DNA of 59,762 nt from Bacilli bacterium. GTDB lineage: Bacteria; Bacillota_I; Bacilli_A; RF39; UBA660. The stretch spans positions 1-59,762 of the forward strand of contig JAFUCZ010000020.1 of assembly GCA_017459425.1 (NCBI GenBank). The letters run 5' to 3'. A program made the position numbers and the translations under genes. Under the pieces are notes generated by a model that saw nothing but the letters and a program-made list of their open reading frames with translations, was not told the origin of the DNA and did no database searches. Positions 1-59,762 of this stretch are shown here, in pieces (the first letter of the stretch is position 1; each line of letters begins with the position of its first letter).

Positions 1-109
1 TCCACGTGAAACTATAATAAACAATGTTCCACGTGAAACTATAATAAACAATGTTCCACGTGAAACTATAATAAACAATGTTCCACGTGAAACTATAATA
101 AACAATGTT
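1..109. repeat. Tandem array of parS-like ParB-binding sites
   Basis: The 16-mer TGTTCCACGTGAAACT occurs at 25-40, 52-67 and 79-94, and a fourth copy is cut by the window edge at 1-13. The period is exactly 27 bp, and the 11-bp spacers between the 16-mers are identical. A decayed start of another unit (TGTTTT) lies at 106-111. The 16-mer matches the Bacillus parS consensus (TGTTNCACGTGAAACA) at every position but the last. ParA and ParB are encoded at 26300-27953, so these are probably loading sites for that ParB. True copy number is unknown because the array reaches the edge. Motif identity is seen; ParB binding is inferred. Confidence 0.85.
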
Positions 110-116
110 TTAATAC

Positions 117-145
117 TTGCAAAATAAATAAAAATAATGTATATT
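117..145 (+). promoter_or_regulatory. Promoter of the SRP RNA gene
   Basis: A -35 TTGCAA (117-122) and a -10 TATATT (140-145) are separated by 17 bp. The predicted start, about 6 bp downstream, coincides with the 5' end of the SRP RNA stem at 151-152, which supports both calls. Confidence 0.75.
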
Positions 146-150
146 AAATA

Positions 151-229
151 TGGCGCAATAACTATGGTCGAACCAGGTCAGAATTGGAAAATAGCAGCCT
201 TAAGACCCAATATTTATGTGCGCCTTTTT
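151..229 (+). ncRNA. ffs: Signal recognition particle RNA, small (4.5S-like) type
   Basis: The universally conserved SRP RNA apical region is readable: ACCAGGTCAG (172-181), a GGAAA tetraloop-type segment (186-190) and AGCAGCC (193-199). The ends close a perfect helix, GGCGCA (152-157) with TGCGCC (219-224), followed by a T5 run that can end transcription. At roughly 75 nt it is the short form without an Alu domain, unlike the roughly 270-nt RNA of Bacillus subtilis. It forms the SRP core with Ffh for membrane targeting. Its position just before tadA and dnaX matches Firmicutes gene order. Confidence 0.9.
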
Positions 230-243
230 ATTTGAGGTGCAAT

Positions 244-669
244 ATGGAATTATTATATATAGAAGAATGTTTAAAAGAAGCACAAAAATCATTAAAGACA
301 AATGATGTTCCAGTAGGTGCAATTATTGTAAAAAACAATAAAATAATTGCAAGAGCTCATAATTGCCGTGAAAAGAAAAAAATGATAACCGGCCATGCCG
401 AAATAAAAGCAATCGAAAAAGCAAATAAAAAATTAAAAACATGGAGATTAGATGGTTGCATATTGTATACAACGTTAGAGCCATGTTTAATGTGCTATGA
501 AGCAATAATGCAAAGTAGAATTGAAAAAATTATATATTTAGCAAATAGTGAACTATATGGATATCATAACTTTATAAATAACAATAAAAATATATCAAAA
601 TTTAAATTCATAGAAAATCAAGAATCTATTAATTTATTAAAAAAATTTTTTAAGAATAAAAGAAAATAA
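244..669 (+). CDS. tadA: tRNA-specific adenosine deaminase TadA
   Basis: This 141-residue protein converts A34 to inosine in the anticodon wobble position of tRNA-Arg. It carries the cytidine/adenosine deaminase zinc site: H51-A-E53 (ligand plus catalytic Glu) and P80-C81-L-M-C84 (two Cys ligands). The start is ATG 244, behind GAGGTG at 234-239. A longer reading frame opening at 184 would run through the SRP RNA and is rejected. The length is typical of the family. The neighbours (ffs upstream, dnaX downstream) are the classical Firmicutes arrangement. A hairpin overlaps its stop codon. Confidence 0.93.
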   Translation: MELLYIEECLKEAQKSLKTNDVPVGAIIVKNNKIIARAHNCREKKKMITGHAEIKAIEKANKKLKTWRLDGCILYTTLEPCLMCYEAIMQSRIEKIIYLANSELYGYHNFINNNKNISKFKFIENQESINLLKKFFKNKRK

Positions 670-694
670 TATATTAACTTTTATTCTTTTATTT
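652..694 (+). terminator. Possible intrinsic terminator of tadA
   Basis: AAGAATAAAAG (652-662) is a perfect 11-bp inverted repeat with CTTTTATTCTT (678-688), followed by a T-rich stretch. The stem is AT-rich and overlaps the tadA stop codon, so its strength is uncertain. Confidence 0.5.
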
Positions 695-698
695 TAAA

Positions 699-707
699 TG
701 ATATAAT
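699..707 (+). promoter_or_regulatory. Extended -10 promoter for dnaX
   Basis: TGATATAAT (TGn plus TATAAT at 702-707) lies 26 bp upstream of the dnaX start and has no convincing -35. The same extended -10 form recurs in front of several genes in this window. Confidence 0.6.
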
Positions 708-732
708 ATATAAAGTGGAATGAGGTGAGTAA

Positions 733-2418
733 ATGTATCAGGCATTGTATAGAAAATATCGTCCTAGTAATTTTAATGAAGTAGTTGGTCAGGAAATTAT
801 AATTAAAACATTAAAAAACGCAATTAAAAATAATAAAATAAGTCATGCATATATATTTTCTGGACCAAGAGGAACAGGAAAAACAAGTATCGCCAAAATA
901 TTTGCTAAAACTATTAATTGTGAAAATTTAAAAGAATTAGAACCATGTAATAATTGTTCAAGTTGTATTCAAATTAATAATAAGCAGGATACTGATATTA
1001 TAGAAATAGATGCAGCATCAAATAATGGTGTTGATGAAATTAGAGAAATTAGAAATAAAGTTAATTTAGTTCCATCGGTAGGTAAATATAAAATATATAT
1101 AATAGATGAAGTTCATATGCTTACAACTGGCGCTTTTAATGCATTATTAAAAACGTTGGAAGAACCACCAAGTCATGCAATATTTATTTTAGCAACAACA
1201 GATCCGCATAAAATACCTGCAACAATATTTTCAAGATGTCAATACTTTAGTTTTAAAAGAATTCCAAATGAAAAAATAGTCAATAGGTTAGAACAAATAT
1301 GTAAAGAAGAATCAATTGAATATGACAGTGAATCTTTAAATGAAATTGCAAGATTATCTGATGGTGGATTAAGAGATTCAATTAGTATGTTAGATCAAGT
1401 AGTTGCATATTCTGACAACAAAATAACGTTAAATGATATACATGATGTCAATGGTACAATAACTCAATATGATTTGAAACAATTAATTGACAAAATTATT
1501 TCCCAGGAAATAACTGATGTATTAAACTTAATTAATAAATATGAGGAAAATGGTAAAGATTTCATTAAACTCACAGAAGAAATATTATTATTTTTTAAAA
1601 ATATAATTTTTGCAAAAGAAGCACCTAATTATTTTGAAAAATCAAATATAGATAAAAATTTATATGTCAATGGTTACGAAAATATTGATTCAATTAAAAT
1701 AATCGATTTTATTAATAAAATTAATAATTCACTATATGAAATGAAACAAAGTAGTAATCCTAAATTAAAATTGGAATTATTAATGATCAGTTTAACTATA
1801 AACAATAATAATGTATATAATACACAAAATATACAGAATGCACAAAATATACAAATAAAAACAGATAATAAAAATAGTATTTCATTAGAAATAAAAGAGA
1901 AAAGTAAAGATATTGCTAAAATAGAAAAAAAAGTCAATGGTGAAATTGATGAAGAAAAAAAGTTAAAACTAGTGAAGATAAAAAAAATTAGAATAAACAA
2001 TACTTTAGCTCTTTTTAATAAAAAATTATTATTAAAAACTAGGGAGGATTTAGAAAAATTAAAGCCATTATTATTAGATCCAGATTATAGTAAAACAATT
2101 TCTCTAATATTTGATGGTGTACTAAAAGCAGTAGGAGATGATTATCTGATATTTGTTTATAATGATGAAACAACATCAGATTTATTTAATGAAAATATAA
2201 TTAAAATTGAAACAGTAATTAACTCGGAATTAAATTCAAATTTTAAAATTATTTCTACTTATCTAAATGAATGGAATAAAATTAAAAATGAATTTAATTC
2301 TAAATCTAAAACCTATAATTTTGTAGAAGAAAATTATAATTTAGATGAAATATTATCAAATAAAAAAAACTTAAATGAAATAGAAAAAATGTTTAATGAA
2401 ATTATTGAATATAATTAG
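733..2418 (+). CDS. dnaX: DNA polymerase III subunit gamma/tau
   Basis: This 561-residue clamp-loader ATPase builds the replication machine by loading the beta clamp. The AAA+ core shows a Walker A (GPRGTGKTS, 44-52), a zinc-binding knuckle (C63, C72, C75, C78), a Walker B region (YIIDEVHML) and a sensor motif with an SRC sequence (FSRCQ). The part after about residue 370 is low complexity, asparagine- and lysine-rich, as in the poorly conserved tau tail. The ATG follows a GAGGTGAG ribosome site. It heads the dnaX-ybaB-recR cluster; the 12-bp gap to ybaB suggests co-transcription. Confidence 0.95.
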   Translation: MYQALYRKYRPSNFNEVVGQEIIIKTLKNAIKNNKISHAYIFSGPRGTGKTSIAKIFAKTINCENLKELEPCNNCSSCIQINNKQDTDIIEIDAASNNGVDEIREIRNKVNLVPSVGKYKIYIIDEVHMLTTGAFNALLKTLEEPPSHAIFILATTDPHKIPATIFSRCQYFSFKRIPNEKIVNRLEQICKEESIEYDSESLNEIARLSDGGLRDSISMLDQVVAYSDNKITLNDIHDVNGTITQYDLKQLIDKIISQEITDVLNLINKYEENGKDFIKLTEEILLFFKNIIFAKEAPNYFEKSNIDKNLYVNGYENIDSIKIIDFINKINNSLYEMKQSSNPKLKLELLMISLTINNNNVYNTQNIQNAQNIQIKTDNKNSISLEIKEKSKDIAKIEKKVNGEIDEEKKLKLVKIKKIRINNTLALFNKKLLLKTREDLEKLKPLLLDPDYSKTISLIFDGVLKAVGDDYLIFVYNDETTSDLFNENIIKIETVINSELNSNFKIISTYLNEWNKIKNEFNSKSKTYNFVEENYNLDEILSNKKNLNEIEKMFNEIIEYN

Positions 2419-2430
2419 AGGAGGAAAAAT

Positions 2431-2727
2431 ATGAATATACAAGCAATGATGAAACAAGCACAAAAATTACAGAAAGAAATGATGGATGCAAAAGAACAAA
2501 TAAATAAACAAACTTTTGTTGGAACTTCTTCTTTTGTTACAGTTGAAGTAAATGGTAATAAAGAAATATTAAAAGTTATGATTGATACTGATTCAATAGG
2601 TAATGATGAAATAGAAATGTTGCAAGATATGATTTTAATAGCAACAAATGATGCAATGAAAAAAGTTGATAAAGAAACTGAATCAAAAATGGGCAAATTT
2701 ACTCAAGGAATGCCTGGATTGTTATAA
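2431..2727 (+). CDS. ybaB: YbaB/EbfC family nucleoid-associated protein
   Basis: This 98-residue protein belongs to the small dimeric YbaB/EbfC DNA-binding family, found between dnaX and recR in most bacteria. The sequence begins with the characteristic Met/Gln-rich helix (MNIQAMMKQAQKLQKEM), followed by the beta segment around FVTVEVNGNKE and a second helix. The ribosome site GAGGAGG is strong. The stop overlaps the recR start (TAATG at 2725-2729), so the two are probably translationally coupled. The exact cellular role is not settled even in model organisms. Confidence 0.92.
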   Translation: MNIQAMMKQAQKLQKEMMDAKEQINKQTFVGTSSFVTVEVNGNKEILKVMIDTDSIGNDEIEMLQDMILIATNDAMKKVDKETESKMGKFTQGMPGLL

Positions 2728-3326
2728 TGAATTATCCTGAAACAATTAGAAATTTAATTGAATGCTTTAAAAAGTTACCTGGAATTGGTGAAAAAACAGC
2801 AGAGCGTTTAGCTCTTTCAACACTATATATGGATGATGATGTTTTAAAATTATTTTCTTTATCATTAAATAATATTAAGACAAAAATAAAAAGATGTGAA
2901 ATTTGTAATAATTTTTCAGAAGAAAATGTATGTAGTATATGTAAAGATAATACTAGAAAAAAAGATACAATATGCGTTGTAGAAGAACCAAAAAATATAA
3001 ATTTATTTGAAAAAATGGGATCATATTATGGATTATATCATGTTTTAGATGGATTAATTTCACCACTTGATGGTGTAAATCCTGAAGATATAAATATAAG
3101 TTCACTTATAGATAGGGTAAAGAAAAATAAAATTAACGAAATAATAATCGCTGTAAAGCCTAGTATTGAAGGAGAAACAACCGCATTATATATTACTAAA
3201 ATATTAGAAGGGACTAATGTAAAGGTAACTAAAATAGCTCATGGAATACCATTAGGTGCTGACATGGATTATATTGATTCATTAACTTTAGAACTAGCAT
3301 TAGAAGATAGAAAAGAAGTAGCATAA
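2727..3326 (+). CDS. recR: Recombination mediator RecR
   Basis: This 199-residue protein works with RecO (and RecF) to load RecA at gaps during recombinational repair. In order it has an N-terminal helix-hairpin-helix (LPGIGEKTAERLAL, about 17-30), a four-cysteine zinc finger (C57, C60, C69, C72), and a Toprim domain starting at VVEEPKN (about 84-90) with the C-terminal Walker-like region. The length is exactly typical. The start codon overlaps the ybaB stop by one base, and bofA follows after 40 bp. Confidence 0.96.
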   Translation: MNYPETIRNLIECFKKLPGIGEKTAERLALSTLYMDDDVLKLFSLSLNNIKTKIKRCEICNNFSEENVCSICKDNTRKKDTICVVEEPKNINLFEKMGSYYGLYHVLDGLISPLDGVNPEDINISSLIDRVKKNKINEIIIAVKPSIEGETTALYITKILEGTNVKVTKIAHGIPLGADMDYIDSLTLELALEDRKEVA

Positions 3327-3366
3327 CATTTTTAAACTTTCATATATTTTATGGAGGTGGACAAAC

Positions 3367-3555
3367 ATGTTAAAAAAAATCTTTTCTTTTTTCAAAAAAA
3401 TAATTTTTAGTGTTTTTTTACTATATGGGTATAATTTAATTGCATCATCATTTAATATGGTTATACCAATTAATGTAATAACCGTCTTAACATTATCAAT
3501 TTTTGGATTACCATCATTATTCGCATTAATAATAATTTTGATTATAATTTTTTAG
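3367..3555 (+). CDS. bofA: BofA-like membrane protein
   Basis: This 62-residue hydrophobic protein has two membrane segments. The C-terminal half carries the BofA family pattern (N-x-I-P-I-N, then G-L-P). In Bacillus, BofA anchors SpoIVFA/SpoIVFB and inhibits pro-sigma-K processing in the mother cell, and its gene sits directly after recR as here. A GGAGGTGG ribosome site precedes it. Family plus position make the assignment fairly secure. Whether this organism uses sigma-K is unknown; relatives of BofA also occur in non-sporulating species. Confidence 0.8.
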   Translation: MLKKIFSFFKKIIFSVFLLYGYNLIASSFNMVIPINVITVLTLSIFGLPSLFALIIILIIIF

Positions 3556-3569
3556 AAAGGATTTTTAGT

Positions 3570-4475
3570 ATGTTAGATGATTTTATTTTTGAACAAAAAA
3601 TACCATATAAAATATTAAAAAATGCATTACAGAAAAATAAAATTTCTCATGCATATTTAATTGAAACAAATAATTATACTTTATCCTTTCCATTTGCGCT
3701 TGCATTTGCAAAAGCATTGCAATGTCCTAAAAAATTAACTAATAAAAATAATTGTGGAAAATGTACACAATGTGATAGAATTAATAATGGGAATTTTTCT
3801 GAAATAAAAATAATCGAACCAGATGGTTTATTTATAAAAAAAGAACAACTTTCTGATTTACAAAAAGAGTTTAGTACAAAATCGATAGAAAGTAATTACA
3901 AAATTTATATTATAAAAAATGCTGAGAAGTTAAATATATCTGCTGCTAATTCAATTTTAAAATTTTTAGAAGAACCAGAAGAAAACATAATAGCAATTCT
4001 TCTTACAAATAATATTCATGAAATGTTAAATACTATTATATCTCGTTGTCAAATTGTAAAATTAAAATCATCTTCAGATGAAAATATATTATCGGTGCTG
4101 TTTGAGAATAACGATAATAGAGATGTTTTAATTGAAAAAACTATAGAATTTGTAATTTTTTATGAAAAAGAAAAAATTAATACACTTTTGTATACTCAAA
4201 CTCTTTGGCATGATATATTTAATGACAAGAAAATAATTGCAGATGCATTTGATATAATGATTTTATTCTACAAGGATATTTTGAATTATTTTTTTGTAAG
4301 CAAAATTAATACTTTTTTGGAATACGAAGAAAGTATAAAAAAAATAGTGGAAAATAATCAAATTGTCGATATAGTGAAAAAAATTAATAAATTATTAGAA
4401 ATGAAGAAAAAAATATATTATAATATAAACAATCAACTTTTAATTGATAAGTTGATAATTGAATGGGAGAAGTGA
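3570..4475 (+). CDS. holB: DNA polymerase III subunit delta prime
   Basis: This 301-residue AAA+-fold clamp-loader subunit completes the gamma/tau-delta-delta' complex with DnaX. Visible features are the start of the AAA+ fold (NKISHAYLIET), a zinc knuckle with C-x-K-C-x-x-C (NNCGKCTQC), the helix YIIKNAEKLN followed by NSILKFLEEPEENI, and a sensor SRC in ISRCQIV. It lacks a normal Walker A, as expected for delta prime. In Bacillus tmk and darA lie between recR/bofA and holB; both are missing here. The stop overlaps the region upstream of ricT. Confidence 0.93.
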   Translation: MLDDFIFEQKIPYKILKNALQKNKISHAYLIETNNYTLSFPFALAFAKALQCPKKLTNKNNCGKCTQCDRINNGNFSEIKIIEPDGLFIKKEQLSDLQKEFSTKSIESNYKIYIIKNAEKLNISAANSILKFLEEPEENIIAILLTNNIHEMLNTIISRCQIVKLKSSSDENILSVLFENNDNRDVLIEKTIEFVIFYEKEKINTLLYTQTLWHDIFNDKKIIADAFDIMILFYKDILNYFFVSKINTFLEYEESIKKIVENNQIVDIVKKINKLLEMKKKIYYNINNQLLIDKLIIEWEK

Positions 4476-4480
4476 TTGGT

Positions 4481-5272
4481 GTGAAAGATGTAATTGGTAT
4501 TTCTTTAGGAAATAATAATAAGATTTATTATTTTTCACCAAATAATATAAAATTAAAAAAAGGAATTACAGTAATTGTAGAAACAGAAAGAGGTCTTCAA
4601 TTTGGTAAGGTTGAAACTGATATAATTAAAGTAGATTCAAAAAAATTTAGTAATAAAATAAAAAACGTTATTAGAATATCAACTAAAAAAGATTATTACA
4701 AACATAAAGAAAATTTATCTTTAGCTGAAGAGGCATTAAAAAATTGTCGTAGATTGGTTTTAGAAAATAAGCTTAATATGAAAATACTTGATGCAAGCTT
4801 TACATTTGATAGAAGCCAATTATTATTTCATTTTTTATCTGATAATCGAGTTGATTTCAGAAATTTAGCTAAAGATTTAGCGTCAATTTATAAAACTCGT
4901 ATTGAACTTAGACAATTAGGTGTCAGGGATAAAGCAAAAAATATAGGTGGTATAGGATGTTGTGGAAGAGAATTGTGCTGTCATTCTTTCTTAAGTGATC
5001 TTGAATCTGTATCAATAAACATGGCAAAAAATCAAAATTTGTCACTTAATCCTACTAAAATAAATGGAGTATGCGGAAGAATTTTATGTTGTTTAAAGTA
5101 TGAAGATTCAAATTATAAAGAATGTAGAAAAACTTTACCAAATATAGGTGATACTGTGAATATTAATGGTAAATTTGGACAAGTTGTAAATATTGATATA
5201 TTAAATAAAAAATATAGTGTGGATATTCCTAATATTGGAATAATAGAAGTTCAAAATGAAAGTAATTCATGA
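4481..5272 (+). CDS. ricT: RicT/YaaT, PSP1-domain protein
   Basis: This 263-residue PSP1-domain protein resembles Bacillus YaaT (RicT), part of the RicA-RicF-RicT (Y-complex) that binds iron-sulfur clusters and steers RNase Y maturation of mRNAs. The conserved cysteines are present in GIGCCGRELCCH and NGVCGRILCC. GTG 4481 is chosen because a GGGAGAAG ribosome site lies 8 bp upstream and the first residues (KDVIGISLGNNNKIYYF) then align with Bacillus YaaT; ATG 4463 lacks a ribosome site. It overlaps trmN6 at its end. Confidence 0.88.
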   Translation: MKDVIGISLGNNNKIYYFSPNNIKLKKGITVIVETERGLQFGKVETDIIKVDSKKFSNKIKNVIRISTKKDYYKHKENLSLAEEALKNCRRLVLENKLNMKILDASFTFDRSQLLFHFLSDNRVDFRNLAKDLASIYKTRIELRQLGVRDKAKNIGGIGCCGRELCCHSFLSDLESVSINMAKNQNLSLNPTKINGVCGRILCCLKYEDSNYKECRKTLPNIGDTVNINGKFGQVVNIDILNKKYSVDIPNIGIIEVQNESNS

Positions 5273-5978
5273 TTTGTTAGAATATAAAAATATAAAAATT
5301 GTACAAGATACACAAATGTTTAATTTTTCGTTAGATTCAGTACTTTTACCTAATTTTATTGATATAAAAAAAAATACTAAAAAAATTCTTGATATTGGAT
5401 CTGGTAATGCAGTAATTCCTCTAATATTATCAACTCGATGTGATTGTAAAATAATTGGTGTCGAAATTCAAAAAGAATCGTGCGATTTAGCAATTGAATC
5501 AATTAAACTTAATAATTTGCAAGATCAAATTGAAATTATTAACGATGATATAAAAAATTATTGTAAAGAGCATGAAAGTGATATTTTTGATTTAATAACA
5601 TGCAATCCACCATTTTTTAAAGTATTTCCAAATTCAAATTATAATGATTCAAATTCTAAAACAATAGCACGCCATGAAGTTATGTTAAACTTAGATGATT
5701 TATTTAAAGTAAGTAAAAAATTGTTAAAAAATAACGGTTCTGTTGCATTAGTTCATAGAACAGAAAGATTAATTGATATAATTGAATCTATGAGAAAAAA
5801 TAATATTGAACCAAAAAAAATACAATTTGTTTATCCACATACAAATAGTGTTTCAAATATTGTTCTTGTTGAAGGAACAAAAAATGGCAAACCTGGATTG
5901 AAAATATTAAAACCAATATATGCACATAATCCTGATGGAAGTTATAGTGAAGAAGTAAAAAAATATTTTGGGAAGTAG
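5256..5978 (+). CDS. trmN6: tRNA1(Val) adenine-37 N6-methyltransferase (YabB/TrmN6)
   Basis: This 240-residue class I SAM methyltransferase has motif I at DIGSGNAV (46-53), the acidic SAM-binding strand IIGVEIQ, and the N6-adenine methylase signature NPPFF (117-121). Its family modifies A37 of tRNA-Val. The order ricT-trmN6-rsmI follows Bacillus yaaT-yabB-(yazA)-yabC. The small GIY-YIG gene yazA is not present between trmN6 and rsmI. The start overlaps the ricT end by 17 bp, indicating one operon. Confidence 0.85.
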   Translation: MKVIHDLLEYKNIKIVQDTQMFNFSLDSVLLPNFIDIKKNTKKILDIGSGNAVIPLILSTRCDCKIIGVEIQKESCDLAIESIKLNNLQDQIEIINDDIKNYCKEHESDIFDLITCNPPFFKVFPNSNYNDSNSKTIARHEVMLNLDDLFKVSKKLLKNNGSVALVHRTERLIDIIESMRKNNIEPKKIQFVYPHTNSVSNIVLVEGTKNGKPGLKILKPIYAHNPDGSYSEEVKKYFGK

Positions 5979-5985
5979 TGATAAA

Positions 5986-6825
5986 ATGTCTCAAATTAGT
6001 TATGATAATAACGCTAAATTATATTTAATTCCAACTCCAATTGGTAATATGGATGATATTACAATTAGAGCAATTAAAACTTTGGAAAAAGTTGAAGTGA
6101 TTTTTTCTGAAGATACAAGAGTGACTGGACAATTACTTGAATATTTAAATATAAAAAATAAAAAGTTAATATCAAGTCATAATTTTAATGAGGAAAAAAA
6201 TAAAGATAAATTGTTAAAGTATTTAAATAATGGTGTTGATGTTGGTGTTGTAAGTGATAGAGGAACACCAGTTATTAGTGATCCAGGTTATATTTTAGCT
6301 CGTATTGCAATGGATAATGGATATAATGTTATTGCTTTACCTGGACCAACAGCTTTAATATCAGCTTTAATTGTATCTGGCATCTCACCCAATACTTTTT
6401 GTTTTTATGGGTTTTTAAGTAGTAAAAGCTCGCATCAAATTAAAGAATTAGAAAATTTAAAAATGTATAAACATACTTTGATTTTTTATGAATCTCCACA
6501 TAGAATACTTGAAACGTTAAATAATATTAAAAAAGTGTTCGGTAATAGGTATATAAGTATTTCCCGGGAAATAAGTAAAAAACATGAAGAAATATACAGG
6601 GGAAATATTGATGAGGTTTTAACTCAACTAAATAATCCAAAGGGAGAATTTGTAATTGTTGTTGAAGGATCGAAAGAACAAATAAATTATGACTTATTGA
6701 CAATTGTTGAACATGTAAATATGTATATTAAAGAAGGCAATAGTGTTATGGATTCAATTAAAAAGGTTGCGAAAGCAAGAAATATTCCAAAAAACGATGT
6801 TTATAAAGAATATCATAATTTGTAG
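5986..6825 (+). CDS. rsmI: 16S rRNA (cytidine-1402-2'-O)-methyltransferase RsmI
   Basis: This 279-residue tetrapyrrole-methylase-fold enzyme modifies C1402 in the ribosomal P site. Signature segments are the N-terminal LIPTPIGNMDDITIRA, SEDTRVTGQLL, GVVSDRGTPVISDPG and ALPGPTALISAL. ATG 5986 is preferred over an upstream TTG (5968) because GGGAAG (5970-5975) is correctly spaced and homologues begin close to the LIPTPIGN motif. A TrpA-like C-terminal tail is present. The pth ribosome site overlaps its stop codon. Confidence 0.94.
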   Translation: MSQISYDNNAKLYLIPTPIGNMDDITIRAIKTLEKVEVIFSEDTRVTGQLLEYLNIKNKKLISSHNFNEEKNKDKLLKYLNNGVDVGVVSDRGTPVISDPGYILARIAMDNGYNVIALPGPTALISALIVSGISPNTFCFYGFLSSKSSHQIKELENLKMYKHTLIFYESPHRILETLNNIKKVFGNRYISISREISKKHEEIYRGNIDEVLTQLNNPKGEFVIVVEGSKEQINYDLLTIVEHVNMYIKEGNSVMDSIKKVAKARNIPKNDVYKEYHNL

Positions 6826-6835
6826 AGGTGATAAA

Positions 6836-7393
6836 TTGAAATTAATAGTTGGATTAGGAAATCCTGGAAATGAATATGAGAATACTCGCCATAATATTGG
6901 TTTTATGGTATTAGATTATTATTCTAGTTTAATAAAAAAAGACTTTAATAAAAAAAAGTTTAATGGATTGTATTTTGATACAGTAATAAATGATGAAAAG
7001 GTAATTTTTTTAAAACCTTTGTCTTATATGAATTTATCTGGCGAAGTTATATATAATTTTGCAAACTATTTTAAAATTGATGTTTCAGATATATTTATAA
7101 TTCATGATGATTTAGATTTAGAAATAGGATGTTTTAAATTGAAATATAAGGGTAGTTCAGGTGGACACAATGGTTTAAAAAATATTGAATTACATTTTAA
7201 AACAAATGAGTATAAAAGGTGGAAAATAGGAATATCTAATAATAAAACAATAGATACTAAAGACTATGTTTTAGGTAAATTTAATAGTGAAGAATTAGAA
7301 AAATTAAATGATATTATTAAAATATCAGAAAATTTAATACCAGATTTTATAAAATTAGATTTTGACAAATTAATGAATAAGTATCATAATTAA
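6836..7393 (+). CDS. pth: Peptidyl-tRNA hydrolase
   Basis: This 185-residue enzyme recycles peptidyl-tRNA released from stalled ribosomes. It starts with the family signature KLIVGLGNPGNEYENTRHN, which includes catalytic His19, and has FLKPLSYMNLSG and the HDDLDL/GSSGGHNGL segments. The start is TTG 6836, behind GAGGTG (6825-6830). Frames opening upstream at 6743 lie inside rsmI and would add 31 residues unlike any Pth. It is the last gene before a terminator, then mfd, as in Bacillus pth-(fin)-mfd. Confidence 0.95.
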   Translation: MKLIVGLGNPGNEYENTRHNIGFMVLDYYSSLIKKDFNKKKFNGLYFDTVINDEKVIFLKPLSYMNLSGEVIYNFANYFKIDVSDIFIIHDDLDLEIGCFKLKYKGSSGGHNGLKNIELHFKTNEYKRWKIGISNNKTIDTKDYVLGKFNSEELEKLNDIIKISENLIPDFIKLDFDKLMNKYHN

Positions 7394-7395
7394 AT

Positions 7396-7415
7396 GGCAT
7401 TTTTATGCCTTTTTT
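7396..7415 (+). terminator. Intrinsic terminator after pth
   Basis: GGCAT (7396-7400) pairs with ATGCC (7405-7409) around a four-base loop, followed directly by six T (7410-7415). The short stem suggests partial read-through into mfd. Confidence 0.7.
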
Positions 7416-7436
7416 ATGGTGTTAGGAGGTGAATTT

Positions 7437-10400
7437 ATGAATTATTTTGATAACATATTTGATAATTTAAAAATAAGTGGTAATGTAAATGGACTTACTA
7501 ATGAACTTAAATGTTTATATTTATATAATTTATATAAAAAATATAACAAAAATATACTTTTTGTATCAAATACACTATTTGAAGCAAATATGTATTATCA
7601 ATCAATAAGTAACTATGAAAAAAATGTATTGTTATTTCCAATGGATGATTTTATTACAAGTGAAGCTTTAGCAATATCACCTGAATTAAAAATTACAAGA
7701 CTTGAAACTTTAAATTCATTACTTCAAACAGATAAAAAGATTATTGTAACAAATCTAATGGGTTTTTTAAGATATTTACCCACTAAAAATTATTACCAAA
7801 ATATTATTCTTAAATTAAAAAAAGGTGATTCAATCAATTTTGATGAATTAAAAGAAAAAATAAGTGTTTTAGGCTATAATAGAGAATCAATTGTAAATAA
7901 AACAGGCGAAGTTGCTATACGAGGATACATTATAGATATTTTCCCAATTAGTAGTTCTAATCCAGTTAGAATTGAATTTTGGGGAGATGAAATTGAATCA
8001 ATACGTGAATTTAATATTGATTCGCAATGCACATTAAAAAATATTGATGAAGTTGTAATTAGTCCTAATAGTGAAATGCTAGTTGATAAAGATATTCGTT
8101 ATAGAGAAATGAAAGATTATATTGATGTTACAAATATTGGTGGCTTTATTGATGATTATATCCTTGTGATTGATAATTATGATACTTTATATCCAGCATA
8201 TAAAAAATTAGTAGAGGAAATAACAGAATATAGTATAGGCATTGGTATAAATGCTAAAACAAAATATATGTTTGATTTTAATGAATGTTTAACAAAAAAA
8301 ATTTTATATTTAAATAATTTTGATGATGTTAAAAATGATTCGATTAGTTATAATACTGGTTCTATAGAATATTTCCCAAAAAATATGTTAGAAATAAACA
8401 AACTTTTAAAAAGGTATTTAAAAAATAAGAAAACAGTAATTATTTGTTTAGAAAATAGATATCAAATAAATAAAATAATTGATGAATTAGATAATAATTT
8501 TATTATAACTAATGAGTTTGAAATATATCCAAATATGATAAATTTGATTGTAAAAAAAATAAAACGAGGATTTCAAATAAATGATAAAGTAATTATAAGT
8601 GCAAGTGAGTTTTTTAATAAGGTTAGCAATGAGTATAAATATAAGACAAATTTTAAAATAGGAACTAAAATAAAAGATATTACAAAGCTTAATATTGGAG
8701 ATTATGTTGTACATAGTATAAACGGTATTGGAAAATATTTAGGAATAAAGACTTTAAATAAAAATGGTTTAATGAAGGATTATATTATGATTGAATACTT
8801 TGGTGGCGATAAATTGTATGTTCCTGTTGAAAAAATTGATTGGGTTAATAAATATTCTTCATCTAATGGTGGTGCCCCACATTTAACAAAATTGGGTAGT
8901 TTAGAATGGGAAAAGACAAAAAAACGTGTAAGAGAAAAAATTGAATCAATAGCTAAAGATTTAATTAAATTATACGCAGAAAGGGAATCGAGTGTTGGTA
9001 TAAGATTTGATAAAGATACTTCAGAACAAGCACTATTTGAAAGTAATTTTTTATATGAAGAAACTAGTGATCAAATGAAGGTAATTAAAGAAATAAAAAA
9101 AGATATGGAAAAACCACAACCTATGGACAGATTGCTATGTGGTGATGTTGGATATGGAAAGACTGAAGTAGCTTTTCGTGCAATGTTTAAGGCAGTATCT
9201 TCAGGATATCAAGCTGCTATGTTATGTCCAACCACACTTTTATCTCAACAACATTATGAAAATGCAATTAAAAGATTCGAATCGTTTCCAGTTAATGTAG
9301 CGCTTTTAAATAGATTTGTAAGTACTAAAAGAAAAAATGAGATTATAACTGGATTAAAAGAAGGTACAATAGATATTGTAATTGGTACACATAAGTTGTT
9401 AGGCAAGGATATAGAATATAAAAAATTGGGATTTTTAGTAATAGATGAGGAACAAAGATTTGGTGTAAAACATAAGGAAAAAATCAAACAATATAAAAAT
9501 AATATAGATGTTCTTACCCTTTCTGCAACTCCAATTCCAAGAACTTTACAAATGTCTATGTCTGGTGTTAGAAGTTTATCATTAATTGAAACACCACCTA
9601 TAAATAGATATCCAATTCAAACTTATGTGTTAGCTCAAAACAATCAAGTTGTAAAAGATGCAATATATAAAGAATTATCACGTGGCGGGCAAGTTTACAT
9701 TTTATATAATAACGTGGAAGATATGATGTTAAAAAAATACGAACTTGAAAAACTAATTCCTGATATTACTATAGGAATAGCTCATGGTAGAATGAATAAA
9801 AATGAAATTGAAAAAGTAATGAATTCTTTTCATAATAATGAATATCAAGTATTATTATGTACGACTATTATCGAAACTGGAATTGATATTCCGAGTGTTA
9901 ATACGATTATTATAATGGATGCAGATAGATTTGGTCTTTCTCAGCTATATCAAATAAGAGGAAGAGTTGGAAGAAGCAATAAAATAGCATATTGTTATTT
10001 GATGTATCAACCAGGTAAGGTATTAAGTGAGGTTGCTACTAAAAGACTTCAGGCAATTAAAGATTTTACTGAACTAGGAAGTGGTTTTGCAATAGCAATG
10101 CGAGATTTATCAATTAGAGGTGCTGGAGATATTCTTGGTAGTGAACAATCGGGATTTGTTGATACTGTTGGCGTAGAATTATTTATGTCTATGTTAGATG
10201 AAGAAGTGTCAAAATTAAAAGGAATTAAGCCAAAAGTTAGTGAAGAAAAAAATACTCAGCCTCTTGTTGAAGTTTCAACAACTATTGATGATAATATGGC
10301 AATGGAAGAAGATTTAAAAATAGAAATTCATAAAAAAATTAATACTATTGATTCGCTTGAAAAATTAAATGCTATCAAGGATGAATTAACTGATAGATTT

Positions 10401-10718
10401 GGAAAACTAGATGAAAATATAATAATTTATATGTATGAGGAATGGTTTGAAAAATTAGCAAGTGATTTGGAAATAAAGAATATTAAGCAAACAAAAAATT
10501 CAATTGAAATTATGCTTCCACCAATATTGACTTCTAAAATAAGAGGTGATATTCTATTTAAAGATGTTACTAAATTATCGCGAATGTTTAGGTTTAGAAT
10601 GAAAGGCTCTTGTTTAATCATTACGTTAGATATAATAAAATTGGATAAACACTTTATATATTATTTAATTGAATTGTTTGAAATAATAAAAAATAATATT
10701 GTTGAAAATAATGGTTAG
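7437..10718 (+). CDS. mfd: Transcription-repair coupling factor Mfd
   Basis: This 1093-residue translocase removes stalled RNA polymerase at lesions and recruits UvrA. In order it has a UvrB-like N-terminal module, the CarD-like RNA polymerase interaction domain (GDYVVHSINGIGKYLGI), helicase domain 1 with Walker A GDVGYGKTEVA and Walker B DEEQ, helicase domain 2 (TTIIETGIDIP, QIRGRVGRS), and the TRCF C-terminal domain. The start is ATG 7437, 5 bp after AGGAGGTG. It is slightly shorter than the usual 1150 residues, consistent with general compaction. Confidence 0.96.
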   Translation: MNYFDNIFDNLKISGNVNGLTNELKCLYLYNLYKKYNKNILFVSNTLFEANMYYQSISNYEKNVLLFPMDDFITSEALAISPELKITRLETLNSLLQTDKKIIVTNLMGFLRYLPTKNYYQNIILKLKKGDSINFDELKEKISVLGYNRESIVNKTGEVAIRGYIIDIFPISSSNPVRIEFWGDEIESIREFNIDSQCTLKNIDEVVISPNSEMLVDKDIRYREMKDYIDVTNIGGFIDDYILVIDNYDTLYPAYKKLVEEITEYSIGIGINAKTKYMFDFNECLTKKILYLNNFDDVKNDSISYNTGSIEYFPKNMLEINKLLKRYLKNKKTVIICLENRYQINKIIDELDNNFIITNEFEIYPNMINLIVKKIKRGFQINDKVIISASEFFNKVSNEYKYKTNFKIGTKIKDITKLNIGDYVVHSINGIGKYLGIKTLNKNGLMKDYIMIEYFGGDKLYVPVEKIDWVNKYSSSNGGAPHLTKLGSLEWEKTKKRVREKIESIAKDLIKLYAERESSVGIRFDKDTSEQALFESNFLYEETSDQMKVIKEIKKDMEKPQPMDRLLCGDVGYGKTEVAFRAMFKAVSSGYQAAMLCPTTLLSQQHYENAIKRFESFPVNVALLNRFVSTKRKNEIITGLKEGTIDIVIGTHKLLGKDIEYKKLGFLVIDEEQRFGVKHKEKIKQYKNNIDVLTLSATPIPRTLQMSMSGVRSLSLIETPPINRYPIQTYVLAQNNQVVKDAIYKELSRGGQVYILYNNVEDMMLKKYELEKLIPDITIGIAHGRMNKNEIEKVMNSFHNNEYQVLLCTTIIETGIDIPSVNTIIIMDADRFGLSQLYQIRGRVGRSNKIAYCYLMYQPGKVLSEVATKRLQAIKDFTELGSGFAIAMRDLSIRGAGDILGSEQSGFVDTVGVELFMSMLDEEVSKLKGIKPKVSEEKNTQPLVEVSTTIDDNMAMEEDLKIEIHKKINTIDSLEKLNAIKDELTDRFGKLDENIIIYMYEEWFEKLASDLEIKNIKQTKNSIEIMLPPILTSKIRGDILFKDVTKLSRMFRFRMKGSCLIITLDIIKLDKHFIYYLIELFEIIKNNIVENNG

Positions 10719-10744
10719 ACTAAAAGTAGTAAGGAGTATTATTT

Positions 10745-12133
10745 GTGAAAAAGAATAAGTTGTGGGTTATTTGTTTAGCTGTTTGTTTAGTTTTAGTTGT
10801 AATCTTATGTTTTTTATTTATTAAAAGATTTAAGTTTAATTTTAATAAAGTTGAAGTAGAAGTTAATACTAAAATTGATTCTAAGATTGTTACAGCATGT
10901 TATGGTAATTATGTCAAATGTAATAAGGCAACTATAAAATCAGATAACATTGATTTAAAAAAAATAGGTAAGTATAAAGTTAAGTTAACAGCTTCATATA
11001 AAAATAAGAAAAAAACTATAGTAAAAGAACTAAGTGTAGTTGATACAACATCACCTGAAATAAAGCTTGAAAATGAAGAAATTACTATATGTCCTAATCA
11101 AAAAGATGTAGATGTAAAGTATAGTGCAACTGATAATTATGATGGTGATGTAACAGATAAGGTATCTAAAAAGATTAAAGGGGATTTATTAGAATTAACT
11201 ATAAAAGATTCTAGTAATAATAAGACAACAAAAAAAATAAATATGAAGCGTGAGGATACAACAAGCCCAGAAATTAATTTAAATGGTCAAGCTGAAATGT
11301 CTATTAGTATTAATTCTACTTATAACGAGCCTGGTTATACTGCAGTAGATAATTGTGATGATGTTAGCAGTAAAGTAAATGTAGATGGAAGTGTTGATAC
11401 AACAAAACCAGGAACTTATACTATTACTTATAGTGTTACTGATGAATCTGGCAATAGTGCATCAGCAACTCGTAAAGTAACAGTATATCAACAATCAGAA
11501 AAATATGGTACAGGTGTTATTTATTTAACTTTTGATGATGGTCCAAGCGCTTATACTTCAGAATTGCTTGACACATTAGCAAAATATAATGTAAAAGCAA
11601 CATTTTTTGTAACTGGACGAGCTCCTGGATACAATTATAATATTACAAGGGCGTATAATGAAGGACATGCTATCGGACTTCATACAAACACGCATAATTA
11701 TAGTTATGTATATTCAAGTATAGATGCATATTTTGAAGATTTAAATACAATTAGTAATACAGTAAAAAATTTAACAGGTTTGGAATCTAAATTAGTTAGA
11801 TTTCCAGGTGGAAGTAGTAATACAGTAAGTAGAATAACACCTGGTATTATGACTAGTTTATCAGGTATGCTATTAAATCAAGGATATCAATATTATGATT
11901 GGAATGTGTCTAGTGGTGATGCTGATGGTGGTATGAAATCAAGTGATGTATACGTAAATAATGTAGTTAGTTCTCTTGGTAGTAGATCATATTATATTGT
12001 TTTACAACACGATACAAATGCTAATAGTGTAAGAGCTGTTAGTAGAATTATTGAATATGGATTATCGCATGGATACAGTTTTGATAAATTATCTTTAAGT
12101 AGTCCAACGGTGCATCATAGGATTGCAAATTAA
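10745..12133 (+). CDS. Membrane-anchored polysaccharide deacetylase with Ig-like repeats
   Basis: This 462-residue surface protein has an N-terminal membrane anchor (about 7-27), two or three bacterial Ig-like (DUF5011-type) repeats (about 35-100, 101-168 and 172-248; the last begins DTTSPEINLNG and contains DNCDDVSSKV), and a NodB deacetylase domain from about 257. The metal site is complete: TFDDGP (262-267, D265) and H313-x3-H317. The substrate is most likely peptidoglycan N-acetylglucosamine or N-acetylmuramic acid; PdaA-type activity is possible but not shown. The start is GTG 10745 after AAGGAG, 26 bp behind mfd. A terminator follows. Confidence 0.85.
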   Translation: MKKNKLWVICLAVCLVLVVILCFLFIKRFKFNFNKVEVEVNTKIDSKIVTACYGNYVKCNKATIKSDNIDLKKIGKYKVKLTASYKNKKKTIVKELSVVDTTSPEIKLENEEITICPNQKDVDVKYSATDNYDGDVTDKVSKKIKGDLLELTIKDSSNNKTTKKINMKREDTTSPEINLNGQAEMSISINSTYNEPGYTAVDNCDDVSSKVNVDGSVDTTKPGTYTITYSVTDESGNSASATRKVTVYQQSEKYGTGVIYLTFDDGPSAYTSELLDTLAKYNVKATFFVTGRAPGYNYNITRAYNEGHAIGLHTNTHNYSYVYSSIDAYFEDLNTISNTVKNLTGLESKLVRFPGGSSNTVSRITPGIMTSLSGMLLNQGYQYYDWNVSSGDADGGMKSSDVYVNNVVSSLGSRSYYIVLQHDTNANSVRAVSRIIEYGLSHGYSFDKLSLSSPTVHHRIAN

Positions 12134-12153
12134 ATGACTTAGGTCATTTTTTT
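12134..12153 (+). terminator. Intrinsic terminator of the deacetylase gene
   Basis: ATGAC (12134-12138) pairs with GTCAT (12143-12147), then a T run to 12153. It begins immediately after the stop codon. Confidence 0.7.
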
Positions 12154-12208
12154 GTTATATTTAACAATTTTACTGATTAGTGTATTAAATACAATTTATA
12201 AAAAAATA

Positions 12209-12237
12209 TTGCTAATAATTAAAAATGATGTTATAAT
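12209..12237 (+). promoter_or_regulatory. Promoter for the P/Q-rich membrane protein
   Basis: The -35 TTGCTA (12209-12214) and a perfect -10 TATAAT (12232-12237) are 17 bp apart. The gene starts at 12265 behind AAGGAGG. Confidence 0.75.
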
Positions 12238-12264
12238 TTTTGTATAATAATAAGGAGGTAAAAA

Positions 12265-13452
12265 ATGAATAATGAAAATAATGGTGTGTTAAATAGTTCT
12301 AATGAACAACCAAATTTATCAAATCAAAACAGTGTACCTGTTGGACCAACACCTATGCCTAGCAATGATGTTACACAACAAGCACAACCACAAAATATTC
12401 AATCTAATGTGGTAGAACAACCTATACCAGTAGTTGATAATACTGTAAGTCAACCACAATCTACTCAAGAACCTAGTGTTAATCCAACCCCAGTTTTTAA
12501 TAATCAATCTTTAAATACTGAGGAAGTTACAGTTGTATCACCAGAGCCAAGTGTTACTCCAGTTGAGCAACCAATAGTTGAACCAAAGGTAGAGATAAAA
12601 CCAGAACCTGTTATGCCAAGTAATTCAAATGATGATGATTATCAACCTAAAAAAAGAAGTAAAGCAGTACCTTTTTTAGTGTTTATCATTATTATTTTAA
12701 TAATTGGTTTAGTTGGTATGTATTTATATTATAATGGATATCTTGATAAGTATATAGGTAAAGCAAGTACAAATAATACTAGTGAAAAAGAAGAAAAAAC
12801 TACATCGCCAACTGTTTCATATAATAAAGATGGGGAATTTATTAAGAGCTTAATGGATAAGATACTTTATAAAGATTATTATAGTCATGATGAATTTCAA
12901 TTATATTCAAAGGATATAGTTAAAGTTGATGATTTATCTGACAATTATAAAAATAATTTAATTGTATTAAATATGAGAAAAAATACTACTGAAGTATCCA
13001 GTATTTCAGAATCAAATTTAATGCAATCTTCAAAAAATTTATTTGGAAAAAATATTTATTCGGTATTTCCTGAAAAATTGGAAATTCTTTGTAAAACATT
13101 TACTCATGATGTCTCAAATAAAATGTATACTAAAGATTTAAATTCAGGTGGATGTGGTGGAACTGGATATTCATATCTTGATTATATAACAAAAGTAGAA
13201 AGTGATGATCAAAATATTTATGTTTACCAAAAGGTTGCGTTCCAAGGAAAAGATGGAATTTATAAAAATGTTTCAGTAAAAGATAATTCATATAGTACAT
13301 CTGAAATACTTGTTGAATATAAACAAAATACAATAGAATTTGATTTTGATGTAGAAAAAAATCTAGATAAAATGAATGAGTATAAATTTTCATTCAAATA
13401 TGATAAAGAAAATAATATCTATTACTTTGAAAGTGTAGAAAAAGTAAAATAA
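12265..13452 (+). CDS. Single-pass membrane protein with P/Q/N-rich N-terminus
   Basis: I do not recognise a family. The 395 residues show a 125-residue disordered N-terminal part rich in Pro, Gln, Asn, Ser and Val, then a basic stretch (KKRSK), one membrane helix (about 134-156) and a globular C-terminal domain of about 220 residues. By the positive-inside rule the low-complexity tail is cytoplasmic and the C-terminal domain outside. The external part has a Cys pair region (LEILCKTF and SGGCGGTGY). It stands alone between a promoter and a terminator. A wall-associated or lipoprotein-like role is possible but unsupported. Confidence 0.8.
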   Translation: MNNENNGVLNSSNEQPNLSNQNSVPVGPTPMPSNDVTQQAQPQNIQSNVVEQPIPVVDNTVSQPQSTQEPSVNPTPVFNNQSLNTEEVTVVSPEPSVTPVEQPIVEPKVEIKPEPVMPSNSNDDDYQPKKRSKAVPFLVFIIIILIIGLVGMYLYYNGYLDKYIGKASTNNTSEKEEKTTSPTVSYNKDGEFIKSLMDKILYKDYYSHDEFQLYSKDIVKVDDLSDNYKNNLIVLNMRKNTTEVSSISESNLMQSSKNLFGKNIYSVFPEKLEILCKTFTHDVSNKMYTKDLNSGGCGGTGYSYLDYITKVESDDQNIYVYQKVAFQGKDGIYKNVSVKDNSYSTSEILVEYKQNTIEFDFDVEKNLDKMNEYKFSFKYDKENNIYYFESVEKVK

Positions 13453-13487
13453 AAAATGACTAAATATGACTTAATAGTCATTTTTTA
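13451..13487 (+). terminator. Intrinsic terminator, rightward
   Basis: ATGACTA (13456-13462) pairs with TAGTCAT (13475-13481), followed by TTTTTT. It ends the transcript of the gene at 12265-13452. Confidence 0.75.
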
Positions 13488-13540
13488 TTTGTATTATAAT
13501 ATAAAAAATAGTTAAGTGTAATAAGTACATTAATTGTCAA

Positions 13541-13574
13541 TATAAAAAGAAAAAGCATTTTAATTAATGCTTTT
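13541..13574 (-). terminator. Intrinsic terminator of ppaC, leftward
   Basis: On the minus strand AAAAGCATT (13574-13566) pairs with AATGCTTTT (13559-13551) and is followed by a T-rich run. The ppaC stop codon lies at the hairpin. The rightward and leftward terminators are back to back between convergent genes. Confidence 0.7.
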
Positions 13575-15186
13575 TTAGTGTTTCCATTAAATTTGGAACC
13601 ATTTGTTTTTTACGAGATACACATCCATCTAAATAATATCCTTGATAAATATCTTCAACTTTGTAACCTTCAGCTACTATTTCTTTAGCTGAATCATTAA
13701 AGAATACATATGAACCATTACTTAATATATCTGTGGCAAATAAGGCAAGCAAATCATAGTCATTATTTGTTGCTATTTTATTAATCATTGATACGTATTC
13801 ATCACTATCTTTTTTGATTTCATTAATATCAAATGTTGATATTTGACCAATGCCCATTTTTTTATCATCAAATTCGAAGTTTTTGAAATCTGTATAAAGT
13901 ATTTCTTCTTTTGTTTTACCTTTTAGTGAAGAACCTGCTTTTAGCATTTCAAGACCATATTCATACCAATCTACTCCTGCAATTTTTGATACTTCTTCAA
14001 GAGCTCGTTTATCAAGATCTGTAGTTGTAGGTGATTTTAAAAGTAATGTATCAGAACATATTGCGCTTGTCATAAGACCAGCTATATTTTTAGGAATTTT
14101 AACATTATTTTCTTTATACAATGTATATAAAATAGTACTTGTACATCCAACTGGCATTGTTCTAAAGTTAATTGGAAGTGATGTACCAAGTGATCCAATA
14201 TTATGGTGATCTATTACTTCAACTACTTCAGCTTCATTAATTCCATCAACACTTTGACTTATTTCATTATGATCAACTAGTATTACTTTTTTCTTTTTTT
14301 GATCTGCAACGTTTGCTAGTTTAAGTAATCCAAGTGATTTTCCTTCATTATCAGTTACAGGGAAGTTACTAAATTTGGTTTTACTAGCTACATCAGTAAA
14401 TTCAGTAACAAAATCATCTTCTTTAAATGATATTATGTTTTCAGTAAGTGTTATATTTTTAATATAATTAGAAAAATTAATAAATCTTACTGTTTTAAAT
14501 GTATCATATTTTGTTCTAATAATATTAACTTTGTTTTTTAAAGCAAGTTGTAAATGTTCATCTTTTAATTCATGATTTCCTGTAAGTACAATTAGTTTTA
14601 CTTTTTTTTCTATTGCGTATTCGATAATTTTATTTCTATTTCCAATTATTAAAATTGAATTTTCATCTAAGTTTATTGTGTCAATAAATGTTTGATGTTG
14701 ATAAGATGCAACTAAAGTATTTCCTTTGATTTCAGTATCAAATTTAGTTAATGATTCGCCATTTAATGTATGCATTATATTAGTATATGATGTTTTTAAT
14801 TCATTAAAGTCTTCATTTAAAGCATTTTTGGCAATATCTTTCATAGAAGCAATTCCAATTAATTTTGATTTATTATCAACTACTGGAATCATGCTTACTT
14901 TGTTATTATTCATAAATATATATGCATTATATATTGAATCATACTCATTAAAATTTAGGTCTTTTTGATATTTTAAATCTTTAATTTGTAGTTTTACATC
15001 TTTTAGTTCTTTAGGAGTGTCTACTTTAAAGTAGTCAAGTACAAATTTTGTTTCGGTATTTATACTTCCTAAAACTCTTGGTTCAGTATTGAATCCTAAT
15101 TTATTTTTTAGATAAGATAAAATTATCGGTGCTGTTACAGCATCAGTATCTGGTTTTTTGTGTCCAAAAATATAAATATTATCCAT
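13564..15186 (-). CDS. ppaC: Manganese-dependent inorganic pyrophosphatase with CBS and DRTGG domains
   Basis: This 540-residue family II (DHH-type) pyrophosphatase splits PPi to drive biosynthesis. The catalytic DHH half shows GHKKPDTDA (H9, D13, D15) at the start, then further on DHNEIS and the DHH box IDHHNIG; the DHHA2 domain is C-terminal. Between the first DHH motif and the rest of the catalytic domain is a regulatory insert: a CBS motif (about 70-125), a DRTGG-like domain (about 130-235) and a second CBS (about 245-300). This is the layout of clostridial CBS-PPases, which are regulated by adenine nucleotides and diadenosine polyphosphates. It is the only confident minus-strand gene and has a strong AAGGAGGA ribosome site. 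Confidence 0.93.
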   Translation of the reverse strand: MDNIYIFGHKKPDTDAVTAPIILSYLKNKLGFNTEPRVLGSINTETKFVLDYFKVDTPKELKDVKLQIKDLKYQKDLNFNEYDSIYNAYIFMNNNKVSMIPVVDNKSKLIGIASMKDIAKNALNEDFNELKTSYTNIMHTLNGESLTKFDTEIKGNTLVASYQHQTFIDTINLDENSILIIGNRNKIIEYAIEKKVKLIVLTGNHELKDEHLQLALKNKVNIIRTKYDTFKTVRFINFSNYIKNITLTENIISFKEDDFVTEFTDVASKTKFSNFPVTDNEGKSLGLLKLANVADQKKKKVILVDHNEISQSVDGINEAEVVEVIDHHNIGSLGTSLPINFRTMPVGCTSTILYTLYKENNVKIPKNIAGLMTSAICSDTLLLKSPTTTDLDKRALEEVSKIAGVDWYEYGLEMLKAGSSLKGKTKEEILYTDFKNFEFDDKKMGIGQISTFDINEIKKDSDEYVSMINKIATNNDYDLLALFATDILSNGSYVFFNDSAKEIVAEGYKVEDIYQGYYLDGCVSRKKQMVPNLMETLKKH

Positions 15187-15295
15187 AAAATCCTCCTTCT
15201 TTAAACACTTAAAATATTATATCATTAATTTAGTTATTTAAAAAGTATAAATTTATTAAATTTAGGTATTATATTATTTAGAGAGTGAGGTAATT

Positions 15296-15829
15296 ATGAA
15301 GGCAACTGGAGTAGTTAGGAGAATAGATGAATTAGGTAGAATTGTAATACCAAAAGAAATACGAAAGACTTTAAGAATAAGGGAAGGAGAAAATTTAGAA
15401 ATATTTACTGATTCAAATGATCAAATAGTTTTAAAAAAATTTTCATATATGGATAAAATAGGAGATTTTGCGCAAAGTTATGCGGATTCTATATATAGTT
15501 TAACCAAAAAAAATATAATAATTACTAATACCGATACTATATTAGCTGCATCAGGACCATTAAAAAAGAATTATTTAAATAAGCCTATAAGTAAAAGTTT
15601 AGAGTTTTTTATTACTCGTAGAGAGGAATTACTAGAAAAGTATAAAAAAGATTTAGAAATAATTGATACTGATAAAATTGAAGCAACATATGTGATTAGT
15701 TCAATTGTAACTAGTGGTGATGTAGCAGGATTAGTAATTTTATTTTCTACTGATAGTCAAGTCGATGAAACTGATGAAAAGATAGTAAAAGTTGCAACTA
15801 ATTTTTTGTCAAAACATCTTGAAGATTAG
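15296..15829 (+). CDS. spoVT: SpoVT/AbrB-type transcription regulator
   Basis: This 177-residue protein has the AbrB-type swapped-hairpin DNA-binding domain (MKATGVVRRIDELGRIVIPK) followed by a GAF-like C-terminal domain. That two-domain form and length match SpoVT, the forespore regulator acting with sigma-G, and spoVT follows pth-mfd in Bacillus as it does, loosely, here. A GAGTGAGG ribosome site precedes ATG 15296. AbrB-family regulators with other roles have similar N-termini, but the C-terminal domain and synteny favour SpoVT. The promoter of the following T-box operon begins inside its last codons. Confidence 0.88.
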   Translation: MKATGVVRRIDELGRIVIPKEIRKTLRIREGENLEIFTDSNDQIVLKKFSYMDKIGDFAQSYADSIYSLTKKNIIITNTDTILAASGPLKKNYLNKPISKSLEFFITRREELLEKYKKDLEIIDTDKIEATYVISSIVTSGDVAGLVILFSTDSQVDETDEKIVKVATNFLSKHLED

Positions 15830-15847
15830 TGTAAAGTATGTTATAAT
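15819..15847 (+). promoter_or_regulatory. Promoter of the T-box dut-metG operon
   Basis: The -35 TTGAAG (15819-15824) overlaps the end of spoVT, and the -10 TATAAT (15842-15847) is 17 bp away. Transcription would begin near 15854 and give a leader of about 230 nt before dut. Confidence 0.8.
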
Positions 15848-15853
15848 ACGCAT

Positions 15854-16070
15854 GTTTAAAGATTTTGAAAGAGAGAAAAATATATATATTTTTAAAGAGA
15901 GTCTATGGTAGGTGTAAATAGATAAAATGTTATATTTTAAATGGCTCTGGAGTTGCTTAACCGACATTTAGGTTAAGACGTGTAAAGTGCGTTAAATGTT
16001 GAGATAGAATTTATTCTATAAGTAAGGTGGTACCGCGATGTTTCGCCCTTACATGGAGTAAATTTTTTTG
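15854..16070 (+). promoter_or_regulatory. T-box riboswitch, probably tRNA-Met responsive
   Basis: The T-box sequence AAGGTGGTACCGCG (16024-16037) is canonical. The antiterminator closes between GTAAGG (16022-16027) and CCTTAC (16049-16054). Upstream are a Stem I with GAGAGTC and a distal GGTGTAAAT segment, and a perfect Stem III hairpin (ATAGAATT/ATTCTAT, around 16005-16020). A candidate methionine specifier is ATG at 15941-15943, between TTTTAA and GCTCTGG. The competing terminator looks weak (TTAC/GTAA around 16051-16063, then T7). It controls dut and metG; Met specificity is inferred from metG. Confidence 0.88.
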
Positions 16071-16086
16071 TTATAGGAGTGATTTT

Positions 16087-16560
16087 ATGAGGTGTTTTGA
16101 AAAAATAAGTTTCAATCAGTTTAAAAAAGATATTGCTGATGATAAAAACCTATATAATGAATATACTTTACCAGAGAGAAGTACCAAATATAGTGCAGGA
16201 TATGATTTTAAGTCAATTATTGATTTTAGTTTAAAACCGGGTGAGAGCAAAAAAATACCACTTGGTGTAAAGGTTAAAATGAATAGTGATGAAATGATGA
16301 TGTTACTTGTTAGAAGTAGTATGGGCTTCAAATATAATATTCGAATGTGTAACCAAGTAGGAATATTTGAAAGTGATTATTATAATAATAGTTCAAATGA
16401 GGGACATGCATTTATTAAATTACAAAACGAAGGTGAATCAGAATTTTCTGTTAAAAAAGGTGATAAAATATGCCAAGGAATATTTGTAAAATTTTTAACA
16501 GTTGACAATGAAGAAGAAATAAATAATGTTAGAACTGGTGGAATAGGGTCTACAAGTTAG
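16087..16560 (+). CDS. dut: dUTPase-like protein
   Basis: This 157-residue trimeric-type dUTPase hydrolyses dUTP to dUMP and keeps uracil out of DNA. The five motifs are visible in order: AGYDF, RSSMGFK, GIFESDYYNNSS (motif 3, diverged from the usual G-x-I-D-S-D-Y), GDKICQGIF, and the C-terminal RTGGIGSTS. Start ATG 16087 follows AGGAGTG (16076-16082); an upstream frame from 16027 would lie inside the T-box antiterminator. It is the first gene of the T-box operon, 9 bp before metG, which is an unusual regulatory context for dUTPase. Confidence 0.82.
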   Translation: MRCFEKISFNQFKKDIADDKNLYNEYTLPERSTKYSAGYDFKSIIDFSLKPGESKKIPLGVKVKMNSDEMMMLLVRSSMGFKYNIRMCNQVGIFESDYYNNSSNEGHAFIKLQNEGESEFSVKKGDKICQGIFVKFLTVDNEEEINNVRTGGIGSTS

Positions 16561-16569
16561 GAGGAATTT

Positions 16570-18126
16570 ATGAAAGAAAAGTTTTATATAAGTACAGCAA
16601 TAGCTTATACTTCGGCTAAACCGCATATTGGAAATACATATGAGGTTGTTTTAGCAGATAGTATAGCGCGTTATAAAAGATTAATGGGGTATGATGTTTA
16701 TTTTCAAACTGGTACAGATGAACATGGTCAAAAAATAGAAGAAAAAGCAATTTTAAATAATCAAGATCCACAAGAATTTGTTGATGATATTTCTTTAGAG
16801 GTAAGACGTATTTGGGATTGTATGAATACTAGCTATGATAAGTTTGTAAGAACAACTAACCCAGCTCATGAAGAAGAAGTAGCTAAAATTTTTAAAAAAT
16901 TATATGATCAAGGTGATATATATAAAGGTTTTTATGAAGGATTATATTGTACTCCATGTGAATCGTTTTTTACAGAAGGGCAATTAGTTGATGGTAAATG
17001 TCCTGATTGTGGAAGAGAAGTACATGAAGAAAAAGAGGAAGCATATTTTTTAAAATTAAGTAATTATTCTAAAAGGTTAGAAGAATATATTGAAACACAT
17101 CCTGATTTTATTGAACCTGTAAGTCGTAAAAACGAAATAATTAATAATTTTATAAAACCAGGTCTACAAGATTTATGTGTATCAAGGACTTCATTTAAGT
17201 GGGGAATACCTGTTACTTTTGATACAAATCATGTAATTTATGTATGGATTGATGCATTATCAAATTATATTACATTTTTAGGATATCATGTAGATGGAGA
17301 TTCAAGTGAAGCATTTAATAAATACTGGCCGGCTGATATTCATTTAATTGGCAAAGACATTTTAAGATTTCATACAATATATTGGCCAATTATACTAATG
17401 GCATTAGATCTTCCTCTTCCTAAGAAAATATTTGGACATCCTTGGTTATTATTTGGAAATGACAAAATGAGTAAGAGTAAGGGAAATATTGTGTATGCTG
17501 ATGACTTGGTTAAAGAATTTGGTGTGGACAGTATTAGATATTATTTGTTACATGAAATTCCTTTTGCGAATGATGGAACATTTACATATGAATTATTAAT
17601 TGAAAGAATCAATTCAGATTTAGCAAATACTTTAGGAAATTTAGTAAATAGAACTATCAGTATGAGTCAAAAATACTTTGATGGGGAAGTGTTAGAACCT
17701 AAAGAAAATAATGAAATAGATAAAGAATTAATAGATTGTGTTTTGTCTACACCTAAAAAAGTGGATGAACATATGAATGAATATAGAATTGCTGATGCAA
17801 TTGATGATATATTTGAAATATATAGAAGAAGTAATAAGTATATTGACGAAACTACACCTTGGATATTAGCAAAAGAAGGTAATATGGATCGACTTGCTAC
17901 AGTAATGTATAATTTACTTGAATCTATTAGACATGCTACAGTATTGTTACAAGCATTTTTACCTGATACTGCAGATAAGATATTTAAGCAGTTAAATACT
18001 GAAAATAGAGATATTGATTCTTTAAAGGATTTTTCTGGAATGGATATTGGTATTAAATTAAATAATCCTGAACCAATATTTATGCGAATAAATAAAGAGG
18101 AAAAATTAAAAGAATTGAATGTATAA
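16570..18126 (+). CDS. metG: Methionyl-tRNA synthetase
   Basis: This 518-residue class I synthetase charges tRNA-Met. It has the HIGH-type motif H19-I-G-N22, a zinc knob (CTPCESFF...GKCPDCG), and the KMSKS loop at 299-303, followed by the helical anticodon-binding domain. The C-terminal EMAP/Trbp111 tRNA-binding domain found in Bacillus MetG is absent, so this is the short form. RBS AGGAGG overlaps the end of dut. Control is by the upstream T-box, and a clear terminator follows. Confidence 0.96.
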   Translation: MKEKFYISTAIAYTSAKPHIGNTYEVVLADSIARYKRLMGYDVYFQTGTDEHGQKIEEKAILNNQDPQEFVDDISLEVRRIWDCMNTSYDKFVRTTNPAHEEEVAKIFKKLYDQGDIYKGFYEGLYCTPCESFFTEGQLVDGKCPDCGREVHEEKEEAYFLKLSNYSKRLEEYIETHPDFIEPVSRKNEIINNFIKPGLQDLCVSRTSFKWGIPVTFDTNHVIYVWIDALSNYITFLGYHVDGDSSEAFNKYWPADIHLIGKDILRFHTIYWPIILMALDLPLPKKIFGHPWLLFGNDKMSKSKGNIVYADDLVKEFGVDSIRYYLLHEIPFANDGTFTYELLIERINSDLANTLGNLVNRTISMSQKYFDGEVLEPKENNEIDKELIDCVLSTPKKVDEHMNEYRIADAIDDIFEIYRRSNKYIDETTPWILAKEGNMDRLATVMYNLLESIRHATVLLQAFLPDTADKIFKQLNTENRDIDSLKDFSGMDIGIKLNNPEPIFMRINKEEKLKELNV

Positions 18127-18130
18127 AAAT

Positions 18131-18160
18131 AAGCACCATTTTGTATAAGTGGTGCTTTTA
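18131..18160 (+). terminator. Intrinsic terminator of dut-metG
   Basis: AGCACCA (18132-18138) pairs with TGGTGCT (18150-18156), followed by a short T run. This is one of the more GC-rich and convincing hairpins in the window. Confidence 0.85.
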
Positions 18161-18206
18161 ATGTGTAAAATGGTGTAAAATGTCGATGAATTTATTTAAT
18201 AAGTGT

Positions 18207-18235
18207 TTGTAAATTGCTAACGGCTGTGGTATATT
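18207..18235 (+). promoter_or_regulatory. Promoter for small membrane protein / tatD
   Basis: The -35 TTGTAA (18207-18212) and -10 TATATT (18230-18235) are 17 bp apart, 34 bp before the gene at 18269. Confidence 0.55.
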
Positions 18236-18268
18236 GTTAATGTTGCTAAAAAATAGAGGGAGAAAATT

Positions 18269-18457
18269 ATGAATATGCTTAATAGGAGTAATAAAGGTAT
18301 TATATTATCATTGTTTGTAATATCTTTAGTAGTATTAGGTAGTATGATTTATAATTTTACATTATTAGATTTAATGTATTTAATTACAGTAGTGGTATGT
18401 GTATTTAGATTTATTTTAATAAAAAAAAGAAAAAAAGTTATACATGATATGGTATAA
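18269..18457 (+). CDS. Small two-helix membrane protein
   Basis: I do not recognise a family. The 62-residue protein has two membrane helices (about 11-28 and 31-50) and a strongly basic C-terminus (KKRKKVIHDMV). It has a good ribosome site (GAGGGAG) and a plausible promoter, and sits 23 bp upstream of tatD. It has the form of many small membrane proteins encoded beside housekeeping genes, and no function can be read from it. Confidence 0.65.
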   Translation: MNMLNRSNKGIILSLFVISLVVLGSMIYNFTLLDLMYLITVVVCVFRFILIKKRKKVIHDMV

Positions 18458-18480
18458 TTTTTTTAAACGGAGGTTTTTTT

Positions 18481-19245
18481 ATGATGATAGATACACATTG
18501 TCATTTGGATTTAACAGATTATCCAGATATAGATCAAGTAATAAGTAAGATGAAAGATAATATAATTATTGTGAGCGGTGTAAATCGAGAATCTATAAAT
18601 GAAGTTATTGATTTATGCAATAAATACAACAATGTATATGGTACTATAGGTTTTCATCCAGAATATGCTGAAGATATTACAAATGACGATTTAATATGGC
18701 TCGAGCAAAAACTACAACATAAAAAAATAATTGGTATAGGCGAAATAGGGCTTGATTATCACTATGAAAATATAAATAAAGAAAAGCAAAAAGAATTATT
18801 TATTGAACAAATAAAATTAGGAAATAAATATAATAAAACAATAGTAATTCATAGTAGAGATGCTATAGAAGATACATATGAAATATTAAAAACAGAAAAG
18901 GAATCACAAATTAAAGCAGTTTTACATTGTTATAGTTCAAGTGTTGAAATGGCATATAAATTTATACCATTAAACGTAATGTTTGGTATAGGTGGAGTAG
19001 TTACTTTTAAAAATGGTCAAAAATTAAAAAAAGTTGTTGAAAATATTGATTTAAAATATTTATTACTCGAAACAGATAGCCCATATTTAACTCCGGAACC
19101 ATTTCGTGGGAAAAGAAATGAACCTGAAAATATAAAATATGTGGCAAATGAAATAGCCAATTTAAAACAAATAAAAGTAGAAGAAGTGTTTAAAAAAACA
19201 ACTGAAAACGCATTGTCTCAATTTGACTTAAAGCTAGATTTTTGA
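18481..19245 (+). CDS. tatD: TatD family metal-dependent hydrolase / DNase
   Basis: This 254-residue TIM-barrel metallohydrolase belongs to the YabD/TatD family, 3'-5' exonucleases linked to DNA repair and quality control. Metal ligands are visible: H6-x-H8 in DTHCHLD, the Glu of GEIGLDYH, His in VIHSRDA, His in LHCYSS, and Asp in LETDSPYL. The order metG-tatD-3D protein-rsmA reproduces Bacillus metS-yabD-yabE-(rnmV)-ksgA. The start may be ATG 18481 or ATG 18484 behind CGGAGG. The promoter of the next gene lies in its 3' end. Confidence 0.93.
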   Translation: MMIDTHCHLDLTDYPDIDQVISKMKDNIIIVSGVNRESINEVIDLCNKYNNVYGTIGFHPEYAEDITNDDLIWLEQKLQHKKIIGIGEIGLDYHYENINKEKQKELFIEQIKLGNKYNKTIVIHSRDAIEDTYEILKTEKESQIKAVLHCYSSSVEMAYKFIPLNVMFGIGGVVTFKNGQKLKKVVENIDLKYLLLETDSPYLTPEPFRGKRNEPENIKYVANEIANLKQIKVEEVFKKTTENALSQFDLKLDF

Positions 19246-19251
19246 TATAAT
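19223..19251 (+). promoter_or_regulatory. Promoter for the 3D-domain protein
   Basis: The -35 TTGACT (19223-19228) and a perfect -10 TATAAT (19246-19251) have a 17-bp spacer, plus an extended TGa before the -10. It is embedded in the last codons of tatD and is one of the strongest promoters seen here. Confidence 0.8.
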
Positions 19252-19279
19252 ATTTTTGTCAGGCTAGATGAGGTGATAT

Positions 19280-19975
19280 ATGAATATATACTTGCTAAAA
19301 TTAGTGGGTAAATGGTTGAGTTTTTCTATTCTATCACTTTCTTCTTTTTTTGGTATTGAATACCACGAGGAGAATATGCAAGCTTACAATATAAACGAAA
19401 ACAAAAATCAAAGTATTGTTCATAAAGTAGTAGAATATGACACAAAAGTAATTTATAATTCTAATTTACCAAGTGATTTTGAATTGGTTTTAAATGAAGG
19501 CCAAAATGGTATTAGTTATTTTGATGGTGAAAATGAAAAAGTAATTCAAAATATGGAAAGTAGAGTTATAGAAAAGGGGACTGGAGTAAGAAACGAATTT
19601 GTTGGACGAATTACAGGGTACGGACCGGATTGTGCTGGATGTAGTAGTGTTGGTAATGTATCTTGTAGAGTAAAAAACGGTGGTAAACATAGTTTAACAA
19701 ACGATGGTGTTTTTTATAATGACGATGAATATGGTAAAGTTAGAATTCTTGCCGCATCTTTAGATGGATTTCCGTGTGGGACTATAGTTCAGTTAAGTAA
19801 CTCTTATACTACTATATTTGGTATAGTTCTTGATACTGGTGGAAGTATGAGGGAAGCATGGAAAAAAGGTGAAGTATGGATGGATGTTGCATATCCTACA
19901 GAAAATGCTGCTAGTAGTAACGGAGTAATTAGTGGCCGAAACATTAAATTTAATATAAAACGATGGGGATGGTAA
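19280..19975 (+). CDS. 3D-domain (YabE/MltA-like) cell-wall protein
   Basis: This 231-residue exported protein has an N-terminal hydrophobic signal/anchor (about 4-26), a short linker with the beginning of a G5-like strand (VIEKGTGVRNEFVGRITGYG), and a C-terminal 3D domain with its signature aspartates (VRILAASLDGFPCGTIVQL, GIVLDTGG, WMDVAYP). The 3D fold resembles lytic transglycosylase MltA and is found in Bacillus YabE and resuscitation-factor-like proteins acting on peptidoglycan. Compared with YabE the DUF348 repeats are lost. RBS GAGGTG; a strong terminator follows. The rnmV gene, normally next, is absent. Confidence 0.85.
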   Translation: MNIYLLKLVGKWLSFSILSLSSFFGIEYHEENMQAYNINENKNQSIVHKVVEYDTKVIYNSNLPSDFELVLNEGQNGISYFDGENEKVIQNMESRVIEKGTGVRNEFVGRITGYGPDCAGCSSVGNVSCRVKNGGKHSLTNDGVFYNDDEYGKVRILAASLDGFPCGTIVQLSNSYTTIFGIVLDTGGSMREAWKKGEVWMDVAYPTENAASSNGVISGRNIKFNIKRWGW

Positions 19976-19997
19976 AGTGCATTTTATGCACTTTTTA
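19974..19997 (+). terminator. Intrinsic terminator of the 3D gene
   Basis: AAAGTGCAT (19974-19982) pairs perfectly with ATGCACTTT (19986-19994) over a three-base loop, ending in T5. It overlaps the stop codon. Confidence 0.85.
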
Positions 19998-20045
19998 TAT
20001 TTTGTGTTTTAATTTTTTTATGATAATATAAGTGTGGGTGATATT

Positions 20046-20873
20046 ATGGAATATTCTTATAATAAAATGAATGAAATTTTAAATAAAAACAATTTTCAAT
20101 TTAAAAAGAAATTTGGTCAGAATTTTATAATTGATTTTAATATAATTAATTCTATAATTAGTAAGTCAGAAATTGATAAGGAAACACTGGTGCTTGAAAT
20201 AGGACCTGGAGCTGGATCTTTAACTTATCAGTTATCTAAAAAAGCAAAGACAGTTTTGTGTTATGAAATAGATGAAAAATTAGAATATATTTTAAAAAGT
20301 AATTTATCAGAATGTAATAATGTTGATATTATTTTTGCTGATTTTTTAAATAGAGATGTTGCTGCTGATATAAAAAAATATAAATATAATAAATTATATG
20401 TAGTTGCTAATCTTCCATATTATATAACAACCCCTATAATAATGAAAATAATAGAAGAAAAAATAGATGTAGATAAGATTGTAGTTATGGTTCAAAAAGA
20501 AGTTGGAGATAGATTTAGGGCAAAACCCAATAGTAAAGATTATAATTCGCTATCTATTTTCTTAAATTACTATTATGATGTTAAAAAAATACTAGATGTA
20601 AGTCGTAATGTTTTTATGCCAAAGCCTAATGTTGATAGTATAGTAGTAGAATTTGATAAAAAAAATAAATTAGAAGATTTAAAAAATGAAGAATTGTTTT
20701 TTAAAATTGTAAGAGATAGTTTTAAACAAAAACGTAAGACATTAAAAAATAATTTAAAAAAATACGATTTAGAAAAAATAGAAAAAATATTAAATAAACA
20801 TAATTTGGACTTATCATTTAGAGCAGAGCAAATAGGAATAGATATTTTTGTAGAAATAGCAAATAATTTATAA
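20046..20873 (+). CDS. rsmA: 16S rRNA A1518/A1519 dimethyltransferase (KsgA)
   Basis: This 275-residue enzyme dimethylates two adenines near the 3' end of 16S rRNA. The family segments are present: KKKFGQNFIID, SAM motif LEIGPGAGSLT, CYEIDEKL, the catalytic NLPYY box, and the C-terminal helical domain (KQKRKTLKNNL). ATG 20046 fits better than GTG 20034 because GGGTGAT lies just upstream of it. The gene is followed by a perfect 13-bp terminator hairpin. Confidence 0.95.
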   Translation: MEYSYNKMNEILNKNNFQFKKKFGQNFIIDFNIINSIISKSEIDKETLVLEIGPGAGSLTYQLSKKAKTVLCYEIDEKLEYILKSNLSECNNVDIIFADFLNRDVAADIKKYKYNKLYVVANLPYYITTPIIMKIIEEKIDVDKIVVMVQKEVGDRFRAKPNSKDYNSLSIFLNYYYDVKKILDVSRNVFMPKPNVDSIVVEFDKKNKLEDLKNEELFFKIVRDSFKQKRKTLKNNLKKYDLEKIEKILNKHNLDLSFRAEQIGIDIFVEIANNL

Positions 20874-20877
20874 TTAG

Positions 20878-20914
20878 ACATTTTAAAACAAATAAGTGTT
20901 TTAAAATGTTTTTT
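20878..20914 (+). terminator. Strong intrinsic terminator of rsmA
   Basis: ACATTTTAAAACA (20878-20890) pairs perfectly with TGTTTTAAAATGT (20897-20909), followed by T5. The hairpin ends just before the next gene's ribosome site (GGTGAT, 20915-20920), so an ATG at 20906 inside it is not a real start. Confidence 0.85.
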
Positions 20915-20923
20915 GGTGATAAA

Positions 20924-22192
20924 ATGAATCTTGTAAAAAGTATTGTTTGGGCTATTGCTAGTTCATTTATTGTATTATCAGGTATTTTATTTACTGTAAT
21001 TTTGCGTTTCCCACAGTTTAAAATTGTGAGTATATTTAAAGGCATTTTTAATAAAGAAAAAGAAAATGGGATTAGTTCTCTTTCTGCATTAATGTTAACC
21101 CTTGGTGGTAGAATTGGAGTTGGAAGTGTTTCAGGTGTAGCGCTAGCTATTTACTATGGTGGAATTGGAAGTATATTTTGGATGTGGTTTTTTACAATTA
21201 TATGTGCTTCTAATACTATGGCTGAAACAGTTTTGGGGATAATATATAGTAGAAAAGATAATGAATGTAGAATAGGTGGACCAAGTTATTATTTAGAATA
21301 TGGTTTAAATAAGAAAAAAATGGGGGTTTTGTATGCGATATTAATATTATTTAGTTATATTGGCGGTTTTTTAAGTATTCAAACTAATACTATAATAACA
21401 TATATTAAAAATATAACTAGTTTTAATTATATAATTATAAGTATAATGTTAATAATTGTAATATCAGTTATAATATTTGGAGGTATAATTAGAATTTCGA
21501 AATTTCTAAATAAAATTGTGCCTTTTATGACTCTTTTTTATTTATTTTTAGCCTTTGTTGTAGCGTTAAAAAACATGGATAAAATACCTATTATTTTTTT
21601 GAATATTATTAAATCAGCTTTTTCTTTTAAGCCTTTTTTTAGTGGCTTTTTAGTTCAGTTGATAATTGGGTTGCAACGTGGTATTTTTTCTAATGAATCA
21701 GGAGTTGGAACTAGTGTTATAGCGTCTTCTACGGTTAATAGTAATGATTATAAAAGACAAGGATATATACAAATTCTTGGAGTATATATAACCACTCTTT
21801 TAATATGCACATCAACTGCTATTATTATTTTGTGTAGCAATTACAATGTAAGTGTTGAAAGTCTTAATGGCATTGAAATTGTTGAGCAAGCATTTAAATA
21901 TCATTTTGATCATTATGGAAATATATTTTTATTTTTCTTTGTTTTTTTATTTTCATTATCTACAATTTTAACGGGTTATTATTATGGTGAATCCTCATTT
22001 AAATATTTGATAAAAACAACTAAAAAAAGCATATTATTTTTAAAAATAGTTACACTAGTAGTTTTATTTTTAGGATGTATTATTAAAGCAAATGTATTAT
22101 GGAATATTGTAGATATATTAGTTGGATTACTTTGTATTATAAATATATATGCACTTTTAAAATTAAAAGATGTGGTAAAAAATGATACTTAG
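20924..22192 (+). CDS. Sodium:alanine symporter (AGCS) family protein
   Basis: This 422-residue polytopic membrane protein has about ten hydrophobic segments. AGCS family signatures are visible: LGGRIGVGSVSGVALAI (usually GxGNIAGVAxAI), GSIFWMWFFTIICASNTMAE, and RGIFSNESGVGTSVIA (family RGxFSNEAGxGSAP). Members import alanine, glycine or other small amino acids with sodium; the substrate here cannot be read. It is shorter than typical members (about 450-480). ATG 20924 is selected because the preceding ATG lies in a terminator. It is the only gene here that breaks the Bacillus ksgA neighbourhood. Confidence 0.85.
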   Translation: MNLVKSIVWAIASSFIVLSGILFTVILRFPQFKIVSIFKGIFNKEKENGISSLSALMLTLGGRIGVGSVSGVALAIYYGGIGSIFWMWFFTIICASNTMAETVLGIIYSRKDNECRIGGPSYYLEYGLNKKKMGVLYAILILFSYIGGFLSIQTNTIITYIKNITSFNYIIISIMLIIVISVIIFGGIIRISKFLNKIVPFMTLFYLFLAFVVALKNMDKIPIIFLNIIKSAFSFKPFFSGFLVQLIIGLQRGIFSNESGVGTSVIASSTVNSNDYKRQGYIQILGVYITTLLICTSTAIIILCSNYNVSVESLNGIEIVEQAFKYHFDHYGNIFLFFFVFLFSLSTILTGYYYGESSFKYLIKTTKKSILFLKIVTLVVLFLGCIIKANVLWNIVDILVGLLCIINIYALLKLKDVVKNDT

Positions 22193-22201
22193 TGTTATAA
22201 T
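22193..22201 (+). promoter_or_regulatory. Extended -10 promoter for ung
   Basis: TGTTATAAT (TATAAT at 22196-22201) overlaps the end of the symporter gene and lies 26 bp upstream of ung. Confidence 0.55.
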
Positions 22202-22226
22202 AATTTTTAGTATGTAGAGGTGTTAT

Positions 22227-22877
22227 ATGATTAATAAAAAGTGGGATTTAGTATTAAAAGATGAAATAAAAAAAGATTATTTTAAAAAATTAGGTGTTTT
22301 TGTAAAAACTGAATATAAAACTAAAAAATGTTTTCCTGCTTATTCTAATATTTTTAATGCCTTAAGATATACTGATTATGACGAAGTTAAAGTTGTCATA
22401 TTGGGTCAAGATCCATATCATGGATTGAATGAAGCTCATGGTCTTTCGTTCTCTGTTCAAAAAGGTGTGAATAGACCCCCATCATTAAATAATATATTTA
22501 AAGAATTATATAATGATTTAGGCATAAAAAGACAAAATAACGATTTAACAGATTGGGCTAAACAAGGTGTTCTATTGTTAAATTCGGTTTTAACGGTTGA
22601 AATGGATCATCCATTATCTCATAAAGATAAAGGATGGGAAGTTTTTACTGATTATATAATTAAATGCTTAAATGAAAGGGAAAAGTCTGTTGTGTTTATT
22701 TTATGGGGAAATTATGCTAGGAGTAAAAAAACTCTTATTACTAATAACAGGCATATGATAATTGAAAGTGCTCATCCATCACCATTGAGTGCAAGTAGAG
22801 GCTTTTTTGGGAGTAAACCTTTTTCAAAGACAAATGAATGTTTAAAAAAATTTGGCTTCAAGCCAATAGAGTGGTAG
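22227..22877 (+). CDS. ung: Uracil-DNA glycosylase
   Basis: This 216-residue family 1 uracil-DNA glycosylase removes uracil from DNA. It has the water-activating motif GQDPYHG (60-66, Asp62), the uracil-recognition region LLLNSVLTVE, and the DNA-intercalation loop HPSPLSASRGF near residue 184. The length and motifs are typical. RBS is GAGGTG, and it is 7 bp upstream of tilS. It complements the dUTPase at 16087-16560 in keeping uracil out of DNA. Confidence 0.96.
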   Translation: MINKKWDLVLKDEIKKDYFKKLGVFVKTEYKTKKCFPAYSNIFNALRYTDYDEVKVVILGQDPYHGLNEAHGLSFSVQKGVNRPPSLNNIFKELYNDLGIKRQNNDLTDWAKQGVLLLNSVLTVEMDHPLSHKDKGWEVFTDYIIKCLNEREKSVVFILWGNYARSKKTLITNNRHMIIESAHPSPLSASRGFFGSKPFSKTNECLKKFGFKPIEW

Positions 22878-22884
22878 GTGTATT

Positions 22885-24210
22885 ATGCAGGAAGTTTATG
22901 AATATATTCTTAATGGTTTAAATCTTAAATATGGAGATTCGGTAGTAGTAGCTGTTTCAGGCGGTCCTGATTCTATGGCTCTTTTGCACATGGTTTCAAA
23001 GGTAAAAAAAGCTTTGGATTTAGAAGTTGTTTGTGCACATGTAAATCACAATGTCAGACGTGAAAGTGCTGATGAAAAAGTTTTTGTAGAAAAGTTTTGC
23101 AAAAAAAATAATATTGTTTTTGAATACATGAAGATAGAAGAATATGGTGATGATAATTTTCATAATGAAGCACGTAGTAGAAGATACAATTATTTTTCTA
23201 AAATTGTAAAAAAGTATAAATCATCATATTTATTTACAGCTCATCATGGGGATGACTTGATGGAAACAATTTTGATGCGTATTGTTAGAGGGTCTACTTT
23301 AAGAGGATATAGTGGTTTTTCTAAAATAGTAGATATGGGTACATATAAGATTGTTAGACCATTTATTGATGTAACAAAGCAGGATATACTTAATTATGAT
23401 AAAAAGAACAAAATATCATTTGTTACAGATGCATCAAATGAAAAGGATGTATATACTAGAAATCGTTTTAGAAAATATATTGTTCCTGAAATAAAAAAAG
23501 AAGATATTAAAGTACATCATAAATTTTATAAATTTAGTAAGACATTGCTTGAATATAATGATTATATAGATAGACAAGTAAAAAAAATAATTAAGGAAGT
23601 ATATCCACAAGGTGTACTTAATATTGATAAGTTTTTAGAGTTAGATAAAGTAATTCAAATGAAAATAATATATTATATGTTAGAACATATATATCAAGAT
23701 GACTTGATGCTTATAACTGACCATCATGCTCAAATAATATATGATATGTTAAACTCAAAAAAACCAAATGTAACAATATATTTACCAAACAATATAAGAG
23801 CTATCAAAACATATCACACATTTATTCTTACAAAAAAACAAGAAGTAAATGGTGAATATGAGATTGATATTATGGATTTTGTGAATTTACCTAATGGAAA
23901 AAATATTGAGGTAGTTAAAAGAAGTAGTTTAACGGATAATAATGTTTGTAGATTAAATAGTAAAGATTTAGTGTTACCACTTAGAGTAAGGTCAAGACGT
24001 GATGGAGATCGAATGAATATTAAAGGAATGTTAGGCTCAAAAAAAATAAAAGATATTTTTATAAATGAGAAAATTCCTACAAGTGAACGTGATATTTATC
24101 CTGTGGTTGAAGATTCAAGTGGAAAAATAGTATGGTTACCTGGATTAAAAAAATCTAAATTCGATAAACAAAAAGATGAAAAGTATGATATAATACTTAG
24201 GTATTATTAA
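22885..24210 (+). CDS. tilS: tRNA(Ile)-lysidine synthetase
   Basis: This 441-residue enzyme attaches lysine to C34 of tRNA-Ile(CAU), switching it from AUG to AUA reading. The PP-loop SGGPDS (25-30) is complete, and the catalytic core continues with AHVNHNVR and TAHHGDDLMET; the TilS C-terminal domain ends with LPLRVRSRRDGDRM and the LPGLKK segment. AUA codons are abundant in this AT-rich genome, so the enzyme should be essential. The order tilS-ftsH is that of Bacillus, but hpt, normally between them, is absent. Confidence 0.94.
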   Translation: MQEVYEYILNGLNLKYGDSVVVAVSGGPDSMALLHMVSKVKKALDLEVVCAHVNHNVRRESADEKVFVEKFCKKNNIVFEYMKIEEYGDDNFHNEARSRRYNYFSKIVKKYKSSYLFTAHHGDDLMETILMRIVRGSTLRGYSGFSKIVDMGTYKIVRPFIDVTKQDILNYDKKNKISFVTDASNEKDVYTRNRFRKYIVPEIKKEDIKVHHKFYKFSKTLLEYNDYIDRQVKKIIKEVYPQGVLNIDKFLELDKVIQMKIIYYMLEHIYQDDLMLITDHHAQIIYDMLNSKKPNVTIYLPNNIRAIKTYHTFILTKKQEVNGEYEIDIMDFVNLPNGKNIEVVKRSSLTDNNVCRLNSKDLVLPLRVRSRRDGDRMNIKGMLGSKKIKDIFINEKIPTSERDIYPVVEDSSGKIVWLPGLKKSKFDKQKDEKYDIILRYY

Positions 24211-24225
24211 CGAAGGGAGAAAAAC

Positions 24226-26214
24226 ATGATTAAAAAGAATGTAAAAAAAGGAATATTTCCATATATAATTTTATTTTTGATTTTAATGGCAATTTTTTAC
24301 TTTTTCAATGTACTTAATCGTAAGGTAAATGTGTTATCATATGATGAATTTAGTGAATTACTAGAAAAAAGCGAAGTTACTAGTATCACAGTAGTACCAA
24401 GAGGCAATGCTTCAGTATATGAAATAAGTGGGAAATTAAAAAACTATAATGAAAACGAATCGTTTTTTGTTAGAATTCCTAAATCTGATGAATTTATGAA
24501 TGAAATTCTTAAATCCGAAAAAGAACTAGGTTTTGAACTTAAAACTGATGCTGATCCTGATTCTAGTACTTTCTGGATGTTTGTAATTAATATTTTACCA
24601 ATGATAATAATTGTTGGTGCAGGATTTTTCTTTATTACAAGACAAATGGGAAGTGCTAATAAATCAATGGATTTTGGTAAAAGTAGAGCTCGTTTAAGTG
24701 AAGATTCTAAAAAAGTAACTTTTAATGATGTTGCCGGTCTTGAAGAAGAAAAAGAAGAAGTTGCAGAACTAATTGACTTTTTAAAAAGTCCAAAGAAATT
24801 TCAAAAACTTGGAGCTCGTATTCCAAAAGGAGTATTATTAGTAGGCCCACCTGGAACAGGTAAGACTTTACTTGCAAGAGCTGTTGCAGGTGAAGCAAAT
24901 GTACCATTTTATTTTATAAGTGGTTCAGATTTTGTTGAATTATTTGTAGGTGTAGGAGCTAGCCGTGTTAGAGATATGTTTAAACAAGCTAAACATAATG
25001 CACCATGTTTGATATTTATTGATGAAATAGATGCTGTTGGTCGCCAAAGAGGAGCTGGTCTTGGTGGAGGTCACGATGAACGTGAACAAACACTAAATCA
25101 GTTGTTGACTGAAATGGATGGATTCGGAGCAAATGAAGGAATTATAATAATCGCTGCTACAAATAGACCAGATGTATTAGATCCAGCACTTTTAAGACCA
25201 GGAAGATTTGATAGACAAGTTACAGTAAATTTACCTGATGTTAAAGGTAGAGAAGAAATATTAAAAGTTCATGCACGTGGTAAAATTTTTGATAAAAGTG
25301 TTAAACTAAAAAATATTGCAAAAAGAACAGTAGGATTTAGCGGGGCAGACTTAGAAAATTTACTTAATGAATCTGCATTACTTGCTGTTAGAAAAGATAA
25401 AAATTCAATTAGTATGAATGAAATTGATGAGGCTCAAGATAGAGTTTTAATGGGTCCAGCTAAGAAAAGCCATAAATATACAGAAAAAGAAAAAAGACTT
25501 GTTGCTTATCATGAAGCTGGTCATGCTGTAGTTGGATTAAAATTAGATGGTGCGCATGAAGTTCAAAAAATAACAATTATTCCTCGTGGAGCAGCAGGAG
25601 GATATAATCTTATGTTACCAAAAGAAGAAACTTATTTTTCTACAAAAAAGGAATTACTTGAAACTATAAGTGGACTTTTAGGTGGACGTGTGTCTGAAGA
25701 ATTAACTTTCAATGAAATAACTACAGGAGCACATAACGATTTTGAAAAAGCTACAAAAATAGCTAGAGCAATGGTTACTGAATATGGAATGAGTGATTTA
25801 GGACCTGTTCAATTTGAACAACAAGAAGGTAGTGTATTCTTAGGAAGAGACTATAATAAATCAAGAAATTTCTCTAGCCAAGTGGCTTTTGAAATAGACC
25901 AAGAACAACGCAAAATTATTAATGAATGTTATGAAATAACAAAAAAAATAATAAATGAAAATAAAGATTTATTAAAATTGATTGCTGAAACACTTCTTAA
26001 ATATGAGACTATAACAAAAGAACAAATTGAGTATTTAGTTGAACATGGTTGTATGCCAGAGGAAGATAATGAAGCTGATTATTCAAAAATAGAAGAGGTA
26101 AAATTGTCTGATTTAACTTTAACTGAATTAAAGGATTTGGCTCGTGAAAAAGGTATAAAAGGTTATAGTAAAATGAATAAAGAAGAACTAATAAAGGAAT
26201 TAGATGAAGATTAA
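24226..26214 (+). CDS. ftsH: ATP-dependent zinc metalloprotease FtsH with a C-terminal Rho-N/SAP-like module
   Basis: This 662-residue membrane protease degrades membrane and regulatory proteins. Two membrane helices (about 11-30 and 118-140) flank a small extracytoplasmic domain. The AAA+ domain has Walker A GPPGTGKT (207-214), [13 protein letters not shown], and the second region of homology [19 protein letters not shown]. The zinc site is H429-E-A-G-H433 with D505. Unusually, after the protease domain, residues about 628-662 ([20 protein letters not shown] onward) read as a Rho-N/SAP-like helix-extended-helix module, which is not part of standard FtsH. A terminator overlaps the stop. Confidence 0.95.
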
Positions 26215-26230
26215 TCTAATTCTTTTTTTT
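26196..26230 (+). terminator. Intrinsic terminator overlapping the ftsH stop
   Basis: GAATTAGAT (26197-26205) pairs perfectly with ATCTAATTC (26214-26222), followed by eight T. The upstream arm lies inside the last ftsH codons. Confidence 0.8.
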
Positions 26231-26255
26231 CTTGTAGACTTTAACTATACATTTG

Positions 26256-26264
26256 TGATAAAAT
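26256..26264 (+). promoter_or_regulatory. Putative promoter for parA-parB
   Basis: TGATAAAAT is an extended -10 (TGn + TAAAAT at 26259-26264) about 36 bp before the parA start. The -35 is poor. Confidence 0.45.
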
Positions 26265-26299
26265 ATATGTATGACTTATTAGTAGAAAATGGTGAAAGT

Positions 26300-27085
26300 A
26301 TGGGAAAAATTATAGCACTTGTTAACCAAAAAGGTGGTGTTGGCAAAACAACATCTAGTATAAATTTAGCTGCATCTTTAGGCGTTTTGAGAAAAAAGGT
26401 ATTATTAGTTGATTTAGATCCACAGGGTAATACAACTACAGGTGTAGGAATAAATAAAGCCGATATTAACAAAAGTATTTATGATTTACTTGTTGATAGA
26501 GCGACGTTAAATGAAGTGATAATTAAAACAAAATTTAAAAATCTATTTGTTATACCTGCTACAATAAATTTGGCTGGAGCAGATATAGAACTTATGGAAA
26601 TGAGCAGAAATAATTCTGGTTTTTCAAAAGGTGGACAGCTAAAAAAATATTTAGATGTCGCAAGTGATATGTTTGATTATATTATAATAGATTGCCCTCC
26701 ATCTTTAGGTGTTTTAACAACTAATGCATTGACTGCTGCAAATTCAGTAATAATTCCAGTACAATGTGAGTTTTTTGCACTTGAAGGAATTATGCAGTTA
26801 TTGAATACAATAATGCTAGCACAAAAAAATTTAAATCCTACTTTAGATATAGAGGGCGTATTACTTACAATGCTTGATTCAAGAACAAATTTAGGCCTTG
26901 AAGTTGTTGAAGATATAAAAAGTTATTTTAAGGAAAGAGTTTATGATACTATAATTCCAAGACTTGTAAGATTATCTGAGGCACCAAGTCATGGTAAACC
27001 TATTTTAGCTTATGATCCTCAAAGTAGAGGAACTCTTGCTTATTTAAATTTAGCTAAGGAAGTGATTGAAAGAAATGGAAAATAA
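26300..27085 (+). CDS. parA: Chromosome-partitioning ATPase ParA (Soj)
   Basis: This 261-residue deviant-Walker ATPase, with ParB, helps place replication origins. The motif KGGVGKTTS begins at K11, followed by the A' motif LLVDLDPQGN and the DCPPSLG motif. Start ATG 26300 is chosen because family members begin with MGKIIALVNQKGG; longer upstream frames overlap the promoter and ftsH terminator. The stop overlaps parB by 11 bp. A tandem array of the cognate-type site lies at 1-109. The rsmG gene, usually upstream, is not here. Confidence 0.96.
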   Translation: MGKIIALVNQKGGVGKTTSSINLAASLGVLRKKVLLVDLDPQGNTTTGVGINKADINKSIYDLLVDRATLNEVIIKTKFKNLFVIPATINLAGADIELMEMSRNNSGFSKGGQLKKYLDVASDMFDYIIIDCPPSLGVLTTNALTAANSVIIPVQCEFFALEGIMQLLNTIMLAQKNLNPTLDIEGVLLTMLDSRTNLGLEVVEDIKSYFKERVYDTIIPRLVRLSEAPSHGKPILAYDPQSRGTLAYLNLAKEVIERNGK

Positions 27086-27953
27086 AAAAAGAGCTTTAGG
27101 TAGAGGTTTAGAACAATTATTTAATAATGAAAATTTAGATGTTGAAACATTAGAAAGAAGAATATATGAAACTTCAAGTAATGAAGAAATAATCGAAGTT
27201 CCAATAGATGAGTTAAGACCAAACCCATATCAACCAAGAAAGGTATTTGATGAATCTGCAATTCAAGAACTAGCTGAATCAATAAAAGAACATGGAGTAT
27301 TTCAACCAATTATAGTCAAAAAAAGTGTAAAAGGGTATGAAATTGTAGCAGGTGAACGTAGATTTAGAGCTTCAAAACTTGTTGGACTAAAAAAAATACC
27401 TGCAATAATTAGAAATTTTACTGATGAACAAATGATGGAAATTGGTTTACTTGAAAATCTTCAAAGAGAAAACCTAAATCCAATAGAAGAAGCAGATGCA
27501 TATAATATGATGTTAAATAATTTAAATTTAACACAAGATGAACTTTCAAAAAAAGTAGGTAAAAGTAGAAGTTATGTTACAAACATGTTAGGACTTTTAA
27601 GGCTTCCAAAAAGTGTTCAAGAAATGGTTGCTAATTCTAGTATTTCAATGGGACATGCAAGGGTACTTAGCAAATTGTCTGATACAGAAAAAATTATTTC
27701 ATTAGCTAATGAAATAGTGGATAAAAATTTAACGGTTAGAGATTTGGAATATAAACTTTCTGATAATGAATCGTTCCAAAGAATTCAAAAACAGGTAAAA
27801 AAAGAGAAAAATAATGATTATAAGTATGTTGAAGATATTTTAAGAGATAAATTAGATACTCGTGTTAAAATTAAAGATAAAAAAATTGAAATTATATTTA
27901 CTAGTGTAGCTGATTTAAATAGAATACTTGAAATTTTGAATGTTAAGGAATGA
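27075..27953 (+). CDS. parB: Chromosome-partitioning protein ParB (Spo0J), CTP-dependent clamp
   Basis: This 292-residue protein binds parS and spreads as a CTP-gated clamp. The N-terminus carries the ParA-activating basic segment (KKRALGRGLEQLF). The CTP-binding domain shows IRPNPYQPR-type sequence (LRPNPYQPRKVF) and the GERRFRAS motif (93-100). A helix-turn-helix (TQDELSKKVGKSRSYVTNML) recognises parS, and the C-terminal dimer domain follows. Start ATG 27075 fits the conserved N-terminus; it overlaps the end of parA. With this factor and the array at 1-109 the window holds a full ParABS system. Confidence 0.96.
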   Translation: MENKKRALGRGLEQLFNNENLDVETLERRIYETSSNEEIIEVPIDELRPNPYQPRKVFDESAIQELAESIKEHGVFQPIIVKKSVKGYEIVAGERRFRASKLVGLKKIPAIIRNFTDEQMMEIGLLENLQRENLNPIEEADAYNMMLNNLNLTQDELSKKVGKSRSYVTNMLGLLRLPKSVQEMVANSSISMGHARVLSKLSDTEKIISLANEIVDKNLTVRDLEYKLSDNESFQRIQKQVKKEKNNDYKYVEDILRDKLDTRVKIKDKKIEIIFTSVADLNRILEILNVKE

Positions 27954-27957
27954 TGGT

Positions 27958-28749
27958 ATGTTTAAATATATTTTAGTAAAAGAAGTTGTTCAGCCAATAT
28001 GTATTATTGTAGGAACATTTATTCTATATACTTTTATTTCGAAAGTAATTAAAGATTTATTTAATAGGAAAATACCTAATGCAGATGAACGAAAAAGAAA
28101 AACAATACAATCACTTGTTTTAAATATAATTAAGTATTTATTAATTATTGTTGCTTTTATGTTAATTTTAGAGGTTTATGGAATAGATACTAAATCTATA
28201 ATGACTTCTCTTGGTGTTGTTGGTATTGTTGTTGGACTATCTCTACAAGATACTTTAAAAGATTTTATTTCTGGATTGTTTATTATTTTTGAAAATCAAT
28301 ATGGTGTAGGGGATATTGTTACAATAAATAACTTTAAAGGTGAAGTTATTAGTTTAGGTATGAAAACTACAAAAATTAAATCTTATACAGGTGATGTTGA
28401 AATTATTTCTAATCGAAACATTGATTTTGTTATAAATCATAGTTTGGAATCTTCTTTGGCTCTTGTTGATGTATCAGTTTCATATGACAGTGATTTAGAT
28501 AAGGTTGAAGAAGTCTTACAAAACTTATGTGAAAGATTGAGCAAAGAATTATCAAATTTAACTGGTAAAGCAGAAGTGTTAGGAATTACGGAACTAGGTA
28601 ATTCAGCGATTAATTATAGAATAAGTGTTCCGACGAAGCCTATGAAGCACATTGTAACTGAAAGAATAATTAGAAAAGAAGTAAAAAAAGAATTTGATAA
28701 AAATAATATTGAAATTCCATTTACTCAGGTGGTGATACATCATGGTTGA
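27958..28749 (+). CDS. MscS family mechanosensitive channel
   Basis: This 263-residue membrane protein has an N-terminal hydrophobic helix (about 10-30), a second (about 55-75), and the glycine/alanine-rich pore helix typical of MscS (SLGVVGIVVGLSLQDTLKDFISGLFII), followed by the beta domain (YGVGDIVTINNFKGEVISLGMKTT) and a C-terminal alpha/beta domain. Such channels release solutes during osmotic downshock. It follows parB after 4 bp; Bacillus has other genes (yyaC-yyaD-yyaE) in this slot. The DUF951 gene overlaps its last codons. Confidence 0.88.
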   Translation: MFKYILVKEVVQPICIIVGTFILYTFISKVIKDLFNRKIPNADERKRKTIQSLVLNIIKYLLIIVAFMLILEVYGIDTKSIMTSLGVVGIVVGLSLQDTLKDFISGLFIIFENQYGVGDIVTINNFKGEVISLGMKTTKIKSYTGDVEIISNRNIDFVINHSLESSLALVDVSVSYDSDLDKVEEVLQNLCERLSKELSNLTGKAEVLGITELGNSAINYRISVPTKPMKHIVTERIIRKEVKKEFDKNNIEIPFTQVVIHHG

Positions 28750-28921
28750 TTATAAATTAGGTAATATTGTTATTATGAAAAAGCAACATCCTTGTGGGAC
28801 AAATGAATGGGAAATTATCCGAGTTGGTGCGGATATAAAAATAAAATGTTGTAATTGTGGTAGAAGTATTATGCTCCCACGTATAGAATTTAATAAAAAG
28901 ATAAAAAAGGTTATTAAATAG
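28742..28921 (+). CDS. DUF951 family protein (YyzM-like)
   Basis: This 59-residue protein lies between parAB/mscS and ychF, as YyzM does in Bacillus. It shows the family layout: a beta segment YKLGNIVIMKKQHPCGTNEWEIIRVGADIKIKC, then C-x-x-C-G-R (CCNCGR) and a short basic tail. The cysteines suggest metal binding or nucleic-acid contact, but the function of the family is unknown. It overlaps the mscS end by 8 bp, and the stop TAG is at 28919-28921. Confidence 0.85.
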   Translation: MVDYKLGNIVIMKKQHPCGTNEWEIIRVGADIKIKCCNCGRSIMLPRIEFNKKIKKVIK

Positions 28922-28929
28922 GAGGAAAT

Positions 28930-30441
28930 ATGGCAAAATTAAAAAAGAAAAACAAAAAAAGAAGTCCAATAATTGTTATTATGGTACTTATTTTAGTTAC
29001 ATTAATATCTGCATGTGTTTTGTCACTTATAGGTGTTGGTGGTTATAAAACTTCTATTGCAAATGGAGGATTAGAAACATCGTTAGTTTCTATAAGAAAT
29101 CCATTATCAATCAAGGGTATATGCGCATTGGTTTCGCAAAGCGTTAATAATTTTTTGAATTTTAAACCTTTAATTTATTTTTTAATATGTATTATTGGTA
29201 TTGGTGTTTTAAATAAAAGTGGATTACTTGATGCTGTTACTAAACCATTTAAAAATGTAAAAATAAATATAATAATATTTATGACATTTATTATTTCTAT
29301 TTTATTTACATATTTTGGTGAATATAGTTATACAATGTTAATACCATTAACAGCACTAGTTTATAAAAAACTAGGTAAAAATCCTATTCTTGGAGTAATA
29401 ATTTGTTTTATAGGTATAACTGCATGTTATGGTACAAATTTTATCTTTAATTATGATGATTTTTCACTAGGTGAGTTAACAAAAGCATCGGCCACTTTGG
29501 AAGTTGATAAAAATTATAAATTTGTACTTTCTTCAACATTATTTATTATGATTTCTAGTTGTATTATTTTATCAATTATAGGTACTCTTATTTCTAAAAA
29601 AACATTGGAAATGAATATATATGATGTAAAAAAAGAAGAACAAGAAGAAGCAATATATTCTAAACGTGCATTATTATTTTCGACAATTTCATTTTTTATT
29701 CTACTTGGATTTATTATATATTTGGTTTTACCTTTAAAGTTACCTGGAGCAGGAGTTTTACTTGGTAATGGTAAAACTTATGTTGAAAGATTATTTTCGA
29801 CAACATCTCCGTTTAGAACTAGTTTTTCTGTGTTATTTGTATTGATTTGTTCTGTTTGCGGAGTTGTATATGGATTTATATCTAAAAACTTTAAAAATTC
29901 ACATGATTTTGGTAGTTCTTTATCTAGTTTGTCAGGCTTTATAGGAAGTTTTGTTGTTTATTCTTTTGCAATATCACAACTTGTTTCTATAGTATCTTGG
30001 ACTAGAATTGGAGAAGTAATATCATATAGACTTATTGAATTTATGAATACTTTACAATTCTCAGGTATTCCACTTATAATTGTATTTTTCTTGGTTGTAG
30101 TTATAATAAGTTTATTAGTTCCGGACATGTATACTAAATGGACTATAATATCACCTACGATTGTCCCATTATTTATGAGATCAAATATTACACCTGATTT
30201 TACTCAATTTATTTTTAGAGCTGCTGATGGAATTGGTAAATGTTTAACACCAGTTTTTGGATATTTTATAGTAATGCTTGCAGTAATTGATTATTATAAA
30301 AAAGACGAAATAACTTTAGGTGGAATTTTCAAAAAGATGTTGCCTATTGTTTTAACACTTGCAGGTGTTTGGATTTTGATTTTAATTGGATGGTACGTAA
30401 TTGGCTTACCACTTGGAGTAAGTACAGGCACTACATTATAA
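28930..30441 (+). CDS. AbgT-family transporter-like protein
   Basis: This 503-residue membrane protein has about eleven to twelve hydrophobic segments and a basic N-terminus. It resembles the AbgT family (p-aminobenzoyl-glutamate import or sulfonamide efflux): the C-terminal region KWTIISPTIVPLFMRSNITP followed by FRAADGIGKCLTPVFGYF matches the family signature. A central hydrophilic linker contains a Glu-rich stretch (KKEEQEEAIYSKR). RBS AGGAGG precedes it. The substrate cannot be read. It sits between DUF951 and ychF, where Bacillus has no such gene. Confidence 0.75.
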   Translation: MAKLKKKNKKRSPIIVIMVLILVTLISACVLSLIGVGGYKTSIANGGLETSLVSIRNPLSIKGICALVSQSVNNFLNFKPLIYFLICIIGIGVLNKSGLLDAVTKPFKNVKINIIIFMTFIISILFTYFGEYSYTMLIPLTALVYKKLGKNPILGVIICFIGITACYGTNFIFNYDDFSLGELTKASATLEVDKNYKFVLSSTLFIMISSCIILSIIGTLISKKTLEMNIYDVKKEEQEEAIYSKRALLFSTISFFILLGFIIYLVLPLKLPGAGVLLGNGKTYVERLFSTTSPFRTSFSVLFVLICSVCGVVYGFISKNFKNSHDFGSSLSSLSGFIGSFVVYSFAISQLVSIVSWTRIGEVISYRLIEFMNTLQFSGIPLIIVFFLVVVIISLLVPDMYTKWTIISPTIVPLFMRSNITPDFTQFIFRAADGIGKCLTPVFGYFIVMLAVIDYYKKDEITLGGIFKKMLPIVLTLAGVWILILIGWYVIGLPLGVSTGTTL

Positions 30442-30465
30442 AAATTCCTTAATGGAATTTTTATA
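30437..30465 (+). terminator. Intrinsic terminator of the AbgT-like gene
   Basis: TATAAAAATTCC (30437-30448) pairs perfectly with GGAATTTTTATA (30454-30465). There is no longer T run, so it relies on the T5 in the stem. Confidence 0.6.
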
Positions 30466-30468
30466 TTA

Positions 30469-30497
30469 TTGATTGAAAAAAAATATAATGATATAAT
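30469..30497 (+). promoter_or_regulatory. Promoter for ychF
   Basis: The -35 TTGATT (30469-30474) and -10 TATAAT (30492-30497) are 17 bp apart; another TATAAT occurs at 30484-30489. Confidence 0.7.
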
Positions 30498-30531
30498 TAT
30501 CAATGTAAAGTTATATGTAAAGAGGTGATGT

Positions 30532-31626
30532 ATGGGATTAAAAGCGGGTATAGTTGGTTTACCAAATGTCGGTAAGTCCACACTATTTAATGCAATTACA
30601 AAGCAAAAAATATTGGCTGCAAATTATCCGTTTGCAACAATAGATCCAAATGTTGGTGTAGTTATTGTTCCGGATTATAGACTTGATTTTTTAAATAAGT
30701 TATATGAACCTAAGAGTTTAGTGCCAACCACAATTGAATTTACTGATATTGCTGGTCTTGTAAAGGGTGCTTCTAATGGCGAAGGACTTGGGAATAAATT
30801 TTTATCTCACATACGTGAAGTTGATGCGATAGTTGAAGTGGTGAGATGCTTTGATGATGGCAATATTACTCACGTAGAAGGTCAAATAGATCCATTAAGA
30901 GATGTTTCTATAATAGAAACAGAATTATCTTTATCAGATTTAGAAGTTGTTGAAAACAGGATTAATAAAATAGGTAAAAAAGCTTCTATGAGTAAGGATA
31001 AAGAAACAAAAGCGGAAATTGATATATTAGTTAAAATTAAAGAACAATTATTAGCTGGTAAAAGTATAAGAAATTTAGAATTAACTGAAGACGAATTAAA
31101 AATTATTAGACCATTTAATTTTTTAACAGCAAAACCTATGATATATATGGCAAATGTTAGTGAAGAAGAAATTGATGGTAACGATTATGTTAATCTTTTG
31201 AAAGAATATGCCGAAAAAGAAGGTTCAAAAGTAGTTATTGTATCTGCAAAGATAGAGGAAGAATTAAGCGAATTAAATGATGAGGATCGTATATCGTTTT
31301 TAAATGATTTAGGAATAGAAAGTGGAGGATTGGAAAAATTAATTGTAGCTACATATTCACTTTTAGGATTATCCACTTATTTTACAGTTGGTAAAGATGA
31401 GGTTAGAGCTTGGACATTTAAAAACGGAATGAAAGCGCCAGAGTGTGCGGGAATAATTCATACTGATTTTCAAAAGGGATTTATTAGAGCAGAAGTAATG
31501 AGCTTTGATGATCTTAAAAAATATGGCAGTGAATTAAAAGTTAAAGAATCAGGACGTATGCGTCTTGAAGGAAAAGAATATATTATGAATGATGGCGATA
31601 TATGTCATTTTAGATTTAATGTTTAA
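30532..31626 (+). CDS. ychF: YchF/OLA1 family ATPase
   Basis: This 364-residue translation-linked ATPase of the Obg superfamily has a P-loop GLPNVGKST (9-17), NYPFATIDPN switch region, the DIAGLVKGASNGEGLGN motif, the recognition segment (here MANVSEE), and a C-terminal TGS domain with AWTFKNGMKAPECAG and a RNA-binding end. It precedes rpsF by one extra gene, as in the Bacillus yyaF-rpsF order. The ribosome site is GAGGTGATG, with ATG 30532. Confidence 0.96.
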   Translation: MGLKAGIVGLPNVGKSTLFNAITKQKILAANYPFATIDPNVGVVIVPDYRLDFLNKLYEPKSLVPTTIEFTDIAGLVKGASNGEGLGNKFLSHIREVDAIVEVVRCFDDGNITHVEGQIDPLRDVSIIETELSLSDLEVVENRINKIGKKASMSKDKETKAEIDILVKIKEQLLAGKSIRNLELTEDELKIIRPFNFLTAKPMIYMANVSEEEIDGNDYVNLLKEYAEKEGSKVVIVSAKIEEELSELNDEDRISFLNDLGIESGGLEKLIVATYSLLGLSTYFTVGKDEVRAWTFKNGMKAPECAGIIHTDFQKGFIRAEVMSFDDLKKYGSELKVKESGRMRLEGKEYIMNDGDICHFRFNV

Positions 31627-31637
31627 AGGAGGAAATT

Positions 31638-32273
31638 ATGGAAAGTAAATTTGTATCGGGAGTTTTTCTATGGATGTTTATTGGTTTATTAATTACTTTT
31701 GGAACTGGTTATTATGTTTCACTTAATAAAAATATGCTTTATAATCTTTTTTCAGGTGGGATGTACTTATTTTTAGCGCTTATTGAAATAGTTATTGCGA
31801 TCGTTTTATCAACAAGAATTAATAAGATGAATCCACTTACAGCTAAAATATTGTTTTGTTTATATTCTTTTGTTACAGGTCTAACATTTTCATCAATTTT
31901 TGTTGTGTATAAGTTAGAATCAGTTATATCAGTTTTTTTAGTAACATCATTAATATTTTTGGTTTTTTCAATTATTGGGTATATTACAAAACTTGATTTA
32001 TCTAAATTTAGCACTTATTTATTTATGGGTTTAATTGGAATTTTACTTTGTAGTATAATTAATATATTTATAGGTAGTGACGCATTTACTACGTTTATTA
32101 GTTGTATTGGTGTTGTTATATTTATTGGTATGACTGCATATGATGTTTGGAAACTAAAATATTATGATCCATCAAATGAAAATAATACTATTATTTGTGC
32201 ATTTGGATTGTACTTAGATTTTATTAATATTTTTATTTATTTACTAAGATTATTTGGCAAAAGAGATGATTAA
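31638..32273 (+). CDS. Bax inhibitor-1/YccA family membrane protein
   Basis: This 211-residue protein has seven hydrophobic segments. It fits the BI-1/YccA (Lifeguard) family, including the acidic C-terminal sequence TAYDVWKLKYYD (family TAYDTQxI) and the region GLTFSSIFVVYK (family GLxLSxIFxxY). Family members are calcium-leak-like channels or FtsH-associated proteins; FtsH occurs at 24226-26214. RBS AAAGGAGG gives tight coupling to ychF. Its role here is inferred only. Confidence 0.85.
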   Translation: MESKFVSGVFLWMFIGLLITFGTGYYVSLNKNMLYNLFSGGMYLFLALIEIVIAIVLSTRINKMNPLTAKILFCLYSFVTGLTFSSIFVVYKLESVISVFLVTSLIFLVFSIIGYITKLDLSKFSTYLFMGLIGILLCSIINIFIGSDAFTTFISCIGVVIFIGMTAYDVWKLKYYDPSNENNTIICAFGLYLDFINIFIYLLRLFGKRDD

Positions 32274-32280
32274 AAAAATA

Positions 32281-32309
32281 TTTACTTTTAAAAAAAACTT
32301 TGTTATAAT
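32281..32309 (+). promoter_or_regulatory. Promoter of rpsF-ssb-rpsR
   Basis: The -35 TTTACT (32281-32286) and -10 TATAAT (32304-32309) are 17 bp apart, with an extended TGt before the -10. This should give a leader of about 60 nt. Confidence 0.75.
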
Positions 32310-32314
32310 ATTTT

Positions 32315-32356
32315 GCGAGTATTAATTTACTCCTTGCTTCTTAGTGAAGCCACAAG
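32315..32356 (+). promoter_or_regulatory. S6/S18-type autoregulatory leader
   Basis: Two hairpins lie between the promoter and rpsF. The first is GAGTA (32317-32321) with TACTC (32328-32332). The second has CTTG (32333-32336) and CTTC (32337-32340) pairing with CAAG (32353-32356) and GAAG (32346-32349), leaving CCA (32350-32352) bulged on the 3' side. The known S6:S18 leader motif has a bulged CCG in a comparable place, so this is probably the same repressor site. The third base differs. Confidence 0.55.
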
Positions 32357-32375
32357 ACCATAAGGAGGTGTATTT

Positions 32376-32666
32376 ATGAAAAATTATGAAATTATGTTTA
32401 TTGTTAAACCTACATTAGGTGAAGATGAAATAAAAAAAGTTATTTCAAATTTTACAAAGGTTTTAACAGATAATGGCGCTAAAGTGATTGAAACACAAGA
32501 TATGGGTCAAAGAAATCTTGCATATGAAATCAAAAAACATAAAAGCGGATATTATTATGTAATAGTAGTTGAAGCTAGTGATTCAAAAGCAATTGATGAA
32601 TTTGATAGATTAGCCCTTATTAGCGGTGATATAATTCGTCATTTAATTACTAAAATAGAAAAGTAA
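32376..32666 (+). CDS. rpsF: 30S ribosomal protein S6
   Basis: This 96-residue protein binds S18 and the central domain of 16S rRNA. The N-terminal MKNYEIMFIVKPTLGEDEIK, the middle GQRNLAYEIKKHKSGYYYV and the length are typical. The ribosome site AAGGAGGTG is perfect. It is the first gene of rpsF-ssb-rpsR and probably represses it, as a complex with S18, through the leader at 32315-32356. Confidence 0.96.
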   Translation: MKNYEIMFIVKPTLGEDEIKKVISNFTKVLTDNGAKVIETQDMGQRNLAYEIKKHKSGYYYVIVVEASDSKAIDEFDRLALISGDIIRHLITKIEK

Positions 32667-32681
32667 AATGTGAGGTAAAAA

Positions 32682-33134
32682 ATGAATAAAGTAACATTAA
32701 CAGGTAGAATAACTGCAAAACCTGAGTTAAGACATACTGGATCAAATATTCCATATACTAGATTTTCTATTGCTGTTAATAGAACATTTAGTAATTCAAA
32801 TGGTGAAAGGGAAACAGACTTTTTCAATGTGATTGCTTGGAGAAGACAAGCTGAAAATGTATGTCAATACTTAGATAAAGGAAGTTTAATTGGAGTTGAA
32901 GGAAGACTTCAAAGTGGAAATTATACAGATAAGGATGGGAATAAACGTACTAGTATTGATGTTGTTGCTGATAATGTTGAATTTTTAGAAAGCAAAGGTC
33001 AAAGACAACAACAAGATATGAGTAGTCCATATGATTATCAAGAACCAGCTGCTGATAATGGTGTTAATTTAGAAGAAGATCCATTTGCTGATTTTGGTGA
33101 TAATGTATCAATAGATGATAATTTCCTAGATTAA
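32682..33134 (+). CDS. ssb: Single-stranded DNA-binding protein
   Basis: This 150-residue SSB has an OB fold (MNKVTLTGRITAKPELRHT, then FFNVIAWRRQAENVCQYLDKGSLIGVEGRLQ) and a disordered acidic tail. The tail contains EEDPFADFG but ends SIDDNFLD, not the usual DDDLPF-type tip through which SSB recruits repair and replication partners. The gene lies between rpsF and rpsR, as in all Bacilli, and starts behind GAGG. Confidence 0.95.
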   Translation: MNKVTLTGRITAKPELRHTGSNIPYTRFSIAVNRTFSNSNGERETDFFNVIAWRRQAENVCQYLDKGSLIGVEGRLQSGNYTDKDGNKRTSIDVVADNVEFLESKGQRQQQDMSSPYDYQEPAADNGVNLEEDPFADFGDNVSIDDNFLD

Positions 33135-33144
33135 GGAGGATATT

Positions 33145-33363
33145 ATGGCAGAATTTTATAGAAAAAAGAAAAAAATATGTCAAATGTGCGCTGGTAAATC
33201 AGTTGATTATAAAGATGAAATGATTATGAATAAATATGTAAGTAGCGATAGAAAAAAAATACTTCCAAGAAGAAGTACAGGTGCTTGTAAAAAACATCAA
33301 GCACATATTGCTAATGAAATAAAAAAAGCACGTTTTATGGCAATTTTGCCTTTTGTTAAATAA
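33145..33363 (+). CDS. rpsR: 30S ribosomal protein S18
   Basis: This 72-residue protein has the Cys-containing N-terminus (KKKKICQMCAGKSVDYKD), followed by LPRRSTGACKKHQAHIANEIKKARFMAILPF, which is the conserved rRNA-binding part. The N-terminal C-x-x-C with the later Cys may bind zinc. It partners S6 in the ribosome and probably in the leader. The ribosome site AAGGAGG is 6 bp from the start. A long-T terminator follows. Confidence 0.96.
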   Translation: MAEFYRKKKKICQMCAGKSVDYKDEMIMNKYVSSDRKKILPRRSTGACKKHQAHIANEIKKARFMAILPFVK

Positions 33364-33364
33364 G

Positions 33365-33393
33365 AGAATTTAAAAAAAATTCTTTTTTTTTTT
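33365..33393 (+). terminator. Intrinsic terminator of rpsF-ssb-rpsR
   Basis: AGAATTT (33365-33371) pairs with AAATTCT (33377-33383) and is followed by about ten T. Confidence 0.75.
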
Positions 33394-33402
33394 AATCATA
33401 TA

Positions 33403-33411
33403 TGTTATACT
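33403..33411 (+). promoter_or_regulatory. Extended -10 promoter for the next two genes
   Basis: TGTTATACT (TATACT at 33406-33411) precedes the gene at 33449 by 38 bp. No clear -35 is seen. Confidence 0.5.
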
Positions 33412-33448
33412 ATTAATATAGGGTGAAGTAGAAAGAGGTGGTTGATTT

Positions 33449-34075
33449 TTGGACAATTTAATGAGTTTTCAAGATTTCATAGAAAAAAATCTTAATAACG
33501 ATTTGTCACTTGATGATAGAAGTAATCTTGATTGCCGTAATTTTGATTTTAGTCCTGATAAAGTTGAGAAAATCAAAGAATTTGATGCGTCTGTTGGAAT
33601 TTATAAAATGTTAAATCAATCACAAATTGAAGACTTATACAACAAAATGACATATGTAAGTTCTGCTGAACAAATGGATATTAAAAATGATGTTTTTTTT
33701 GGTACAAGAAGATTAATACATAATTATCTTATAAGTAGAAGCAAATATGTTCAATTTAGGGAAGAACCTATCAGTATGATGATACGAGATGCTGAAGATA
33801 TTTTGTGGAATGCAATTAATAGCTATTCTATCACAATGGGTGATTTTTCAACATATGTATTTAAGTTATTCGCTCAAAAAACAATAATTGATTTGAATAA
33901 TTTAAATGAAAAAAAAGAAGAAAAGGTATCTAGTGGATTACATGAAAACATAAGTTATATTTTATCTAAATTAAAAGGTAAAAATATAAAACTAATGAAA
34001 AGAGCTAAATTTAACAATCCAAGTGATAATTTAGATTATAATAATGATTTTGATGAATATATGATAAAGAGATAG
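33449..34075 (+). CDS. Unknown protein with a sigma-70 region-2-like segment
   Basis: I do not recognise a full family. In this 208-residue protein, roughly residues 85-150 read like sigma-70 region 2: FFGTRRLIHNYLISRSKYV matches region 2.1, and AEDILWNAINSYS followed by MGDFSTYVFKLFAQKTIIDL matches the core-binding and -10 recognition helices. No region 4 helix-turn-helix follows; the last 55 residues are Lys/Asn-rich and probably flexible. An RNA polymerase-binding protein or sigma remnant is the best guess. The start is TTG 33449 behind AGAGGTG; ATG 33461 is an alternative. It is 13 bp upstream of the next gene. Confidence 0.7.
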   Translation: MDNLMSFQDFIEKNLNNDLSLDDRSNLDCRNFDFSPDKVEKIKEFDASVGIYKMLNQSQIEDLYNKMTYVSSAEQMDIKNDVFFGTRRLIHNYLISRSKYVQFREEPISMMIRDAEDILWNAINSYSITMGDFSTYVFKLFAQKTIIDLNNLNEKKEEKVSSGLHENISYILSKLKGKNIKLMKRAKFNNPSDNLDYNNDFDEYMIKR

Positions 34076-34088
34076 AAGAGGGGAAAGT

Positions 34089-34859
34089 ATGATAGAGAAT
34101 ATAAGAGGTTTAGTTAGTAATAGGAAACAAAACATACTAGATGAACAAGAAAATTTAAGAAAAAAAATTCAAGAGTTGAATTCTGAAATTGAAGTATTAG
34201 ATCAATTAAAGGTTGCACTAAATGATGATGAATATTTTATGAAAATAACTCCTAATGATGCATTTAATTTATTAGATGAAATTGGATTTAAATCAAAAGA
34301 AGAAAAATTAGATGTTTATATGAAATTAGTTAGTTCAATTAATGATACTAATAAAAATGAACAATCAATAAATGAAAATACTTTTAAAATGGAAGAACCT
34401 AGTTTAAAAACAGAAGAACCAAAAATTGAACAATTTGAAAAAAATGATTTTTCATTTGATACAGTAGATAATGGATTAAATAGCTTTGAAACTGTACAAC
34501 CTGAAATCAAAGAAGAACCTGTTGCTAAACAATCTGAAAGTAAATATCAAAAATACATAGAAAAAATAGAAAACCCAACTGAGGAACTAACTCCTAGTAA
34601 TGAGCAGCTCATGACTAGTTGCATGCAAGCTATAAATGAGTCAGTGTTAAGTGATTCTAATTCTTATTTTTTGGGAGATATAACAATCAATAAGCAACAA
34701 GTTATGGATAATATGAGAAAATTATTTGCAGGAAATATTCAAGCAAATGATGTTCTTCCTATACTTACAGTTGGTATGAGTTATGGAACAACAAATGATG
34801 AATCTGTTATGGATGAAATACTTGATTATTTAAAGGCATTACAAGTAAAAGCAAGCTAA
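34089..34859 (+). CDS. Unknown protein with N-terminal coiled coil and acidic linker
   Basis: I do not recognise this protein. The 256 residues show a coiled-coil-like N-terminus (RKQNILDEQENLRKKIQELN, about 12-48), a low-complexity, Glu/Pro/Lys-rich linker (about 90-165, with repeats of the type EEPxxKTEEP) and a structured C-terminal 80 residues (LMTSCMQAINESVLSDSNSY onward). It has no membrane helix or signal peptide, so it is cytoplasmic. It shares an operon with the sigma-region-2-like gene 13 bp upstream, so the two may act together. RBS AGAGGGG. Confidence 0.75.
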   Translation: MIENIRGLVSNRKQNILDEQENLRKKIQELNSEIEVLDQLKVALNDDEYFMKITPNDAFNLLDEIGFKSKEEKLDVYMKLVSSINDTNKNEQSINENTFKMEEPSLKTEEPKIEQFEKNDFSFDTVDNGLNSFETVQPEIKEEPVAKQSESKYQKYIEKIENPTEELTPSNEQLMTSCMQAINESVLSDSNSYFLGDITINKQQVMDNMRKLFAGNIQANDVLPILTVGMSYGTTNDESVMDEILDYLKALQVKAS

Positions 34860-34860
34860 A

Positions 34861-34883
34861 AGAATCGTATGATTCTTTTTTTT
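34861..34883 (+). terminator. Intrinsic terminator of the two unknown genes
   Basis: AGAATC (34861-34866) pairs with GATTCT (34871-34876), with a four-base GTAT loop and T8. Confidence 0.85.
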
Positions 34884-34925
34884 GTAAACTTTAAAAAAAA
34901 TTTTCATATAAATCATAAAAAACAC

Positions 34926-34954
34926 TTGATTTTCATATGTTTTTTATGTATAAT
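34926..34954 (+). promoter_or_regulatory. Promoter of the S10 ribosomal operon
   Basis: The -35 TTGATT (34926-34931) and -10 TATAAT (34949-34954) are 17 bp apart. This is the only clear promoter found before rpsJ; transcription would start near 34961, giving a leader of about 130 nt. Confidence 0.75.
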
Positions 34955-34959
34955 TTTGA

Positions 34960-35082
34960 ATGTGTGGCATGCGTAGATGTGTGAGGTTGCTGATACACCA
35001 GGTTAAGTTGTAATACAATTTAAAATGAGAATCAGGTTTTTACACGGAGCAAGTCTATACTGGATATAGGCGAAGGGAGGAT
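34960..35082 (+). promoter_or_regulatory. Structured leader of the S10 operon
   Basis: This 5' region carries conserved-looking elements: a GTGTGAGGTTGC...ACACC segment (34979-34999), a TTGTAATACAA hairpin (35009-35019) and a GTC(TATA)ctgga(TATA)GGC hairpin (35052-35071) just before the ribosome site. Firmicutes S10 leaders contain such an L4-type control region. No L4-binding mimic was proved by eye, so the autoregulatory role is inferred. Confidence 0.6.
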
Positions 35083-35088
35083 AAAAAT

Positions 35089-35400
35089 ATGTCAAAGACA
35101 AGAGTTCGTATCAAATTAAAAGCTTTTGAACACAAAAGTTTAGATAAAGCTTGTGCGAAAATTGTTGAAACAGCAAAGAGAAATAAGGAACAAATTAGTG
35201 GTCCAATTCCACTACCAACTGAGATAGAAAAAATCACTATTCTTAGAGCTGTTCACAAATATAAAGATTCTCGTGAACAATTTGAAAAAAGAACACACAA
35301 AAGACTTATTGATATCATTAACCCAAGTAAGGAAACTATTGAGGCACTAACTCATTTAGATATCCCAAGTGGTGTTGATATTCAAATTAAATTAAATTAG
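35089..35400 (+). CDS. rpsJ: 30S ribosomal protein S10
   Basis: This 103-residue protein of the 30S head is also the NusE transcription antitermination factor. It has the family features: [42 protein letters not shown] and [13 protein letters not shown]. It is the first of the ribosomal cluster. The GGGAGG ribosome site lies 9 bp before ATG 35089. Confidence 0.97.
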
Positions 35401-35410
35401 GAGGGAAATT

Positions 35411-36145
35411 ATGAAAGGAATCTTAGGTCGTAAAATTGGAATGACTCAAGTATTTACAAAATCAGGTAAATTAGTTCCAGTAACTGTTATTGAAGTAGAA
35501 CCTAATGTTGTTACTCAAATTAAAACAAAAGATAATGATGGTTATGAAGCTATTCAACTTGGTTTTGATACAAAGAGAGAAAAGTTAGCGACTAAAGCTT
35601 CTATTGGGCATACCAATAAAGCACAGACTACACCTAAGCGCTTCTTTAGAGAAATTAAAGGTGTAGATATTAACAATTATTCTTTAGGCCAAGAAGTTAA
35701 AGTTGATATTTTTGAAGCTGGAGAAGTTGTTGATGTTACAGGAACTACAAAAGGAAAAGGGTTCCAAGGTGTTATTAAAAGACACGGACAAAGTAGAGGG
35801 CCTATGGGACATGGTTCACATTATCACAGAAGACCAGGTTCAATGGGTACAATGAGACCAATGCGTGTATTTAAAGGTAAAAAATTACCAGGTCACATGG
35901 GAACACTTACTGTTACTATTCAAAATCTTGAGATTGTTGCAGTAGATGTTGAAAATAATGTTATCTTAGTAAAAGGTAATGTTCCAGGACCTAAAAAGTC
36001 ATTAGTTGTTATTAAAACAGCAGTAAAAAAACCAGGTAAAATTAATGAGAGTGAAGAATTAATATCTTATGAAGTTAAACCTGAGACTATGGAAGTAACT
36101 GAAGAAGTTGAAAATGTTGAAACTGCTTCTGAAGTTGAAAAGTAG
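35411..36145 (+). CDS. rplC: 50S ribosomal protein L3 with an acidic C-terminal extension
   Basis: L3 starts 50S assembly and contacts the peptidyl transferase centre. The body is canonical ([56 protein letters not shown]). The 244 residues exceed the usual 205-210: about 35 extra residues at the C-terminus are strongly acidic ([16 protein letters not shown]). The extension is contiguous and in frame, 11 bp before rplD, so it looks genuine; its purpose is unknown. Confidence 0.96.
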
Positions 36146-36156
36146 GAGGGTTATAG

Positions 36157-36780
36157 ATGGCTAAATTATCTGTATTAAATTCTAAAGGTGAAAAAGTAAA
36201 AGATATTACTTTGAAAAAAGAAGTATTTGGAATTGAACCAAATGATGCTGTTTTATATGATGCAATAACTTTAACACGCAATTCATTAAGACAAGGGACA
36301 CATGATACAAAAACACGTAGTGAAGTATCAGGTGGAGGTAGAAAACCTTGGAGACAAAAAGGTACAGGACGTGCTCGTCAAGGAAGTATTCGTGCAGCAC
36401 AATGGTATCATGGTGGAATAGTTTTTGGACCACATCCAAGAAGCTATGACAAAAAAATGAATAGAAAAGAAAGAAGACTTGCTTTAAAATCTGCTCTTTC
36501 TTATAAACAAATTAATAAAGAATTAATTATAACTGAAAGTTTCAATGTTGAATCAGTTAAAACTAAAGACATGGTAAGTATGTTAAATACATTAGGTGCT
36601 AAGAAAAATATTTTAATAGTAGTTGAAGAACTAACTGAAAATTTAATTTTAGCAACTCGTAATTTAAAAAATGTAATTTTACTTCAAGTAGATGAAATAA
36701 ATACTTATGATGTAATTGCTAGTGATACTATGATTATAACTGAAACTGCAGTTAAACAATTAGAGGAGGTGCTTATTTAA
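36157..36780 (+). CDS. rplD: 50S ribosomal protein L4
   Basis: This 207-residue exit-tunnel protein has the conserved tunnel loop ([22 protein letters not shown]) and [25 protein letters not shown]. In other bacteria L4 also represses the S10 operon. The stop overlaps the rplW start by one base (TAATG). Confidence 0.97.
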
Positions 36781-37061
36781 TGAGTAATTATAGAGATGTT
36801 ATTAAAGCACCAATTATTACTGAAAAAAGTTCTGATTTAGCTCAAAATAAAAACACTATAACATTTAGTGTTGATACTAAAGCTAATAAGACACAAATTA
36901 AACAAGCTGTTGAAAAAATATTTAATGTTGAGGTAGAAAGCGTTAATACAATTAATGCTAAGCCTAAGAAAAAAAGAGTTGGTCGTTATACAGGAAAGAC
37001 TAACAAAGTTAAAAAAGCAATTGTTAAGTTAAGAGAAGGAAGTTCTATTGAACTTAACTAA
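36780..37061 (+). CDS. rplW: 50S ribosomal protein L23
   Basis: This 93-residue protein lies at the tunnel exit and docks SRP and trigger factor. It has [16 protein letters not shown] (start), [20 protein letters not shown] and [11 protein letters not shown], all typical of bacterial L23. It is coupled to rplD by a one-base overlap. Confidence 0.96.
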
Positions 37062-37078
37062 TCTAAAGGAGGATTTAT

Positions 37079-37909
37079 ATGGCGATAAAAACATATAAAC
37101 CAATGACAAATGGTCAACGTGGTAAAAGTACTTTAATTAATGATGAAATTACTTCTACTACACCCGAAAAATCATTGGTTGTTACACTAAAGAAAAATGG
37201 TGGTCGTAATAATCAAGGTAGAATTACAGTAAGACATCGTGGTGGCGGTGCTAAAAGAAAATATCGTATTATTGATTTTAAAAGAGATAAAGACGGTGTT
37301 GTTGGAACTGTTACTTCTATTGAATACGATCCAAACAGAACAGCTAACATTGCTTTAATCAGTTATACTGATGGTGAAAAAAGATACATTTTAGCTCCAA
37401 AAGGATTAAAAGTTGGAGATAAAATTGAAAGCGGAGAAAACGCTGACATAAAAATAGGTAATAGTTTACCATTATCTAAAATTCCAGAAGGAACATTAGT
37501 ACATAATGTTGAACTTAAGTCTGGAAAAGGTGGACAAATGGCACGTAGTGCAGGATCTTCTGTTCAAATTCTTGGATCTGAAGGTAAGTATACGTTGCTT
37601 AGACTTTCTAGTGGTGAAGTTCGTAAGGTACTTAGTACTTGCAGAGCAACTATTGGAGAAGTTGGAAATGCTGACCATGAGTTAGTAAGTTTAGGTAAAG
37701 CAGGTCGTAAAAGACATATGGGTATTAGACCAACTGTTAGAGGATCTGTAATGAACCCTAATGATCACCCTCATGGTGGTGGAGAAGGACGTGCTCCAAT
37801 TGGTAGAAAAGGGCCTGTTACTCCTTGGGGTAAACCAGCTCTTGGATATAAAACACGTAAGAATAAAAAAGCTTCAGATAAGTTAATTGTTCGTCGTCGT
37901 AAAAAATAA
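37079..37909 (+). CDS. rplB: 50S ribosomal protein L2
   Basis: This 276-residue protein is needed for subunit joining and peptidyl transferase activity. It has the family motifs [19 protein letters not shown], the [15 protein letters not shown] region, and the C-terminal [13 protein letters not shown] with the conserved catalysis-linked histidine, followed by [14 protein letters not shown]. The length is standard. RBS AAGGAGG. Confidence 0.97.
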
Positions 37910-37929
37910 AAGAAAGGATGGTTTTATAG

Positions 37930-38199
37930 ATGGCAAGAAGTTTAAAAAAAGGGCCTTATGTTGAAGAATCATTAATGAAAAAAGTAAATAAGGCAAATGA
38001 ATCTGAAAAAAAAGAAGTTATTAAAACATGGTCTCGCCGTTCAACCATTTTTCCTGAATTTGTTGGTCTAACATTCGCTGTTCATAATGGAAAAGAATTT
38101 GTTCCTGTATATGTTACAGAAGATATGGTAGGACATAAATTAGGTGAGTTTGCACAAACACGTAAGTTTGGTGGACATGGCGATGAAAAAGGTAAATAA
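37930..38199 (+). CDS. rpsS: 30S ribosomal protein S19
   Basis: This 89-residue 30S-head protein has the family sequence [62 protein letters not shown], and KFGGHG. It sits in normal S10 operon order. Confidence 0.97.
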
Positions 38200-38227
38200 T
38201 AGTTAATTATCAGGAAGGAGGACTAAA

Positions 38228-38563
38228 ATGGAAGCAAGAGCAATCGCAAAAGGCGTTAGAATTGCACCTCGCAAAACCCGTTTAGTTATAGATTTAATAC
38301 GCGGAAAAAGCGTAGTAGAAGCAGATAATATTTTGAAAAATACTAATAAAGAATCTGCACGTATTATTAGAAAAGTACTTACTTCAGCTGTAGCTAATGC
38401 AGAAAACAATTTAAATTTAGACAAAAATAATTTAGTTGTTAGTGAAGCTTACATTAATGAAGGTCAAGTAATGAAAAGAATGAAATTTGGTTCACGTGGA
38501 AATGTTGATCCAATTAAAAAAAGAACAAGTCATATCACAGTAGTGGTAAGTGAAAATAATTAA
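38228..38563 (+). CDS. rplV: 50S ribosomal protein L22
   Basis: This 111-residue exit-tunnel protein starts with [23 protein letters not shown] and carries the tunnel hairpin segment [26 protein letters not shown]. The hairpin is the usual macrolide-resistance site and looks wild type in length. RBS AAGGAGGA. Confidence 0.96.
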
Positions 38564-38580
38564 GCAAAGGAGGTAAACTG

Positions 38581-39261
38581 ATGGGTCAAAAAGTTAGTCC
38601 AATTGGACTTAGAATTGGAATCAATAAAACTTGGGAATCTAAATGGTATGCCGGAAATAAAGATTTCTCTAAGTTTTTAAATAATGATATTAAAATTCGT
38701 AAATTCTTAACTTCGAGATTAAAAGACGCAGCAGTTTCAAATATTCTTATTGAAAGAACTGCCAAAAAGACTGAAGTAATTATTAACACTGCAAAACCTG
38801 GTGTTGTAATTGGTCATGGCGGAGATGAAATTGAAAAAATTAAGAAAGAATTATCTAAATTAGTTGGTGAAGATGTTCAAATATCTATCATGGAAATTAA
38901 AAATCCAGATATAGATGCTGCACTAGTTGCTGAGAATATCGCACATCAAATAGAAAATCGTGTTTCATTTAGAATTGCTCAAAAAAGAGCTATTAGAAAC
39001 ACTATGAAAGCAGGAGCAAAAGGAATTAAAACTGCAGTATCTGGTCGTTTAGGTGGAGCTGATATGGCAAGAACTGAAGGATATACTGAAGGAAATATTC
39101 CACTTCATACTTTAAGAGCTGATATTGATTATGCTCATAAAGAAGCTGATACTACTTATGGTAAAATCGGTGTAAAAGTATGGATTTATAAAGGAGAAAT
39201 CCTTCCTGAAAAGAAAAATAAGGGAGGTAATGAAAATGGCAGTCATACCAAAAAGAACTAA
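38581..39261 (+). CDS. rpsC: 30S ribosomal protein S3
   Basis: This 226-residue mRNA-entry-channel protein has an N-terminal [14 protein letters not shown], a KH domain ([22 protein letters not shown], GxxG loop), and the C-terminal domain [14 protein letters not shown]-type ([15 protein letters not shown]). The 3' end overlaps the rplP start by 26 bp, which translationally couples the two genes. Confidence 0.97.
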
Positions 39262-39667
39262 ATATAGAAGACCTCATAGATTACGTTATGATGGTGTAAC
39301 TAGAGGAAATAAAGAATTACATTTTGGTGAATACGGTTTAATGGCAGAAGAAGGAGCTTGGATTACTCAACAACAAATTGAGGCTGCTCGTGTAGCGATG
39401 ACTCGTTATATGAAACGTGGTGGTAAAGTATGGATTAATATTTTCCCTCACTTATCACTTACTAAAATACCTTTGGAAACTCGTATGGGTAAAGGTAAAG
39501 GTGAGCCAGAAGTATGGGTTGCTGTAGTTAAAAAAGGAAAAATTATGTTTGAAATAGCTGAAGTTGATGAAGCAACAGCTCGTGAAGCATTAAGACTTGC
39601 TATGCATAAGCTTCCTATCAAGTGTAAATTTGTTATGAAAGAAAGTGGTGAGACTAATGAAAAATAA
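39236..39667 (+). CDS. rplP: 50S ribosomal protein L16
   Basis: This 143-residue protein shapes the A-site tRNA pocket. It has [42 protein letters not shown] and [26 protein letters not shown] 39236 is preferred over ATG 39230 because the GGGAGG site (39223-39228) would be one base from the latter. The stop overlaps the rpmC start. Confidence 0.96.
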
Positions 39668-39854
39668 TGAAATAAGAGAACTTTCAACTGATGAAATTAT
39701 AAAAAAAATAGAATCTGATAAAGAAGAATTATTTAATTTACGTTTTAGTCAAGCTACTGGTAGTTTGGAAAGTCCTTCTAGAATTAAAGAGTTAAGAAAA
39801 GAAGTTGCACGTATGAAAACAATTTTACGTGAACGTGAACTTAAGGAGGATTAG
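39657..39854 (+). CDS. rpmC: 50S ribosomal protein L29
   Basis: This 65-residue tunnel-exit protein is helical: [53 protein letters not shown] is the family pattern. ATG 39657 is preferred over GTG 39645, which lies in the ribosome site GGTGAG. It overlaps rplP by 11 bp. Confidence 0.94.
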
Positions 39855-39857
39855 TAA

Positions 39858-40121
39858 ATGAAAGAAGAAAAGAGAACTCGTGAATTAGTTGGAAAAGTTG
39901 TAAGTAACAAATGTGATAAAACTATTACAGTACTTGTTGAAACTTACAAAAAAGATCCACTATATGGAAAAAGAGTTAAATATTCAAAAAAATTCACTGC
40001 TCATGATTCTAAAAATGAAGCAAGTGTTGGAGATAAGGTTCGCATTGTTGAAACACGTCCTATCTCTAAAACAAAACGTTATCGTTTAGTTGAAATAGTA
40101 GAAAAAGCAATTATTTTATAA
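39858..40121 (+). CDS. rpsQ: 30S ribosomal protein S17
   Basis: This 87-residue OB-fold 16S rRNA-binding protein has [44 protein letters not shown] and [25 protein letters not shown]. The start is ATG 39858, 4 bp after the rpmC stop, with GGAGG in the rpmC end. Confidence 0.97.
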
Positions 40122-40148
40122 TTGTAGCTCGGGAAGGAGAATTAATAT

Positions 40149-40517
40149 ATGGTTCAACAACAAACAGTGTTAAAAGTTGCTGATAACTCTGGAGCTCGTG
40201 AACTAATGGTTATTAGAGTTCTAGGTGGAAGCCACGTTAAAACAGGAAACATTGGAGATATAGTCGTTGGGACTGTAAAAAAAGCTACTCCTAATGGTAC
40301 AGTTGCAAGAAGAAAAGTTGTAAAAGCTGTTATTGTTAGAAGTAAATCTGGTATACATAGAGAAGATGGATCTTATATTAAATTTGATGATAACGCTTGT
40401 GTTATTATTAAAGATGATAAGAGTCCAGTTGGAACTCGTGTATTTGGACCAGTTGCACGTGAATTACGTGACAAAGATTTTATGAAAATTGTATCACTTG
40501 CTAAAGAAGTGTTATAG
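40149..40517 (+). CDS. rplN: 50S ribosomal protein L14
   Basis: This 122-residue protein at the subunit interface is highly conserved: [35 protein letters not shown]-type segment, the [19 protein letters not shown] loop and GPVARELR. The length is exactly canonical. Confidence 0.97.
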
Positions 40518-40532
40518 TTATGGAGGGTAATC

Positions 40533-40841
40533 ATGAACTTAAAAACTGGAGATAAAGTAGTCATAATTGCTGGTAAAGATAAAGGAAAAGAAGGAAAAAT
40601 AACTAAAACTTTAAGAAGTGAAAATAAGGTAATTGTTGAAGGAGTTAACGTTGTTAAAAAACATATTAAACCTAATGGTCAAAATGAAGGTTCAATAGTT
40701 GAAATGGAAGCTCCAATACATGCATCTAATGTTATGATTCTTGATCCTAAAACTAAAAAAAGAACCAGAATTGGACATACAGTAAATAAAAAGGGCGTTA
40801 AAGTTAGAGTAAGTAAAAAATCTAATGAAGCTCTTGATTAA
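40533..40841 (+). CDS. rplX: 50S ribosomal protein L24
   Basis: This 102-residue assembly-initiating protein starts with a KOW motif ([20 protein letters not shown]), followed by [11 protein letters not shown] and the C-terminal [14 protein letters not shown]-type segment. RBS TGGAGG. Confidence 0.96.
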
Positions 40842-40858
40842 TTGGAAGGAGGACAATT

Positions 40859-41398
40859 ATGAACCGCCTAAAAGAAAGATATAATAAAGAAATCGTACCT
40901 AGTTTAAGAGAAAAATATAATTATAAAAGTGTTATGGAAGTACCTAAATTAGAAAAAATAGTTGTAAATATTGGTTGTGGAGATGCAGCTAGTAATTCTA
41001 AAATGCTAGAAGCAGCTATGAATGATCTTGAAATTATTACAGGTCAAAAACCAGTTGCTACAACTGCAAAAAAAGCGATTGCAGGATTTAAATTACGTCA
41101 AGGTCAAGCAATTGGTTGTAAGGTTACTTTACGTGGCGAAAATATGTATAACTTTTTAGATAAGTTAATTAGTATTACATTACCACGTGTACGTGACTTT
41201 AGAGGTATATCTACTAAATCATTTGATGGTAGAGGTAATTATACATTAGGTCTTACTGAACAATTAATTTTCTCAGAAATAGAATATGATAATGTTGTTA
41301 AAGTGCGTGGTATGGATATTGTATTTGTTACAACAGCTAATACTAACGAAGAAGCACTTGATCTCTTAAAAGGTTTTGGTATGCCTTTTAAGAAATAA
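40859..41398 (+). CDS. rplE: 50S ribosomal protein L5
   Basis: This 179-residue 5S rRNA-binding protein of the central protuberance has [65 protein letters not shown] and the final [12 protein letters not shown]. All are typical. RBS AAGGAGG. Confidence 0.97.
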
Positions 41399-41419
41399 CT
41401 CTAAAATAAGGAGGATAAT

Positions 41420-41605
41420 ATGGCTAAAACAAGCATGAAAGTTAAAGCGAGTCGTCCACAAAAATTTAAAGTACGTGAATATACTCGTTGTCAAAGATGT
41501 GGAAGACCACATTCAGTTCTAAAAAAATATGGTATTTGCCGTATATGTTTTAGAGAACTAGCTTATAAAGGACAAATACCAGGTGTAAAAAAATCAAGTT
41601 GGTAG
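41420..41605 (+). CDS. rpsN: 30S ribosomal protein S14, zinc-binding (type Z)
   Basis: This 61-residue short form has the four-cysteine zinc ribbon (C24-x-x-C27 and C40-x-x-C43 by count) in [22 protein letters not shown] and the conserved end PGVKKSSW. It is the C+ form, so no separate zinc-free paralogue is visible in this window. RBS AAGGAGG. Confidence 0.97.
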
Positions 41606-41632
41606 AATCTGGTATTGAAGGGAGGATATATA

Positions 41633-42034
41633 ATGGGATTTGCTAATGATCCAATCGCAGATATGCTTACAAGAATTCGTAACGCTAATCAAATGCGATA
41701 TAAGGAAGTTGAAGTACCCGCTTCAAATATTAAAATTGAAATAGCTAAAATATTAAAAGCAGAAGGATTTATCGAAGATTATAAAATAAAGAAAAATCCA
41801 GTTCAAAATATTATAGTTTTAATTTTAAAATATGGTGATAAAAAAGAACGTGTAATTACTGGCTTAAAGAGAATTTCAAAACCAGGATTACGTGTATATG
41901 CTAAATCTTCAGAAGTTCCTAGAGTATTAAATGGTTTAGGTATAGCTATCATTTCTACTTCAAAAGGAATTATGACAGATAAAGACGCTAGAAAAAACTC
42001 TCTTGGTGGAGAAGTGCTAGCATATATTTGGTAG
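41633..42034 (+). CDS. rpsH: 30S ribosomal protein S8
   Basis: This 133-residue 16S rRNA-binding protein begins [19 protein letters not shown] and ends with [23 protein letters not shown], as typical of S8. ATG 41633 follows GGGAGG at the usual distance; a longer frame from a TTG at 41615 would start inside the ribosome site. In E. coli S8 is the spc operon repressor. Confidence 0.97.
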
Positions 42035-42052
42035 AAAGTAAAGGAGGATATT

Positions 42053-42583
42053 ATGAGTCGTATTGGTAATAGAAAATTAGTTTTACCAGCGGGAGTTACA
42101 GTAAATGTAGATGGAACTATTGTAACAGTAAAAGGTCCTAAGGGTGAACTTTCTACTGAAATACATCCAAATATTACTGTAAAAGTTGATGGTAATGAAT
42201 TAAGCGTTGAAAGAACAGATGATAGTTTTAAAAACTTTCACGGTACTGCAAATGCTAATATTAAAAATATGATTATTGGTGTAACTGATGGCTTTGAAAA
42301 GAAATTAGAAGCAATAGGTGTAGGATACCGTTTTAATGTAAAAGGTAAAACTCTAGTTGTAAATGCTGGTTATTCTCATCCAGTAGATGTTGCTATACCT
42401 GATGGAATCACAGTTGAATCACCAAGCAATACTGAATTAACAATTAAAGGTATTGATAAAATAAAAGTTGGAGAATTTGCTGCCAATGTAAGAAAAATTA
42501 GACAACCAGAACCTTATAAAGGTAAAGGAATTCGTTATAAAGATGAATATGTACGTCGTAAAGAAGGAAAGAAAGCAGCTTAA
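42053..42583 (+). CDS. rplF: 50S ribosomal protein L6
   Basis: This 176-residue factor-binding-region protein has SRIGNRKLVLPAGVTV, GPKGELS, LEAIGVGYRFNVKGK and the C-terminal EPYKGKGIRYKDEYVRRKEGKK. RBS AAGGAGG, 18 bp after rpsH. Confidence 0.97.
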   Translation: MSRIGNRKLVLPAGVTVNVDGTIVTVKGPKGELSTEIHPNITVKVDGNELSVERTDDSFKNFHGTANANIKNMIIGVTDGFEKKLEAIGVGYRFNVKGKTLVVNAGYSHPVDVAIPDGITVESPSNTELTIKGIDKIKVGEFAANVRKIRQPEPYKGKGIRYKDEYVRRKEGKKAA

Positions 42584-42620
42584 GTTTAACAAAATTTAAT
42601 ATAGTAAAGGAGAAATACTA

Positions 42621-42983
42621 ATGATTAAAAAAGTAGCTCGCAACGATTTACGTCAAGCAAGACATGCTCGTGTAAAAGAAAAATTAGTTGGAACTAAAGA
42701 AGTTCCAAGACTTAATGTTTTTAGATCAAATAAAAATATATTTGCTCAAATCATTGATGATGATGCACGTGTTACTTTAGTTAGTGCTTCGACAATTGAC
42801 AAAGAATTAAAATTAGAAAATGGTTCAAATGTAGAAGCTGCTGTTAAAGTAGGAGAACTGTTAGCAAAAAGAGCAAAAAAAGCAAAAATTAAAAAAGTAG
42901 TTTTTGATAGAGGTGGATACCTTTATCATGGTCGTGTAAAAGCATTAGCTGATGCTGCACGTGAAAATGGATTAGAATTCTAA
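42621..42983 (+). CDS. rplR: 50S ribosomal protein L18
   Basis: This 120-residue protein binds 5S rRNA. It has [34 protein letters not shown] and the C-terminal [26 protein letters not shown]. The 37-bp gap before it is long for this cluster, yet no promoter is visible there. Confidence 0.97.
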
Positions 42984-42997
42984 GAGGAGGGTAAATA

Positions 42998-43504
42998 ATG
43001 GAAAAAAGAAGAAGAGAACCACGCCCAAAACAATATGAAGAAGAAATTATTAATATTGGAAGAGTTACAAAAGTAACTAAAGGTGGTCGTCATTTCCGTT
43101 TTTCTGCTACTGTTGCTGTAGGAGATAGAAAAGGTAAAGTAGGACTTGGTACTGGAAAAGCAAATGAAGTACCAGATGCTATTAAAAAAGCTGTTCAAGC
43201 TGCTACAAAAAACATAGTAGAAGTTTCAATTGTTGATAATAGAACAATTCCACATGAAGCTATAGGAGTAAGAAGTGCTAGTAAAGTTATGTTAAAACCT
43301 GCTTCAGAAGGTACTGGTGTAAAAGCTGGTGGACCTGTTAGAGCAGTACTAGAACTTGCTGGAGTTAAAGATATTTTATCTAAATCACTTGGTTCAAATA
43401 CTAAAATAAATATGGCATATGCTACATTAGAAGCATTAAAATCACAAAGAACTATTGAACAAGTAGCTCGTTTACGTGGTAAGAAGAAAGAGGAGATTAG
43501 ATAA
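42998..43504 (+). CDS. rpsE: 30S ribosomal protein S5
   Basis: This 168-residue decoding-site protein has a dsRBD-like domain ([26 protein letters not shown]), [17 protein letters not shown] and the C-terminal [21 protein letters not shown]. The stop overlaps the rplO start by one base. In most Bacilli rpmD (L30) lies between rpsE and rplO; it is missing here. Confidence 0.97.
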
Positions 43505-43947
43505 TGAAACTACATACAATAGTACAACCTGAAGGTGCAATAAAAACTCGTAAAATAGTTGGACGTGGACCTGGTAGTGGACTTGGAAAAACTAGTGGTA
43601 AAGGTCATAAAGGACAAAACGCTAGAAGTGGTGGTGGAGTTAGACCTGGTTTTGAAGGTGGACAATTACCACTTTTCAGAAGATTACCAAAAAGAGGATT
43701 TTCAAATGCTCCTTTCAAAACAAGATATGCTGTAATTAATTTAAGTGATTTAAATAAATTTGAAGATGGTGCTGTAGTAACACCAGAACTACTTCATGAA
43801 ATGGGAATTGTTAAAAAACAATTAGATGGTATTAAAATACTTGGAAATGGAACTTTAGAAAAAAAATTAACTGTTAGAGCAAGTAAATTTTCTAAAGTAG
43901 CAAAAGAACAAATAGAAAAATTAGGTGGAAAAGCAGAGGTGATTTAA
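43504..43947 (+). CDS. rplO: 50S ribosomal protein L15
   Basis: This 147-residue late-assembly protein has the Gly/Arg/Lys-rich N-terminus with [43 protein letters not shown] and a C-terminal domain. It directly follows rpsE with a one-base overlap and abuts secY. Confidence 0.97.
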
Positions 43948-43948
43948 A

Positions 43949-45211
43949 ATGTTTGCAAATTTGAAGCAGATATTTAATCCCAAAAATAAAGATTTAAGAA
44001 AAAGAATATATTTCACTTTATTTGTTTTGTTTATCTTTAAACTAGGTACTGCTGTAATAGTTCCTGGTATAGATCAAAAAAGCTTAGGTACAGATAATTT
44101 AGGATTTTTAGATTTGCTTAATTATATGGGTGGAGGAGCAATGGAAAAATTTTCAATTTTTTCACTTGGTGTTATGCCATACATTACTGCCTCTATTATT
44201 ATCCAATTATTGCAAATGGATATTATTCCTTAATTTTCTGAACTTAGTAAGCAAGGACACACAGGAAGAATGAAATTAAACAGATATACAAGGTATTTAG
44301 GTATAGCACTTGCTTTCATACAAGGTTATATGTTCTCATTTGCCTTTATTGATGGTGGAAAACCTTTAGAATATATGCAATTTGCACTTATTTTAACTGC
44401 TGGTACTGCACTATTATTATGGTTAGGAGATCAAATAACACAAAAAGGTATTGGAAATGGAATTTCCTTAATAATTATGGCTGGAATTATAGCTAGTATG
44501 CCTTCTATGTTTGTTGAAGCATGGAATGGATTTGTTACAACTGGTACACTTCAAACTACAGTGTTTGGGATTATTAAATATATATTATTTGTAGTTGTTT
44601 ATTTAGCAATAATTGTGGGAGTTGTTTATGAAGAAAATGCTGAAAGAAGAATTCCTATTCAATATGCTAATAAATCAAATAGTATTTTAGGTAAACAAAA
44701 TTATATTCCATTTAAATTAAATTCGGCAGGAGTAATGCCAGTAATATTCGCATCTGCACTACTTTCTGTTCCAAGTTTAATTGCTGGAGTAATTAAAAAC
44801 GAACAATTTAGTTTGTTTGTAAATGAATGGCTAACAATGCAAACTGTTACAGGGTTTATATTGTATATATTATTTATATTTGCGTTTACATATTTTTATA
44901 CATTCTTACAATTAAAACCAAAAGAACTTGCTGAAAACTTACAAAAAAATGGTGGATTTATTCCAGGTGTAAGACCAGGTGAAGAAACGGTTGAATATGT
45001 ATCAAAAGTATTAAAACGTATTACTGTAGCTGGAGCTTTATTTTTAAGCGTTATTGCTGGTCTTCCAATAATATTTGGAGCAATAACAAATTTATCTTCT
45101 AATGTTAGAATTGGTGGAACAGGACTTTTGATTGTTGTTGGTGTAGCACTTGAGACTACTAAACAATTAGAAAGTAGATTGTTAACACGCAATTATAAAG
45201 GAAGAAGATAG
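43949..45211 (+). pseudogene. secY: Preprotein translocase subunit SecY, in-frame TAA at codon 95
   Basis: SecY forms the ten-helix protein-conducting channel. Codons 1-94 (43949-44230) encode the start through helix 2 to QLLQMDIIP; codon 95 at 44231-44233 is TAA; the same frame then continues without any other stop through FSELSKQGHTGRMKLNRYTR and the rest of SecY to 45211 (421 codons including the stop). Homologues have a Lys (AAA) at this place (VPKFTEWSKQG in Bacillus), so a single A-to-T change explains it. SecY is essential, so this is probably an assembly/sequencing error or a population variant; real read-through is possible but unproved. Reinitiation at ATG 44270 is unlikely: the AGGAAG there is one base away. 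Confidence 0.9.
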
Positions 45212-45212
45212 T

Positions 45213-45854
45213 ATGAATATTATTTTTATTGCACCGCCTGCTGCAGGTAAAGGTACACAATCAAAACTTATAAGCAATAAATATAATATTCCTCATATTT
45301 CTACCGGAGATTTACTTAGAAATATTTCCGATGAAAAAGATAAAGAGTATATTAAACAACAGACACAGCTTGGAAAATTAATTAGCGATGAATTTATTGT
45401 AAAATTAGTTTATAAAGCTTTGAGTGATTCGAGTTGTGACAATGGTTATATACTAGATGGATTTCCTAGAGATATTAATCAAGCAATTGCTTACGAAGAT
45501 ATCTTAAAAAAGTTGAATAAAAAATTAGGTTATGTATTTTTATTAGATATTAGTTATGATCTAATCAAGCAAAGAGTTGTAGGTAGATTGAATTGTTCAA
45601 AATGTGGAAAAATTTATAACACATTTGATTCACTATCAAAGCCAACTATTGACAATATATGTGATGACTGTGGTAGTGCTTTAGTAAAGCGTGATGATGA
45701 TAATGAAAAAACATTTAAAAAAAGATATGATACGTATTTGAAAGAAACAGCTCCGCTTATTTCTTATTATGAAAGAAAGGGTGTGTTGCATCATATTGAC
45801 GCAAGTAAAAGTGTAGAAGAAATATTTGAGTCAATTGATACAATACTTAAGTGA
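45213..45854 (+). CDS. adk: Adenylate kinase, zinc-binding lid type
   Basis: This 213-residue enzyme interconverts ATP + AMP and 2 ADP. The lid carries the Gram-positive zinc site C128-x-x-C131 and C150-x-x-C153. The AMP-binding ISTGDLLR and DGFPRDINQA, and the lid VVGRLNC, are typical. The P-loop is unusual: residues 7-16 read APPAAGKGTQ, where adenylate kinases nearly always have G-x-P-G-x-G-K-G-T-Q; both G7 and G10 are Ala. The catalytic Lys13 is kept. secY-adk-map order is typical. Confidence 0.94.
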   Translation: MNIIFIAPPAAGKGTQSKLISNKYNIPHISTGDLLRNISDEKDKEYIKQQTQLGKLISDEFIVKLVYKALSDSSCDNGYILDGFPRDINQAIAYEDILKKLNKKLGYVFLLDISYDLIKQRVVGRLNCSKCGKIYNTFDSLSKPTIDNICDDCGSALVKRDDDNEKTFKKRYDTYLKETAPLISYYERKGVLHHIDASKSVEEIFESIDTILK

Positions 45855-45858
45855 TATT

Positions 45859-46605
45859 ATGATAACAATTAAATCTGAATATGAGATAGAACTTATGAAG
45901 AAAGCAGGAGCTATTGTTGGTAATACTCATCACTATTTAGAACAATTTATTAAACCAGGAATAACAACTTTAGAACTTAATAACTTGGCCAGGGATTATA
46001 TTATTAAAAGTGGTGCAACTCCATCATTTGAAAATTTATATGGTTTTCCAGGAACAATTTGTATATCTGTTAATGACGAGGTTGTTCATGGGATTCCAGG
46101 AAATAGAAAATTAAAAGATGGTGATATTGTTAAACTTGATATAGGTGCATGTTATAAAGGATATCACGGTGATTCTGCATGGTCATATCCTGTTGGTAAT
46201 GTAGATGATAAAGTAAAATATTTACTTGAACATACTCAAAAGGCATTATTTGAAGGATTAAAAGAGGTAAAGCCAGGAAACAGAATTGGTGATATTGGTG
46301 CAGCTATTGAAGAATATGCTACCAAACATAATCTTGGTGTCGTGAAAGAATTGGTTGGACATGGTATTGGAACAGAAGTTCATCAAGACCCTGACGTTCC
46401 TAATTACGGAAAAAGAGGAACTGGACCACTTCTTAAGGAAGGTATGACAATTGCAGTAGAGCCAATGTTAAATTATGGTACTGCAGATATTTACCAATTA
46501 GATGATGATTGGACTATTGTAACAGCGGATTATGAACCGTCAGCTCATTTTGAGCATACTATAGTTGTTACTAAAGATGGATATATGATTTTAACTAAGA
46601 GGTGA
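45859..46605 (+). CDS. map: Methionine aminopeptidase, type I
   Basis: This 248-residue metalloenzyme removes N-terminal Met. Family features are [32 protein letters not shown] (metal-binding Asp), [18 protein letters not shown] (metal-binding His) and EPMLNYG. ATG 45859 is preferred because upstream frames from 45826 lie inside adk. The start overlaps the adk end region by a few bases' distance, consistent with co-transcription. Confidence 0.95.
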
Positions 46606-46609
46606 TAAA

Positions 46610-46825
46610 ATGGCAAAAGAAGAAATGATTGAAGTAGAAGGTAAGGTAATTGAGGCTTTACCTAAGGGAGGTTTTAAAGTAGAACTTCCAAATAAGCATG
46701 TTGTTATTGCCCAAGTTTCTGGTAAAATCCGAATGAATTTCATTCGCATTTTACCGGGTGATACTGTAACTATGGAATTATCTCCATATGATTTAACACG
46801 TGGGCGCATAACCTATAGAAAATAG
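46610..46825 (+). CDS. infA: Translation initiation factor IF-1
   Basis: This 71-residue OB-fold A-site factor has [64 protein letters not shown] and the C-terminal TYRK. This is the canonical IF-1 sequence. RBS AAGAGGTG overlaps the map stop region. The order map-infA-rpmJ-rpsM-rpsK-rpoA-rplQ is canonical. Confidence 0.97.
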
Positions 46826-46837
46826 GAGGAGAGATTT

Positions 46838-46951
46838 ATGAAAGTAAAACCATCAGTAAAAAAGCAGTGTCCTAACTGCAAAATTATAAGACGTAAGGGT
46901 AAAGTACAAGTAATATGTACTAATCCTAAACATAAACAAAGACAAGGTTAA
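46838..46951 (+). CDS. rpmJ: 50S ribosomal protein L36
   Basis: This 37-residue protein ([20 protein letters not shown], then [17 protein letters not shown]) is short enough to be missed by length filters. It is the zinc form, with C-x-x-C (CPNC), C and H ligands (VICTNPKH). RBS AGGAGGAG, ATG 46838, stop TAA 46949-46951. Confidence 0.97.
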
Positions 46952-46966
46952 TATAGGAGGTGTTTT

Positions 46967-47332
46967 ATGGCACGTATTAAAGGTGTAGATATACCAAATA
47001 ATAAAAGAATAGAAATTTCATTAACTTATATTTATGGTATAGGAAGAAGTCTTTCAAATACAATTTTAAAAGACGCAAAAGTTGATATTAATAAAAAAAC
47101 AGGTGATTTATCAAATGATGAATTAACTCGTATTCGTGAACAAATTGATAAGTATACTATTGAAGGTGATTTACGTCGCGAAATTAATATGAACATTAAA
47201 ACAAAAATGGAAATTAATTCTTATCAAGGAACTCGTCATAAAAAAGGTTTACCTGTAAGAGGTCAAAGAACAAATCGTAATGCTAGAACTCGTAAAGGTA
47301 AAGGAAAAGTAGTTGCTAATAAGAAAAAATAG
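46967..47332 (+). CDS. rpsM: 30S ribosomal protein S13
   Basis: This 121-residue 30S-head protein touches tRNA in the P site through its C-terminal tail. It has [27 protein letters not shown] and [28 protein letters not shown], both typical. RBS AGGAGGTG. Confidence 0.97.
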
Positions 47333-47358
47333 TTTTAACTAAAAAGGAGGGAAACTTT

Positions 47359-47742
47359 ATGGCTTACAAACCAAGAAAACGTAAAGTTAAAAAGAATGTT
47401 CCTGAAGGAAGAGCTTATATTCATTCAACTTTCAATAACACTATAGTAACATTAAGTGATAAAGAAGGTAATGCAATTAGTTGGGCATCTGCTGGAACAT
47501 TAGGATTTAAAGGTAGTAAAAAATCTACCCCATTTGCAGCTGGAATGTCGGCTGAAGCAGCTGGTAAAGCAGCATATGATATGGGAATGAGAAAAGTAGA
47601 AGTATTTGTAAAAGGATTAGGATCTGGTAGAGAAACAGCAATTCGTTCTTTACAAACAGCTGGGCTTGAAATTACTTCAATATCTGATGTAACACCACTT
47701 CCACATAATGGATGTCGCCCACCAAAACGTCCTCGTGGATAA
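47359..47742 (+). CDS. rpsK: 30S ribosomal protein S11
   Basis: This 127-residue platform protein has [50 protein letters not shown] and the C-terminal [21 protein letters not shown], all typical of S11. RBS AAGGAGG. Confidence 0.97.
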
Positions 47743-47762
47743 AAGAAAAGGAGTGTTAATAT

Positions 47763-48713
47763 ATGTTAAACTTTGAAAAACCAATATATAAAATAACAGA
47801 TTACATAGAAAATAATAATTATGGTAAATTTGAATTAGAACCTCTTGAAAGAGGATTTGGAACAACAATTGGTAATGCACTTAGACGTGTTATGTTATCA
47901 TCTATGCCAGGAGCTGCTATTGTTGCAGTTAAAATAGATGGTGTAATGCATGAATTTCAGACAATTGAAGGAGTAATAGAAGATGTAACTTCTATAATTC
48001 TTAATTTGAAAAATATTGTTATTAAATGTGAAACTGAAGAACCAACTATTATGTATTTATCTGCAAATACAGAGGGTGTTGTAACAGCAGCATCAATTGA
48101 AACAAATGAAAATGTTGAAATTATTAATAAAGATCAAGTAATTGCAACACTTTCAAAAGGTGGAAAATTAGAAATGGAAATGATTGTTGCTAGTGGACGT
48201 GGATATGTTCTTGCAAATGAAAATAAAAAGTATATTGAAAATACTAAATTGGGTTATATTCCAATGGATTCATCATTTTCACCTATTGAAAGAATTAGTT
48301 ATGAAGTTGAAGATGCACGTGTTGGTCAAGATGCTAGTTTTGATAAATTGATAATGAATGTTTATACTAAAGGTTCTATTAAACCAGAGGAAGCAATGGC
48401 TTTAGGTGCTAAAATATTAATTGAACATTTAAACATTATTACTGATTTGAGTGATATAGCAGACAATACTGGAATTATGAATGCTAAACAAGAAGATAGT
48501 AAAATTAAAAAATTAGAAACTTCAATTGATGATTTAGATTTTTCAGTTAGAGCATATAATTGTTTAAAAAGAGCTGGAATTAATACATTAGGGGATTTAA
48601 CAGAAAAATCTGAATTAGAAATGATGAAAATACGTAATTTAGGAAAGAAATCTTTAAAAGAAGTTATTGATAAAATTAAAGAGATGGGTCTTAAATTCCG
48701 TGATGATGATTAA
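47763..48713 (+). CDS. rpoA: DNA-directed RNA polymerase subunit alpha
   Basis: This 316-residue assembly platform of RNA polymerase has the N-terminal dimer domain ([30 protein letters not shown]) and the DNA- and activator-binding C-terminal domain ([41 protein letters not shown]). The C-terminal domain is intact, which matters because UP-element and factor contacts depend on it. RBS AAGGAG. Confidence 0.97.
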
Positions 48714-48730
48714 TAGTTAGGAGGATATTT

Positions 48731-49087
48731 ATGGCTTATAGAAAATTAGGACGTACTAATAAACATCGTAGAAGTATGTTAGCTAATCTAACTATAGATT
48801 TAATTAACAATGAAAAAATTACTACAACTGAAACAAGAGCTAAGGAAGTACGTAAGTTTGTTGATAAAATGATAACTTATGGAAAAGATGGTTCACTAGT
48901 TTCAAGAAGAAAAGCAATTGCTTTCTTGCATAATGATGATAAAGTAGTTAAGAAGGTTTTTGATGATTTAGCTGTACGTTATCAAAATAGAAATGGTGGA
49001 TATACTAGAATTTTAAAGCTAAATGAACGTAGAGGAGACGATGCGTTAATGGTAATTTTAGAATTAGTGGAGAAAGATGCAAAATAG
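48731..49087 (+). CDS. rplQ: 50S ribosomal protein L17
   Basis: This 118-residue tunnel-exit protein begins [19 protein letters not shown] and has [17 protein letters not shown] and [37 protein letters not shown]. It is the last gene of the S10-spc-alpha cluster. A terminator overlaps its stop. Confidence 0.97.
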
Positions 49088-49099
49088 GCATCTTTTTTT
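49075..49099 (+). terminator. Intrinsic terminator ending the ribosomal cluster
   Basis: AGATGC (49075-49080) pairs with GCATCT (49088-49093), followed by T7. The upstream arm lies in the last rplQ codons. Confidence 0.85.
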
Positions 49100-49107
49100 C
49101 ATTATTA

Positions 49108-49116
49108 TGTTATAAT
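49108..49116 (+). promoter_or_regulatory. Extended -10 promoter for the first prepilin
   Basis: TGTTATAAT (TATAAT at 49111-49116) lies 20 bp upstream of the gene at 49136. No good -35 is seen, as with the other extended -10 sites. Confidence 0.6.
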
Positions 49117-49135
49117 AAATATATAGGGTGATAAT

Positions 49136-49486
49136 ATGAATGAAAAAGCTTTTACACTTGTTGAACTAATTGCTGTAATTATTATAGTAGCTCTTATAGT
49201 CCTAATAAGTTCTCCAATAATATCCGGTTCGATGAGTAAGGCACGTGAAAAAACATATGAACAACAAGCATATAGTATTGAAACAGCTGCAAAAAAATGG
49301 GCTTTGTATAATGATATTTTAGATTCAGAATATTGTGTTTCATTAAATAAATTGAAGGAAGATGGATATATTGAAGACGATATAATAAATAATCCTATTG
49401 ATAAAAGTGAAATGAATGGATCAGTTATTTTAGAATTTTCTAATAATTCTTATAAAGCGACATATCAAGAAAAGCAATGTGATTAA
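49136..49486 (+). CDS. Prepilin-type protein (type II/IV pilin-like)
   Basis: This 116-residue protein has a class III signal: a short basic leader, then AFTLVELIAVIIIVALIVLI, with the prepilin peptidase site before F6 (K-A/F, where the usual residue is Gly) and the conserved Glu at mature position 5. The remainder is a small globular domain containing one C-x-V-S and a C-terminal Cys. It resembles ComGC-like or other minor pilins; no assembly ATPase or peptidase gene is nearby. RBS GGGTGAT. Confidence 0.8.
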   Translation: MNEKAFTLVELIAVIIIVALIVLISSPIISGSMSKAREKTYEQQAYSIETAAKKWALYNDILDSEYCVSLNKLKEDGYIEDDIINNPIDKSEMNGSVILEFSNNSYKATYQEKQCD

Positions 49487-49487
49487 T

Positions 49488-49516
49488 TTGAAATATTATA
49501 AAAAATAATGTATACT
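49488..49516 (+). promoter_or_regulatory. Promoter for the dehydrogenase gene
   Basis: The -35 TTGAAA (49488-49493) and -10 TATACT (49511-49516) are 17 bp apart. Confidence 0.65.
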
Positions 49517-49532
49517 TATAGTGGTGAATGAT

Positions 49533-50288
49533 ATGAAAGCATTGATAACGGGAGCTTCTTCAGGTATAGGTTATGAAATGGCTAAAGTTTTATCTGAAAA
49601 AGGTTATGACTTAATTTTAGTAGCGCGTAGAAAAAAAAGACTTGAAAGTTTAAGTAAAGAATTAAAAACAAATGTTGAAATATATTCTTATGATTTATCG
49701 TCTACTTTTAATTGTATGAAACTTTATAATAAAGTTAAAAAAGAAAATATCGATGTTTTAATTAATAATGCTGGATTTGGAGTTTTCGGTGAATTTATTG
49801 AGACTAATATTGATTCTGAATTAGATTTAATTGATTTAAATATAAAAGCTGTACATGTTTTGACTAAATTGTTTTTAAAAGATTTTAGTCAGATAAACTA
49901 TGGTTATATATTAAATGTTGCTTCATCGGCAGGTTTTATGGCAGGACCGTTAATGGCAAGTTATTATGCATCTAAAAACTATGTGTTGAAATTAACAGAA
50001 GCAATAAATGAAGAACTGAGAGTCAATAAGAGCAATGTATATGTTGGGGCTCTTTGTCCTGGTCCAGTTAATACAGAATTTAATGATGTAGCAGATGTAA
50101 ATTTTTCTGTGAAAGCTTTAAGTCCCGTTTATGTTGCAAAATATGCTGCAGATAAAATGTTTAAACGAAAAATGATAATAATACCAGGTTTTAAAATAAA
50201 GATGGCATGTTTTATGACAAGATTTATGAGTACTCGTTCATTACTTAAAATGACGTATAAAATTCAAAAAAGAAAAGGTAGTGATTAG
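49533..50288 (+). CDS. Short-chain dehydrogenase/reductase family protein
   Basis: This 251-residue Rossmann-fold oxidoreductase has the cofactor motif TGASSGIG (6-13), NNAGFGVFG, the catalytic Ser region (ASSAGFMAG), the YYASK catalytic Tyr-x3-Lys, and PGPVNTEF. A basic R-R-K-K-R after the second strand suggests NADP preference. Its substrate is unknown. It lies between two prepilin-like genes but has its own promoter; the start ATG 49533 follows GTGGTGAATG and is preferred over a GTG at 49521. Confidence 0.85.
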   Translation: MKALITGASSGIGYEMAKVLSEKGYDLILVARRKKRLESLSKELKTNVEIYSYDLSSTFNCMKLYNKVKKENIDVLINNAGFGVFGEFIETNIDSELDLIDLNIKAVHVLTKLFLKDFSQINYGYILNVASSAGFMAGPLMASYYASKNYVLKLTEAINEELRVNKSNVYVGALCPGPVNTEFNDVADVNFSVKALSPVYVAKYAADKMFKRKMIIIPGFKIKMACFMTRFMSTRSLLKMTYKIQKRKGSD

Positions 50289-50290
50289 AT

Positions 50291-51118
50291 ATGAAGAAAG
50301 GGTTTACATTAGTTGAATTATTAGCTGTTATAGTAATTCTAGGGCTTTTAGCATTAATTGCAGTACCAACAGTTACTAAAACAATAAAAAATTATAGGCA
50401 AAACTTATATGATGTTCAATTATCTAATATTAAAGATGCTGCTAAAACATGGGCATCCGAGGATATAACAAGATTACCTGAAGATGGATCGACTAAAATT
50501 GTTACTCTTGAGACACTAAAGTCTGATGGATTAGTGGATGATGACATAAAAGATCCAAGAACTAAAGAAAGATTAGATGATAATTCAACATATGTTTTAA
50601 TAAAAAATATATCAGGTAAATACAAATATATCGTCGTTTCGAACACTGTAGATTCTGAGTTTACGATGGATGCAATGTGTCCACAATGTGTATTTACAAA
50701 ATATGATATTTCTAATTCACATTATTTAGATGGTAAAGGAAGTCCAAATACGTTGACAGATGTAACTACAACGACAGATTATACAACGTTAAATAGTGAT
50801 TATTTTTTAGGCCATATATTAGAAAATGGTGTCATAAAAAGAAGTTTTGTGTGCGGAATAGAAGAATCTGGTGCATTTTGTTTAGAAGGATTTTTGTATG
50901 AGGAAAAAATAAATTCTGCAAAGTATAAAAGAAATGTTGACATATTAAAACATTTTTATCCAAATTGTGATGCAAACTATGATAGTTCAAGTGCACTTTG
51001 CGATGGTAAGGATATTTTGCATGCCTATAGTTTTTCAGAAGGGAATGTTAATATTTATAAAACTAATTCCATTTATTGTGGTGTTGGCTATGATGGTAAA
51101 TCGGGTTGCGATTATTAA
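50291..51118 (+). CDS. Prepilin-type protein with large C-terminal domain
   Basis: This 275-residue protein begins KKGFTLVELLAVIVILGLLA, a perfect prepilin signal: cleavage after G4 and Glu at mature position 5. The first 110 residues resemble the pilin at 49136-49486, including AAKTWASED versus AAKKWALYN. The C-terminal part (about 115-275) contains nine cysteines (CPQC, VCGI, AFCLEG, NCD, LCDG, YCGVG, GCDY) that may form disulfide bonds outside the cell. A surface structural role is inferred. It is 3 bp downstream of the dehydrogenase; a strong terminator follows. Confidence 0.82.
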   Translation: MKKGFTLVELLAVIVILGLLALIAVPTVTKTIKNYRQNLYDVQLSNIKDAAKTWASEDITRLPEDGSTKIVTLETLKSDGLVDDDIKDPRTKERLDDNSTYVLIKNISGKYKYIVVSNTVDSEFTMDAMCPQCVFTKYDISNSHYLDGKGSPNTLTDVTTTTDYTTLNSDYFLGHILENGVIKRSFVCGIEESGAFCLEGFLYEEKINSAKYKRNVDILKHFYPNCDANYDSSSALCDGKDILHAYSFSEGNVNIYKTNSIYCGVGYDGKSGCDY

Positions 51119-51141
51119 TTGTTTCAAGTTTTAGAGATATT

Positions 51142-51177
51142 AAAACTCACCATTAATTAGATGGATGAGTTTTTTTT
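51142..51177 (+). terminator. Intrinsic terminator of the pilin/SDR region
   Basis: AAAACTCA (51142-51149) pairs with TGAGTTTT (51166-51173); inner CAT/ATG can pair too. A T8 run follows. Confidence 0.8.
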
Positions 51178-51224
51178 AATGTTAAAGAAATATAATTAAT
51201 ATGAAATAAAAAATAATATTTTAA

Positions 51225-51253
51225 TTGAATAAACTATTTAAATATATTATAAT
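51225..51253 (+). promoter_or_regulatory. Promoter for ecfA1-ecfA2
   Basis: The -35 TTGAAT (51225-51230) and a perfect -10 TATAAT (51248-51253) are 17 bp apart, 25 bp before ecfA1. Confidence 0.7.
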
Positions 51254-51277
51254 AGTATTTATTAATGTGGTGATTAT

Positions 51278-52066
51278 ATGAATATAATAGAGATAAATAA
51301 TTTATCATTTGATTATGGTAAAAAAATAATATTTAATGGTCTAAATTTAAATATAGAAAAAAATACTTTTACTACAATTATAGGGAATAGTTGTGGTAAA
51401 ACATCATTGGCTCAAATTCTATGTGGTAATTTAAAATATAATGGTGAAGTTTTAATTGATAATATAATTGTTACAAAAAAGAATAAACGGGAATTAAGTA
51501 GAAAAATAAAATTATTAAGTGAAAATCCAGAAAAATATTTTTTGAAGGAAACAGTAATTGATGAAATTACATATTTGTGTGATGGTAGTGATGTGATTGA
51601 TAATTTTAATTATTTAAAGAAATTATTTCAGATAAATGATATCTTATATAAAAATCCTATGAGCTTAAGTGCTGGTGAAAAACAACTAATATCATTCATT
51701 CAATCTATATTATTAAATCCAAAAATCATTATAATTGATAATGCTTTTACTATGGTAGATAGTGTATTAAAGAAAAAAATTTTTGAGTATTTAAAAAAAC
51801 AAAAAGAAAACAAAAAAATGACAATTATAAACATTACAAACGATATTGAAGAATCATTGTATGGTGAAAATATTGTAGTTATGTATAATGGAGAAATAAA
51901 ATATGATTGTAAAATAGTTGATATTTTAAAAAAAGAAAAGCAGTTGAAAAAAATAGGATTTGATATTCCATTTATTATTTCTTTATCTAATAAATTAAAA
52001 TATTACGATTTAGTCGATCATACATATTATAGTATTAGAAAGCTAGTTGATGATTTATGGCAATAA
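51278..52066 (+). CDS. ecfA1: ECF transporter ATPase subunit A1, degenerate ATPase motifs
   Basis: This 262-residue ABC ATPase belongs with the energy-coupling-factor module for vitamin and metal uptake. Three motifs are abnormal. The Walker A at 36-42 is GNSCGKT, one residue shorter than G-x4-GK-[ST]. The residue after the Walker B Asp154 is Asn155, not the catalytic Glu. The H-switch His is Asn188. The signature is LSAGEKQ (130-136). It overlaps ecfA2 by 10 bp. The family call rests on location between rplQ and truA, as in Bacillus. Probably this half-site cannot hydrolyse ATP; ecfA2 looks intact. Confidence 0.82.
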   Translation: MNIIEINNLSFDYGKKIIFNGLNLNIEKNTFTTIIGNSCGKTSLAQILCGNLKYNGEVLIDNIIVTKKNKRELSRKIKLLSENPEKYFLKETVIDEITYLCDGSDVIDNFNYLKKLFQINDILYKNPMSLSAGEKQLISFIQSILLNPKIIIIDNAFTMVDSVLKKKIFEYLKKQKENKKMTIINITNDIEESLYGENIVVMYNGEIKYDCKIVDILKKEKQLKKIGFDIPFIISLSNKLKYYDLVDHTYYSIRKLVDDLWQ

Positions 52067-52827
52067 AATTGTGTGATTTATCATATAAAGGTATACTTAA
52101 AAATATAAATATGTCTTTAGATTTGTCAAATATTTACGGTATTATCGGAGAATCTGGCTCAGGTAAATCAACATTGTTAAATATAATATTTAAAGATATA
52201 ATACCGACAAATGGTACAATTGAAATTACTGAAAATGTAAATAATATAAGCTATTTAAGGCAATATCCAGAATATAATTTTTTTCATAAAAGCGTTAAAA
52301 AAGAAATAGAATATTATACACAAGGGCATCATTTTAAAAATGTTGAAAAGAGGATAATAGATTCTTTAATTATGGTAGGGCTTGATGAAAGCTATTTAGA
52401 TTTAGATCCCTTTAAACTAAGTAGCAGCCAAAGACGAAAAGTTGCCTTAGCGTGCGTACTTGTTTCAAATCCTAAAGTATTATTACTTGATGAACCTATG
52501 GCAGGTCTAAACAATGTAGATAAAACTGAAATTATAAGATTATTAAAAAGATTGAAAAATAGATATAGTAAAACAATAATTATCTCTACTCATGATACTG
52601 ATTTTCTTCATAAATTAGTAGATTATATATATGTACTACATAAAGGTAAAATAGTACTACATGGAGACAAATATGAAGTTTTTAAATATGATTTAAAAAG
52701 GTATGGCGTGTTATCTCCTAAAGAAGTAGAGTTTTCAAATATTGTTTTGAATAAAAAAGGTATTAAAATAGGATATAGAGATGATATCAACGATTTAATT
52801 AAAGATATATATAGATTTGTAAAATAA
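52057..52827 (+). CDS. ecfA2: ECF transporter ATPase subunit A2
   Basis: This 256-residue ABC ATPase pairs with EcfA1. Motifs are mostly intact: Walker A GESGSGKST (31-39), Walker B LLLDEP with Glu146, and H-switch ISTHD. The signature loop is LSSSQRRK (121-128) in place of LSGGQ, which weakens the motif. In Bacillus ecfT follows ecfA2, but here truA follows directly, so no transmembrane T subunit is encoded next to it. The partner may be elsewhere, or the pair serves another transporter. Confidence 0.85.
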   Translation: MAIKLCDLSYKGILKNINMSLDLSNIYGIIGESGSGKSTLLNIIFKDIIPTNGTIEITENVNNISYLRQYPEYNFFHKSVKKEIEYYTQGHHFKNVEKRIIDSLIMVGLDESYLDLDPFKLSSSQRRKVALACVLVSNPKVLLLDEPMAGLNNVDKTEIIRLLKRLKNRYSKTIIISTHDTDFLHKLVDYIYVLHKGKIVLHGDKYEVFKYDLKRYGVLSPKEVEFSNIVLNKKGIKIGYRDDINDLIKDIYRFVK

Positions 52828-52873
52828 AGAAAAATATAGTATATTATTAGTAGTTATAACTGAGGTGATTATA

Positions 52874-53617
52874 GTGAGATTTTTAATGACATTTTCATAT
52901 GACGGTTCTAAATATAGTGGGTATCAAAAACAACCAAATGAAAAGACAATACAAGGTGAATTAGAAGACGCTTTAAAAAGAATTAATAATGATCAGGAAG
53001 TAAGTATTAGTGCATCTGGTAGAACAGACGCTAAAGTACATGCCTTAAATCAAAAAGCACATTTTGATATTAATATTGATATAGAACCCGAGCAATTAAA
53101 AAAGGCATTGAATAGTTTGATTCCAAAAGATATATATGTAAAAAAAGTTGAACGTGTAAATGAAAGTTTTCATGCTAGATTTAATGTAAGAGCAAAAGAA
53201 TATATTTATAAGATAAATATGGGTGAATATGACCCATTAGAAAAAGATTATGTTTTTCAATATAATAAAAAATTGGATGTTGTTGAAATTGAAAGAGCAA
53301 TGAAATATTTAGAAGGTACGCATAATTTTAAATCATTTACTAAAACTGATGAGGAAAAAGATGATTATGTACGTACTATATCTCAAACTAATTTAATTCG
53401 TGATGTAAAAAATGTTAATAAAATTACATTATGTTTTGTTGGAACAGGTTTTCTAAGATATATGGTTAGAAATTTAGTTGGGACACTGATTGAAATAGGT
53501 GAAGGAAAGCGCAAAAGTGAAGATATTTTGACTATCTTAACTGCAGAGGATAGAAATGCAGCAGGCATAACAGCACATCCAGAAGGATTATATTTAAAAG
53601 ATGTATTTTATATGTAA
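52874..53617 (+). CDS. truA: tRNA pseudouridine synthase A
   Basis: This 247-residue enzyme makes pseudouridine 38-40 in the tRNA anticodon arm. The catalytic Asp lies in GRTDAKVHAL (family GRTDAGVHA, with Lys where Gly is usual), and the FSYDGSKYSGYQ start, FHARFNVRAKEYIY and FLRYMVRNLVGTLIEIG are typical. GTG 52874 is chosen because an in-frame GTG at 52865 lies within the GAGGTG ribosome site. It sits between ecfA1A2 and rplM as in Bacillus. Confidence 0.94.
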   Translation: MRFLMTFSYDGSKYSGYQKQPNEKTIQGELEDALKRINNDQEVSISASGRTDAKVHALNQKAHFDINIDIEPEQLKKALNSLIPKDIYVKKVERVNESFHARFNVRAKEYIYKINMGEYDPLEKDYVFQYNKKLDVVEIERAMKYLEGTHNFKSFTKTDEEKDDYVRTISQTNLIRDVKNVNKITLCFVGTGFLRYMVRNLVGTLIEIGEGKRKSEDILTILTAEDRNAAGITAHPEGLYLKDVFYM

Positions 53618-53644
53618 AAAAACTATATTTTATATATAAATTTA

Positions 53645-53673
53645 TTGACTTTTTTCTATTTATTTAGTACAAT
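53645..53673 (+). promoter_or_regulatory. Promoter of rplM-rpsI
   Basis: The -35 TTGACT (53645-53650) and -10 TACAAT (53668-53673) are 17 bp apart, placing the start near 53680. Confidence 0.8.
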
Positions 53674-53679
53674 TTTAAC

Positions 53680-53745
53680 TGGTACATTTTATATCCCATG
53701 TTGGTAAGTGTTGGGACCACTTACTATAAATTAAAGAAAGGGAAA
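53680..53745 (+). promoter_or_regulatory. L13 ribosomal leader RNA
   Basis: The 5' region matches the known Bacillus L13 leader in sequence and fold: a hairpin GTAAGTG (53704-53710) with CACTTAC (53718-53724) and a loop TTGGGAC, preceded by TCCCA (53694-53698) that can pair with TGGGA (53712-53716) of that loop as a pseudoknot. Autoregulation by L13 is established for the family; here it is inferred. Confidence 0.8.
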
Positions 53746-53750
53746 GGTAT

Positions 53751-54185
53751 ATGAAGAATACATATATGCAAAAAAAAGAAGAGATTGTTCGTAATTGGTA
53801 TGTTATTGATGCCGAAGGACAAAATCTTGGTCGTGTAGCTACTAAAGTAGCACATATCTTACGTGGAAAACATAAACCTACATACACTCCTCATGTTGAT
53901 ACTGGAGATTTTGTAATTGTAGTAAATGCTTCAAAAGTAAATTTAACAGGAAATAAACTTGATAGCAAGATTTATTATAATCATAGTGGATATACTGGTG
54001 GTCTTAGAGAAAGAACTGCTCGTACAATGTTAGAAAAATATCCAGAAGAAATGATTGAAAGAGCTGTTAAAGGAATGCTTCCAAAAGGAAGACTTGGACG
54101 TCAAATGTATAGAAAGTTATTTGTTTATGCTGGTAGTGAACATCCACATATGGCTCAAAAACCAGTAGAAATGAAATTACAATAG
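53751..54185 (+). CDS. rplM: 50S ribosomal protein L13
   Basis: This 144-residue early-assembly 23S rRNA-binding protein has [30 protein letters not shown] and the [13 protein letters not shown] and [26 protein letters not shown] segments. It probably regulates its own leader (53680-53745). RBS AAAGGG, ATG 53751. Confidence 0.97.
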
Positions 54186-54196
54186 CGGAGGGTTAT

Positions 54197-54616
54197 ATGG
54201 CAAAAGATAAAAAAGTTTATATTGGAACTGGTAGAAGAAAATCATCAGTTGCTCAAGTAAAAATGTATTCTGGAAAAGGAAAAATTATAGTTAATGGAAT
54301 TGACGTTAATGAATTCTTTCCAGACAAAACTAATGTAATGGATTTAAAACAACCTTTAGTTGTAACAAATAATGAAGAAACATTTGATATTGAAGTAAAA
54401 GTAAATGGTGGAGGATATTCTGGGCAAACTGGTGCTACAAGATTAGGTATCACTAGAGCTTTATTAGAATATGATAAACCAAATGAAGAAAACGAAGATA
54501 GTTATCGTAAAATTCTAAAAAGAGCTGGATTCGTTACACGTGATCCAAGAAGCAAAGAACGTAAGAAACCAGGTTTAAAAGCAGCACGTCGTGCACCACA
54601 ATTCTCAAAAAGATAG
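54197..54616 (+). CDS. rpsI: 30S ribosomal protein S9
   Basis: This 139-residue head protein has [47 protein letters not shown] and the universally conserved tail [17 protein letters not shown], whose last Lys-Arg contacts P-site tRNA. A terminator follows. Confidence 0.97.
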
Positions 54617-54639
54617 GAAAAACCTATTCAATTTGTTTC

Positions 54640-54666
54640 AAAAAGCCCGTATTTACAGGCTTTTTT
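54640..54666 (+). terminator. Intrinsic terminator of rplM-rpsI
   Basis: AAAAAGCC (54640-54647) pairs with GGCTTTTT (54658-54665); after one C/A mismatch GTA and TAC extend the stem. T6 is present. Confidence 0.85.
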
Positions 54667-54703
54667 GCATGTCTAAAAAATTGATTTTTGAACGTTTCTA
54701 GCG

Positions 54704-54738
54704 TCGTAGGCTACGAGTAGGTTACAAGTAGGCAACAA
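54704..54738. repeat. Inverted repeat plus three 11-bp direct repeats
   Basis: TCGTAG and CTACGA flank a single G (54704-54716, perfect inverted repeat). From 54706 three 11-bp units follow in tandem: GTAGGCTACGA (54706-54716), GTAGGTTACAA (54717-54727) and GTAGGCAACAA (54728-54738), consensus GTAGGYWACRA. The segment is clearly more GC-rich than the surrounding intergenic DNA. A regulator or recombinase binding site is possible; function is unknown. Confidence 0.7.
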
Positions 54739-54806
54739 ACTTTTAACAAATCTTTTATATATTTTAGACTAGTAAACCAGATAGGTAAACAAAAAAGGAA
54801 TTAATG

Positions 54807-54815
54807 TGATATAAT
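54807..54815 (+). promoter_or_regulatory. Extended -10 promoter for the HD protein
   Basis: TGATATAAT (TATAAT at 54810-54815) precedes a GGGGGG-rich ribosome site. The -35 is poor. Confidence 0.6.
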
Positions 54816-54837
54816 AATTTTTAGGGGGGAAATTTAT

Positions 54838-55500
54838 ATGTCTAAAGAACAAAATGTAATTAATTATTATATTTTATGTAACAAATTAAAAGATGTTATA
54901 AGAACTGGTTGGATAGATTGGAAAGTACAAAGAGGAAGAGTTGAAAGCATTGCAGAACACATATATGGAGTTCAAATGTTAGCTATAGTTATGAAATCTG
55001 AATATCAATATGATATAGATATCATGAAAGTTATTTATATGTTAGCAATTCATGAATTAGGAGAAACTATTATTGGAGATTTAACACAATTTCAAATTGA
55101 TAAAAAACAAAAAGAAAAAATTGAACATGAAGCTGTACACAACATATTATCTTCTTTATTAGAGGGAGAACAAATAGAAGCTTTATTCTTAGAATTTGAT
55201 GCTCATGAGACTCCAGAGGCAAAGTTCGCATATCAATGTGATAAATTGGAATGTGATATTCAAAGTAAACTATATGATCAAGAAGGGTGTGTTGTTTTAG
55301 AACATCAAGAAGGTAATGCAACAGCAAATAATGAATTTGTTAAGAAATTGCTTGAAAATGGACAATCTTGGTCCGATATGTGGTTAGAATTTGGACAAAG
55401 AAAATATCCATATGATGAGAATTTTATGTCAGTATCACATTATGTTAAAGAAAATTCAATAAGTGAATCATTTACTAAAAAATTAACTAGAAATAAATAG
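54838..55500 (+). CDS. HD-domain phosphohydrolase (YfbR/HDDC2-like)
   Basis: This 220-residue protein has the HD_3 layout: RVESIAEHIYG (His41), then the core MLAIHELGETIIGDL, and the third acidic site in AKFAYQCDKLE. The core has H72-E73 where the family has H-D, followed by E76. Relatives are 5'-nucleotidases for deoxynucleoside monophosphates. The substrate is inferred from family; the Glu substitution could change metal affinity. The ribosome site has six G (54824-54829), unusual here. Confidence 0.78.
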   Translation: MSKEQNVINYYILCNKLKDVIRTGWIDWKVQRGRVESIAEHIYGVQMLAIVMKSEYQYDIDIMKVIYMLAIHELGETIIGDLTQFQIDKKQKEKIEHEAVHNILSSLLEGEQIEALFLEFDAHETPEAKFAYQCDKLECDIQSKLYDQEGCVVLEHQEGNATANNEFVKKLLENGQSWSDMWLEFGQRKYPYDENFMSVSHYVKENSISESFTKKLTRNK

Positions 55501-55501
55501 A

Positions 55502-55521
55502 AAAAGTATTTGAAGACTTTT
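55502..55521 (+). terminator. Possible weak terminator of the HD gene
   Basis: AAAAGT (55502-55507) pairs with ACTTTT (55516-55521) over an eight-base loop. The stem is short and AT-rich, and no long T run follows. Confidence 0.35.
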
Positions 55522-55574
55522 GCTATTTAAGGATTAATATTATAAATTTTAAAATATATATTCTAGATAATATG

Positions 55575-55583
55575 TGTTATAAT
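55575..55583 (+). promoter_or_regulatory. Extended -10 promoter for the methyltransferase
   Basis: TGTTATAAT (TATAAT at 55578-55583) lies 19 bp before the gene at 55602. Confidence 0.6.
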
Positions 55584-55601
55584 ACATGAGAGGTTGATTA
55601 T

Positions 55602-56471
55602 ATGTATTTAAGTACTGAATGGAAAGATTATAAATTATTAGATGCTGGCAATGGAGAAAAGCTAGAAAAATGGGGAAGTATTATACTTAGAAGACCTGAT
55701 CCACAAGCAATATGGCCAATTGATAATAAAGATTTAATATGGAATAAACCTGATGGCTTTTATCATAGAAGTGACAAAGGTGGCGGATATTGGGATTTTA
55801 AAAGTAAGTTGCCAGAATTTTGGACTGTAACTTATAAAAATTTGAAATTTAAAGTTAGTCCAACTAATTTCAAACATACTGGTTTATTTCCAGAACAAGC
55901 TATAAATTGGGATTATATGATTGATAAAATTAAAAATAGTAATAAAAAAATTAAAGTTCTTAATTTATTTGCTTATACAGGAGCTGCTACCATGGCAGTT
56001 GCTAGTGCAGGGGCTGATGTTGTTCAAGTTGATGCTTCAAAAGGGATGACTTCTTGGGCAAAAGAAAATATGCATTTGTCTAATTTAGATGATTGTTTTA
56101 TAAGATTTATTGTTGATGATTGTGTTAAATTTGTTGAAAGAGAAATAAGACGAGGAAATAAATATGACGCTATTGTAATGGATCCTCCATCATATGGAAG
56201 AGGTCCAAATGGAGAAGTATGGAAGTTTGAACATAATATCTATAATTTAATAAAATTGTGTATGAATGTATTATCTGAAAAACCTTTATTTTTTCTAGTT
56301 AATTCATATACTACAGGTATTTCTTCTACAGTGTTAGATAATATATTAAAAACAACTATGTTGGTAAAATATCCAAATGGATTAGTATCTTCAGGAGAAA
56401 TAGGACTTCCAATAGAAAAAAATAATTTAGTATTACCATGTGGAATATATGGTAGATGGGAAGAAAAATAA
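55602..56471 (+). CDS. Class I SAM-dependent (rRNA-type) methyltransferase
   Basis: This 289-residue protein has SAM motif I as LNLFAYTGAATMAVASAGA, the acidic strand VVQVDASKGM, and the DPPSYGRGPNGEVWKFE catalytic motif. These match the RlmI/RlmK-type 23S rRNA 5-methylcytosine or guanine methyltransferase group. The N-terminal 90 residues are a separate domain lacking a clear PUA fold, so the target cannot be named. GAGGTTGAT ribosome site. Terminator follows. Confidence 0.82.
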   Translation: MYLSTEWKDYKLLDAGNGEKLEKWGSIILRRPDPQAIWPIDNKDLIWNKPDGFYHRSDKGGGYWDFKSKLPEFWTVTYKNLKFKVSPTNFKHTGLFPEQAINWDYMIDKIKNSNKKIKVLNLFAYTGAATMAVASAGADVVQVDASKGMTSWAKENMHLSNLDDCFIRFIVDDCVKFVEREIRRGNKYDAIVMDPPSYGRGPNGEVWKFEHNIYNLIKLCMNVLSEKPLFFLVNSYTTGISSTVLDNILKTTMLVKYPNGLVSSGEIGLPIEKNNLVLPCGIYGRWEEK

Positions 56472-56494
56472 TTTATCATAAGATAAATTTTTTT
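56470..56494 (+). terminator. Intrinsic terminator of the methyltransferase gene
   Basis: AATTTATC (56470-56477) pairs perfectly with GATAAATT (56482-56489), then T7 (56488-56494). It overlaps the stop codon. Confidence 0.75.
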
Positions 56495-56508
56495 GTTATA
56501 CATATAAT
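56494..56508 (+). promoter_or_regulatory. Possible promoter for the amidase gene
   Basis: TGTTATACA and an overlapping TATAAT (56503-56508) stand 16-28 bp before ATG 56524. No -35 is evident. Confidence 0.4.
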
Positions 56509-56523
56509 TTATTAGGTGAATAT

Positions 56524-57186
56524 ATGTATAAATATAAGATAACTTCGATGCTATTGTTTTTTCTTTTCTTTATTGGATTAAATATTGTAGAAGCAGATTT
56601 GAATAAATTGCCTCTTAAAAATAAAATTATTTATTTAGATCCTGGACATGGTGGTGTTGATCCAGGTGCTATGTATAAATCAATAAAAGAAAAAGACATA
56701 AATTTAGAAATAAGTAAAAAATTAAAAACAGCATTAGAATTAAAAGGTGCAACAGTATATTTAACAAGATATGGAGATTATGATTTATCAGTTCCTAATA
56801 CTATAAATAGAAAAAGAAGTGATTTATCAAGAAGAAGTAATATGATAAATAAATCAAATTGTGATATGTTTTTATCAATTCATTTAAATGCAGAAAGTAC
56901 AAATACTTGGAGTGGAGCACAAGTTTTTTATGATGATATAAATGAAAACAACATAAAAATAGCTAAAATAATACAAGATATTTTTAGGCAATATTTAAAT
57001 AGCAAAAGAAAATATAAGGAAACTAATGATTTATATTTGCAAAAAAGAATTACGAGACCCGGGGTACTAATGGAATTAGGTTTTTTATCAAATTCTAATG
57101 ATAGATATTTGTTAAAACAAAATTATTATCAAAATAAGCTTGCAAGGCTTGTAACAGAAGGGGTTATCAAGTATTTTCAGAGCTAA
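56524..57186 (+). CDS. cwlD: N-acetylmuramoyl-L-alanine amidase, CwlD-like
   Basis: This 220-residue exported Amidase_3 enzyme has an N-terminal signal/anchor (about 6-24), then YLDPGHGGVDPGA with zinc His42, Glu56 in IKEKDIN, His120 in SIHLNAE, and the catalytic Glu in GVLMELGFLSN. CwlD family enzymes cut the peptide from muramic acid during spore cortex delta-lactam formation, together with PdaA-type deacetylases; such a deacetylase is at 10745-12133. CwlD is near the rplM-rpsI end in Bacillus too. A general cell-wall amidase remains possible. Confidence 0.85.
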   Translation: MYKYKITSMLLFFLFFIGLNIVEADLNKLPLKNKIIYLDPGHGGVDPGAMYKSIKEKDINLEISKKLKTALELKGATVYLTRYGDYDLSVPNTINRKRSDLSRRSNMINKSNCDMFLSIHLNAESTNTWSGAQVFYDDINENNIKIAKIIQDIFRQYLNSKRKYKETNDLYLQKRITRPGVLMELGFLSNSNDRYLLKQNYYQNKLARLVTEGVIKYFQS

Positions 57187-57269
57187 AACTTTACATTTGT
57201 TTACACATTTTTAAAAAAATTTTCTTGTTATGAATTATATTATTTGATAGCATTATTATAGAAGGGTGT

Positions 57270-58598
57270 ATGGGTGTTAGTATGGCTGAAGATATTCAAA
57301 TTATTGATTTATATGATAATACTTTAGGTAGTTACTATAGTTATCCAGGGTTAAAAAAAGTATCTTTTAAAGATATTAATGTAGCTCGAATTGTAAGTAT
57401 TGTTTCTACTATCGCTTTAATTTTGGGTATTTTCGTTTTTTATCAAAACGTTAAGGCATCTTCGATAACACAAAATTTAGATACTGCTGTTGCAAATGTT
57501 AAAGTTTTATATCAAGATTCTACTTTTGAAACACCTAATCTTGGTATAACTTTAAAAGATATAAATAGAGCAAAAACAAGTGTGTCTAAAATCACTGATT
57601 TAAAAACTAAAGCTCATTACTTAAATTTAATTCAAGGTTTATACAAATTTGAAGCAGTTAAGACAAAATTATATAATTATTTTGATGAAGATGATGTGGT
57701 TTTATCATCTATTACAGAAGAATCTGTTTTGGAACTTGAAAACTTAATTATGTCATTACCAACAAAGCATCAAAAACTTTTAACAAAAAAGTATGATGAA
57801 CTTTTAGGTCAATATACAAATTTAGAAAATGCTAAATCATCATTAAAAAATTTATTTTCTGATACAGAATTAACTATCGTAAGAGATAATGTTACAATAG
57901 AAGAATTAGATTTTGTTGAAAGAAAATTTAGTGTTTTATCACAAACTGATGAAATTGAAAAGAGCAAACCATATTTGGAAACTGTAAGAGATTACATCCA
58001 AACAAGAGAAAGAAAAGAAGAATTAGAAAGAGCATATGTGAATGCTATAGCAAATGCCAATGTCGAAATTAGTGGTATTCCATATATAAGTCAAACTGCA
58101 AATAAAGTATACAATGGATGTGAGGCTGCTTCATTATTAATGGCTTTAAAATCAAAAGGTTTTGCGCAAAATTATGATTTAGTTACTTTTGCTAATGCTA
58201 TGCCAAAACATGAATCTGATCCACACCAAGGTTTTGTTAATTCTATATTTGATGTTGCACCTCTTGATGTTGCTCATTGGATAGCACCTGATGCATTAGC
58301 ATCGTTTGGTTCTAGATTTGCAACTACTAGAAATATAAGTGGCAGTAGTGTTGACGACATTAAACAATACTTAGATAACGGCATTCCTGTTATTATATAT
58401 GGTACTTATAAATTTGAAGATGTTAAAACATGGAGTGGAGAAGTACCTCTAAATTTACACGTAATGTTAGCAATTGGCTACAATAAAATAACTGGGAATG
58501 TTATATTAAACGATCCATGGACTGGAAAAATAACAGTTGAAAAAGATAAATTTGAAAAAATATATAATGTATTAAAATATGCAGTTGTTGTTGAATAA
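57270..58598 (+). CDS. Membrane-anchored C39-like cysteine peptidase
   Basis: This 442-residue protein has a cytoplasmic N-terminus of about 40 residues, one membrane helix (about 42-62), a long helical external stalk (about 65-270), and a C-terminal papain-fold domain of the Peptidase_C39_2 type. Catalytic residues are readable: NGCEAAS (Cys284), LHVMLAIGY (His397) and NDPWTG. Proteins of this type (YvpB-like) process exported peptides or cell-wall proteins. The start may be ATG 57270 or ATG 57282; the latter has better ribosome-site spacing (GGGTG at 57272-57276). Confidence 0.83.
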   Translation: MGVSMAEDIQIIDLYDNTLGSYYSYPGLKKVSFKDINVARIVSIVSTIALILGIFVFYQNVKASSITQNLDTAVANVKVLYQDSTFETPNLGITLKDINRAKTSVSKITDLKTKAHYLNLIQGLYKFEAVKTKLYNYFDEDDVVLSSITEESVLELENLIMSLPTKHQKLLTKKYDELLGQYTNLENAKSSLKNLFSDTELTIVRDNVTIEELDFVERKFSVLSQTDEIEKSKPYLETVRDYIQTRERKEELERAYVNAIANANVEISGIPYISQTANKVYNGCEAASLLMALKSKGFAQNYDLVTFANAMPKHESDPHQGFVNSIFDVAPLDVAHWIAPDALASFGSRFATTRNISGSSVDDIKQYLDNGIPVIIYGTYKFEDVKTWSGEVPLNLHVMLAIGYNKITGNVILNDPWTGKITVEKDKFEKIYNVLKYAVVVE

Positions 58599-58625
58599 TA
58601 TAAGTAGAAATACTTATATTTTTTC
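58597..58625 (+). terminator. Intrinsic terminator of the C39 gene
   Basis: TATAAGTA (58599-58606) pairs perfectly with TACTTATA (58611-58618) over GAAA, followed by T6-7. The GAAA tetraloop makes it stable. Confidence 0.8.
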
Positions 58626-58669
58626 TCACAAAAATTACACAAAAAATCATATTTATTTTATATATTATG

Positions 58670-58678
58670 TGATATAAT
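58670..58678 (+). promoter_or_regulatory. Extended -10 promoter for the Abi gene
   Basis: TGATATAAT (TATAAT at 58673-58678) sits 20 bp before ATG 58699. Confidence 0.6.
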
Positions 58679-58698
58679 TAGTATGTTAAGGTGATACT

Positions 58699-59622
58699 AT
58701 GAAAAGTAAAATATTTAAAACATTGGATGAACAAATTCAAATATTACAAGCTAAAGGGTTGACTATAACGGATATAGAGAAGTCAAAAGAAATATTACTT
58801 CGTGAAAATTATTTTTTTATAAGTGGATATAGACATTTGTTTATGAACGAAAAAGAAAGTTTTATAAATGGTACTACTTTTGATGAATTATATGCAGTAT
58901 TTTTATTTGATAGAAAAATGCGAAATATTTTTTTTAAATATATTTTGGTTGTTGAAAATAATGTAAAATCTATTATTAGTTATCAATTATCTAAAAAATA
59001 TGGTTTTAAGGAAAAAGATTATTTAAACCCAAATAATTATACGCAGGACACTATGAAAGTAAGACAAGTTCATGATATTTTGGAAAAAATGAAACGTCAA
59101 ATAAGATTAAATGGGAGACAGCATAGTGCTACCCTACACTATATAAGTAATTATGGATATATTCCAATGTGGATTTTAGTAAAAGTATTATCATTTGGGA
59201 TTATTTCCGAATTTTATTCTATATTAAAAGCAGAAGATAGGGAATCTATTTCAGAACTTTACAATGTAGATGCTGAAACGTTATCAATTTATTTGAGTTT
59301 GCTTGCTAATTATAGAAATTTATGTGCTCATGAAGATATATTATATGATCATAGGACTCAAAGAAGCATACCTGATAATATATATCATCATAAATTAAAC
59401 ATTGTAAAAGAAAATGATGAATATAAATACGGAAAAAATGATTTATATTCTATTATTTTGATAATGAAAAAAATGCTTAATGAAATGGAATTTAAAGATT
59501 TTATTAATGAAATTGGTTATGAAATAGATGCTTTAGATGGAAAAGTTGATATAGTAAGTTTAAATTCAATTTTAAATAAAATTGGTTTTCCAGATAACTG
59601 GAGAGAAATTTCAAATTTATAA
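58699..59622 (+). CDS. Abi_2 family (AbiD/AbiF-like) abortive-infection protein, HEPN fold
   Basis: This 307-residue protein matches the Abi_2 family: N-terminal TLDEQIQILQAKGL, LLRENYFFISGYRHLF, FLFDRKMRNIFFKYILVVENNVKSIISY, and the HEPN-type RNase signature R206-N-L-C-A-H211 (Rx4H) in YRNLCAHEDILYDHR. HEPN proteins often cut RNA to stop phage growth. It has its own promoter and terminator, and no antitoxin gene is visible. It is the only defence-like gene in an otherwise housekeeping window and lies at its end, which suggests acquisition. Confidence 0.85.
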   Translation: MKSKIFKTLDEQIQILQAKGLTITDIEKSKEILLRENYFFISGYRHLFMNEKESFINGTTFDELYAVFLFDRKMRNIFFKYILVVENNVKSIISYQLSKKYGFKEKDYLNPNNYTQDTMKVRQVHDILEKMKRQIRLNGRQHSATLHYISNYGYIPMWILVKVLSFGIISEFYSILKAEDRESISELYNVDAETLSIYLSLLANYRNLCAHEDILYDHRTQRSIPDNIYHHKLNIVKENDEYKYGKNDLYSIILIMKKMLNEMEFKDFINEIGYEIDALDGKVDIVSLNSILNKIGFPDNWREISNL

Positions 59623-59629
59623 GGAGACC

Positions 59630-59654
59630 AACTATGAATAGTCAATAGTTTTTT
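59630..59654 (+). terminator. Intrinsic terminator of the Abi gene
   Basis: AACTAT (59630-59635) pairs with ATAGTT (59645-59650), then T6. It lies 8 bp after the Abi stop codon, next to an AAGGAGA sequence. Confidence 0.55.
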
Positions 59655-59693
59655 AATAAAAAAATTAAAAAAAATAGAAATAAAAATTATTGC

Positions 59694-59762
59694 ATAGCAA
59701 CGCACCGTAATGTGAGGGTACGGTTTTGGATCCTTTTGTCAATGAAGACGTTAAAATAAACA
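59694..59762. other. Unassigned structured region at the window edge
   Basis: This GC-richer stretch holds a hairpin, ACCGTA (59704-59709) with TACGGT (59719-59724), loop of nine bases with GTGAGGG, followed by TTTT and GGATCC. It contains no reading frame of interest before the window ends. It could be the 5' part of an RNA gene, a regulatory leader or a junction; I cannot identify it. Confidence 0.45.

Follow-up and report, generated by a model that had tools for sequence, protein, structure and literature searches.

SecY is essential. In Bacilli, its gene is part of the ribosomal-protein operon and the product belongs to Pfam family PF00344. In-frame stops within conserved genes are a feature of genomes with stop reassignment, such as NCBI code 4, in which TGA is read as Trp, and they are also found as stray nonsense in draft metagenome assemblies. 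Here we analyse a secY reading frame interrupted by a TAA, which lies in a window of 59,762 nucleotides from a Bacilli bacterium. A literature search returned nothing on point.

A single in-frame stop in secY

The secY reading frame runs from ATG 43949 to a terminal TAG (45209–45211) on the forward strand (43949–45211) and contains one interruption, a TAA in frame with the ATG at codon 95 (44231–44233), as noted in a preliminary description of this DNA. The frame is flanked by ORFs resembling ribosomal protein L15 and adenylate kinase, which we take from their sequences to be these two genes, and it thus occupies the usual place of secY in the ribosomal-protein operon. With the stop entered as X, the whole frame scored 356.4 bits against PF00344 and matched profile positions 1–305 of 306, so that it belongs to the SecY family over its length, while the assembled reading frame is not continuous. 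The first open part (43949–44233, 94 aa) scored 30.7 bits, slightly below the Pfam cut-off of 32.2 bits, and the second open part (44270–45211, 313 aa), whose ATG is secY codon 108, scored 295.4 bits. These matches agree with the earlier remark that the frame is open and SecY-like on both sides of the stop.

About 50 bases past the TAA, codons 111–113 (44279–44287, forward strand) read AAC AGA TAT, where the codon alignment shows AAT CAG/CAA ATT/ATC in close relatives. The Tyr at codon 113 is found in no relative, and the three codons can be read as two mutually cancelling 1-base indels. They may go back to a genuine change or to another error in the local sequence.

The residue expected at codon 95

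The preliminary description gave the homologous residue as Lys (AAA). This turned out to be wrong: in the column of codon 95 across 109 relatives, 102 carry Tyr (TAT in 84, TAC in 18), and the others carry Ile (3), Val (2), Ser (1) or Ala (1). Lys occurs in none of the 109, which rules it out as the usual residue. The usual TAT or TAC differs from TAA by one third-position substitution, and a single such substitution therefore accounts for the secY lesion.

The remainder of the gene is conserved to the same degree as in its relatives. Counting the stop, this secY deviates at one of the columns that reach 95% conservation or more, which is also the median number, and four of its residues occur in no other sequence at their column, the median being three. 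By these two measures, column conservation and unique residues, no relaxed selection was seen over the remainder of secY. Among the matches listed, the SecY of about 195 relatives contained no other in-frame TAA. The other stops in these matches were TGAs only, in G039 and G051, two genomes of the same class with 5–6 TGA within SecY each, a pattern that use of code 4 would produce. Split SecY matches in G070 and G170 are fragments at contig ends.

Copy number of secY in the draft genome

Draft genome G000, of which the window is contig C14, comprises 36 contigs and 1,093,251 bases, with an estimated completeness of 85.64% and contamination of 2.65%. The close kin of this draft are metagenome-assembled Bacilli, and from its fragmentation and these kin we infer that it is a metagenome assembly as well. 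One contig, C15 (L124; 2,390 bases), consists of N throughout.

A second intact secY, named in the preliminary description as an observation that would speak against a stop in a sole essential gene, was looked for, and none was found in this 36-contig, 85.64% complete draft, giving a SecY count of one. The interrupted gene could in principle be a decayed copy whose intact counterpart falls in sequence absent from the draft, as the completeness estimate and the all-N contig would allow. However, the copy at hand has the usual operon setting and, apart from the stop, ordinary conservation, and the relatives each have a single SecY among the matches listed. A hidden second copy is accordingly extremely unlikely.

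Stray stops elsewhere in the draft

We compared G000 gene by gene with a single sister genome, G013, which belongs to the same family. Most raw in-frame-stop matches came from antisense shadow ORFs or from positions shortly before a true start codon, and these were removed by overlap filtering, partly by eye. In 549 ORFs with homologues, amounting to 172,669 aligned codons, six isolated in-frame stops remained, including that of secY. The other five are a TAA in a MiaB-type radical-SAM gene with a TRAM domain (C33:42977, L178; type confirmed by Pfam), a TAA in polA 5' of the VHDE motif (C4:12172, L114), a TAA in a HerA-like ATPase gene (C33:44546, L178; confirmed by Pfam), a TAA in a short PrgI-like gene (C25:48664, L167; named from sequence only) and a TGA in an M16-type peptidase gene (C32:25473, L175; confirmed by Pfam). 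'TAA inside' flags on PolA in G006 and G008 fell outside the aligned region and were left out of the count; the same flag was also raised on relative G049. The PrgI-like, HerA-like and M16 lesions are weaker cases than those in secY, the MiaB-type gene and polA, and could reflect gene decay.

The reciprocal scan of G013, covering 176,543 codons, yielded no in-frame stop that we judged genuine. G000 thus carries an excess of isolated lesions over this one sister genome, six versus zero in about 170,000 codons each, a split with a calculated probability of about 0.016 if the two genomes were equal. No frameshifts were seen in the G000 scan, spurious ORFs in a tRNA cluster aside. The six stops comprise five TAA, one TGA and no TAG, which fits the mix expected from random single substitutions in this genome (TAA 57%, TGA 26%, TAG 16%).

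In this genome, 5.9% of substitutions create a stop. From this share and the 172,669 codons, all six stops imply about 2 × 10^-4 wrong bases per base, and secY, the MiaB-type gene and polA alone imply about 1 × 10^-4. Our best reading is that consensus base errors or minority alleles occur in G000 at roughly 1–2 per 10,000 bases. Lesions of a similar kind were found in other genomes: a scan of about 196,000 codons around secY in 80 relatives, with some spurious antisense alignments included, gave two that look genuine. One is a TAG in the gene of ribosomal protein L5 (L088:29–31), 29 bases from the contig end, and the other is a TGA in that of S13 (L074:6150–6152), mid-contig; both genes were presumptively named as ribosomal proteins from their sequences. 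The coverage of L074 is about 58 according to its contig name, and low depth is therefore no explanation for the TGA in the S13 gene.

Given the comparable stray stops in several other conserved genes of G000, we read the secY stop as a likely one-base error. On the evidence of these comparisons, the TAA is very probably a consensus base error or a minority base in the assembly. The draft would have been assembled from mixed DNA, leaving one wrong consensus base at codon 95, and the wrong base could stem from a sequencing error, an assembly error or a minority-strain base winning the consensus. Position 95 would then most likely be occupied by Tyr or a comparable residue in the living organism, whose SecY would be full-length and ordinary, and the source reads would be expected to show a sense codon at 44231–44233.

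The stop might also be genuine in some cells, as a recent mutation or the dead allele of a minority strain, with most of the population keeping an intact secY. A mixed-strain consensus can carry a minority base, and isolated stops without frameshifts suit a minority allele as well as they suit base-calling errors. However, SecY being essential, cells with a dead secY would not persist, and such an allele would require several conserved genes to have been struck alike. We consider a genuine stop of this kind very unlikely.

Possible recoding or restart

The residues replaced by the stops differ between genes: Tyr in SecY, Arg/Lys in the MiaB-type protein, Glu/Lys in PolA and a mixed, mostly hydrophobic column in the M16 peptidase. 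No one residue is replaced across the genes. The RF1 and RF2 family proteins of G000 are both intact (two PF00472 proteins, 352 and 365 aa), TAA terminates 561 of the 853 ORFs of at least 150 aa (66%), and none of the 31 tRNAs found in this incomplete draft has a UUA anticodon. The draft as assembled thus shows neither a UAA-reading tRNA nor lost or altered release factors. Because the replaced residues differ, RF1 and RF2 are intact, TAA serves as a terminator and no UUA tRNA was found, a reassignment of TAA to one residue is not supported by the sequence. The preliminary description had dismissed reassignment on the terminal usage of TAA; the tRNAs, release factors and replaced residues now point the same way.

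The same data bear on read-through or suppression of TAA, by which the sole SecY would be made across the stop. In favour of this, the secY frame is conserved on both sides of the stop, and five other conserved genes carry single in-frame stops, with TAA in five of the six genes. Yet the absence of a UUA-anticodon tRNA among the 31 found, the intact release factors, the routine use of TAA as a terminator, the differing replaced residues and the one TGA among the six stops all argue against it, and we regard read-through as exceedingly improbable.

Alternatively, SecY could be made in two pieces, residues 1–94 followed by a restart at ATG 44270, with the second piece lacking residues 95–107. 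In favour of this, an AGGA stands a short distance before this ATG, which itself lies 36 bases 3' of the stop, and helices 2 and 3 lie on either side of the break. However, the AGGA is part of conserved Gly-Arg codons, and the residues that the restart would skip, FSELSKQGHTGR, still follow the family pattern. Met occupies the restart column in 3 of 110 sequences, and no relative is split at this point among the matches listed, so that neither a conserved break nor a conserved start signal is seen in these relatives. A two-piece SecY is scarcely credible on this evidence.

Discussion

The preliminary description had left the choice between a sequence error or minority allele and a SecY that is split or read through. 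The first part is strengthened by five more stray stops in the draft, the lack of frameshifts in the scan, the lack of comparable stops in the sister genome and the variety of the residues replaced. The second received no positive support: no suppressor tRNA was found, the release factors are intact and no relative is comparably broken among the matches listed. A real stop would leave an essential channel relying on read-through or on two fragments, which would be remarkable. That the TAA is real, that the sole SecY is produced by read-through or as two separately started pieces, and that the other conserved genes are similarly interrupted, is highly unlikely taken together.

Our preferred reading, a wrong or minority consensus base, carries a caution: single stops turn up in the essential genes of draft metagenome assemblies often enough to be measured, in this case at very approximately one per 30,000–100,000 codons. 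A stop in an essential gene should be compared with the other genes of the same genome before a biological reading is given to it.

In comparison with known systems, this secY shares full length, order and conservation with the Bacilli-type SecY of PF00344 encoded in the ribosomal-protein operon, codon 95 excepted, and differs from it in a TAA that appears at this codon in no other relative among the matches listed. With stop reassignment, G000 has in common that stops stand in frame within conserved genes. In contrast to code 4, however, only about six genes are affected, none by more than one stop; most of these stops are TAA, the residues they replace differ, and G000 has both release factors. 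The stops of G000 are isolated single-codon lesions in conserved genes, the same form that stray nonsense takes in draft metagenome assemblies.
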